Part shown: positions 1-41,590 of the stretch, piece by piece
How the letters are laid out: each line of letters starts with the position of its first letter
Numbering within the stretch: position 1 is the first letter of the stretch
Origin: Actinomycetota bacterium
GTDB lineage: Bacteria; Actinomycetota; Geothermincolia; Fen-727; JAQUKT01
Direction: 5' to 3'
Length of the DNA: 41,590 nt
NCBI GenBank assembly: GCA_028718945.1
Contig: JAQUKT010000006.1
Location: 1 to 41,590 of the forward strand
Translations under genes and position numbers: made by a program
Notes under the pieces: generated by a model
The model's input: only the letters and a program-made list of their open reading frames with translations
Told to the model about the DNA's origin: nothing
Database searches by the model: none

Positions 1-493
1 CGTACCACCCGTGGTTGCTTTCCAGCTCATACCTGGTCTCAAGCTCGACAAGAGGCAGGCGGTTGGGTGAGTCCCCGTATACCTTGTTGGTGGAAGTGAA
101 GATGAACACGGCCTCGGGACAGAAACGGCGAAAATTCTCCAGGGTCACCAGAGTTCCGAGGGCGTTAACCGAAAAATCCATGTAAGGATTCGAGGCTGCC
201 CAGTCGTGTGAAGGTTGTGCTGCGGCATGTATCACCAGGTCAGTGTCGTCGCCGTACCGCTCGAACACCTTTCTCATTTCTTCATCGTCACGGATATCTA
301 TGTTCTCGTGACGATATCCGGAGAGCTCCTTCTCCAGCTTTTTTCTGTTCCACTCGGTGCAGGCGTCTTCCCCGAAGAACAGCTTTCTCAGATTGTTGTC
401 GATTCCCACGACCTCATGGCCCCTGTCGCAGAAGAATCTGGCCGCCTCCGAACCTATCAGGCCTGCCGAGCCGGTAATGATTGCAGTCGGCAA
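1..493 (-). CDS. NAD-dependent epimerase/dehydratase, partial (C-terminus lies left of the window)
   Basis: Reverse-strand reading from a TTG at 493-491 gives (M)PTAIITGSAGLIGSEAARFFCDRGHEVVGIDNN... and later IHAAAQPSHDWAASNPYMDFSVNALGTL...FTSTNKVYGDSPNRLP: Rossmann GxxGxxG and SDR-epimerase motifs. Purine-rich RBS-like GAGAAGGAAGG upstream. Confidence 0.85.
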   Translation of the reverse strand, partial: MPTAIITGSAGLIGSEAARFFCDRGHEVVGIDNNLRKLFFGEDACTEWNRKKLEKELSGYRHENIDIRDDEEMRKVFERYGDDTDLVIHAAAQPSHDWAASNPYMDFSVNALGTLVTLENFRRFCPEAVFIFTSTNKVYGDSPNRLPLVELETRYELESNHGWY

Positions 494-929
494 TCAAGCC
501 TTCCTTCTCAATGTTCTGATATTGTTGACTTAGTCACATTCCGGACAATTTCAAGGTCCGCATACTCAGCACGCGTTTGTGTATTTTAACACATACACAC
601 GCCCGATGATTTTTAGCGCAACCAAAAATCGCTTCAAAACTTTACCCATGAAAGCACATGCAAAAGAAAAACTCCGCCTCGGCTCCTTGGGAGGGTCTCA
701 TTTCCTATTGACCCGGGAGGACGGCCGCTACTTATCCCACCCATATGCCATTCCGTGTAAATCGGGAAATCCTTTCCGCCAGTGAGTTAGACTACGGCTT
801 CCATTTATCAGATCCGCCATAATGCGAAAAACATGATTTTCATCTCAAAAAAAACAAACTTTTCTGTTCACCGCAGCCCTCATAAATGATAACCTATCCA
901 GCAACTCATCTGAATAGAGGGAGGTTTAG

Positions 930-1898
930 GTGAGAATCATTCCAATTATTGAAAAATTCAAGGGAACTCTCTTAGGGTGCGCCTGCGGTGATGCGCTTGG
1001 CGCGCCGGTTGAGGGAATGCCGGTAACCGTGATTCGAGAGAAATACGGAAAGATAACTGACTTCATGGACAGCCGCTTTGGTGCCGGGAAGATCACAGAT
1101 GATACCCAGATGACAGTAGCTCTTGCACAGTCGATAATCGAATTCGGAAGGTTCGAAAGGGACCATGCTGCATACAAATTCGCCAAATGGATGGAGAACT
1201 CAGACAAGGGAATAAAAGAAGCACGTGGGGCAGGGCTTGCCTGCGCAACCGCTACAAGAAGGCTCTATCAGGGAGGCGACCCCGATTCATGTGGAGTTTT
1301 TTCCGCAGGATGCGGCGCGGCAATGCGCACAAGCCCAGTTGGACTGCGGTACTTCTTCGATGCATCCCAGCTTAGAAAAGCAACCTTTCTGCAGGCGATG
1401 ATAACCCACACCGATCCTCAAGCGATTGCAGGTTCACTCGCCGTGGCATTTGCTGTCGCCTGTGGGATAAATGACCTCCACACACTCGATAGAACCGAAT
1501 TTCTCTCGAGTGTTTCCAGTTTTATCAGAGGAGCGGACGAAAAAATGGCAGAGAAGATTTCGGGTGTTTCAGACTACGTTGATTCATCTCCCGATGAAGG
1601 TTTCGGATATACAGGAAATGGCGGATATGTTTTTGAGACTGTCCCGGCTGCCATCTACGCTTTTATCAGAACTCCCTATGATTTCGAAGAGACTCTTGTC
1701 ACTGCAGTAAATGCAGGCGGTGACACGGATTCAATCGGAGCAATCGCAGGAGCAATAGCCGGAGCATTCAACGGGATCCGTGCAATTCCGGAAAGATGGA
1801 AAGAAAAAGTAGAAGGAGAGTCGTATCTTGAAGAACTTGCTGAAAAACTCTTTACGCTGACGCCGGCATATACGTTCAAGATGAGGACCCTTATCTGA
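930..1898 (+). CDS. ADP-ribosylglycohydrolase family protein (DraG-like)
   Basis: 322 aa from GTG; GTLLGCACGDALGAPVEGMP, DDTQMTVALAQSI, NAGGDTDSIGAIAGAIAGAFNG motifs typical of ADP-ribosylglycohydrolases. Confidence 0.93.
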   Translation: MRIIPIIEKFKGTLLGCACGDALGAPVEGMPVTVIREKYGKITDFMDSRFGAGKITDDTQMTVALAQSIIEFGRFERDHAAYKFAKWMENSDKGIKEARGAGLACATATRRLYQGGDPDSCGVFSAGCGAAMRTSPVGLRYFFDASQLRKATFLQAMITHTDPQAIAGSLAVAFAVACGINDLHTLDRTEFLSSVSSFIRGADEKMAEKISGVSDYVDSSPDEGFGYTGNGGYVFETVPAAIYAFIRTPYDFEETLVTAVNAGGDTDSIGAIAGAIAGAFNGIRAIPERWKEKVEGESYLEELAEKLFTLTPAYTFKMRTLI

Positions 1899-2116
1899 CA
1901 AAACCGGGCGGGGATTTCCCATATGGGTTTCAACCTCCCGTGAGTGAGAACCAACAAGAATTAGCAGTAACTCATAGACTAACTTAGAACTCAACGCCCA
2001 TAGGTGCGTTCCCCGGCTCTTTGCAATTTTTCAAGAGGTTCTCATATAGAGTCTTTTTGAACCTCTCATAGAAAACATGGAAATAACGCTGCTTTGCGCA
2101 AGGAGACTATCGAAGA

Positions 2117-2197
2117 AGGGGTCTGACGTTTGATTTTGTTGTTGAAGATAAGCAGTTGCCAATAGTTTACGACAACTAAATCGAAGGTCAGACACCT
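2117..2197. repeat. Imperfect 26-bp inverted repeat with GGGGTCTGAC / GTCAGACACC ends (REP/MITE-like)
   Basis: 2117-2142 aggggtctgacgtttgattttgttgt pairs with 2172-2197 acaactaaatcgaaggtcagacacct, about 22/26 complementary, 29-nt spacer, intergenic. Confidence 0.6.
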
Positions 2198-2294
2198 CTC
2201 TTTCCTAAATCTTTCCTAAACCGAAGGAACTCATTTCCATTGGAAACCCCTAACAAAGCAACCGCGTCGCCAGCAGAACGCCGATGATTCAAAA

Positions 2295-3200
2295 CTATTG
2301 CTGGATTGAAAGAAGCACGTCCAAAACCTCGGCCCAGCCAAGTCCCATTTTCTCCTCAGTCACAAATATATTTTCTGTCTCGTCAACAACTCGAGCAAGA
2401 TGAGGATTGCTTTCAAGTCCATTTCTCACAAGGAAAAAGGCGCCAACTACATCCGCAAACGGAAGATCCGCTTCAGCATCTCCAACAGCAACCGTTTCCT
2501 CTTTCTTTATCGTCCTATATTCCCGGTCCCTCAAAACCGCTTGCTCCTTGGATACTCCTTTCGGCACAATGTGATAGGCGCGAGTTTCCCGAGTGTCCAG
2601 GGAAGGGCTCTTCCGCGCTATGACACCGTTGTCAATGATGTCAAACTGGCTAAACCCATTCTCCTCGAGAAGTTTTTTTGCCTCCTTTACATCAACATAT
2701 CCGCGCATGAGAGGTGTGCAGTCTCGCTCTTCAGACCAGGGGGTATGCATCTCAAGTTTTCTCTGATATCTATCAAGCAAGAAATCTACAACCCCGGTTG
2801 AGATTATGTAGTCGTAAACAGAGCCAGAGGGTACCTCGAGTTCCCCTATGTTCACCAGAACATTTGCGCCGAGGTCATAGATTATCTCTGTTCCAAGTTC
2901 AGCAACATAATTCCTGCAACCCAATATTCTTGCTGTTTCCCTCAACTGCGAACGATGCCTTCCTGAAACAAGCATAATATCAACATTTCTCGAAAGGGCA
3001 TTCAAAAGCGCGAGGGCGGGTTTGATAGTGAGCCCAAAATCCGCATCACGAAAGAAACAGCCCACTGGACCAAGCATGGTTCCATCAAGATCGGAATAAA
3101 CAACCTTTACTGGCATGAGATTTTGACGAATCCACTCGATGTTATTCCTTAAACTATTTCTGCTTGCCACCCGCTCTACATATTCAAAATCCTGTCTCAT
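2295..3200 (-). CDS. HAD-superfamily phosphatase (mannosyl/glucosyl-3-phosphoglycerate phosphatase-like)
   Basis: 301 aa; VVYSDLDGTMLG (HAD motif I), LVSGRHRSQLRE (motif II), VAVGDAEADLPFADV (motif IV). Clustered with gpgS. Confidence 0.75.
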   Translation of the reverse strand: MRQDFEYVERVASRNSLRNNIEWIRQNLMPVKVVYSDLDGTMLGPVGCFFRDADFGLTIKPALALLNALSRNVDIMLVSGRHRSQLRETARILGCRNYVAELGTEIIYDLGANVLVNIGELEVPSGSVYDYIISTGVVDFLLDRYQRKLEMHTPWSEERDCTPLMRGYVDVKEAKKLLEENGFSQFDIIDNGVIARKSPSLDTRETRAYHIVPKGVSKEQAVLRDREYRTIKKEETVAVGDAEADLPFADVVGAFFLVRNGLESNPHLARVVDETENIFVTEEKMGLGWAEVLDVLLSIQQ

Positions 3201-3781
3201 TCGAACTCAGTCGCCTTCTGCTTGCATTCGCGCACTCTCAAGATTCCGCCGATAAGAAAAAGAATTCCGCCAGACAGAAAAACCCAGAATCCCAATGCGA
3301 CCCCGACATCGAGACTTTCTTTCATCACGCTTTCAACAAAACTGGAAATGGATTCTCCTAAAACCGGGATGCTCCTTGCAAGACCAACAATATCCCCGAT
3401 GATCGCGTTTATCTTCTTCCAGGCTCCAATGTAGAAAACAACGTTGAAGACAAGGCAGTAAACACCAGCCGCTGATGTGAGGTAACCTCTTGTCTGGACG
3501 AACCAGATTCCGCAGATTACCGCGACAATTACCGCGACCATCGTCCATGCCCATGGGCTCTCAAAAAGACCAAAGTCTTCCGATGCAACTTTCCTCCCAA
3601 AGGCGGAAAAAGAAATGTTTATCCATGGAAGGGCAAAGATTGCCACTGAAGAAACGATTAGACCTGCAAACGCAATCCAGTCGGCAAAAATACTAAATGG
3701 ATGTGGGAAATCAGAATCGAGAGGAGCGAGGGGAGATTTTAGTAAGCCAAGAAACTTGGAACCGCTAACTCTTCCCTTCAA
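3197..3781 (-). CDS. Multi-pass membrane protein of unknown function
   Basis: 194 aa with several hydrophobic segments; overlaps both neighbours by a few nt, consistent with translational coupling. Confidence 0.7.
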   Translation of the reverse strand: MKGRVSGSKFLGLLKSPLAPLDSDFPHPFSIFADWIAFAGLIVSSVAIFALPWINISFSAFGRKVASEDFGLFESPWAWTMVAVIVAVICGIWFVQTRGYLTSAAGVYCLVFNVVFYIGAWKKINAIIGDIVGLARSIPVLGESISSFVESVMKESLDVGVALGFWVFLSGGILFLIGGILRVRECKQKATEFE

Positions 3782-4682
3782 GTCTCCTCCTCATGTTTCT
3801 ATATTCAGGAATCTCCATCAACGGGGGCCTCTCAATCACGTCGATTTTGACCTCTTCTATCGATGGCTCTCTCCCAGTGTAAACCATAGCGTTGTACTCA
3901 GAATGAAGAGGGCTTTCCAATTTCACTTTCCCTTCATCGCTAAGCCTCCTTAGAAAAGCTTTCATAATTCCAAATGACATCCGCCCAAGTGCTTCGATGC
4001 TCTGATTGAAATGCTCCCTCGTGTCCATATTGACCTGGGCAATGCAGTTCAGCCCAAACTTTTTGTATATATCAATGAGAAGCCCTATCTCGACTCCATA
4101 CCCGCTGAAAAATGGCACGCTCTCGAGAATCTCACGCCTACCCGCATACTCACCAGAAAGTGGCTGTACGATCCCGCAAAGCTCAGGATAGAAAAGGCTC
4201 AAAAGTGGCCTTACAACGCACTCGGTAATCCTCCCACCACCAGTCTCGTAAAGAACACCCCCCTCCCTCAACGGTCTTCTGTAGAAAGCCTTTACATATC
4301 CAATTTCGGGCTCAGAAAGAAGTGGTCCAACAAGACCGTAAACGAAACGCGAATGAAAATTTCTGATATCCGAGTCAATCCAGCAAACTATATCTCCTTC
4401 GAGAGCATAGAGGCTCTTCCACAAAGCCTCGCCTTTGCCGGAAGCCGTCGGCATACCGGGTAATATCTCATCATCGAAGATGACCCTTGCGCCTTCACGA
4501 CGTGCAATCTCGACGGTACTATCAGAACTGCGAGAATCCACAATCGCAAGTTCATCAACAAGCGGAACTTTCTCGATCAGCACTTCCCGAATAGCCGCAA
4601 GAATCTGACCGACGGTCTCCTCCTCGTTAAGAGTTGGGAGACAAACACTTATCCTCAAGCCCTGTCTTTCCTTTTCCCTCAA
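3765..4682 (-). CDS. gpgS: Glucosyl-3-phosphoglycerate synthase
   Basis: 305 aa; ISVCLPTLNEEETVGQILAAIR, VDELAIVDSRSSDSTVEIA, GKGEALWKSL, DIVCWIDSDIRNFHSRFVYGLVGPLL: GT81/GpgS signatures. Confidence 0.88.
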   Translation of the reverse strand: MREKERQGLRISVCLPTLNEEETVGQILAAIREVLIEKVPLVDELAIVDSRSSDSTVEIARREGARVIFDDEILPGMPTASGKGEALWKSLYALEGDIVCWIDSDIRNFHSRFVYGLVGPLLSEPEIGYVKAFYRRPLREGGVLYETGGGRITECVVRPLLSLFYPELCGIVQPLSGEYAGRREILESVPFFSGYGVEIGLLIDIYKKFGLNCIAQVNMDTREHFNQSIEALGRMSFGIMKAFLRRLSDEGKVKLESPLHSEYNAMVYTGREPSIEEVKIDVIERPPLMEIPEYRNMRRRLEGKS

Positions 4683-4888
4683 AAGATCCTGAAAGCACTC
4701 GAAATCCTCGTGTTTGAACGTTCTTTTCCTGAGCCAGTTTTCCCCTTCTATTTCAAACTCCTCTCAAACCTACGCCACGCCCTTATTCTACATAGAAAAC
4801 CATGTTGACTGCCAACAGACATTCTCAACAGCATGCCAAGCGGCATCACGAATCCATCTTTCACGGGAAGGTTTACAGCAAAATGTGT

Positions 4889-4950
4889 CATTGCAAGACC
4901 TGACCCCATTAGCCATTAGCCACATTGCAAGACCTGGCCCCATTAGCCAT
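4889..4950. repeat. Two tandem 34-bp-period copies of cattgcaagacctgaccccattagccat
   Basis: 4889-4916 and 4923-4950 differ at one base (gacctgacccc / gacctggcccc); directly upstream of the sigma factor start at 4961. Confidence 0.85.
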
Positions 4951-4960
4951 AATCTAAATA

Positions 4961-5524
4961 ATGGAACCCAACAAAGAACTGGTTGAAAAGGCAAAAAGTG
5001 GTGATGAGGAGGCATTTAGTCTCCTCTTTGAGCAGTACAAAGATAGAATCTATTCGCTCTGTTTGAGAATGACCGGCAACCGCGAGGACGCCGGCGATAT
5101 GTGTCAGGAAACATTCATCAAAGCTTTCAAGAGCATAGAAAAATTCCGGAGTCATTCGAGTTTCTCAACCTGGATTTATAGAATCGCGATAAATCATACA
5201 AAAGATTTCATCCGCTCGAAAGCAAGAAAAAGAGGTTCGCCAGTGCATGCTTTATCGGAATCACGCTTGTTGATAGATGAGGCAAATATTAGCCCTCAGG
5301 AGCATGCATTGAAAACAGAAAGAGTCAAGATTGTTCAGCAAGCGCTTCTCGAACTTCCAGAAAACATGAGGACCCCACTCATTCTATTTGAAATCGAAAA
5401 TCTCGAATACCGCGAGATCTCGCGAATCCTTCGCCTGCCCGTGGGAACCGTTAAATCGAGAATATTCAGGGCAAAGATTGCCCTTGGCGAAATACTCGAG
5501 CCATTGAGGGAACATCTCGAATAA
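4961..5524 (+). CDS. RNA polymerase sigma-70 factor, ECF subfamily
   Basis: 187 aa; FSLLFEQYKDRIYSLCLRMTGNREDAGDMCQETFIKAF (sigma region 2) and LPENMRTPLILFEIENLEYREISRILRLPVGTVKSRIFRAK (region 4). Confidence 0.95.
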   Translation: MEPNKELVEKAKSGDEEAFSLLFEQYKDRIYSLCLRMTGNREDAGDMCQETFIKAFKSIEKFRSHSSFSTWIYRIAINHTKDFIRSKARKRGSPVHALSESRLLIDEANISPQEHALKTERVKIVQQALLELPENMRTPLILFEIENLEYREISRILRLPVGTVKSRIFRAKIALGEILEPLREHLE

Positions 5525-5554
5525 GAAAAGCGTCTAAGCATAAAAGGAGATGCC

Positions 5555-6484
5555 ATGAATTGCAGAAAAGCAAGAAGGCTCCTCGTTGATTTCGAGAAAA
5601 AGAAACTCAAGGGCAAGACAGAGGATGACTTGCTCTTGCACATAAAAGATTGCCAGCGTTGTATGTCACTATGCCGCAAGTTAGAAACCTCGAGTCTGGC
5701 GCTATCGGAAGTGACAAGTGAAAAAATCCCCGAAGGAACTGCCGCGAATATCCTCGAGGCAATTCAAGAAAGAAAAGGAAACGAAACCCGTGAGAAACAC
5801 AAAAGACCTTTCCTCTCTTTGAAAAACCTGACAACAGCCGGCGCGGTCGCGATTCTGGTCGCAGTAGCGATCGTAGCAGGCATCAGCCTCATGGAAAAGC
5901 CAGCAGAAAAGGCATCCTTTTCAACTCAAGAAGAAAAAAGCACAAAACAGGGGAAAGTTCCATCCAAATATGCTGAAGAAGAGGCGCCGCGTTCGCACGA
6001 CTTTGTTTCAACTCCGGGTTCTACCGAAAAGATTTTCGAGCCTCTTGTGAAAATAACCGACAATAACTATAACAAAGACACACTTCGTGAGTTTTTCGAT
6101 AAGTCGGCATTAAGGAAAGAAATTGCCAAGAGATTCACAGTCGCATCTGCAATAACACTGAGAGCAAACTTCGAGCAGGAAATCATCGACAAATTCCTCG
6201 ATATTCAAAGTGAAGGAAACCCGAAAGACATCGCATCACAGGCTGCCCTAACTCAGGTCATCATGTCTTATCTGATATCAGGAGAGCCCGTCCAGTTACC
6301 AGTATATCTCGAGTATGCAAAATTCAATGGGGAAAATGCGGTTATCATTGGCCTTGCAGGGCCACGTTTCGGCTCTAAATCGAATAGACTCAAGCGCTTT
6401 GATGTCTGGGTTCTGGCACCGCAACGTTTCCTGACAAACCGGGATTCGAGTATCATGTTTTTCCTTCAATTCATCGAAAAATAA
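5555..6484 (+). CDS. Putative zinc-finger-type transmembrane anti-sigma factor
   Basis: 309 aa; N-terminal HxxxCxxC-like HIKDCQRCMSLCRKLE, one TM segment (AGAVAILVAVAIVAGISLM), directly downstream of the ECF sigma gene. Confidence 0.8.
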   Translation: MNCRKARRLLVDFEKKKLKGKTEDDLLLHIKDCQRCMSLCRKLETSSLALSEVTSEKIPEGTAANILEAIQERKGNETREKHKRPFLSLKNLTTAGAVAILVAVAIVAGISLMEKPAEKASFSTQEEKSTKQGKVPSKYAEEEAPRSHDFVSTPGSTEKIFEPLVKITDNNYNKDTLREFFDKSALRKEIAKRFTVASAITLRANFEQEIIDKFLDIQSEGNPKDIASQAALTQVIMSYLISGEPVQLPVYLEYAKFNGENAVIIGLAGPRFGSKSNRLKRFDVWVLAPQRFLTNRDSSIMFFLQFIEK

Positions 6485-6530
6485 TGGGAAGAATCTATGC
6501 TATCTACACAAAACAGCCCGCAATCCGAAA

Positions 6531-7190
6531 CTAACCAACAGCATCTCCGGGCACTTTTCTCTTGATCCAGGAAATCCAGCTTGCAATGCCATCCCCTGTT
6601 CTGCAAGAAAGCTCAAATATCTCTACGTCCGGATTCATTTTCATCACCACTGATTTCATTTTTGCCATATCAAAATCTGTATTCGGCAAGAGGTCGGTTT
6701 TGTTCACAATCAGAACATCGCTCTCGGTGAACATCAGGGGATACTTGAGCGGTTTATCATCCCCTTCAGCCACGGAAAGGATCATTACTCTCAAATCCTC
6801 GCCAAGCTTGAACTCTGCGGGGCAAACGAGATTCCCGACATTCTCGATGATGATGAAATCAATTGTATCGAGATTCATCTTTTGGAGTGCCGTGTTTACT
6901 TGCTTCGCTTCGAGATGACAGGAACCGCCTGTATTTATCTGGATTGCGCCCGCCCCGGTCCTGGCAATCCTTTCAGAATCTATCTTTCCGGTTATGTCCC
7001 CTTCTATTACGGCAATCCTCGAGTTTTCTGGTAAACCTTCAAGCGTGCGAAGAATAAATGAGGTTTTACCGGCACCCGGACCCGACATGAGGTTCATCAT
7101 GAAGATTCCCTTTTCGCCGAGAAGTTTCCTATTCTCTCCAGCAATTATTTCATTTGCATCGAACACTCCCTCGAGTACTTCGACTTCCAT
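6531..7190 (-). CDS. hypB: Hydrogenase nickel incorporation GTPase HypB
   Basis: 219 aa; NLMSGPGAGKTSFILRTLE (P-loop), VIEGDITGKIDSERIARTGAGAIQINTGGSCHLEAKQV, FIIIENVGNLVCPAEFKLGE, VNKTDLLP. Confidence 0.95.
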   Translation of the reverse strand: MEVEVLEGVFDANEIIAGENRKLLGEKGIFMMNLMSGPGAGKTSFILRTLEGLPENSRIAVIEGDITGKIDSERIARTGAGAIQINTGGSCHLEAKQVNTALQKMNLDTIDFIIIENVGNLVCPAEFKLGEDLRVMILSVAEGDDKPLKYPLMFTESDVLIVNKTDLLPNTDFDMAKMKSVVMKMNPDVEIFELSCRTGDGIASWISWIKRKVPGDAVG

Positions 7191-7198
7191 CTCTCCTC

Positions 7199-7540
7199 CT
7201 ACTCGATCTCTATTGACTCAACCCTGAATTCCCTGCCAGAAACTATTTCAGTTTCAAGAGAGCCACAATCGGGGCAGGTGAAATCATATTCGATGACTTT
7301 GAATTCTTTTCCGCAAACCGAACACCTCGCAATGAGAGGTTTTCGCTCAAAGTTCAACTCGGCACCCTGGGCAATGGTTCCTTTGCTCAAGATTTCAAAA
7401 TAGAACTTCACCGGTTCTTCCATTATCGTGCTCATCTCACCAAGGACGAGATTTATGCTCGTAACTTTCTCTGCCCTGTTTCCTTCTGCATGCTTGAGTA
7501 CTACCCCAACCATACTCTCAACAACCGAAAGCTCGTGCAA
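7199..7540 (-). CDS. hypA: Hydrogenase maturation nickel metallochaperone HypA
   Basis: 113 aa; MHELSVVESMV N-terminus and CSVCGKEF...CPDCGS zinc site. Confidence 0.95.
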   Translation of the reverse strand: MHELSVVESMVGVVLKHAEGNRAEKVTSINLVLGEMSTIMEEPVKFYFEILSKGTIAQGAELNFERKPLIARCSVCGKEFKVIEYDFTCPDCGSLETEIVSGREFRVESIEIE

Positions 7541-7625
7541 TAATAACCACGCTCCACAAGATCAGATTCGCTTTTCAGCAATCACAAAGAACACAGGTAG
7601 AAATCATGACTCACGTTTGTTTTCT

Positions 7626-8441
7626 TCAGGTTAACGCAAACAAAAGAAGTATTCCAGTGGAAACCGAAAGGCAATAAATCGAGAATGGGATAAGACTCCT
7701 CGATGACAAATATCTCAAAAGAAAGCGAATGGTGAAAAATCCAGTGATTGCTGACGCCGAAAAGCCCGTAAGCATTACAAGGGCTTGAGAAAGGGGAATT
7801 CCCCTTCCGACAATCTTGACTACCTCGAAAAAACCTGCCCCCGCAGTAATGGGCGCCGCCATCATGAATGAAAACTTTGCGGCCGCTTCCCTTTCAAGAC
7901 CTGAAACCATTCCGGCAGAAATTGTAATCCCCGACCGCGAAAGCCCAGGCAAAAGCGACAGAACCTGACAAAATCCAATAGATAGAGAATCCCGCATCTT
8001 TATGCTGGAAAAAGCCCGCTTCTCTCCTTTCAGAAATTCCGTGAAAAACATAACGAGACCAACGGCGCCAAGACACCACGCCACACTAACAGGATTCCTC
8101 ATGTGAGATGACAGAAATCCTTCGAGAAGGGCTCCCGCAAAAGCAGCAGGAATGGTGGCAACAATGATGAACCAAGCAAGTCTTTCTTCCCGCTCCCATG
8201 AGCGCGGCTTCTTCTTTATGCTCGAGATGAAGCCACGTATTACTCTTATCCACTCACTTCTGAAAAACAGAATTATCGCGAGAAGCGTTCCGATATGAAC
8301 CGAAACATCGAAAAAAAGACCCTGGTCCTCCCAGCCGAGAATCTTTGGAATGAGGATGAGATGACCGCTCGAACTTACGGGAACGAACTCAGTAAGCCCC
8401 TGAACGACCCCTAAGAAAATTGCGCGCAATACGTGTGACAC
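7626..8441 (-). CDS. uppP: Undecaprenyl-diphosphate phosphatase
   Basis: 271 aa; FLGVVQGLTEFVPVSSSGHLILIPKILG and LLPGLSRSGITISAGM motifs. Confidence 0.95.
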   Translation of the reverse strand: MSHVLRAIFLGVVQGLTEFVPVSSSGHLILIPKILGWEDQGLFFDVSVHIGTLLAIILFFRSEWIRVIRGFISSIKKKPRSWEREERLAWFIIVATIPAAFAGALLEGFLSSHMRNPVSVAWCLGAVGLVMFFTEFLKGEKRAFSSIKMRDSLSIGFCQVLSLLPGLSRSGITISAGMVSGLEREAAAKFSFMMAAPITAGAGFFEVVKIVGRGIPLSQALVMLTGFSASAITGFFTIRFLLRYLSSRSLIPFSIYCLSVSTGILLLFALT

Positions 8442-8456
8442 AATACCTCAAACCCG

Positions 8457-9965
8457 CTACGCCTCTTTTTGCATCTCTTCCTTGAACGTCTTGTATTGGT
8501 AGAGCGAAGCCAAGGCCTTTGCGCTTCTTTCCGGAGAAGGATAGATCACGACCTCGCTCTGACTCGCGAGCATCGGCGTCGTTGCTCCCGAAGTCGGGAA
8601 GGATACGGCAAGGATTGGCTTCCCGGTTTTCTCCATAAGACTGATTACCTCATTGCGATACGCGGTTTCGGTCTCTGTGATCGACTCGAGAAATTCATCG
8701 TTCGCCATTTTTGAAATCATCTTGTCTCTTTCAACGTCGCTCAGAACCGAGTCTTCCATTACGAATGACTGAAAGGAGGAAGTCGCTCCCATCGTTCCAA
8801 GGCTAACAACTGCGTCAACAGTCTCGCAGCGTGAAATAAGTTCAACGCACTTGAAATGCTTCGAAATATCGAGAGTTCCAACGAGGTCAACAGGATTGCC
8901 CCTGCTCCAGTAAGGGGGAAGAATTTGGTCCAGTTCTCTCAAAACTTCCTCTGGGAACCGCGCAAGTTCAAGCCCGTGCCGGGCAAGGGCATCAGTAGCC
9001 ACAACTCCCCATCCTCCACCCCATGTAAGCACCCCAACTCGTTTGCCCTTTGGGAGTGGCAAAGCAGCGAAAGCCTTTGCAATATCCAACATCTCTTCCG
9101 TATCAGCAGCCTCTATTATCCCCGTCTGCTTCATAACTCCCCTGAAAATTGTCTCGTCCGCCGCCATTGCCGCTGAGTGAGAGCGGGCTGCGCGGGCCCC
9201 GGCTTCGGTCTTCCCCGCCTTCATTACAATAACCGGTTTGACTTTTGAAGCCTCGCGAGCAACAGAGACAAAACGCCTGGCCTGCCTCAAGCCTTCAATG
9301 TATAGAAGAATTACCTCGGTCGAGGGGTCATGCGTAAAATACTCAAGATAGTCAGTGCAGGTAAGGTCTGCCTCATTTCCAATGCACACGAATCTCGAAA
9401 AACCAACACCAAGTGCCCTGCCAAGTGAAAGCATCTGGGTACCGAGGTTTCCACTCTGCGCGGCAAATCCAATCTTTCCGCGGACCGGCCTGACCGGTGG
9501 CATCAGAGCGTGAAGAGAACACGAGGAAGAGTAAACGCCCATTGTGTTTGGTCCAACAAGTCTCATCCCGGAACCCTTGACCAAATCAACTATCTCTCGC
9601 TCGAGTTTAGCGCCCTCTTCATCCGTCTCGCTGAACCCCCCGGAGATTACGATACAACTTCTTACACGAGCCTCTATACATTCCCGAAGAGCCTCGATAA
9701 CCGAAGGCGCCGGGATCGTTATCAGGGCAAGGTCAACCTGCTCGGGAATTTCCTTTATTGACCTTTTGACCTCCCTTTCAAGGATGACTTCTTCGCGTGG
9801 ATTCACCGGATAAACTTTACCGGTAAATCCTCCGGTAACTATGTTTGCGGCGATTATGTATCCCCACTTCATCTTGTTGTTGCTTGCACCTATTACTGCA
9901 ATCGTTCCGGGGTTGAACAAAAAATCAAGCTGTTTCTTTATTCCAGAATCCACCTTTACCTCCAC
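8457..9965 (-). CDS. Acyl-CoA synthetase (NDP-forming), CoA-binding/ligase (alpha-type) part
   Basis: 502 aa; LFNPGTIAVIGASNNKMKWGYIIAANI, RLVGPNTMGVYS, GFAAQSGNLGTQML, KAGKTEAGARAARSHSAAMAADETIFRGVMKQTGII. Confidence 0.9.
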   Translation of the reverse strand: MEVKVDSGIKKQLDFLFNPGTIAVIGASNNKMKWGYIIAANIVTGGFTGKVYPVNPREEVILEREVKRSIKEIPEQVDLALITIPAPSVIEALRECIEARVRSCIVISGGFSETDEEGAKLEREIVDLVKGSGMRLVGPNTMGVYSSSCSLHALMPPVRPVRGKIGFAAQSGNLGTQMLSLGRALGVGFSRFVCIGNEADLTCTDYLEYFTHDPSTEVILLYIEGLRQARRFVSVAREASKVKPVIVMKAGKTEAGARAARSHSAAMAADETIFRGVMKQTGIIEAADTEEMLDIAKAFAALPLPKGKRVGVLTWGGGWGVVATDALARHGLELARFPEEVLRELDQILPPYWSRGNPVDLVGTLDISKHFKCVELISRCETVDAVVSLGTMGATSSFQSFVMEDSVLSDVERDKMISKMANDEFLESITETETAYRNEVISLMEKTGKPILAVSFPTSGATTPMLASQSEVVIYPSPERSAKALASLYQYKTFKEEMQKEA

Positions 9966-9990
9966 TTTCTCTCAACGAACATGCCCGAGG

Positions 9991-10719
9991 TTAAATTCTT
10001 CCTCGAATGTTCTTAAGGTCTTTGTATTTTCTGCGCAGACCGGCGACTAACCACACTGCCTCCCAGACGATATCTTTGCTCATCTTCGACTGACCAACCC
10101 TTCTGTCAGTAAAAACTATGGGGAGTTCAAATACATCGAACCCCATTGCCACACAGACATAAGCCAATTCAACCTGAAAGGCATATCCGCGCGCGGCCAT
10201 CCTCGAGAAATCAATCGCCTCGAGCACCTCTCTCCGGTAGCACCTGTATCCACTTGTGCAGTCCCTTATTTTAAGGCCGGTCATAAGCCTTGAATAAGCG
10301 CTTCCGCCTCGACTTATGAGTCGCCTCGTAATACCCCAGTTCTCTATCCCCCCACCTTCAACATATCTTGAACCTATCACAACATCATGTTCTCCTATGG
10401 CAGACAAAAACTGGGGTATGTATCGAGGGTCATGCGAAAAATCCGCATCCATCTCGAAAACGACATCAGCGCCCATCCTCAGAGCCTCAGCAAAACCGTA
10501 CTTATATGCCGGTCCGAGACCCATCTTTTTTGCACGATGCCTCACCTGAACCTGGGGCAACTCAGCAGAAAGTCTATCTGCTATTTCGCCCGTCCCGTCA
10601 GGAGAATTGTCATCCACAATCAAAATAGATACTCCGCATTCAAGATTCAATAGCTCATGAACGAGCCTCTCGATGTTCTCTCTCTCGTTATATGTTGGAA
10701 TCACAATCACGGGTAACAA
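9991..10719 (-). CDS. Polyprenol-phosphate mannosyltransferase-like family 2 glycosyltransferase
   Basis: 242 aa; VIPTYNERENIERLV, ILIVDDNSPDGTGEIAD, VFEMDADFSHDPRYIPQFL, RGGSAYSRLMTGLKIRDCTSGYRCYRREVL. Confidence 0.92.
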   Translation of the reverse strand: MLPVIVIPTYNERENIERLVHELLNLECGVSILIVDDNSPDGTGEIADRLSAELPQVQVRHRAKKMGLGPAYKYGFAEALRMGADVVFEMDADFSHDPRYIPQFLSAIGEHDVVIGSRYVEGGGIENWGITRRLISRGGSAYSRLMTGLKIRDCTSGYRCYRREVLEAIDFSRMAARGYAFQVELAYVCVAMGFDVFELPIVFTDRRVGQSKMSKDIVWEAVWLVAGLRRKYKDLKNIRGRI

Positions 10720-10773
10720 TTGTCATCACCTAATTACGACGCTGGTAAAAGATATTTTATTAGCAAACCATAG

Positions 10774-11481
10774 TCAAGAAGCCTGGCGTCGCTCCTTCCA
10801 CCCATACTTCCCCACAAGAGGAACAAAAACACAAGAACCCTCTTCACTAACAATCGGCTTCCCTTTTTGTTTTTCTACAACAGTGAGCATTTGAATCGTC
10901 GAGGGACCAACTGGAATCACAAGTCTTGCACCTTCCGAAAGCTGCTCAACAAGGCATGGTGGAACCTCAGGGGCACCCGCAGTCACAATTATTCCATCAT
11001 AAGGAGCATGCTCCGGGAGTCCGGCGCTTCCATCACCAGTGACAACTTCAACATTTTGAATTACGAGCTCTTCAAGAACTCTCCTTGCCAGATTTGAAAG
11101 CGCTTCGATTCGCTCAATGGTATATACGGAACGGGCAAGCTTCGAAAGAATGGCTGCCTGATAACCGCTTCCGGTTCCTATTTCAAGAACCTTTTCATCA
11201 CCATGAAGATCAAGAAGTTCGGTCATCCATGCAACCATGTATGGTTGTGAAATTGTTTGACCCTCGAGTATTGGAAGCGGTGTGTCATCATAAGCTCTAT
11301 CAATGAATTCCGGGAGAACAAATCTATGCCTTGGAATCTCAAGCATCGCTTCGAGTACCCTCTTATCTCTAATTCCTCTGCTTTTTATTTGCTCTTTCAC
11401 CATTCGAGACCTGAGTTCTTTTAAGCGTATTTCCTCGGGTGACTCATCATTGGACACTTCCAAAACAACCCCTCGACTCAA
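10774..11481 (-). CDS. pcm: Protein-L-isoaspartate O-methyltransferase
   Basis: 235 aa; QTISQPYMVAWMTELL, KVLEIGTGSGYQAAILSKLA, PYDGIIVTAGAPEVP, RLVIPVG. Confidence 0.95.
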   Translation of the reverse strand: MSRGVVLEVSNDESPEEIRLKELRSRMVKEQIKSRGIRDKRVLEAMLEIPRHRFVLPEFIDRAYDDTPLPILEGQTISQPYMVAWMTELLDLHGDEKVLEIGTGSGYQAAILSKLARSVYTIERIEALSNLARRVLEELVIQNVEVVTGDGSAGLPEHAPYDGIIVTAGAPEVPPCLVEQLSEGARLVIPVGPSTIQMLTVVEKQKGKPIVSEEGSCVFVPLVGKYGWKERRQAS

Positions 11482-11552
11482 TTAAAAAAACAAAGCGGAC
11501 AATGAGTCCGCCTCAATCCGTTTTTCAGCAAATCATGCGATAAATTTGAGAA

Positions 11553-11885
11553 TCAATCACGTAGGTCTTCAGTGCTTTTGAACATCTTGAATATCTTGGT
11601 GAGACCAGTAATTCTGAAAATTCGAAGGATGTTCTCCTGTTTGCAAATGATCCCCATCTCACCATCGTGCTGCTTTACCCTTTTCAGTCCACCAACAAGA
11701 ACACCCAGTCCAGTGCTATCGAGGAAATCAACCTCGTCCAGGTCAACAGCCACCTTGTACCGGCCCCTTTCGACTGAGTCCACTATAGTCTCCCGAAGCG
11801 ATGGTGCGGTATAAATGTCAACCTCGCCCTTCAACTTGATTACCGTGTACTCACCAACATCTCTTGTTGATACTTCGAGTTCCAA
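11553..11885 (-). CDS. STAS-domain anti-sigma factor antagonist
   Basis: 110 aa; LKGEVDIYTAPSLRETI, VDLDEVDFLDSTGLGVLVGGLKR. Confidence 0.93.
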   Translation of the reverse strand: MELEVSTRDVGEYTVIKLKGEVDIYTAPSLRETIVDSVERGRYKVAVDLDEVDFLDSTGLGVLVGGLKRVKQHDGEMGIICKQENILRIFRITGLTKIFKMFKSTEDLRD

Positions 11886-11938
11886 ATTCTTCCTCCGTTT
11901 GTATCGTCTATCTCAACGCGCACGAGAAAAGTTTTGGC

Positions 11939-12175
11939 TCATGCTTTCTTTGGTCTCTTGACAGTGGCTCCACAATGAGGGCATTTGACCTCGCTCTTGC
12001 CAGCGTCAAGTGTTACCCGGTTCCCACAACCATGACACCGTATCCGTAGAATCTCCTCGCCAAATTTCTCGTGTCCGTGCGGCCCTCTTACCATCGTTGC
12101 GCCTCCAACCCGACGATTCTTACATTTTAGCCCGAACCACTGCGCTCTATACCATGCGCCAGTACCCGCTGCCAT
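11939..12175 (-). CDS. Small zinc-ribbon protein (true start may be internal, at MVRGPHGHEKF)
   Basis: 78 aa ORF; CHGC...CPHC zinc-ribbon pattern near the C-terminus. Confidence 0.55.
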   Translation of the reverse strand: MAAGTGAWYRAQWFGLKCKNRRVGGATMVRGPHGHEKFGEEILRIRCHGCGNRVTLDAGKSEVKCPHCGATVKRPKKA

Positions 12176-12235
12176 TGATTTTAATAATTATAACTCAAAT
12201 TGACAAAATTTGACACCATCAATAGTTCTATTCGG

Positions 12236-12694
12236 TCAAATCTTTCCATAAATCAACTCTCTCGCAAGCAAATCAAGCGGTTTTACTTTACGCGAAACAG
12301 TATCCACCTCCCATGAAACCCAGTCTGCTTCCCTTCCAACCTCATAGACAAATGAGACCTTGAAAATATTTTTCCGCGTTTCCTCAGCACCCCACTTCGG
12401 CCTGAAACCACCTTGAACGATTTTCACCCCTCTGTCCTCGATAAAACCTTCTATGCCCTCGCCAATAGTCATATCCGTCCCGTGAATTGCAAGACACTTC
12501 ACTAATTCAATTGCGCGATTTGCCCGCCTGGAAAATTGGTACCATCCAAAAAACGAAACCAGAAACAAGCACAAAACCGCAATTAGAAGTAAAGCAACTC
12601 TTCCTTTTTTTCCTCTCTTTTTCTCTAAGTGATTCAAATTTTCTTGCCGACCTTGATTCTCAACATTTTGTTGCCCGGTAAAAGAACAACACAC
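12236..12694 (-). CDS. Hypothetical single-pass membrane protein
   Basis: 152 aa; basic N-terminus and TM segment VALLLIAVLCLFLVSFFGWY, soluble C-terminal domain. Confidence 0.6.
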   Translation of the reverse strand: MCCSFTGQQNVENQGRQENLNHLEKKRGKKGRVALLLIAVLCLFLVSFFGWYQFSRRANRAIELVKCLAIHGTDMTIGEGIEGFIEDRGVKIVQGGFRPKWGAEETRKNIFKVSFVYEVGREADWVSWEVDTVSRKVKPLDLLARELIYGKI

Positions 12695-12849
12695 CGCTTC
12701 GCACTACATCAACCACGTTTCAGGGTTTCCCGGTGAGCTTCAACAAGATTATAACGGTTATGACGGGAAACTATCCTGACGCTTGGTGCAGAAACCTGTT
12801 TCCTTGAACCTAAGATTCAATCGAGTAGAATACAATGAAGTAGTACTGA

Positions 12850-12923
12850 GGGGCCGTGGTCCAATGGGAAGATGCGTCCTTCGCGCGGACGAGACGGGGG
12901 TTCGACTCCCCCCGGCTCCACCA
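12850..12923 (+). tRNA. tRNA-Ala(CGC), CCA encoded
   Basis: GGGGCCG...CGGCTCC acceptor with G3-U70 identity pair; anticodon stem CGTCC/GGACG with loop TTCGCGC (anticodon CGC); GGGGG-TTCGACT-CCCCC T-arm; ends ACCA. Confidence 0.93.
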
Positions 12924-12960
12924 TACGAGTAGCTACAATTTTTCTTCAATCCCTTCAGAG

Positions 12961-13086
12961 ATGAATCATCATGCGCCGCTAAGCCTTTCTGATGAACAAG
13001 GCAAATCAAAAGCAGTCATCCTTGAAGAAACCCTCTCGCAAATTGAGAAAATCAGAAAGAAAAACGAGGAATTTACAAAACTTTAG
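12961..13086 (+). CDS. Possible small protein (41 aa)
   Basis: MNHHAPLSLSDEQGKSKAVILEETLSQIEKIRKKNEEFTKL; helical and charged, lies between the tRNA and the acyl-CoA ligase gene. Weak. Confidence 0.3.
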   Translation: MNHHAPLSLSDEQGKSKAVILEETLSQIEKIRKKNEEFTKL

Positions 13087-13146
13087 CTATGAATTATAGT
13101 TCTTGAAACACATGAGAAACTAAAAAAAGAAAGATAAGGAGCGCTC

Positions 13147-14745
13147 ATGCGGAAAAATATTACATTTGCAAATATTGTTGATCGCGCCGCTAAGGCTCAT
13201 GGTGATCGCATTTGCACGTACCGTGACGAACCCGTGCGGTACAGACTCCTCGGACCTGAGAACGACGGTACAAGCGTCACCTTCAAAGAGACATTGGAGG
13301 CTACGTGCCGCATTGCCGACGGCCTCAAGAGAAAATTGGGAGTAAAGTGCGGCGACCGAATAGCAGTGCTTCTTACAAATGTTCCTGAATTTCCGCTCAT
13401 TGCCCAGGCTGCAGCGCGCCTCGGCGCAATAACTGTACCCTACAACTACATGCTCAAAGCCCGGGAAATTACGAAGCTAATAAACGACTGCGGAGCGCGG
13501 GTTCTTTTGACCGAACCACAATTGTTCAACATGAACATAAAAGAAAAATCTAACGTCCCGGAAGTTGAGCACTGGCTGATGGTCGGTCCTGAAGAACAGG
13601 TTCCGGAAGATTTCATGTCTCTCGATGAACTTGCTGATGGGATGAACAGCTACATTGAGCCTTATCCCCTTGATCCCGATGATATCGTAGCAATCTTCTA
13701 TACATCGGGGACAACCGGTTTCCCGAAGGGAGCAATGCTGACCAGTGGAAATATGCTTGCTACTACACGTCTTTCTGTTCGTCTCTTAAGAATCGGCAAG
13801 AAGGACTTTGGAGTTACAGCGCTTCCCATGGCACACATTTTCGGATTCAACACCACAATCGTTGGTGGCCTTTACTCGGGATCTTCAGGAATTCTTCTGC
13901 GCTTTTTTGACCCCGAAAAAGTGCTTCACTCAATAGAAAAATACCGCGCAACCACTTTCATGGGTGTCCCGGCGATGTACAATATGCTGCTTCTTGCCCA
14001 CCCCGAGAAATATAACCTGTCAAGCATACGATACTGGATATCCGGAGCAGACGCAATGCCCGTAGAGCATATAAAAATCTTCGAAGCCCTCGGAGGGAAA
14101 TTTATCGAGGGTTACGGGCTCGTTGAAACTTCACCAATAGTTTCAGTGAATCCGCCTTTCATGAGAAAACCCGGTTCAATCGGTATTCCTGTCCCGGGCG
14201 TGAAAGTAAGGATCATGAGCGAAGACGGTAAATTACTACGGCGCGGCAAGGTAGGAGAGATCGTCGTGCGAGGACCAAATGTAATGAAGGGATACTGGAA
14301 TGAGGAGGAAGGCACCAGAGAAGCGTTCAAATACGGGTGGTTTCATACCGGTGATATGGGATATCGAGACAAACTCGGGTTCATATACTTTGTTGACCGC
14401 GAAAAAGATGTCGTAAAAACTGGCGGATATAGCGTGTTCTCCTGCGAAATCGAAGAGGAAATACTCGAGAATCCCAAGGTGTTCAAAGTTGCAGTAGTCG
14501 GCGTATCACACCCCACAAAGGGGCAGGTTCCGTACGCAGTCATTCAATTGAAGGAGGGCGAAAAAGCAACGGAAGAAGAACTGCTGGACTGGATAAAAAA
14601 GCATATAGCGGCATACAAAGCCCCCAGAAAAGTGAAAATAATTGATGAGATGCCACTTACCATGACATTGAAAGTTCTAAAAAGAGAGCTACGGAAAAAA
14701 CTTGAGGCAGAAGAAGGCATCAAAGAGGCGCAAACCCCGACCTAA
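13147..14745 (+). CDS. AMP-binding acyl-CoA synthetase/ligase
   Basis: 532 aa; IFYTSGTTGFPKGAMLT, GYGLVETSPIVSVNPP, GWFHTGDMGYRDKLGFIYFVDREKDVVKTGGYSVFSCEIEE. Confidence 0.95.
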   Translation: MRKNITFANIVDRAAKAHGDRICTYRDEPVRYRLLGPENDGTSVTFKETLEATCRIADGLKRKLGVKCGDRIAVLLTNVPEFPLIAQAAARLGAITVPYNYMLKAREITKLINDCGARVLLTEPQLFNMNIKEKSNVPEVEHWLMVGPEEQVPEDFMSLDELADGMNSYIEPYPLDPDDIVAIFYTSGTTGFPKGAMLTSGNMLATTRLSVRLLRIGKKDFGVTALPMAHIFGFNTTIVGGLYSGSSGILLRFFDPEKVLHSIEKYRATTFMGVPAMYNMLLLAHPEKYNLSSIRYWISGADAMPVEHIKIFEALGGKFIEGYGLVETSPIVSVNPPFMRKPGSIGIPVPGVKVRIMSEDGKLLRRGKVGEIVVRGPNVMKGYWNEEEGTREAFKYGWFHTGDMGYRDKLGFIYFVDREKDVVKTGGYSVFSCEIEEEILENPKVFKVAVVGVSHPTKGQVPYAVIQLKEGEKATEEELLDWIKKHIAAYKAPRKVKIIDEMPLTMTLKVLKRELRKKLEAEEGIKEAQTPT

Positions 14746-14760
14746 AAGGAGGATTGGCAA

Positions 14761-15870
14761 ATGGTTTCATTTAGCCCGAGTGAAGAGCAGGCGATGATCA
14801 AGGAGACCATCGCAAGTTTCGCAACTGACCAGATTGAGCCGCTGGCAAGGGAGTGTGATGAAGCCGGTGAAGTCAAGGAGGAGCTGATCAAAACAGGCTG
14901 GGAACTTGAAATAATTCCCTCATCTCTCCCCGAAGAGTACGGCGGCTTCGGCGAAAGCCCTTCCGCGGTCACCGGTTGCATAGCATTCGAAGAACTCGCC
15001 CATGGTGATCTTTCTACAGCAATGCATGTCCTCTCTGCCACAACCCCGGCATACGCGCTTTTTCTGTATGGAACAGACGAGCAAAAAAAACAACACCTTC
15101 CAGCTTTCTGCGGTGAGGAATTCAAAGCTGCCGCAACTGCCATTGTAGAGCCGCGGTACTTCTTTGATGCGTCTTCGCTTTCAACAACGGCAACGCGCGA
15201 TGGTGAGGAGTATGTAATCAAAGGAGAAAAATGCTTCGTCCCGTTAGCACCAGAATCAGAACACATTCTCGTTTTTGCCACAACCAACCCTGGAGCTGGA
15301 TTTGCAAGCGTTGATGCATTCCTCGTGCCCAAGGACGCCGAGAATCTCGTCATAGGAGAACGCGAGAAAAATATGGGGATGAAAGCACTTGCAACATACG
15401 AGGTGTCTTTGAACGATGTTCGGGTTCCCTTGAGTTCAAAAATCGGTGAGGAAGCGGGAATTGACTACCTGAAGCTCCTTTCGCGCTCAAGGCTCGCACT
15501 GGCTTCACTTGCCCTCGGGATGATGAGGAAAGCAGCGGAGAATTCACGCGATTACGCAAAAGAGCGAATTGCATTCGGGGAGCCCATTGGCTCAAGACAG
15601 ACAATCGCTTTCATGATTGCTGAGATGTTCATAGAAGTTGATGCGACAAGAATGCTTATATGGGAAGCAGCATGGAAATGCGACCGTGGAGAAGAATTTG
15701 CCAAGGATGCTGCTCTTGCCAAGAACTACGCTGCCCAGAAGTGCATGAAAATCTGTGATGGGGCGGTACAGGTCATGGGCGGGCACGGGTATGTGAGGGA
15801 GAACATGCCCGAGCTCTGGTTCAGAAACGCAAGTGCTTTTTCAAGCCTTGAAGGCATTGTAATGGTTTAG
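14761..15870 (+). CDS. Acyl-CoA dehydrogenase family protein
   Basis: 369 aa; SLPEEYGGFGES, AFEELAHGDLSTAMHVLS, ALASLALGMMRKAAENSRDYAKERIAFGEPIGSRQTIAFMIAEM, VQVMGGHGYVRENMPE. Confidence 0.93.
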   Translation: MVSFSPSEEQAMIKETIASFATDQIEPLARECDEAGEVKEELIKTGWELEIIPSSLPEEYGGFGESPSAVTGCIAFEELAHGDLSTAMHVLSATTPAYALFLYGTDEQKKQHLPAFCGEEFKAAATAIVEPRYFFDASSLSTTATRDGEEYVIKGEKCFVPLAPESEHILVFATTNPGAGFASVDAFLVPKDAENLVIGEREKNMGMKALATYEVSLNDVRVPLSSKIGEEAGIDYLKLLSRSRLALASLALGMMRKAAENSRDYAKERIAFGEPIGSRQTIAFMIAEMFIEVDATRMLIWEAAWKCDRGEEFAKDAALAKNYAAQKCMKICDGAVQVMGGHGYVRENMPELWFRNASAFSSLEGIVMV

Positions 15871-15882
15871 GAGGCGAGCATT

Positions 15883-17130
15883 ATGATTGATTTTGAGCTT
15901 TCTCCAAAAATGAGAGCAACCCAGAAGATGCTGAGAATTTTCGCCGAGAATGCTATGCGCCCTGTCGCCAGGCAATATGACGAGCAGGAGCATGAAAAAC
16001 CCTTGGAACTCATCAAGATGGTGCATGGTTTCATGAAGGGTGGCATCGGCGGACCTGCTCCGGCAGGAGATAAAAAGGAAGAAGGCGACAAGAAAAAAAA
16101 GAAGTCTGAGGTAAACTTCGCAACCGCGGTAACGGTTGAGGAAATTTTCTGGGGCGATGCAGGTGTTGCGCTTGCTTTCCCTGGTGAGGGTCTTGGGGGG
16201 GCTGCAATTCACGCAACCGGAACCCCAGAACAAAAAGAGCGTTTCCTCTCTCGCTTCAAGGGAGATGAGCCAGTATGGGGAGCAATGGCAATAACTGAAC
16301 CAGAGGCTGGAAGTGATAGCGCAAATATAAAGACAACCGCGGTTCGGGACGGCGATGAATGGATCCTAAACGGTGAGAAGATTTTCGTGACCTCCGGTAA
16401 GAGCGCGCTCGAGGACTCGAAGGGATTGGTGGTTGTTTGGGCAACAGTTGACCCGAAAGCAGGTCGCGCTGGCATCAAGCCCTTCGTTGTCGAACACGGA
16501 ACCCCGGGTATGCAAATAACAAAAGTTGAGGATAAGTTGGGGATTCGCTGCTCGGATACCGTTTCAATCTCCTTTATGGACTGCAGGATCCCGGCCGACA
16601 ACATCCTTGGAAGCCCAGAAATCACCGACCTCAGCAAAAAAACAACCTCTGGTTTCAAAGGGGTAATGAAGACTTTCGACGCCACCAGACCCATGGTTTC
16701 GGCAATGGCAATTGGCGTCGGCAGAGCCGCACTCGACTTCTTGAAAGAAACGCTCGCAAAGGAAGGGCTCGAGGTCCGTTATGAAATATCCCCGAACCGC
16801 ATGACCTCAATCGAGCGTGATATCGCAGAGTTGGAAGCCAACCTGAAGGCTGCAAGACTGCTCACATGGAGAGCAGTATGGATGCTTGATAATGGCGAAC
16901 GAAACAGCCTTGAGGCATCGATGGCGAAAGCAAAGGCCGGACTTGTGGTAACACAAGTGACTCAGAAGTGCGTCGAGCTCTTGGGGCCACTCGGCTACTC
17001 ACGAAAATTGCTCCTCGAGAAGTGGATGAGGGACGCAAAGATAAACGACATATTCGAAGGAACCGGTCAGATTCAAATGCTCATTACCGCAAGAAACGTG
17101 CTTGGTTTCGGAAGAGACAAGTTGAAATAA
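15883..17130 (+). CDS. Acyl-CoA dehydrogenase family protein with Lys/Glu-rich insertion
   Basis: 415 aa; MAITEPEAGSDSANIKTTAVRDGDEWILNGEKIFVTSG, VELLGPLGYSRKLLLEKWMRDAKINDIFEGTGQIQMLITARNVLG. Confidence 0.95.
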   Translation: MIDFELSPKMRATQKMLRIFAENAMRPVARQYDEQEHEKPLELIKMVHGFMKGGIGGPAPAGDKKEEGDKKKKKSEVNFATAVTVEEIFWGDAGVALAFPGEGLGGAAIHATGTPEQKERFLSRFKGDEPVWGAMAITEPEAGSDSANIKTTAVRDGDEWILNGEKIFVTSGKSALEDSKGLVVVWATVDPKAGRAGIKPFVVEHGTPGMQITKVEDKLGIRCSDTVSISFMDCRIPADNILGSPEITDLSKKTTSGFKGVMKTFDATRPMVSAMAIGVGRAALDFLKETLAKEGLEVRYEISPNRMTSIERDIAELEANLKAARLLTWRAVWMLDNGERNSLEASMAKAKAGLVVTQVTQKCVELLGPLGYSRKLLLEKWMRDAKINDIFEGTGQIQMLITARNVLGFGRDKLK

Positions 17131-17325
17131 CAGTAGCACCGGCATCCTTGCATAGAAATATTGCAATATCGAGTCTATTCACATGAAGGTTCCATAAAGA
17201 TGGACCTATAATAACCGAAAATCTAAAACGATTAACGGGTTGTTTCACGAAACTCCCGCATTCGGTTACAAGTCCTTCCGCGTGACTGACTCGGGATTTA
17301 ATAAATTGCCTCAAGATTTGCTTTG

Positions 17326-17760
17326 TTATTTGAAAATACCTGGCGGAGCATCCGGAAGTTCTTCAGAGGTGATATCAGCCCCGGTTTTCACAATTTCCCA
17401 CTCCCCGTCCATTGCTTTCAGGAAAACGTCGAATCCCACCGCTTCCTCTGCTGGAACGCCTGTCTCCTGAACAGAAACCCTTGCCCATCCACCAATAACA
17501 ACTTTTTTGACTGCACTGAACTTGGAACCGGGGTTAGCGTCTTCAGCGTACCTCAACGCTGCCCTGATAGCCTTTGCCTCCGCTGGAACCCTTCCCCCAC
17601 CTCCAACACCGGAACTCGAGGGAGGCTGCGGCGTTACTTTCCCCGCACCACAACCAGAAAGGCACAAAGTGACGAAAAGCGAAACAAAAACAACTAAAAG
17701 CCCGTTTGCGTTTATTCTGTCTCTCATCTTTGATACAGAATCAAAAAATCTCATGACCAA
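17326..17760 (-). CDS. Putative lipoprotein
   Basis: 144 aa; signal-like LLVVFVSLFVTLCLSGCGAG lipobox followed by a soluble domain. Confidence 0.65.
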   Translation of the reverse strand: MVMRFFDSVSKMRDRINANGLLVVFVSLFVTLCLSGCGAGKVTPQPPSSSGVGGGGRVPAEAKAIRAALRYAEDANPGSKFSAVKKVVIGGWARVSVQETGVPAEEAVGFDVFLKAMDGEWEIVKTGADITSEELPDAPPGIFK

Positions 17761-17941
17761 ATATTAAACCCCAAAAAAACAGTTATACCTTTCCAATATT
17801 AACAGCTATGCCAGCTTCAGTTAAGCTCACAGCCAGTGGAGCAGGCATCTCTATCTGTTTCCTCTCAACATTAACAGAATGGCAAGCCTCTCCCAAGTCC
17901 TAAGATTCAGGAAAAGGAGGGAGGTAATCATCAGCGAACAA

Positions 17942-18763
17942 TCAAGCGCTACCTTTGGCGACAGATTCTGAGACGATTCCCTTCCATTTATTTTGAAGGT
18001 TCTCACCCATGAGTAAAGGCATCGCAGCATTGCTCCCTTCAACCTTCCCGAGAACTGCCCATGGTGAGCCTTCTACAATCTTTCTTCCAGCAATAAGAAC
18101 AATCAGCGCGTCATATACGTCGCAGAGAAGATTGAGTTTATTGTGTGTAAACGCCATTTTTGGTTGAAGAGAATTCTCCTCTTCTATCTCGGCGAACCTC
18201 CCAATTGTACCAAGAACATTTTTCATTGCGTTTACTCGCTCATGCTTTCCGCCCTTTTTGTACGCAGGTGGAAATTCTTTCCTCCATAACCGTTCATCAA
18301 TCAGTCCCGTCAAAGCACCGCTCAGGCAAGCTGGATGGTCGCGCGTAATCCAGAGGAACCGAAGCACCGCAAAGGGATAGGATTCAATAACTCTTGCCGA
18401 AGGGCAACTTTCTTCTATCTTCTTTGGGAGCATAAGACCACGCGTGCCTGCCATGAATGAAGGAAGGAGCGGTACGCCAAAACTCATAAGGGCTCTGTCA
18501 ACGCCCCTGAAAGGATTCTGCGAAGAAAGACTCTCTGATTCATAAATGGGAATATCAAGCATGATGAGAACCCTGCCTTCAAACGAGCACGCAAAATCTT
18601 CTATTTCTGCAGAAGGCCACGACCATTGAAAAACATACTCTCCCCTCGTCCACCAAGCTGCCGCTGTTCTTTCAGGGTTTGAAGGCGGCCAACCGAGGTC
18701 GAAACTCAACACAGTATTGAAATTCGAAAAGTCCACGTTACCAGAAACGCTTGTCCCGCTCAT
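17942..18763 (-). CDS. DUF429-like predicted nuclease family protein
   Basis: 273 aa; VLSFDLGWPPSNPERTAAAWW, VLIMLDIPIYE, ARVIESYPFAVLRFL, YDALIVLIAGRKIVEGS resemble the DUF429 layout. Family assignment is from memory. Confidence 0.55.
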   Translation of the reverse strand: MSGTSVSGNVDFSNFNTVLSFDLGWPPSNPERTAAAWWTRGEYVFQWSWPSAEIEDFACSFEGRVLIMLDIPIYESESLSSQNPFRGVDRALMSFGVPLLPSFMAGTRGLMLPKKIEESCPSARVIESYPFAVLRFLWITRDHPACLSGALTGLIDERLWRKEFPPAYKKGGKHERVNAMKNVLGTIGRFAEIEEENSLQPKMAFTHNKLNLLCDVYDALIVLIAGRKIVEGSPWAVLGKVEGSNAAMPLLMGENLQNKWKGIVSESVAKGSA

Positions 18764-18859
18764 CGCAATCGAAACCTTTTACCTAAACCTCTTTTTGTTT
18801 ACCATGCTACCCAAAGTAAGGAGTTCAACAACGGTCGCATCTTGACAAGAACCAGTAAA

Positions 18860-18934
18860 TTAGAACAAGAGACCCGAGGGATAAGCGACATAGCCATCTG
18901 AATGCTTCTCTACGATAATCTCAACCTGCCTCAT
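18860..18934 (-). pseudogene. N-terminal remnant of a HicB-like antitoxin
   Basis: MRQVEIIVEKHSDGYVAYPSGLLF* resembles the start of HicB-family proteins (EIIVEKHxDGYVAYPxGL) and stops after 24 codons. Confidence 0.45.
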
Positions 18935-19103
18935 ATAGACATCCCCTTCATTGTTCATGTTCTTATTCTCCAGCAATGTCAGACGAGCCTCACTTTCAGA
19001 ATTGAACGAAGAAAATAGACCTTTCAGTACATGTTCCACTATGCAGTAGCACCAGTTCCTCTCGACAATGCATAGCGGCAACGCCCGTTTATAGGAAGGC
19101 ACC

Positions 19104-19377
19104 CACGAATACTTATAAGCCCCCTGGGGTTCGAATCCCGCCGGGGTTTTATACTTGCGCTACTCGTATGGTGGAGGCGGCGGGAGTCGAACCCGTCGCT
19201 TCGCTTCCCCTATGGGGACCTCCGGTCCCCCTGAGGGCGCTTCGCTGTCACCCCCCTGATTTGAACGCGGGGGAATCCTTCCCCACACGAATACTTATAA
19301 GCCCCCTGGGGTTCGAATCCCGCCGGGGTTTTATACTTGCGCTACTCGTATGGTGGAGGCGGCGGGAGTCGAACCCG
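19104..19377. repeat. Tandem ~182-bp repeat at the ssrA 3' end; 92-bp identical direct repeat (19104-19195 and 19286-19377)
   Basis: The two 92-bp blocks are identical by eye, offset 182. The inner one includes the true ssrA T-arm/acceptor/CCA end (19351-19377); the outer one is an ectopic copy (19169-19195). Confidence 0.9.
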
Positions 19378-19699
19378 CGTCCAGAGAAGTTTCCACACCG
19401 GCATCTACGGGCATATCTCGTGATTCCCTCTCACTGCATTGCGGCTCACGGGAAGCCTCCTGCAGCCAGCTCCGTCTTAATTTATTTGCTCGCGCGCGCC
19501 TCGGAGCACTGCGCACTCGAGTTAGCCTGCTTCCATCGCTCTCCCGGCGCCGCAGGCATCACCGGGGAGCGGCTGCCATATTAAGCAGCAAGCGCCATTT
19601 CAGAATCGGCGTTTGGTTTTCTACCAGCATTTTAACGAGATACTGGAGCTCGACCCGCACCGGAGTTTCGTTCATCCCTGTCGAAACCAGATCGCCCCC
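19351..19699 (-). ncRNA. ssrA: tmRNA; tag peptide read as AGRKPNADSEMALAA
   Basis: Minus strand: GGGGGCGATCTGGTTTCGACAGGG at the 5' end; tag ORF GCT GGT AGA AAA CCA AAC GCC GAT TCT GAA ATG GCG CTT GCT GCT TAA; 3' end GGACGCGGGTTCGACTCCCGCCGCCTCCACCA; acceptor GGGGGCG/CGCCTCC with G-U third pair. Confidence 0.96.
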
Positions 19700-19729
19700 T
19701 CATATAAAGTATACGACATCAGAGAAATT

Positions 19730-20197
19730 TTATTGACGCCTCCTCGAAAGTGCACGTTCAATCTGTCTCTCCGCCTCACGTTTGGCAATTTCCCTTCTCT
19801 TGTCATATTTACGTCTTCCCCGAGCCAACCCGAGCTCGACTTTTGCTTTTCCGTTTCTTATGTAAACCCTCAAAGGGATAAGCGTATAGCCCTTTTCATT
19901 CAATTTGCCGAAGATTCTCTCAATCTCCTTCTTGTGAAGAAGCAACTTCCTTGGTCTTTTTTCATCATGCCCGAATCTTCCCGCTTTTTCATATTGTGCA
20001 ATATGGCTGTTGAAAAGAAATAATTCCCCTCCTTCAATCGCGGCATAAGCATCCCGCAAGCTTATGCGACCCTCCCTGATTGATTTTATCTCGCTCCCGG
20101 TAAGGGCGATTCCCGCCTCCAAGCGTTCTTCAATCTCATAGTCATGGAAGGCTTTTTTGTTCGTAGCCTTTATCCGAATTTCTCCATCTCTTTCCAT
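19730..20197 (-). CDS. smpB: SsrA-binding protein SmpB
   Basis: 155 aa; NKKAFHDYEIEERLEAGIALTGSEIKSIREGRISLRDAYAAIEGGELFLFNSHIAQYE, GLARGRRKYDKRREIAKREAERQI. Confidence 0.97.
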   Translation of the reverse strand: MERDGEIRIKATNKKAFHDYEIEERLEAGIALTGSEIKSIREGRISLRDAYAAIEGGELFLFNSHIAQYEKAGRFGHDEKRPRKLLLHKKEIERIFGKLNEKGYTLIPLRVYIRNGKAKVELGLARGRRKYDKRREIAKREAERQIERALSRRRQ

Positions 20198-20425
20198 ATC
20201 CTGAGTTTAGCATTACCGTTCCAACCAGTATATGTCCAGATACAAGGCATAGATGGTGAATGCCTTTTTACGTAGCACAATAAAAAAGGCTAAGGGGCAC
20301 TAACGCGCAGTAGGAACAAGCTCCAAGAGGTAACGCTAAGGTCGAAAATCGCACGGACCAAGCCGCCTGACCCCATGAAGGCGCATGGATCATGGCGGAT
20401 ACAAACAGGGAACTCCGCATCTTCC

Positions 20426-20592
20426 TTGGTGTTCCGTTCCATAGATGCGGTGTCGTACCGAGAGCGTCAAGGCGCCGCTCCCGCAAGGCGCGCTACCGAC
20501 GCGTACTTCTGTTGTACTCGGAGGGAGCGGAACGCTCTTTTGTGGATGGATCGGGGATCGAATGCAACTGTATTTATGGGATGGAGCACTTA
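20426..20592. repeat. ~168-bp dispersed repeat, copy 1
   Basis: Same orientation and high identity with 22518-22685 (cttggtgttccgttcc...gagcggaacgctcttttgtggat...gcactta); imperfect terminal inverted repeats. Confidence 0.9.
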
Positions 20593-20631
20593 ACACGCAG
20601 GAGGCTTTTTACACTCGAGAGTGTTGACTGC

Positions 20632-21039
20632 CTACTCCTCTTTCTTAATGAGATATGTCAAATATCTTGGCTTCCGAATTGGTATGTTCCGATAAGACTT
20701 CGGCTTGAGCAGGTGTTTGTCTCCCGATATGATGAGGTTTGCTTTGCCTTCTATCGCACATTCCAATACTCTATTGTCTGCCTCGTCAGGAACTACTGAT
20801 ATCCTCTCCTTTGGGTTTTGAAGCTCAGCCAGCCGGCACGTGGCTCTCTCAAACTGTGCGATTCTGTGTTCTGGCCAAAAGAACTTGTCTCTCAGCTTTC
20901 CAGCGGTCTCATTGATGATCTCGTCTGAAGCAATCAACACAACCTGACGTTCCAAAGCGAGTTCAAGGATTTGTCTGGTTGGCCCATCAAAAAGAATCGC
21001 GGATATGTAGACATTCGAGTCGAAGACGACCCTTAGCAC
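20632..21039 (-). CDS. PIN-domain toxin (putative toxin-antitoxin toxin component)
   Basis: 135 aa; LRVVFDSNVYISAILFDGPTRQILELAL, IINETAGKL, DEADNRVLECAIEGKANLIISGDKHLL: PIN acidic residues. Confidence 0.9.
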   Translation of the reverse strand: MLRVVFDSNVYISAILFDGPTRQILELALERQVVLIASDEIINETAGKLRDKFFWPEHRIAQFERATCRLAELQNPKERISVVPDEADNRVLECAIEGKANLIISGDKHLLKPKSYRNIPIRKPRYLTYLIKKEE

Positions 21040-21041
21040 TA

Positions 21042-21284
21042 TCAGGCACCGCCAAGAATCTCGAACAGCTCATCCTCGCTCTTGATCTTGAAACGCCTGA
21101 CTGTCGCTTCCCCAAAAGAGAATAGTTCTCGCCAGTCGGAATCAGCCTGGTATCGTTCGTAAACATCTACCATCTCTCGGAGCAGTTCGCTCCTGGAGCG
21201 GTTCTCGCTCTTTGCAATGCTATCAATCCTCCTCGCAGTGCCCGGCGGCATCGAGAAAGACACAACCTTTGAAACTCTACTCAT
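21042..21284 (-). CDS. Ribbon-helix-helix (CopG-type) antitoxin
   Basis: 80 aa; KVVSFSMPPGTARRIDSIAKSENRSRSELLREMVDVYE; 2-nt gap to the PIN gene. Confidence 0.88.
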   Translation of the reverse strand: MSRVSKVVSFSMPPGTARRIDSIAKSENRSRSELLREMVDVYERYQADSDWRELFSFGEATVRRFKIKSEDELFEILGGA

Positions 21285-21427
21285 ACCAAAAGCTCCTTTT
21301 AGTTAATACATTTTATTAACATAATTTTTTACCCGAATCCGTTTACTTGTCAATTGACTACTTTCATTTGGTGAACTCTGGGATAAAATTAATAAAGAGT
21401 GATTTTCTTTAATGAGGTGCTATTTCT

Positions 21428-22486
21428 GTGAACGTAAAGGACTTCTCATATAAATCGTGTTATGTGCACTCATCAAGACCAGCGATGAGAAATTGCGCGC
21501 AATGCGGTAAGCCAATCTGCAAGGAATGCTCCTCGCGGTTAGAAGACTCCTTTTACTGCAAAGCATGCTTTGCGGAAATCCAGAAGCTCACCGAGAAAGA
21601 AGAGGAAGCCCGAAAAGAGGAAACCCTTCTTATCCCTCCTGCTCCTGAACCAAGACTTCCAGTTCAGGACGTCACCGTGCATGCCAACGGAATGGTCGAG
21701 ATTCGCGAGGAAAAGAGGCCAGAACATCCTTTAGCGTCAAAAGAAATCAGCGTGACTGATACTTCCGAAAAAAAAGAGAACCAAGAATCAAAAGGTAAGG
21801 AAAGCGGTGAAGAAGCACTCCCAGTGGAAATCATAAGGGAAGCAGAAGAATTCGAAGCAGCAGTAGAAGAGGCAATAAAGAAAGAGGTTAAACCAGAAGA
21901 AAAAATTGCTTCAGAAAAAAAAGAGCGCGTCTCGGGAAGAAAAACCAGGTCGGCAAAGAAGAAAAAGGATACTTCGGTTGAAGCCATCCCTGAGAAAAAA
22001 CAAAAAAAAGCAACTATTTCCAAACTCATCAAGTCAATTGCGAATAATCAGACGTTTACCGCCTCGATCCTTGGATTTATGGCTGGCGTAGTAGTCTTTG
22101 CCTTCTGGCTCCTGTTCCCACTTCTCGACAAGCGCTGGAGCCACGTCTCCATTATCACAGCGGGAATTGTGATTCCATGGATTATCCACTCACTATCAAC
22201 AAAAAAAGATGAATCCGGTAATAAAGTCGAAAAGCCTTCGCCCATCAAGTGCGCACTAATTTCGCTCCCAATCACAGCGATTCTTTCTGGATTTGCCGAA
22301 TACATTGCCTTCAGAATCGCAATCAGAAACACTATCTACGGATGGGTGGACTACAAGGCGGATTTTCTTAAAGGTCCTGATTGGATTCTCATAGCGTGCG
22401 GTCTTCTCCTCTCCATCTCAGTTCCTTTCCTGCTTTCAAACCTAAGAACAGGCTCCGTCAACCAGAAAAAATCCGTAAATCAGTAA
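21428..22486 (+). CDS. B-box-type zinc-finger membrane protein
   Basis: 352 aa from GTG; CYVHSSRPAMRNCAQCGKPICKECSSRLEDSFYCKACF, long charged linker, then several TM segments. Confidence 0.75.
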   Translation: MNVKDFSYKSCYVHSSRPAMRNCAQCGKPICKECSSRLEDSFYCKACFAEIQKLTEKEEEARKEETLLIPPAPEPRLPVQDVTVHANGMVEIREEKRPEHPLASKEISVTDTSEKKENQESKGKESGEEALPVEIIREAEEFEAAVEEAIKKEVKPEEKIASEKKERVSGRKTRSAKKKKDTSVEAIPEKKQKKATISKLIKSIANNQTFTASILGFMAGVVVFAFWLLFPLLDKRWSHVSIITAGIVIPWIIHSLSTKKDESGNKVEKPSPIKCALISLPITAILSGFAEYIAFRIAIRNTIYGWVDYKADFLKGPDWILIACGLLLSISVPFLLSNLRTGSVNQKKSVNQ

Positions 22487-22517
22487 TCCCCTGAAAAAAC
22501 TAAGAAAATTGAGCGAA

Positions 22518-22685
22518 CTTGGTGTTCCGTTCCGTAAATACGGTGTCGTACCGAGAGCGTCGAGGCGCCGCTAACGCAAGGCGCGCGACCGACGCGTACT
22601 TCTGTTGTGCTTGGAGGGAGCGGAACGCTCTTTTGTGGATGAATCAGCGATAGAATGCAACCGTATTTATGGAACGGGGCACTTA
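22518..22685. repeat. ~168-bp dispersed repeat, copy 2
   Basis: Direct-orientation homologue of 20426-20592; ends inside the stop codon of the PHP gene. Confidence 0.9.
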
Positions 22686-23366
22686 GTGAAAGGAAAGGTC
22701 TTTTCTTACTATTCTCAACCTCAGATACGCGGAATAGAACGGGCAATACATCTTTCCGCGTATAGTACCCTCTCGAAGGTTCTCAACAAGTTCAGCCGGC
22801 CCATTGAATTCATCGAGCTCGACATACGCGGCGCCAAGATGTACCGGCTCATGGGCGTCGCTTCCAGCAGCCCTGACAAACGGGTAACGCCTCAAGAATC
22901 GTGAGGCAAGAATATTGGCAAATGGAAATCTGGGTTTTCCATTGAAGGCTTCGATTATGTCAATGAGCCCGTCCCCCGCGAACATCTCAAGGTCTCTTGC
23001 TCTGAGCCTTTTCAGTTTGAGAAGGTCAAACGGGTGAGGAACATAAACAAGCCCGCCCTGCTCTTTTATCATACGCATTGTCTCAAGAGGACTTCTCTTC
23101 CGCGGAACTTTTTCCTTGAGGAAGAGACCGCATATCTCCCCACCTGTGGTCCTTATTTCCTCCCCCTTTAGTATTTCGGGAGCCCATTCCCCCTTTCCCC
23201 GCAACTCATCCGCTCTCTCGAAGAATTCCTCCGCCCCGCAAAACTCGTCGTGGTCCATTATCGCTACAGCGTCAATCCCTTTCTCGCGGCAGGCATCAAC
23301 AAGCGACTCGAAGGTAATCACTGAATCAGGCGAATAATTGGTGTGAACATGAAAGTCAAGTTTCAC
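22683..23366 (-). CDS. PHP-domain metal-dependent phosphoesterase
   Basis: KLDFHVHTNYSPDSVITFESLVDACREKGIDAVAIMDHDEF, YVPHPFDLLK, AAGSDAHEPVHLG. The ORF extends to 23480 but overlaps purQ; a GTG at 23366 directly before KLDFHVHT is the likelier start. Confidence 0.85.
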   Translation of the reverse strand: MKLDFHVHTNYSPDSVITFESLVDACREKGIDAVAIMDHDEFCGAEEFFERADELRGKGEWAPEILKGEEIRTTGGEICGLFLKEKVPRKRSPLETMRMIKEQGGLVYVPHPFDLLKLKRLRARDLEMFAGDGLIDIIEAFNGKPRFPFANILASRFLRRYPFVRAAGSDAHEPVHLGAAYVELDEFNGPAELVENLREGTIRGKMYCPFYSAYLRLRIVRKDLSFH

Positions 23367-23409
23367 GATAATCTCTACAATTTCCTTTACTTCGAGAACA
23401 ATCTCAAAT

Positions 23410-24111
23410 TCATGCTCTCGCACCGCAATGTGCAAGAATTGAGCGCCAGATAACAAGCCCGTCAGTGCTTCCGAGTTCAAGTTCGGAAGCTCTTTCCGGA
23501 TGTGGCATCATTCCAAGAACATTGCCCTCTTGATTGCAAATGCCAGCAATGTTTTCAATAGAACCATTGGGATTGAAATCCGGATGAGCGCTCCCCTCGG
23601 GGGAACAATATCTGAAAACAATCTGTCCCCTCCTCTTCATCTCCTCGAGAGTACCTGCCGGCACCTGGTAGTTCCCCTCGTTGTGCGCAATTGGAATTTC
23701 GAGGACGCCACCGCCAGCGCATGATCGAGTCCATGGCGTATTAACCGTTTCTACTCTGATATCAACAAATCGGCATATGAACTTGAGTCCAACGTTTCTC
23801 ATCATTGCGCCAGGAAGCAGCCCGGCCTCGAGAAGAATTTGAAACCCGTTGCATATCCCAATGACAAGTCCGCCGCCAATAGCAAACTTCTCGACAGCCT
23901 TCATTACCGGAGAAAATCTCGCTATGGCGCCTGTTCTCAGGTAATCCCCGTAGGAGAATCCCCCTGGAAGAACGAGGCAATCAAATCCTGAGACATCCGA
24001 ACTCTGATGCCACACATACTCAGCATCCTGATTGAGAACATCACGAAGCACATGCAAGCAGTCCTGCTCGCAATTGGAACCGGGGAACATGACTATTCCG
24101 AACCGCATCAA
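23410..24111 (-). CDS. purQ: Phosphoribosylformylglycinamidine synthase subunit PurQ
   Basis: 233 aa; [72 protein letters not shown]. Confidence 0.97.
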
Positions 24112-24353
24112 TCCTCAACCTCCATGCGATAGTTCTCTATTACCGGGTTGGCAAGTATCCTCTCGCACATCTCCGAAAGCCTTTCTTCAAGGTTTTCCTT
24201 CCTTGAGTCGGTAAACTTCAGCTCCATATACTTCCCGATTCTCAAATCCTCAACTTCAGGAAAGCCAAGCGAATGCAGTGCGCGCAGAACTGTCTTCCCC
24301 TGAGGGTCTAATATTCCCTCCTTCAACGTCACATAAACTCTTGCTTGAGCCAC
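24108..24353 (-). CDS. purS: Phosphoribosylformylglycinamidine synthase subunit PurS
   Basis: 81 aa; [42 protein letters not shown]. Confidence 0.97.
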
Positions 24354-24456
24354 GACTCCTCCTTTTTTGACAATTATTCTATGAAATAATACAACAACTA
24401 AGAAATTCCCTGTCCACCATAAGCGCGCAACAAAACGTATTAGGTCACCAGGTTCG

Positions 24457-25779
24457 CTAAGGCTTCACCCTTAGAGCCTCGAGCCTTTTGAATATGATAT
24501 CGCTCCTTGAAATGTATTTTTTCGCATCAAAGCAGGCTTCAATTTGCTCTGGCCCAAGGTAGTTCCCAACTTCACGGTCATGCATAAGCCCATCGCGAAA
24601 GGACTCCTCCCCACGCGCTGCCTTCAAAGCGTGTCTCTGAACCATTTTGTAAGCATCCTGTCTGGTCGCTCCATTTTGCACAAGTCCGAGCAAAACTTTC
24701 TCTGAAAATATGAGACCCCCTGTTATATCAATGTTTTCCCCCATTCGCACAGGGTAAACTACCATTCCCTCCATAACCTCTATAAACTTTTCCGTCATGT
24801 AGTGAAGTGCTGCTGTGCTATCAGGAATTATTACCCGCTCCGCGGATGAATGGCTTATGTCTCGTTCATGCCAGAGCGCCATATTCTCAAGAGCAACCAT
24901 CGCGTTTCCCCTCACAACCCGGGAAAGCCCGCAAATCCGCTCGCAGATTATCGGATTTCTCTTGTGAGGCATTGCCGAGGAACCGGTCTGTCCCTCGCGG
25001 AAAGGCTCTTCCGCTTCCATTATTTCCGTCCTCTGCAAGGCTCTAATCTCAGTCGCAAACTTTTCAAGCGATGATGCAACTATTGCAAGGGTGCACAGAT
25101 ATTCAGCGTGCCTGTCTCTTTGAAGTATCTGGCTCGAAGCTTCAGCAGGAACAAGGCCGAGCTTTTCGCAGACATACTTCTCGACAAAAGGGTCAACGCT
25201 TCCATAGGTCCCAACCGCTCCCGAAATCTTTCCGCAGCTCACACAAGCTTGGGCATCCAGAAGCCTTTCAAGGTTCCTTCTCGTCTCAAACGCCCATACC
25301 GCGAGTTTTGTGCCGAAAGTGATGGGTTCAGCGTGAACGCCATGTGTCCTTCCTATCATGATCGTGTCTTTGTATTGAAAAGCCTTGTTCTTGATTATCC
25401 CAAGCAACCTCGATGCGGAGTCAATCAGAATCCCAGCGGCATCTCTCATCTGAATTGCAAGTCCTGTATCAAGAATATCCGAAGAGGTCAAGCCGAGGTG
25501 TATAAACCTCGACGATTCACCAATATTTTCTGCAAGGTTTTCAAGGAACGCTGTCACGTCATGACGAGTTCTCTTCTCTATTTCTCTGATCCTCTCAGCA
25601 TCAAAACGCGCTTTCCGCTTTATTTCATCGAGTGCTGCTCTTGGAACGATTCCCAGTTGAACCATCGCCTCGCACGAAAGAACCTCTATCTGAAGCCAGT
25701 TATGAAGCTTCGCCTCCTCGCTCCAGATTTCTTTCATTTCAGGCAGGGTGTAACGTTCAATCATCTGTCTCACCGCCAA
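24457..25779 (-). CDS. purB: Adenylosuccinate lyase
   Basis: 440 aa; RFIHLGLTSSDILDTGLAIQ, GRTHGVHAEPITFG, GQTGSSAMPHKRNPIICERICGLSR. Confidence 0.97.
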   Translation of the reverse strand: MAVRQMIERYTLPEMKEIWSEEAKLHNWLQIEVLSCEAMVQLGIVPRAALDEIKRKARFDAERIREIEKRTRHDVTAFLENLAENIGESSRFIHLGLTSSDILDTGLAIQMRDAAGILIDSASRLLGIIKNKAFQYKDTIMIGRTHGVHAEPITFGTKLAVWAFETRRNLERLLDAQACVSCGKISGAVGTYGSVDPFVEKYVCEKLGLVPAEASSQILQRDRHAEYLCTLAIVASSLEKFATEIRALQRTEIMEAEEPFREGQTGSSAMPHKRNPIICERICGLSRVVRGNAMVALENMALWHERDISHSSAERVIIPDSTAALHYMTEKFIEVMEGMVVYPVRMGENIDITGGLIFSEKVLLGLVQNGATRQDAYKMVQRHALKAARGEESFRDGLMHDREVGNYLGPEQIEACFDAKKYISRSDIIFKRLEALRVKP

Positions 25780-25872
25780 TCAGCAAAAATCAATTTCCAG
25801 ACAATGAAAACTCTTCCAAGGAAAACTAAACTCTCAAATTTATGAGGGGAACCAAGAATCCCCATAGCCTCA

Positions 25873-26331
25873 TCAAGCTTCCTCGAGTTTTCTTTTCAAA
25901 TCTGATAATTTCGCCCTTACGTCGGGATGCCTCAAACCAAGTATTCTTCCCGCGAGAATCGCCGCGTTCCGAGCCCCATCTATCGACACCGTAGCGACCG
26001 GAATTCCGGACGGCATCTGAACCATTGAAAAAAGGGCATCAATTCCTCCCGGCAGTCCAGACGAAATAGGAACACCTATCACTGGAAGAGAGGTAAGTGA
26101 AGCAACAAAACCGGGAAGAGCAGCGCTCATTCCTGCCCCTGCTATGATAACTTCTACGCCAGCATCTTCAGCTTCCTTCACAATATTTCGAACCTTCTCA
26201 GGATTTCTGTGCGCAGAGGCAACTTCCATCCTAAATGGTATCCCAAGTAATGAGAGAGTTTCACTGCTCGGTTGCATGATTTCTCTGTCACTTTCGCTTC
26301 CTATCAACACAAGAACGAGATAATCCTTCAT
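25873..26331 (-). CDS. purE: 5-(carboxyamino)imidazole ribonucleotide mutase
   Basis: 152 aa; VLIGSESDREIMQPSSETLSLLGIPFRMEVASAHRNPEKV, IAGAGMSAALPGFVASLTSLPVIGVPI. Confidence 0.96.
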   Translation of the reverse strand: MKDYLVLVLIGSESDREIMQPSSETLSLLGIPFRMEVASAHRNPEKVRNIVKEAEDAGVEVIIAGAGMSAALPGFVASLTSLPVIGVPISSGLPGGIDALFSMVQMPSGIPVATVSIDGARNAAILAGRILGLRHPDVRAKLSDLKRKLEEA

Positions 26332-26334
26332 TAA

Positions 26335-27654
26335 TCAGACTCCCTCTAAGGCTTCAATGGCCCTCTTCCCTATATCCCTTCGATAATGCATTCCCTCGAA
26401 ACTGAGCATCTGGACCGACTCGTAAGCAAGACCAACCGCGTCCCTGAAATCGTCCCCAAGAGCAACAACGTTAAGAACGCGCCCGCCAGCGGTTACCAAC
26501 TTCCCATCAGTCTTCTTTGTGCCTGCATGGAAAATTTCCACCTTGGAGTCTGCTGAAGCCGCTTTGAGACCTTTGATTGGAAGACCCGTCTCGTATTTAC
26601 CGGGATAACCACCTGAAGCAACAACCACGCAAACACAGCACTCGCTACTCCACTCCGTCCCGTATTCTCCGATAGTTCCATCAACTGTTGCAAGAAGACC
26701 AGGAACAAGGTCGCTCCTTAACCTTGGCAGCACAACCTGGGTTTCAGGGTCCCCGAATCTCACATTGAACTCGAGAACTTTTGGTCCATCAACTGTAAGG
26801 ATCAATCCACCGTAAAGCACCCCTTTATACGGAACACCCTCAAGCCGCATTGCTTCAACGGTTTTCTCCATAATCTCAGTGTGAATATGCTTTTCAGTCT
26901 CAGAACTCAAAAATGGCACCGGCGAATATGCCCCCATGCCTCCGGTGTTTGGACCCTTATCATTATCGAAGGCACGTTTGTGGTCCTGGGATGCTTCCAT
27001 ATGCGCGAGACTCTTCCCATCTGAAAGCGAAAGAATTGAAACTTCATTGCCCTCGAGATACTCCTCGACAAGCACTTTTTTTCCTGCATCCCCAAAGACC
27101 CCATCCACAAGACATTTTTTGAGCGCCTCGATTCCCGACCGGAAATCAAGAACAATCATTACGCCTTTCCCGGCAGCAAGACCATCCGCCTTGATGACAA
27201 ACGGATGCTTTAGAGTCTCAATATGAGCTCTTGCTTCTTCAAAATCTTCAAAAACTTTAGCGCTTCCGGTAGGAACACCATTTCTCAACATGAGGTCCTT
27301 AGCAAAACTCTTACTTCCCTCAATCTTTGCAGCCGAAGAAGTTGGACCAAATACTTTGAGGCCTGAAGCCTCAAGCTCGTCAACAATTCCAGCCATAAGC
27401 GGAGCCTCAGGTCCCACAACAGTGAGGTCAACTCGCTTTTCCTTTGCTATCCTTGCCACTTCAGAGACGCCTTGAGGGTTTGCGGACATACATTCTCCTA
27501 TTTCAGCCATCCCCGGATTTCCAGGCACAAAAATTATGTCTCTGATAAGCGGACTCTTTGATATCTTCCAGCCAAGCGCATGCTCCCTCGCACCACTTCC
27601 AACCACCATCGCTCTCAAGCTCGACAACACCTCCAGAAATCTAAGACAATGCAC
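26335..27654 (-). CDS. purD: Phosphoribosylamine-glycine ligase
   Basis: 439 aa; VVGSGAREHALGWKISKSP, KADGLAAGKGVMIV, SQDHKRAFDNDKGPNTGGMGAYSPVPF, LEFNVRFGDPETQVVLPRL. Confidence 0.97.
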   Translation of the reverse strand: MHCLRFLEVLSSLRAMVVGSGAREHALGWKISKSPLIRDIIFVPGNPGMAEIGECMSANPQGVSEVARIAKEKRVDLTVVGPEAPLMAGIVDELEASGLKVFGPTSSAAKIEGSKSFAKDLMLRNGVPTGSAKVFEDFEEARAHIETLKHPFVIKADGLAAGKGVMIVLDFRSGIEALKKCLVDGVFGDAGKKVLVEEYLEGNEVSILSLSDGKSLAHMEASQDHKRAFDNDKGPNTGGMGAYSPVPFLSSETEKHIHTEIMEKTVEAMRLEGVPYKGVLYGGLILTVDGPKVLEFNVRFGDPETQVVLPRLRSDLVPGLLATVDGTIGEYGTEWSSECCVCVVVASGGYPGKYETGLPIKGLKAASADSKVEIFHAGTKKTDGKLVTAGGRVLNVVALGDDFRDAVGLAYESVQMLSFEGMHYRRDIGKRAIEALEGV

Positions 27655-27731
27655 AGAACAACAAACAAAATCTACTTTCTCCGCTCATTGCCCCGCCAAA
27701 AAACCTTCCAATCAAGTGGGCTCGTTTCATC

Positions 27732-29111
<1,380 letters not shown>

Positions 29112-29196
29112 TCAAGCTGATAGTCGTACTAATAAACTATAACATGGTGATATCGTAATGCCATCCAGGATAGAATTACACTAAAGAATTTTCGGG

Positions 29197-30594
29197 TCAA
29201 GAAGCCCGTGCCCGCCTGATAATAGACTGAGCAGCAACAATGCCAGAAACCGAGGCCTGGACGAGGCCGCGGGAAATCCCAGCTCCATCACCTGCCCCAA
29301 AGAGGTTCTCGACCTCGCTCTCAAGTTGCTTCGTGACCCTCAAGCGCGATGAGTAGAATTTCACTTCAACTCCGTAGAGCAAAGTGTTTCGAGAGAAAAC
29401 GCCCGGGGTTAAGTTATCCAATGCCTCAAGCATCTCAATGATACCCGAAAGGAATCTGAACGGCAGGACAAGGCTCAAATCTCCAGGAGTCGCCTCTTCC
29501 AAAGTAGGCTTGACCGTCGAACGGGCGATTCGTTTTTCGGTTGACCTTCTACCGTCAATCAAATCGCCAAGTCTTTGAACGAGAATGCCACCACCCAGGA
29601 GATTGGCAAGCCTCGCAATATACCTTCCGTAGGAAATCGGCTCTTTGAACGGCTCCGTAAAACGTTTGTCAATGAGCAGCGCAAAATTGGTGTTGTCTGT
29701 TTTCTTGTCAACAAACGAGTGCCCGTTTACGGTCAGAACATCGTCGTAGTATTCTTTCATGACCTCGCCATTTGGGTTCATGCAAAAAGTTCTAACCCTG
29801 TCATCAGAGGACTTCGAGAAATGAACAAGCTTTGGTTCATATAGTTCCGCTGTCAATGGCTCGAGTATGACCGCCGGAACTTCCACCCTTACTCCAATAT
29901 CGACCATGCTGTTCTCGAGCGTAAGATTTAACCGCCGGGCGACATTGCTGAACCACTCAGCGCCACTCCTTCCAGGAGCAACGACAAGATAAGAGCAGTC
30001 AATACTCGAGCCGTCACTCAACACCACACCTTGAACACGTTGATTCTTAACCCTTATCTCCTCGACTTTTGTCTCCATCAAGATATCAACCCTACCGGAA
30101 AGTTCATCGAACATCCCTGCAAGAATCTTCGGGCAGTTCTCGGTCCCAATGTGCCTCACCTTAGATGGCACAAGCAGGATCTCAGCCTTGATCGCTTCCT
30201 TTGCTATTTCTGCTATCTTTTCCTCATCAGAACCAAAAAGAACTTCGGGCGCACCGAATTCCACGTATGTTCGATCAACCAATGTAATCAGTCGCTCGAG
30301 ATTCCTTGAAGAAATTATTTCTGAAAGCCAGCCCCCAACTTCTTTTGAAAGAGTAAGTTTGCCATCCGAAAACGCCCCCGCTCCCCCCCAGCCGCTCAAA
30401 AGAGAGCAAGGTTTACACTTCCTGCAGGCTCCTTGAGCAGAGGGACATGCCCTTTTTTCAATAGGTCCACCCTTATCAATGACCAAAACCCTCAATTTCG
30501 CGGATTCAGAAAGTTTCAGAGCACAGAATATCCCTGCCGGCCCAGCTCCAACAATAATGACGTCATATTTTAAACGCACTTTATCCACCCTCAA
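29197..30594 (-). CDS. NAD(P)/FAD-dependent oxidoreductase (uncharacterised FAD-dependent dehydrogenase type)
   Basis: 465 aa; YDVIIVGAGPAGIFCALKLSE, CRKCKPCSLLSGWGGAGAFSDGKLTLS, NLFGAGDGAGISRGLVQASVSGIVAAQSI. Confidence 0.88.
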   Translation of the reverse strand: MRVDKVRLKYDVIIVGAGPAGIFCALKLSESAKLRVLVIDKGGPIEKRACPSAQGACRKCKPCSLLSGWGGAGAFSDGKLTLSKEVGGWLSEIISSRNLERLITLVDRTYVEFGAPEVLFGSDEEKIAEIAKEAIKAEILLVPSKVRHIGTENCPKILAGMFDELSGRVDILMETKVEEIRVKNQRVQGVVLSDGSSIDCSYLVVAPGRSGAEWFSNVARRLNLTLENSMVDIGVRVEVPAVILEPLTAELYEPKLVHFSKSSDDRVRTFCMNPNGEVMKEYYDDVLTVNGHSFVDKKTDNTNFALLIDKRFTEPFKEPISYGRYIARLANLLGGGILVQRLGDLIDGRRSTEKRIARSTVKPTLEEATPGDLSLVLPFRFLSGIIEMLEALDNLTPGVFSRNTLLYGVEVKFYSSRLRVTKQLESEVENLFGAGDGAGISRGLVQASVSGIVAAQSIIRRARAS

Positions 30595-30645
30595 GAATTA
30601 GCCTGTCTTCAAAGGCACTGTGCTTGTTCATCGCCGGTAAATTCT

Positions 30646-31062
30646 TCATCTTTTTCGTCTCGTGGCAATCTCGGAAGGTCCCCTCAATGAAAGCGAGAAG
30701 CTCCGCCTCATCTCATTGATCTGGTCAAGAAGCTTCATCCTCGATTCTTCCATCTCCAGTTCAAGCTCCGAAATCCTCGCATGCAGTCTTTCAATTTCTT
30801 CTTCCAGTTCCAGGACCTTTTTCACCCCCGAAAGATTGAGCCCCTCAATTTGCGTCAACTCCTGAATTCGCCTGAGTCTTGAAATGTCAGCCTCCGAATA
30901 CCTCCTTGTGTTCTTCGAGGTTCGTTCAGGCTTGAGCAAACCCTTCCTCTCATATATTCTGAGCGTTTGTGGGTGCACCTGTGCAAGCATCGCGGCAACG
31001 CTTATCACATATATTCCCTTGTCAGACTCTTCTTTTGGAGAAGTTTTGCGCATAATCAGCAC
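30646..31062 (-). CDS. hspR: Heat shock repressor HspR, MerR family
   Basis: 138 aa; YVISVAAMLAQVHPQTLRIYERKGLLKPERTSKNTRRYSEADISRLRRIQEL; directly downstream of dnaJ. Confidence 0.95.
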   Translation of the reverse strand: MLIMRKTSPKEESDKGIYVISVAAMLAQVHPQTLRIYERKGLLKPERTSKNTRRYSEADISRLRRIQELTQIEGLNLSGVKKVLELEEEIERLHARISELELEMEESRMKLLDQINEMRRSFSLSLRGPSEIATRRKR

Positions 31063-32184
31063 CTACGATATGTGCGCTCTTATATCCTTTCGCTCCGCTT
31101 CCTTTAGTTTTTCTATAAGTTCCTTTTCCTTCTTTGTTGGCTTTGACGGCACCATCACCCTTACTGTAACAAGCATATCGCCTTTTCCTTTCCCTTTTAA
31201 CCTTGGCGCTCCCTTGCCACGGAGCCTGAAAGTCCTTCCGCTCTGCGTTCCAGCTGGAATCTTCAGCCTTACATGCCCATCCACCGTTGGAATCTCGACT
31301 TCCGTACCAAGAACAGCCTCGGCATAAGTTACTGGCAACTCGAGAGTGATATCCGAGTTTTTCCTTCCATAGAAAGGATGCTTCGCCACATGTGTAACAA
31401 CATAAAGGTCACCCGGTGCGCCGCCTTCACGTCCGGGCTCTCCCCTGCCTTTGAATCTTATTCGAGAACCCTCGGAAACTCCAGCGGGTATTTTCAGCCT
31501 TACTTTCTTCGGCTTCGTAATAACCCCAGCTCCACCACAAGAACTACAAGGGTTCTTTATTATTGCCCCCCTCCCATAACATGTTGGGCAGGGGCGAGAT
31601 ATTCCAAAAAAACCTTGGTCCTCCGATATAGAACCGCGACCACCACATATAGGACATGTTTCCGGAAAAGTCCCCGGGGCAGACCCGGTTCCTCTACACA
31701 AACCGCATGTCTCAGTTGAATTCAAAGAAACGGATACCTGTGCGCCTCGCAAAGCGTCCTCAAAAGATAGATTGACTCCTACCTCAACGTCCTCGCCCTT
31801 CTCCCCTCGCCTTCTTGTTTTTCGCGTTCTTCCCGTGCTTCCCGTGAAAAGGTTAAATATATCACCGATGTCTCCGCCGAAGGTAAACCCTTCACCACCC
31901 CCGCCAAAATCAAACCCCCTAAAATCACCCTTGAAGCCCGGCCCATAAGCCCCAGCCTGAGAGAATAGCCTGCCAGCATCGTATTGCTTTCGTTTCTCGT
32001 CATCCGAAAGAACCTCGTATGCCTCCGCAATTTCCTTGAAGTGCTCTTCCGCTTCTTTATTGTTCGGATTCCTGTCAGGGTGATATTGTTTGGCGAGCCT
32101 TCTGTAAGCCTTTTTTATTTCATCGCTCGAGGCATCCCGTGACACCCCAAGAATCTTGTAATAATCTTTTCCGTTCAATCTCAA
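31063..32184 (-). CDS. dnaJ: Chaperone protein DnaJ
   Basis: 373 aa; J domain with HPD ([28 protein letters not shown]), Gly-rich region and four CxxCxGxG-type repeats. Confidence 0.97.
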
Positions 32185-32204
32185 TCACCATTCACTAACC
32201 AAAC

Positions 32205-32840
32205 CTATTTGTTTTCTTTCACCGAACAGGAGACCTTTACCATTGCGGGTCTCAGTAGTTCTCCACGAAACCTGTAGCCCTTCTGGGCAACCTCCAAGAC
32301 TGTGTCCTCCGGGCACTCTTCAGTTTCAACCACCATCACCGCCTCATGATTTTCAGGGTCAAATTTCATCCCCTGCGGGTCTATCACTTCGAGCCCCTCC
32401 TTCTTCAATATCTCAAGTGTCTGGTCGAGAACCATCCGGACACCCTTCAGCAAGCTTTCTGAACCCTCGTTTCCCTCGGAATTCAAAACTGCGCGTTCAA
32501 GGTTATCTATCACAGGAAGGAGCTTCCTTACGAGATCAGCCTCAGCAGTCTCAAGAATCCTGGTTTGCTCCTTAATAATCCTCTTTCTATAGTTTTCAAA
32601 CTCGGCACGCAGTCTGAGCAAACTTTCCTCTAACTCGATATTGCGCATTTCGAGTTCCTCAATTCTCTCTTCAAGAGACTCCTTCTGCTCTACTTGCTCT
32701 ATCTGCTCAGGGCACTCCCGCTGCTTCTCTAAACCATCCGACCGCAATTCAACCTGGCTTCCCTCATCGCAAGCGGATTCACTGTTTACAGGCTTCTTTC
32801 CCTTCTGCGATTTTTGCTCTTCTTTCTTACCCTCAATCAT
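32205..32840 (-). CDS. grpE: Nucleotide exchange factor GrpE
   Basis: 211 aa; LRLRAEFENYRKRIIKEQ, LLPVIDNLERAV, FDPENHEAVMVVETEECPEDTVLEVAQKGYRFRGELLRPAMVKVS. Confidence 0.96.
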   Translation of the reverse strand: MIEGKKEEQKSQKGKKPVNSESACDEGSQVELRSDGLEKQRECPEQIEQVEQKESLEERIEELEMRNIELEESLLRLRAEFENYRKRIIKEQTRILETAEADLVRKLLPVIDNLERAVLNSEGNEGSESLLKGVRMVLDQTLEILKKEGLEVIDPQGMKFDPENHEAVMVVETEECPEDTVLEVAQKGYRFRGELLRPAMVKVSCSVKENK

Positions 32841-32877
32841 AGATTCACCTCATCCACCTGAAATATCGCTCAAAAAC

Positions 32878-32906
32878 GGTAGAGGTCACATATTGTGACC
32901 CCTACC
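32878..32906 (-). other. 13-bp hairpin between hsp20 and grpE
   Basis: Minus-strand RNA GGUAGGGGUCACA-AUA-UGUGACCUCUACC: fully paired with one G-U; no clear U-tract. Confidence 0.6.
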
Positions 32907-32931
32907 ACCGCTCCTCTTCATTTCATCTTAC

Positions 32932-33384
32932 CTATTTCTTCTGAGCTTCAACGGTTATCGGGATGCTCTTCGGCTTTTGCACTTCCTTCTTTGGAATCAA
33001 TGCCTTGAGTACACCATTCTCATAAGATGCCTTGATCTTGTCTGGATCGACATCCGAAGGCAGCTGAATTGCCCTCTCGAATGAGCCGTAGGCACGCTCG
33101 ACCCTGTGGTAGTTTTCTTCGTTGACCTCTTTTTCGTGCTTCCTCTCGCCATTGATTACAAGCACTCCACCTTCAACCGAAACATCAATATCCTTTGGAT
33201 CAATTCCCGGAAGCTCAGCCTCAACCACGAGAGCATCCTCTGTTTCGTACATGTCAACCGCAGGTGACCATTTCCCGCCTTCGAGGATGCTGCTACCTCC
33301 ACGCAACCATCCTCTGAACAGCCGATTTAGGTCATCCTGTGTGCTCAAGAGCGTGTCAAATGGGTCCCATCTTACAATTGCCAT
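32932..33384 (-). CDS. Hsp20/alpha-crystallin family small heat shock protein
   Basis: 150 aa; WSPAVDMYETEDALVVEAELPGIDPKDIDVSVEGGVLVINGERKHEKE, ASYENGVLKALIPKKE. Confidence 0.96.
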   Translation of the reverse strand: MAIVRWDPFDTLLSTQDDLNRLFRGWLRGGSSILEGGKWSPAVDMYETEDALVVEAELPGIDPKDIDVSVEGGVLVINGERKHEKEVNEENYHRVERAYGSFERAIQLPSDVDPDKIKASYENGVLKALIPKKEVQKPKSIPITVEAQKK

Positions 33385-33420
33385 ACTTCATCCCTCCTTT
33401 CAAAGCCTTGCTTACCTTGC

Positions 33421-35274
33421 TTACTTCTTGTCCTCATCGACAACCTCATAATCCGCATCAATAACTTCCTCTTCGCCCGAATCCGATGATGTTGACCCGG
33501 ACGCTTCTTCTGTTCCTGTGCCCGAGGCGCTTGCCTGAGCATAGACAGTTTCCGCTAACTTGTGAGAGGCCTGAACAAGGTTTTCCATTGCGCTCTTTAT
33601 CCTGGATATATCGGTTCCCTTGAGAGCTTCTCTCAAATCGTTCATGGCGGTCTCTATCCTCGAGCGCTCAGCAGAGTCAACTTTTTCGCCAAGTTCTCGC
33701 AGTGACTTCTCGGTAGAATAAAGCAACTCATCCGCTCTATTCCGGGTCTCCGCCTCCTCTCGCTTTCTTCTATCTTCCTCAGCATGCTCCTCGGAGTCCT
33801 TTACCATCTTCTGGATTTCATTCTCATTCAGTCCGCTTGATGCAGTGATGGTGATCTTCTGCTCATTTCCAGTCGCCTTATCCTTGGCGGAAACATGCAC
33901 AATTCCATTTGCGTCTATGTCAAAAGTAACATCTATTTGAGGAATACCCCTTGGAGCGGGAGGAATCCCAACAAGATGGAATCGCCCGAGTGTCTTGTTG
34001 TCCGTTGCCATTTCCCTTTCGCCTTGCAGAACGTGAACCTCTACGGAAGTCTGCCCATCCGCAGCAGTTGTAAATGTCTCGCTCTTCCGTGTAGGAATTG
34101 TCGTGTTTCGCTCAATCAATTTTGTGAAAACTCCTCCTAAGGTCTCTATTCCAAGCGAAAGAGGAGTGACATCCAAAAGGACAACATCCTTTACGTCCCC
34201 CTTTAGGACACCAGCTTGGATTGCGGCGCCTACTGCGACCACCTCATCCGGATTAACTCCCTTGTGCGGCTCCTTGCCTCCGGTTAGCTTCCTGATAAGC
34301 TCCTGAATAGAGGGCATCCGCGTTGCTCCACCAACGAGAATTACATGATCAATGTCCTTTGCCTCGAAACCGGCATCCTTCATTGCCTGTTTGAACGGTC
34401 CCACGCACTTTTCCACCAGGTCAGCTGTCATTTTGTTGAACTCCGCTCTTGAAAGAGTCATATCAAGGTGCTGTGGTCCTTCACTCGTTGCAGTAATGAA
34501 AGGCAAGTTTATGTTCGTGGTCGTAGTAGTCGAAAGTTCTATCTTTGCCTTCTCGGCAGCTTCCTTCAATCTCTGCAATGCCATCTTGTCATTCCTCAAA
34601 TCGATTCCAGTTTTGGCCTTGAAATCATCCGCCATCCAATCAATTATCCGCCGGTCCCAGTCGTCACCGCCCAGATGAGTGTTTCCACTCGTTGACTTGA
34701 CGTCGAAAACCCCGCCTCCTATCTCAAGGATGCTCACATCAAAAGTCCCGCCCCCAAGGTCGAAAACGAGAATAGTCTGGTCCTCTTCTTTCTCGAGACC
34801 ATACGCAAGCGCTGCAGCAGTAGGCTCATTTATTATCCTCAAAACCTCAAGACCCGCGATTCTCCCAGCATCCTTAGTCGCCTGCCTCTGACTATCATCG
34901 AAATAAGCAGGAACAGTGACTACTGCCTCTGTAATCTTTTCTCCAAGGTATTCCTCTGCATCAGCCCTGAGCTTTTGAAGAATCATTGCCGAAATCTCTG
35001 GAGGTGAATATTCTTTGTCGTCAATTTTTATCTTCTCCTGAGTTCCCATTTTTCTCTTAATGGAGGTAATAGTTCTTTCGGGATTCGTAATTGCCTGTCT
35101 TTTTGCTACCTGGCCAACCAGCCTTTCCCCAGTTTTTGAGAAAGCCACCACTGAAGGTGTCGTTCGCCCTCCTTCAGTATTTGGAACAACAACAGGCTCT
35201 CCACCCTCAAGAACGGCGACGCAAGAGTTTGTCGTTCCAAGATCAATACCAATTGCTTTAGCCATGTCTAACAA
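33421..35274 (-). CDS. dnaK: Molecular chaperone DnaK
   Basis: 617 aa; [76 protein letters not shown]. Confidence 0.98.
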
Positions 35275-35308
35275 CTCCTTCCAAAAATGAATAGTTTAAC
35301 TGTTGACC

Positions 35309-35338
35309 ATAATAAAACTTAAGCGTCATATTGTCAAG
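35309..35338 (-). promoter_or_regulatory. Putative dnaK-operon promoter with overlapping HAIR-like HspR operator
   Basis: Minus strand TTGACA-N17-TATTAT; CTTGACA-N7-GCTTAAG overlaps the -35/spacer and resembles the HAIR consensus CTTGAGT-N7-ACTCAAG (5/7 in each half). Confidence 0.6.
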
Positions 35339-35721
35339 TATTTTTCTATAACATTATTATTGTCAAATGCCGGTCCGCAAATGTGTTGCATTTTTGATCC
35401 ATGCTCACAAAGGCGCTCTTTCTACTCGGTTAGGAATCTGGCGGAAAACACGGAGGCCGGGGACTATTCCATTGACATGACAAGAGATCATCCAGAAATG
35501 CCAGTCGTGTTGGATGAGCCGTATTCATGTTAAGATAAAGACCTTGGAGAAGATGTATGGAAAAGATTGGTTCGCATAACATTTCGTGTGTGTCTGCTCG
35601 AGTCTTGCGCCCAACAAAAATCGCTTCGCTTACAAAACAAGAAGGATGGCGCATCACGGTTAATTGGTCGAATCCGGCTGTTGTACTCCGCAGTGACTTC
35701 GAAGAAAGGGCGTAAGTTACC

Positions 35722-36978
35722 TTGGAATGTGTCCCTGTCCCAAGAGCATCGCTTGATGATTATGCCCCGTTCGTGGGCTTCGACGCAATAAAGCGAATAA
35801 GGAACATCGGGCGTGATCTCGAAGGCGCGCGCGTTCTACACATCTCCAGTACACCGTATGGCGGAGGCGTCGCCGAATTGCTCCAGGCGCTCGTACCCCT
35901 GATGAAAGATATCGGTCTCGATGTAACCTGGCAGGTCATGGACAAGGACACCGACTTTTTCACAATTACCAAGATCCTTCACAATGCGCTGCAGGGTATG
36001 GGTGCCATCTGGGTTCCGGAGATGGAAACCAAATACATGGAGTCAAACAGGCTCAATGCAAAGGACATCACGGGAGATTTTGACTTCGTCGTAGTGCACG
36101 ACCCACAACCAGCCGCGATAGCATCAATACTTGATGAGGGCTCCGGCCGAAAGGGTAAATGGATCTGGCGGTGCCATCTTGACCTCAGCAACCCAATGCC
36201 GGAGGCGTGGTCTTTCATGAAAAGCTTGCTGGACTCTTACGATGCAGCTATATTCACTACTTCTGTTTACGCCCCGAGCGACCTCGACGTTCACATCGAG
36301 GTATTTCCCCCTTCGATAGACCCAGTGAGCCCGAAGAACCTCCCTCTGGGGAAAGAAGTGGTGAATACTGTCGTCTCCGGGTACGGCATAGACCTCAACC
36401 GACCCCTGCTTGTTCAAGTCTCACGTTTCGATCCCTGGAAGGACCCTCTCGGCGTGATAGGAGCCTTCGAGATTGTAAAAAGCGAGATTCCCACGCTTCA
36501 ACTGGTATTTCTGGGCTCAATGGCGATAGACGACCCTGAAGGTTTCCACTACTACCGGGTAACAGCAGAGCGGGCAAAGGATGTTCCTGATGTCTTTTTG
36601 CTAACAAACACCCAGGGTATCGGCAACATAGCGGTCAATGCTTTCCAACTTGCAGCGGATGTTGTCGTCCAGAAATCCATAAGGGAAGGCTTCGGGTTGG
36701 TAGTAAGCGAGGCGCTTTGGAAAAGAAAGGCAGTGGTCGCCGGCAATGTTGGCGGCATACCGCTCCAGATCGAGGACGGTGTCTCGGGATTCCTTGTCAA
36801 CTCGATCGAGGAATGCGCAGAGAAAGTTCTTTTCTTCCTCAATAATCCCGAGGCACGTGAGTCAATGGGGCGCGCTGGTAGAGAAAGGGTAAGAGAGAGA
36901 TTCCTGACCCCCAGAAACCTTGAAAATTACCTCGAGATGTTCAAGCGCATGTCATCAGAGAAGAGTGAAGATGTTTAA
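35722..36978 (+). CDS. treT: Trehalose synthase-type GT4 glycosyltransferase (TreT-like)
   Basis: 418 aa from TTG; ARVLHISSTPYGGGVAELLQALVPLMKDIGLDVTWQVM, QVSRFDPWKDPLGVIGAFEIVK, QKSIREGFGLVVSEALWKRKAVVAGNVGGIPLQI. Confidence 0.85.
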   Translation: MECVPVPRASLDDYAPFVGFDAIKRIRNIGRDLEGARVLHISSTPYGGGVAELLQALVPLMKDIGLDVTWQVMDKDTDFFTITKILHNALQGMGAIWVPEMETKYMESNRLNAKDITGDFDFVVVHDPQPAAIASILDEGSGRKGKWIWRCHLDLSNPMPEAWSFMKSLLDSYDAAIFTTSVYAPSDLDVHIEVFPPSIDPVSPKNLPLGKEVVNTVVSGYGIDLNRPLLVQVSRFDPWKDPLGVIGAFEIVKSEIPTLQLVFLGSMAIDDPEGFHYYRVTAERAKDVPDVFLLTNTQGIGNIAVNAFQLAADVVVQKSIREGFGLVVSEALWKRKAVVAGNVGGIPLQIEDGVSGFLVNSIEECAEKVLFFLNNPEARESMGRAGRERVRERFLTPRNLENYLEMFKRMSSEKSEDV

Positions 36979-39235
36979 TAGTAAACAACGCGAAACTGCC
37001 GATGCCGCACCATCAAGGCTCGTTATCGCTTCAAACCGCGCGCCTGTGACAGTCTCAAGAAGACGCCGGTCCTTCGTGTTCAAGGAAAGCATCGGAGGTC
37101 TCGCAACTGGTCTTCGCGCGTATCTTGAGAAGGTGGAAAGTAGCCCGACCACGGAGCAGAAACACGTATGGGTAGGCTGGCCCGGACTTACCGTTAGCGG
37201 AAGCGAGAAAGAGGAGCTTTCGGCAAAGCTCGTGGAGGAGTTCAGTGTTTATCCAGTATTTCTCGACGAGCAGGAGCTGGACTGTTATTACAACGGGTTC
37301 TGCAACTCCACCATATGGCCCCTGTTCCACTATTTCCCTTCCTATGCCGTCTATGAAAAGGGCTACTGGGAAAGCTATGTCCGGGTGAACGAGCGTTTCG
37401 CCGAGCGCCTTGTCGAAACGCTTCGCCCCGGCGACACCCTCTGGATACAAGACTATCACCTCCTTCTCGTCCCAAGAATGGTTCGGGAGAAGTTAGGGGG
37501 CACGCCGATTGGCTTCTTCCTTCACATTCCCTTTCCTTCCTTCGAGATTTTCCGCCTGCTTCCGAGTAGTTGGAGAGCGGAAATTCTGGAAGGGATGCTG
37601 GGTGCGGACCTGATCGGTTTCCATACGCACGATTATACCAGGTACTTTCTCCGGTGTGTCCTTAACGTCCTCGGCTACGAGCACAGCCTGGGAGAGGTGT
37701 CTATCGAAGGAAGGATTTCAAAGGCTGACACATTCCCGATGGGCATCGACTACGTGAAGTACTCCGAAGCCTCGGCGGGTCCGGGTGTCGTGAAAGCGAG
37801 GCAGGAGCTCGCTCGAAATATCAAGGGTGCGAGGGTCATCATCTCAATCGACCGGTTAGACTACACAAAGGGAGTCGCAAATAAGCTCAGGGCATACGCC
37901 GCCTTTCTTGACAAGAGCCCGGAGTGGCATGGCAGAGTCGTGTTAGCCATGGTTGCCGCACCATCCAGGACAAGCATTTCTCTCTATCGGGGCATCCGAA
38001 GGGAAATCAACGAGCTGGTGGGTGAGATAAACGGTAGATTTGGCAATATAAACTGGGTTCCGATTTTCTACCAGAACAGAGCTGTTCCATTCAACAGCCT
38101 GATCGCACTGTATGGACTCGGAGACATCGCGTTGGTGACTCCCCTGAGGGACGGCATGAATCTCATTGCCAAGGAGTACGTGGCAGCGAGGACCGACGGT
38201 ACAGGCGTTCTCATCCTCAGTGAAATGACCGGCGCCGTAAAGGAGCTCGGTGAGGCCTTGATAGTCAACCCAAATGATATAGGGGAAATCCGCGAGGCTA
38301 TAGAGAAAGCCCTCGTAATGGAAAACAATGAACAGGAAAAGCGCATCAGAACCATGCAGACGAGGCTTCAACAATATAACATTGCCGACTGGGCTGGTGA
38401 TTTCCTTGAGTCGCTTCACTCATTGAAGGAGAAACAGAAAAGCATTGCAGCCAAGATCATGGGGGAGAAGGTCAAGAGAGACCTCGAGGACCACTTCCGA
38501 ACAGCAACGGAGAGGCTTCTTCTTCTCGACTACGACGGAACGCTTGTTCCATTCGCCGAAACCCCCGAACTGGCTACGCCGCCGGTCGAGTTAATCACCA
38601 TCTTAGAGGAGCTGGCCGGAATCCCGGGGACCGAGGTCGCTCTGGTGAGCGGCAGGGACAGGACAACCTTAGACAGTTGGTTCGGCGACCTGGATATTGC
38701 CCTCATCGCAGAACACGGAGCTTGGATAAAAACAAGGGGAGGTGATTGGGAGATAATCGAACCCATGACGAGCGATTGGATTCCTCAGGTTACCCGGATT
38801 CTCCAGAGGTACGTGAACCGACTTCCGGGCTCCTTCGTCGAGCGGAAGTCTTTCTCGGTAGCATGGCACTACAGGAACGCCGATGTAGAGCTTGCCCAGG
38901 TGAAGGCTAAGAAGTTGGTAGACGACCTCGTTAACTTCGCCGCCAATAACAAGGTGCAGATACTCCATGGAAACAAGGTGATCGAGGTTAATGGCGAGAA
39001 GGTGGACAAGGGGAAAGCAGCTCTCCGCCTCCTTTCGAGACGCAATTATAACTTCGTAATGGCGGTCGGCGATGACCGGACCGACGAAGATCTTTTTGTC
39101 GCCATGCCAGACAGCGCGTACACAATAAGAGTTGGAGTTCAACCATCCCATGCCAGGCTCAACCTCAAAGAGCAGAAGGATGTTATCCGCCTGCTCAGGA
39201 GCCTGATATCAAACAGCAGTGGTCGTAATCAATAG
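36971..39235 (+). CDS. Bifunctional trehalose-6-phosphate synthase / trehalose-phosphatase (OtsA-OtsB fusion)
   Basis: LVIASNRAPVTVSRR, WVGWPG, WIQDYHLLLVPRMVREKLGGTPIGFFLHIPFPSFEIFRLLP, RLDYTKGVANKLRAY (OtsA); LLLLDYDGTLVPFA, ALVSGRDRTTLDSWFG, VMAVGDDRTDEDLF (OtsB). The ORF is open from 36920; ATG at 36971 is the likelier start. Confidence 0.95.
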   Translation: MFNSKQRETADAAPSRLVIASNRAPVTVSRRRRSFVFKESIGGLATGLRAYLEKVESSPTTEQKHVWVGWPGLTVSGSEKEELSAKLVEEFSVYPVFLDEQELDCYYNGFCNSTIWPLFHYFPSYAVYEKGYWESYVRVNERFAERLVETLRPGDTLWIQDYHLLLVPRMVREKLGGTPIGFFLHIPFPSFEIFRLLPSSWRAEILEGMLGADLIGFHTHDYTRYFLRCVLNVLGYEHSLGEVSIEGRISKADTFPMGIDYVKYSEASAGPGVVKARQELARNIKGARVIISIDRLDYTKGVANKLRAYAAFLDKSPEWHGRVVLAMVAAPSRTSISLYRGIRREINELVGEINGRFGNINWVPIFYQNRAVPFNSLIALYGLGDIALVTPLRDGMNLIAKEYVAARTDGTGVLILSEMTGAVKELGEALIVNPNDIGEIREAIEKALVMENNEQEKRIRTMQTRLQQYNIADWAGDFLESLHSLKEKQKSIAAKIMGEKVKRDLEDHFRTATERLLLLDYDGTLVPFAETPELATPPVELITILEELAGIPGTEVALVSGRDRTTLDSWFGDLDIALIAEHGAWIKTRGGDWEIIEPMTSDWIPQVTRILQRYVNRLPGSFVERKSFSVAWHYRNADVELAQVKAKKLVDDLVNFAANNKVQILHGNKVIEVNGEKVDKGKAALRLLSRRNYNFVMAVGDDRTDEDLFVAMPDSAYTIRVGVQPSHARLNLKEQKDVIRLLRSLISNSSGRNQ

Positions 39236-39606
39236 CAGTAGCACGCCGGAGAATGTACTATTTCCACCGCACCGCAGTAATTAGTGCACCTGCCATTATG
39301 CTATTTGAGATTTCTTTTAAGAATACTAATAGTGAGCCTACAGTCTGGATTGTGAACATTTCGAGGATCATATCAGAATCATTGCTGAATTCACCGGATA
39401 TGGGATGCCAACATTCGTAGGAGTGGCAGAAACAACACATTTTCTGGAAGACTCGTTTGTGCTTTTTGGCTCAAAGGAAAGAACTGTACAACCCTCGTTC
39501 TTCCCTAAACTTTTTTCCACATAAATATGAAATGCTTGATTTGCTTGACTACTTCCAAAAGCGTTGAGATTATTTTTCGGGTTTGTTTTTCAATAGGAGG
39601 TGAAAA

Positions 39607-39801
39607 TTGGGCGAACCAACCGACAAGAGACCGGTTATCGATGCAGAGGAATGCACTGGTTGCGGGCTTTGCGTTGATGTTTGCGAACACGAATCTCTCG
39701 ACATGGTCGACGATGTCGCAGCGATCGTGAATTCTGAAGCCTGCATAGGCTGCGGCGACTGTGCCGAAGAGTGTCCTGTTGAAGCAATTACAATGGAATA
39801 G
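39607..39801 (+). CDS. 2[4Fe-4S] ferredoxin-like protein
   Basis: 64 aa from TTG; IDAEECTGCGLCVDVCEHESL and NSEACIGCGDCAEECPVEAITME; upstream aggaggtga RBS. Confidence 0.93.
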   Translation: MGEPTDKRPVIDAEECTGCGLCVDVCEHESLDMVDDVAAIVNSEACIGCGDCAEECPVEAITME

Positions 39802-39818
39802 ACTTAATTATTCCAGGC

Positions 39819-39845
39819 AAAAAGGCGGGGAATAACCGCCTTTTT
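39819..39845 (+). terminator. Intrinsic terminator after the ferredoxin gene
   Basis: AAAAAGGCGG-GGAATAA-CCGCCTTTTT. Confidence 0.9.
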
Positions 39846-39908
39846 CGTTTTTGCTCTCGCGCAAGAAAGCACTGGTAAATTCTATCAAAAAACAAATGCC
39901 ACATGGAC

Positions 39909-39938
39909 TTGACAATCATTTACAAAAGCATATATTAT
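39909..39938 (+). promoter_or_regulatory. Putative sigma-70-type promoter upstream of the SigH-like gene
   Basis: TTGACA (39909-39914), then TATATT (spacer 16) or TATTAT (spacer 18). Confidence 0.45.
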
Positions 39939-40022
39939 CAACAAAAGTAACTAAAGGATACTTTAGGACACAGATTTGACATAGGGTAAAGATATTGATA
40001 TACTTCCCAAATATTCCACAAT

Positions 40023-40694
40023 ATGTGGGAAGAAGATCGGAGTAGTTTGGGTAATCAAAAGGATTCGAACCCTTCAATGAAAAAGTACCGGGAGCTTTCC
40101 GACAGGGAACTCGTCGGGTACGCAAGGGGTGGCGATAAGGTAGCAGAATCTGTACTTATCAACCGTTATCAATACCTCGCACATGTTAAATCAAGGTCTT
40201 ACTTCCTTACCGGTGCTGAACATGAGGATACGGTACAGGAAGGTATGATAGGTCTCTTCAAGGCAATTCGTGATTACAAAGAGGATGAACTATGCTCATT
40301 TCGCTGTTTCGCAATTCTTTGCATAACGAGACAAATTATCACAGCGGTAAAAACGCATGCACGCAAGAAGCATAATCCGCTTTCCTCCTATCAATCTCTT
40401 GACGCGCAGGTTCCGGATGAAAACATCCTCGGAAGCCTTTCTTCACAGACAAACTTAGATGAAAAATCTTTAGACCCTCTCGAATTGTTTATCAAGGGTG
40501 AGGAAGTAGAGAACGTGATTTCGACGCTCAGAGATAAACTTTCTGATTTAGAGTGGAGCGTCTTCGTGGAATACCTCGATGGAAAAAGCTATCAGGAAAT
40601 CGCCGATGACCTTGAATCTGAACCAAAAGTTGTCGACAACGCACTGTGCCGGGTAAAACAAAAGATAAGAAAAGAGACAGCACTGTCAGCCTGA
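40023..40694 (+). CDS. sigH: SigH-like (sporulation-type) RNA polymerase sigma factor
   Basis: 223 aa ORF (start probably at MKKYRELSD, about 40078); ELVGYARGGDKVAESVLINRYQYLAHVKSRSYFLTGAEHEDTVQEGMIGLFKAIRDYKEDELCSFRCFAILCITRQIITAVKTHARKKHNPLSSYQSLD is typical of SigH. Confidence 0.88.
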   Translation: MWEEDRSSLGNQKDSNPSMKKYRELSDRELVGYARGGDKVAESVLINRYQYLAHVKSRSYFLTGAEHEDTVQEGMIGLFKAIRDYKEDELCSFRCFAILCITRQIITAVKTHARKKHNPLSSYQSLDAQVPDENILGSLSSQTNLDEKSLDPLELFIKGEEVENVISTLRDKLSDLEWSVFVEYLDGKSYQEIADDLESEPKVVDNALCRVKQKIRKETALSA

Positions 40695-40908
40695 GTTCCT
40701 TTCTTTTCGAACCTTATGGTCTTTGATTCCTTATTATCCACGAGCAGGCTCAAAGGCAAGCTCATCCGTCATCGACGTTTGCAAGGAAGCCTATCGCTGA
40801 AATTTTAGTCATTTCATCAAAAGCACTCGTGAATTCCTTAACAGCCAAACAGAAAATTCAATGCCTAAGTAGAAAAGTGCAGCCATACTCGCGCATTCGC
40901 ACTATCTT

Positions 40909-41244
40909 ATGGTAGATTCAACCAGGCATCTCCAGCCGCGGCTAAAGGAGGCAGATTACATGGAAGCAGGTGCCGAAATGGAGGAAGAGCAAACTGAATA
41001 TGCGCGTGTCCAGCAGCAGAAAAAAGAGGAAGCGGTAAGAGTTGCTCTTGGAAAGTTTAACTTCTTTCTCCATCTCACGTTTTACCTGTCGTGCTGCCTT
41101 TTTCTTGTGATCCTTGCAATACTTATGAGAAATATACTGCCATATCTACTCATTCCAGTTGTAATATGGACGTTTGTACTTATCGTTCACTTCCGTAAGG
41201 CATTTTTTTCGCAAAAAAATCGCAAGGAAAAAGCAAAGCATTAA
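40909..41244 (+). CDS. 2TM-domain membrane protein
   Basis: 111 aa; two adjacent TM helices FFLHLTFYLSCCLFLVILAILM and LPYLLIPVVIWTFVLIVHF after a charged N-terminus. Start may be internal (MEAGAEMEEEQ). Confidence 0.65.
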   Translation: MVDSTRHLQPRLKEADYMEAGAEMEEEQTEYARVQQQKKEEAVRVALGKFNFFLHLTFYLSCCLFLVILAILMRNILPYLLIPVVIWTFVLIVHFRKAFFSQKNRKEKAKH

Positions 41245-41333
41245 GGCAACCAATATTTCGCCGCCATAAATTCGCCATCGTTTTAGCACTCAAAGGCTTC
41301 AAAAAATTAACTTCGTTATGAACCGGATATTTT

Positions 41334-41590
41334 GATACTCCCCCGAAAACCCCCTGGTCGCGGTTTCGATCCCGTGGGAAGTCTTTTGTTGAATGGAGCG
41401 GGAAACGGGGCTCGAACCCCCTTCGTCGCTCGAGAGATCACTCTCGCTCCCCATAGGGGGGCTTCCTGCCCCCCTGATGGCGCTTCGCCTTCGGCTCCGC
41501 TGTCATCCCCTATGAGTGAGATTAGTATCGGGGGATACTCCCCCGAAAACCCCCTGGTCGCGGTTTCGATCCCGTGGGAAGTTTTTGTTG
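41334..41590. repeat. Tandem ~200-bp repeat carrying a tRNA-Gly-like 3' fragment, running off the window
   Basis: 41334-41391 and 41534-41590 are near-identical (one-base indel), offset 200. 41394-41420 on the minus strand reads GGGGTTCGAGCCCCGTTTCCCGCTCCA, like a tRNA-Gly T-arm/acceptor/CCA. Confidence 0.85.

What the first reader, a model, noticed from the sequence alone, without database searches (positions are those of the whole stretch)
19104..19377. rtT-like tandem unit built on the 3' end of ssrA
A 92-bp block is perfectly duplicated at 182-bp spacing. The inner copy is the real tmRNA 3' end plus downstream flank; the outer copy carries only the last 27 nt of tmRNA (CGGGTTCGACTCCCGCCGCCTCCACCA, minus strand, 19169-19195) plus the same flank. 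Homology stops inside the 5' strand of the T-stem. From memory, the E. coli tyrT locus has 178-bp tandem repeats that each begin with the last ~19 nt of tRNA-Tyr and yield rtT RNA. Here the parent gene is ssrA, which I do not recall being described. The unit could release a small RNA by RNase P/Z or exonuclease-type 3' processing at the ectopic CCA, buffer processing enzymes, or be an att-like scar.
Basis: partly seen in the sequence, partly recalled or inferred. Interest (0 to 1): 0.82.

Follow-up and report, generated by a model that had tools for sequence, protein, structure and literature searches.

The report
Self-copied repeats behind tRNA genes
The repeat behind the tmRNA gene is one copy of a widespread, apparently mobile, non-coding unit that sits behind many tRNA and tmRNA genes of these bacteria, carries a forward and a backward copy of part of the gene it follows, and has the same layout as the long-puzzling tyrT (rtT) repeats of E. 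coli.

Summary
In detail: a perfect 92-bp direct repeat, spacing 182, built on the last 27 nt of ssrA. It is not a one-off. Relatives carry the same unit behind ssrA and behind many tRNAs (13 of 48 tRNA/tmRNA genes in one 10-contig genome). A second array lies at the window's right end (about 41334-41590). Each unit is: T-loop to CCA of the host gene, a trailer, an INVERTED copy of the T-arm region (about nt 45-70), a structured core, then the next T-loop-to-CCA copy. In that genome it matches its own tRNA best in 12 of 13 cases (permutation p<=5e-5); the window's own ssrA copy is generic. The core folds into hairpins with strong covariation. Two unrelated cores (A, B) share the anatomy and even one array. 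E. coli, Salmonella and Klebsiella tyrT/rtT repeats show it too, although Rfam RtT does not match the window. One Ala array contains a unit ending in a Ser-tRNA 3' end. Best reading: a non-autonomous, copy-spreading tRNA-3'-end repeat family that leaves the gene intact. The enzyme and any RNA product are unproven; reverse transcriptase and intact integron integrase are missing from nearly all unit-bearing genomes examined, and a RAYT link is only suggestive.

The parts
19351..19699 (-). ssrA (tmRNA), the host gene; its last 27 nt (19351-19377) are the gene-borne T-loop-to-CCA copy
19329..19350 (-). trailer TACGAGTAGCGCAAGTATAAAA between CCA and the inverted copy
   Evidence: first 10 nt also follow tRNA-Ala(cgc) at 12924
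19308..19328 (-). inverted T-arm copy (17 nt best match at 19309-19325)
19196..19307 (-). class A structured core (model R1 match 19202-19306): hairpin 1 about 19266-19289, hairpin 3 about 19214-19231, ends ...GAAGCGA
19169..19195 (-). distal direct copy of the last 27 nt of ssrA
19104..19168 (-). second unit, truncated: trailer, inverted T-arm and first bases of the core, cut off at hairpin 1
41334..41590 (-). second class A array with tRNA-Gly-type ends: core 41445-41554, distal Gly 3'-end copy about 41394-41420, truncated next unit about 41334-41393; runs off the contig and matches the array behind tRNA-Gly(gcc) at the start of contig C26
12850..12933 (+). tRNA-Ala(cgc) with the same first 10 nt of trailer (TACGAGTAGC) as ssrA; possible remnant of a unit

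Best explanation
The 182-bp block is one unit of a non-coding repeat family that spreads among the 3' ends of tRNA and tmRNA genes. A unit runs: T-loop to CCA of the host gene, trailer, inverted T-arm (about nt 45-70), structured core, then the next T-loop-to-CCA copy. Because the junction lies at the T-loop and the 3' part of the gene is restored, the host gene stays intact. Arrays grow and shrink by whole units and often end in a unit truncated at the first hairpin. Shown: anatomy, copy number, host-gene range, covarying core, locus-matched inverted copy in one genome, sharing of an array by two unrelated cores, one unit with a foreign tRNA end. Inferred: that units enter new tRNA genes as a mobile, non-autonomous element, probably through a folded single strand, with the T-arm as target. 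The enzyme is unknown; a RAYT (HUH, Y1) transposase is the best lead, and for class B only.
For: Same unit behind ssrA and many tRNAs in relatives. Model R1: 4-22 copies per genome in 8 of 14 genomes of the order (window genome included) and in G019, 21 of 398 genomes of the phylum, 18 genera, nearly always directly behind a tRNA/tmRNA or at a contig end. Inverted copy fits its own gene best in 12 of 13 units of G005, permutation p<=5e-5. Compensatory changes: 16 of 20 pairs, 105 cells against 21 shuffled and 5-17 slid. Cores behind Ser and Ala tRNAs of G001 94-100% identical, and an Ala(cgc) array whose second unit ends in a Ser(gga)-type 3' end. Class A and class B units in one Val array, two class B core variants within one Ser array with constant trailer and inverted copy. 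E. coli: exactly one 178-bp unit present or absent between strains, 1-9 places per genome. RAYT genes next to unit-bearing tRNA-Ala(ggc) in G005 and G006, with class B ends flanking the G005 gene.
Against: No unit was seen entering an empty tRNA gene in close relatives; exchange of cores between arrays could be homologous recombination. The window's own inverted copy is not specific to ssrA (rank 11 of 45), and in G001 the inverted copies look generic. No mobilising enzyme is tied to class A: 17 of 20 Y1 loci examined are away from tRNAs, E. coli strains were not tested for a link, RT and intact integron integrase are missing.
Confidence: 0.6

Rival explanations
1. A functional small RNA, rtT-like: the unit is transcribed with ssrA or the tRNA, cut at the distal CCA, and kept because the RNA, or a decoy tRNA 3' end, is useful to the cell.
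For: Core structure conserved with covariation; same anatomy as E. coli rtT, whose relatives are expressed near tRNA-Asn and tRNA-Lys in Actinobacillus (PMC4986893); the whole unit with the gene's T-loop end folds better than shuffles (z -3.25).
Against: Two unrelated cores do the same thing; units are patchy within the order (6 of 14 genomes without class A); in G033 and G048 a terminator-like hairpin precedes the core; about 750 E. coli genomes show no unit; the unit without the gene end folds no better than shuffles.
Confidence: 0.2
2. Scar or remnant of a tyrosine-recombinase genomic island or mini-island at ssrA and tRNA genes, the 27-nt copies being attL and attR.
For: 27-nt direct copies of the gene 3' end are typical att repeats; decayed or intact integrases sit next to three other tRNAs of this genome.
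Against: No integrase on the window contig; same core behind many different tRNAs with different att sequences; an inverted T-arm and a covarying core are not expected of a scar.
Confidence: 0.08
3. Replication template switching: T-arms are near-palindromic, so fold-back synthesis makes inverted copies and slippage makes tandem copies; the core is a passenger.
For: Inverted copies match the local T-arm; arrays end at the first hairpin (for comparison, 27).
Against: Class B and E. coli keep an element-specific loop inside the inverted copy while the arms match, which simple fold-back copying would erase; it does not bring the same core to many tRNAs.
Confidence: 0.08
4. One-off duplication or assembly artefact.
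For: The genome is a 121-contig draft, and contigs do break inside these repeats.
Against: Same arrangement in independent genomes and, for the tyrT unit, in closed E. coli genomes.
Confidence: 0.02

Closest known systems
E. coli tyrT/tyrV 178-bp tandem repeats, rtT RNA (Rfam RF00391 RtT, gene rttR)
   Same: Tandem units of about 180 bp behind a tRNA gene, each ending in a copy of the tRNA 3' end with CCA; inverted T-arm between trailer and core; copy number varies.
   Different: No sequence match to RtT at E<=5; many host genes including ssrA; different core; no Tpr-like reading frame (no Met codon in the sense frames); no evidence of an RNA product.
REP/BIME/REPIN elements mobilised by RAYT transposases
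   Same: Short, hairpin-rich, non-autonomous repeats; class B ends flank a RAYT gene beside tRNA-Ala(ggc) in G005; rtT-like sequences were noted in BIMEs (PMC2965389).
   Different: Units sit behind tRNA genes rather than dispersed; they carry direct and inverted copies of the host tRNA; class A has no RAYT link beyond one neighbour in G006.
Integron attC arrays and folded single-strand att sites
   Same: Tandem units separated by an imperfect inverted repeat with two paired arms, an unpaired centre (class B, E. coli) and a variable loop.
   Different: No intact integron integrase in the 12 unit-bearing genomes searched. The T-loop GTTCGAA is not the GTTRRRY core site (own knowledge). No cassette genes.
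Integrative elements and satellites at the 3' ends of tRNA/ssrA genes
   Same: Target is the T-arm to CCA and the gene end is restored.
   Different: About 180-bp units without genes, many different tRNAs in one genome, inverted T-arm, no integrase on the contig.

Membership tests
RtT (RF00391) | tandem units behind a tRNA-type gene, each ending in a copy of its 3' end | tested here: met
RtT (RF00391) | match to the Rfam covariance model | tested here: not met
   E. coli units 133-138 bits; no RtT match in ten loci's Actinomycetota units at E<=5
RtT (RF00391) | processed RNA product | not testable with these tools
   needs RNA data
RtT (RF00391) | Tpr reading frame inside the unit | tested here: not met
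   no Met codon in the three sense frames of 19104-19377
RAYT-mobilised REP/REPIN | same repeat flanks a RAYT gene | tested here: inconclusive
   class B: yes in G005; class A: no
RAYT-mobilised REP/REPIN | dispersed between genes over the genome | tested here: not met
   class A matches sit behind tRNA/tmRNA genes or at contig ends, with two orphans
Integron cassette array | integron integrase (TIGR02249) in the genome | tested here: not met
   intact only in unit-free G003; broken relatives in G000 C31 and G099 C23
Tyrosine-recombinase island scar | integrase gene next to the att copies | tested here: not met
   the five tyrosine-recombinase matches of the genome are on other contigs
Retroelement | reverse transcriptase in the genome | tested here: not met
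   none in 11 of 12 unit-bearing genomes, including the window's

The most novel reading that the evidence does not exclude
A broad class of tRNA-3'-end homing elements, present in Actinomycetota and Enterobacteria, whose inverted T-arm is a targeting or folding arm that becomes matched to each host tRNA. They move as folded single strands and leave the tRNA intact, and E. coli tyrT/rtT is one of them.
Probability: 0.3. Interest if true: 0.88.

Novelty: new variant of a known kind. Interest (0 to 1): 0.74.

Why it matters
The E. coli tyrT repeats have stood as a local oddity. The same anatomy, with unrelated cores, behind ssrA and many tRNAs in another phylum turns the oddity into a class. The inverted T-arm that follows the host tRNA's sequence is a concrete, testable clue to how such repeats target and preserve tRNA genes. 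It also explains a recurrent cause of broken contigs and false tmRNA or peptide calls in draft genomes.

Tried and rejected
Rfam on the window at gathering threshold: only tmRNA and tRNA-Ala. Pattern scan of GTDB genomes for the class A motif: only two MAGs of the same order plus two hits inside unrelated sequence. Phages and plasmids: no relative of the window unit beyond the tRNA end itself; no phage match of the E. coli unit, and the two plasmid-collection hits examined are tyrT loci. Reverse transcriptase as partner: absent from nearly all unit-bearing genomes. Integron integrase: no intact one where units are. RAYT: 20 Y1_Tnp loci examined, three next to a unit-bearing or unit-remnant tRNA, so only a lead. 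GGGGTCACC as a dispersed REP: the G005 sites inspected outside the unit loci look unrelated to the unit; only G000 shows some repeats. Intrinsic terminator scan on L171, L172, L187: its loop limit of 8 nt misses the long-loop hairpins visible. Arm-by-arm match statistics with a free-alignment control were uninformative. Two script failures were repeated in corrected form. Literature: no description of ssrA-linked or inverted-T-arm units found, but most subscription papers are not held; the original rtT paper was not available.

Full report
OBSERVATION. The window carries a perfect 92-bp direct repeat at 19104-19195 and 19286-19377, spacing 182. The inner copy is the 3' end of ssrA (19351-19699, minus strand) plus 65 nt; the outer copy holds the last 27 nt of ssrA plus the same 65 nt.

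ANATOMY. Read on the ssrA strand, a unit is: T-loop to CCA of the gene; a 22-nt trailer; an inverted T-arm (within CCCCGGCGGGATTCGAACCCC, about 19308-19328); a core with G-run/C-run hairpins; then the next T-loop-to-CCA copy (19169-19195). Unit 2 is cut off at the first hairpin.

NOT ONLY ssrA. Searching relatives with the locus gave matches behind ssrA and behind tRNA-Lys, Ala, Leu, Ile, Ser, Gln, Arg and Gly genes of the same order and class. In the genome itself class A units follow ssrA, tRNA-Gly(gcc) and tRNA-Leu(gag). Remnants follow tRNA-Asp, Gly(tcc) and perhaps Ala(cgc) at window 12850. A second core type (class B, GGGGTCACCGCGCGCCG...CGGCGCGTGGGGT) forms arrays or copies behind four tRNA-Ser, Val(cac), Met and Ile genes with the same anatomy. 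The window's right end (core 41445-41554) is a further class A unit carrying tRNA-Gly-type ends; the contig breaks inside that array.

THE INVERTED COPY FOLLOWS THE HOST GENE. In G005 (10 contigs) 13 of 48 tRNA/tmRNA genes carry a unit. The inverted copy spans about nt 45-70, centred on the T-loop, and the direct copy starts between nt 45 and 52 and runs to 76. Scored against all 48 genes, the inverted copy fits its own gene best in 12 of 13; permuting units among genes never reached the observed sum (p<=5e-5). In G000 the sum is also extreme (p about 1e-4), but the window's ssrA copy itself is generic (rank 11 of 45), and in G001 the inverted copies look generic. In class B and in E. coli the loop part of the inverted copy is element-specific while the arms follow the tRNA.

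THE CORE IS STRUCTURED. An alignment of 17 class A cores shows compensatory changes. With 44 distinct matches realigned to the model, 96.8% of cells pair, 16 of 20 pairs have double changes and 105 cells are doubly changed, against 21 in shuffles and 5-17 when the partner is slid. That alignment is fitted to the structure and so leans towards it, but the slid controls are far off. My inference is that the core acts at some stage as single-stranded RNA or DNA.

DISTRIBUTION. Model R1 finds class A in 21 of 398 genomes spread over the phylum, 18 genera, usually several copies per genome. Relatives that could be named are recorded as Actinomycetota MAGs, one of them under the name Acidimicrobium ferrooxidans. 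Of the 30 loci returned with their flanks nearly all lie directly behind a tRNA/tmRNA or at a contig end; the weak matches in L174-L176 look like chance, and L168 and L169 are orphans. In G033 and G048 the trailer holds a 14-18 bp hairpin with a T-rich tail, so the inverted copy and core lie beyond a terminator-like element (sequence; the simple scan with an 8-nt loop limit does not report them).

MOVEMENT. In G001 cores behind Ser and Ala tRNAs are 94-100% identical, and the second unit of the Ala(cgc) array ends in a Ser(gga)-type 3' end with a Ser-type trailer. In G005 tRNA-Val(cac) has a class A unit followed by a class B unit, both with Val-matched inverted copies; G011 shows a similar pair (L183). 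In G000 the Ser(tga) array mixes two class B core variants while trailer and inverted copy stay locus-specific. These show exchange between loci; whether by transposition or by recombination is not proven.

E. COLI. In K-12, Klebsiella and Salmonella the tyrT units have tRNA-Tyr 3' end, trailer, inverted T-arm (GGGGAAGGATGAGAAGCTTCGA in K-12), core, 3' end again. Units occur in 4677 of 5426 complete E. coli genomes, 1-9 places each. An empty and a one-unit strain differ by exactly 178 bp between the second tRNA-Tyr and narI. Rfam RtT does not match the window units, so membership by sequence fails while the working plan is shared. RtT-family RNAs near other tRNA genes are expressed in Actinobacillus (PMC4986893), and rtT-like sequences have been noted in BIMEs (PMC2965389).

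WHICH ENZYME. Reverse transcriptase is absent from 11 of 12 unit-bearing genomes, and an intact integron integrase occurs only in a unit-free relative. Y1/RAYT-type transposases are present in 14 of 18 genomes. Two similar RAYT-like genes lie next to unit-bearing tRNA-Ala(ggc) in G005 and G006, one behind tRNA-Ser(gct) in G005, and class B ends flank the G005 gene; the 17 other Y1 loci fetched have no tRNA nearby. This is a lead for class B, not a demonstration for class A.

VERDICT. Observation confirmed. The rtT-like reading is supported at the level of anatomy and widened to a family across many tRNAs with a host-matched inverted T-arm that I have not found described. The favoured mechanism is a non-autonomous, structured repeat that spreads among tRNA 3' ends while restoring the gene (0.6); a selected processed RNA is the main rival (0.2).

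Noticed in passing
window 18948-19443 (-): ARAGORN calls a second, permuted-type tmRNA (tag GRCRYALSRGTGATA); it rests on the T-arm copy of the repeat and looks spurious.
   Followed up: partly
window 19168-19584 (+) and 19350-19736 (+): Antisense ORFs over the T-arm give peptides such as VEAAGVEPA and RRRESNPRPE, from memory a common mis-annotation opposite tRNA genes.
   Followed up: no
window 19730-20197 (-): 155-aa ORF just upstream of ssrA reads like SmpB, the tmRNA partner protein (named from memory, no family search run).
   Followed up: no
window 20632-21039 (-): 135-aa ORF reads like a PIN-domain (VapC-type) protein (named from memory).
   Followed up: no
L109 / G000:C31:260-1060, beside tRNA-Ala(ggc): Broken integron-integrase-like gene with an in-frame stop, next to a tRNA 3' end.
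   Followed up: partly
L010 (G000:C4:1-225): tRNA-Gly(tcc) keeps the trailer and inverted copy of a unit, then an IS-like end GGGGTCAGGTCTTGCAAT and the start of an ORF that reads like an IS110-type transposase (named from memory).
   Followed up: no
L199 (G000:C3:62000-64695): Y1 transposase gene of the window's genome lies among three GGGGTCAGGTCTTGCAAT repeats, which look like its REPs.
   Followed up: no
G019:C59:9870-10343: Four class A cores in tandem at about 125-130 bp spacing, shorter units than elsewhere.
   Followed up: no
L195 (E. coli Ecol_AZ159, narI region): Some E. coli strains have neither the tRNA-Tyr pair nor RtT units next to narI; other genes lie there instead.
   Followed up: no
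L168 and L169: Class A units without a complete tRNA upstream; L168 still carries a Glu-type inverted copy and end, L169 a tRNA 3'-end fragment.
   Followed up: partly
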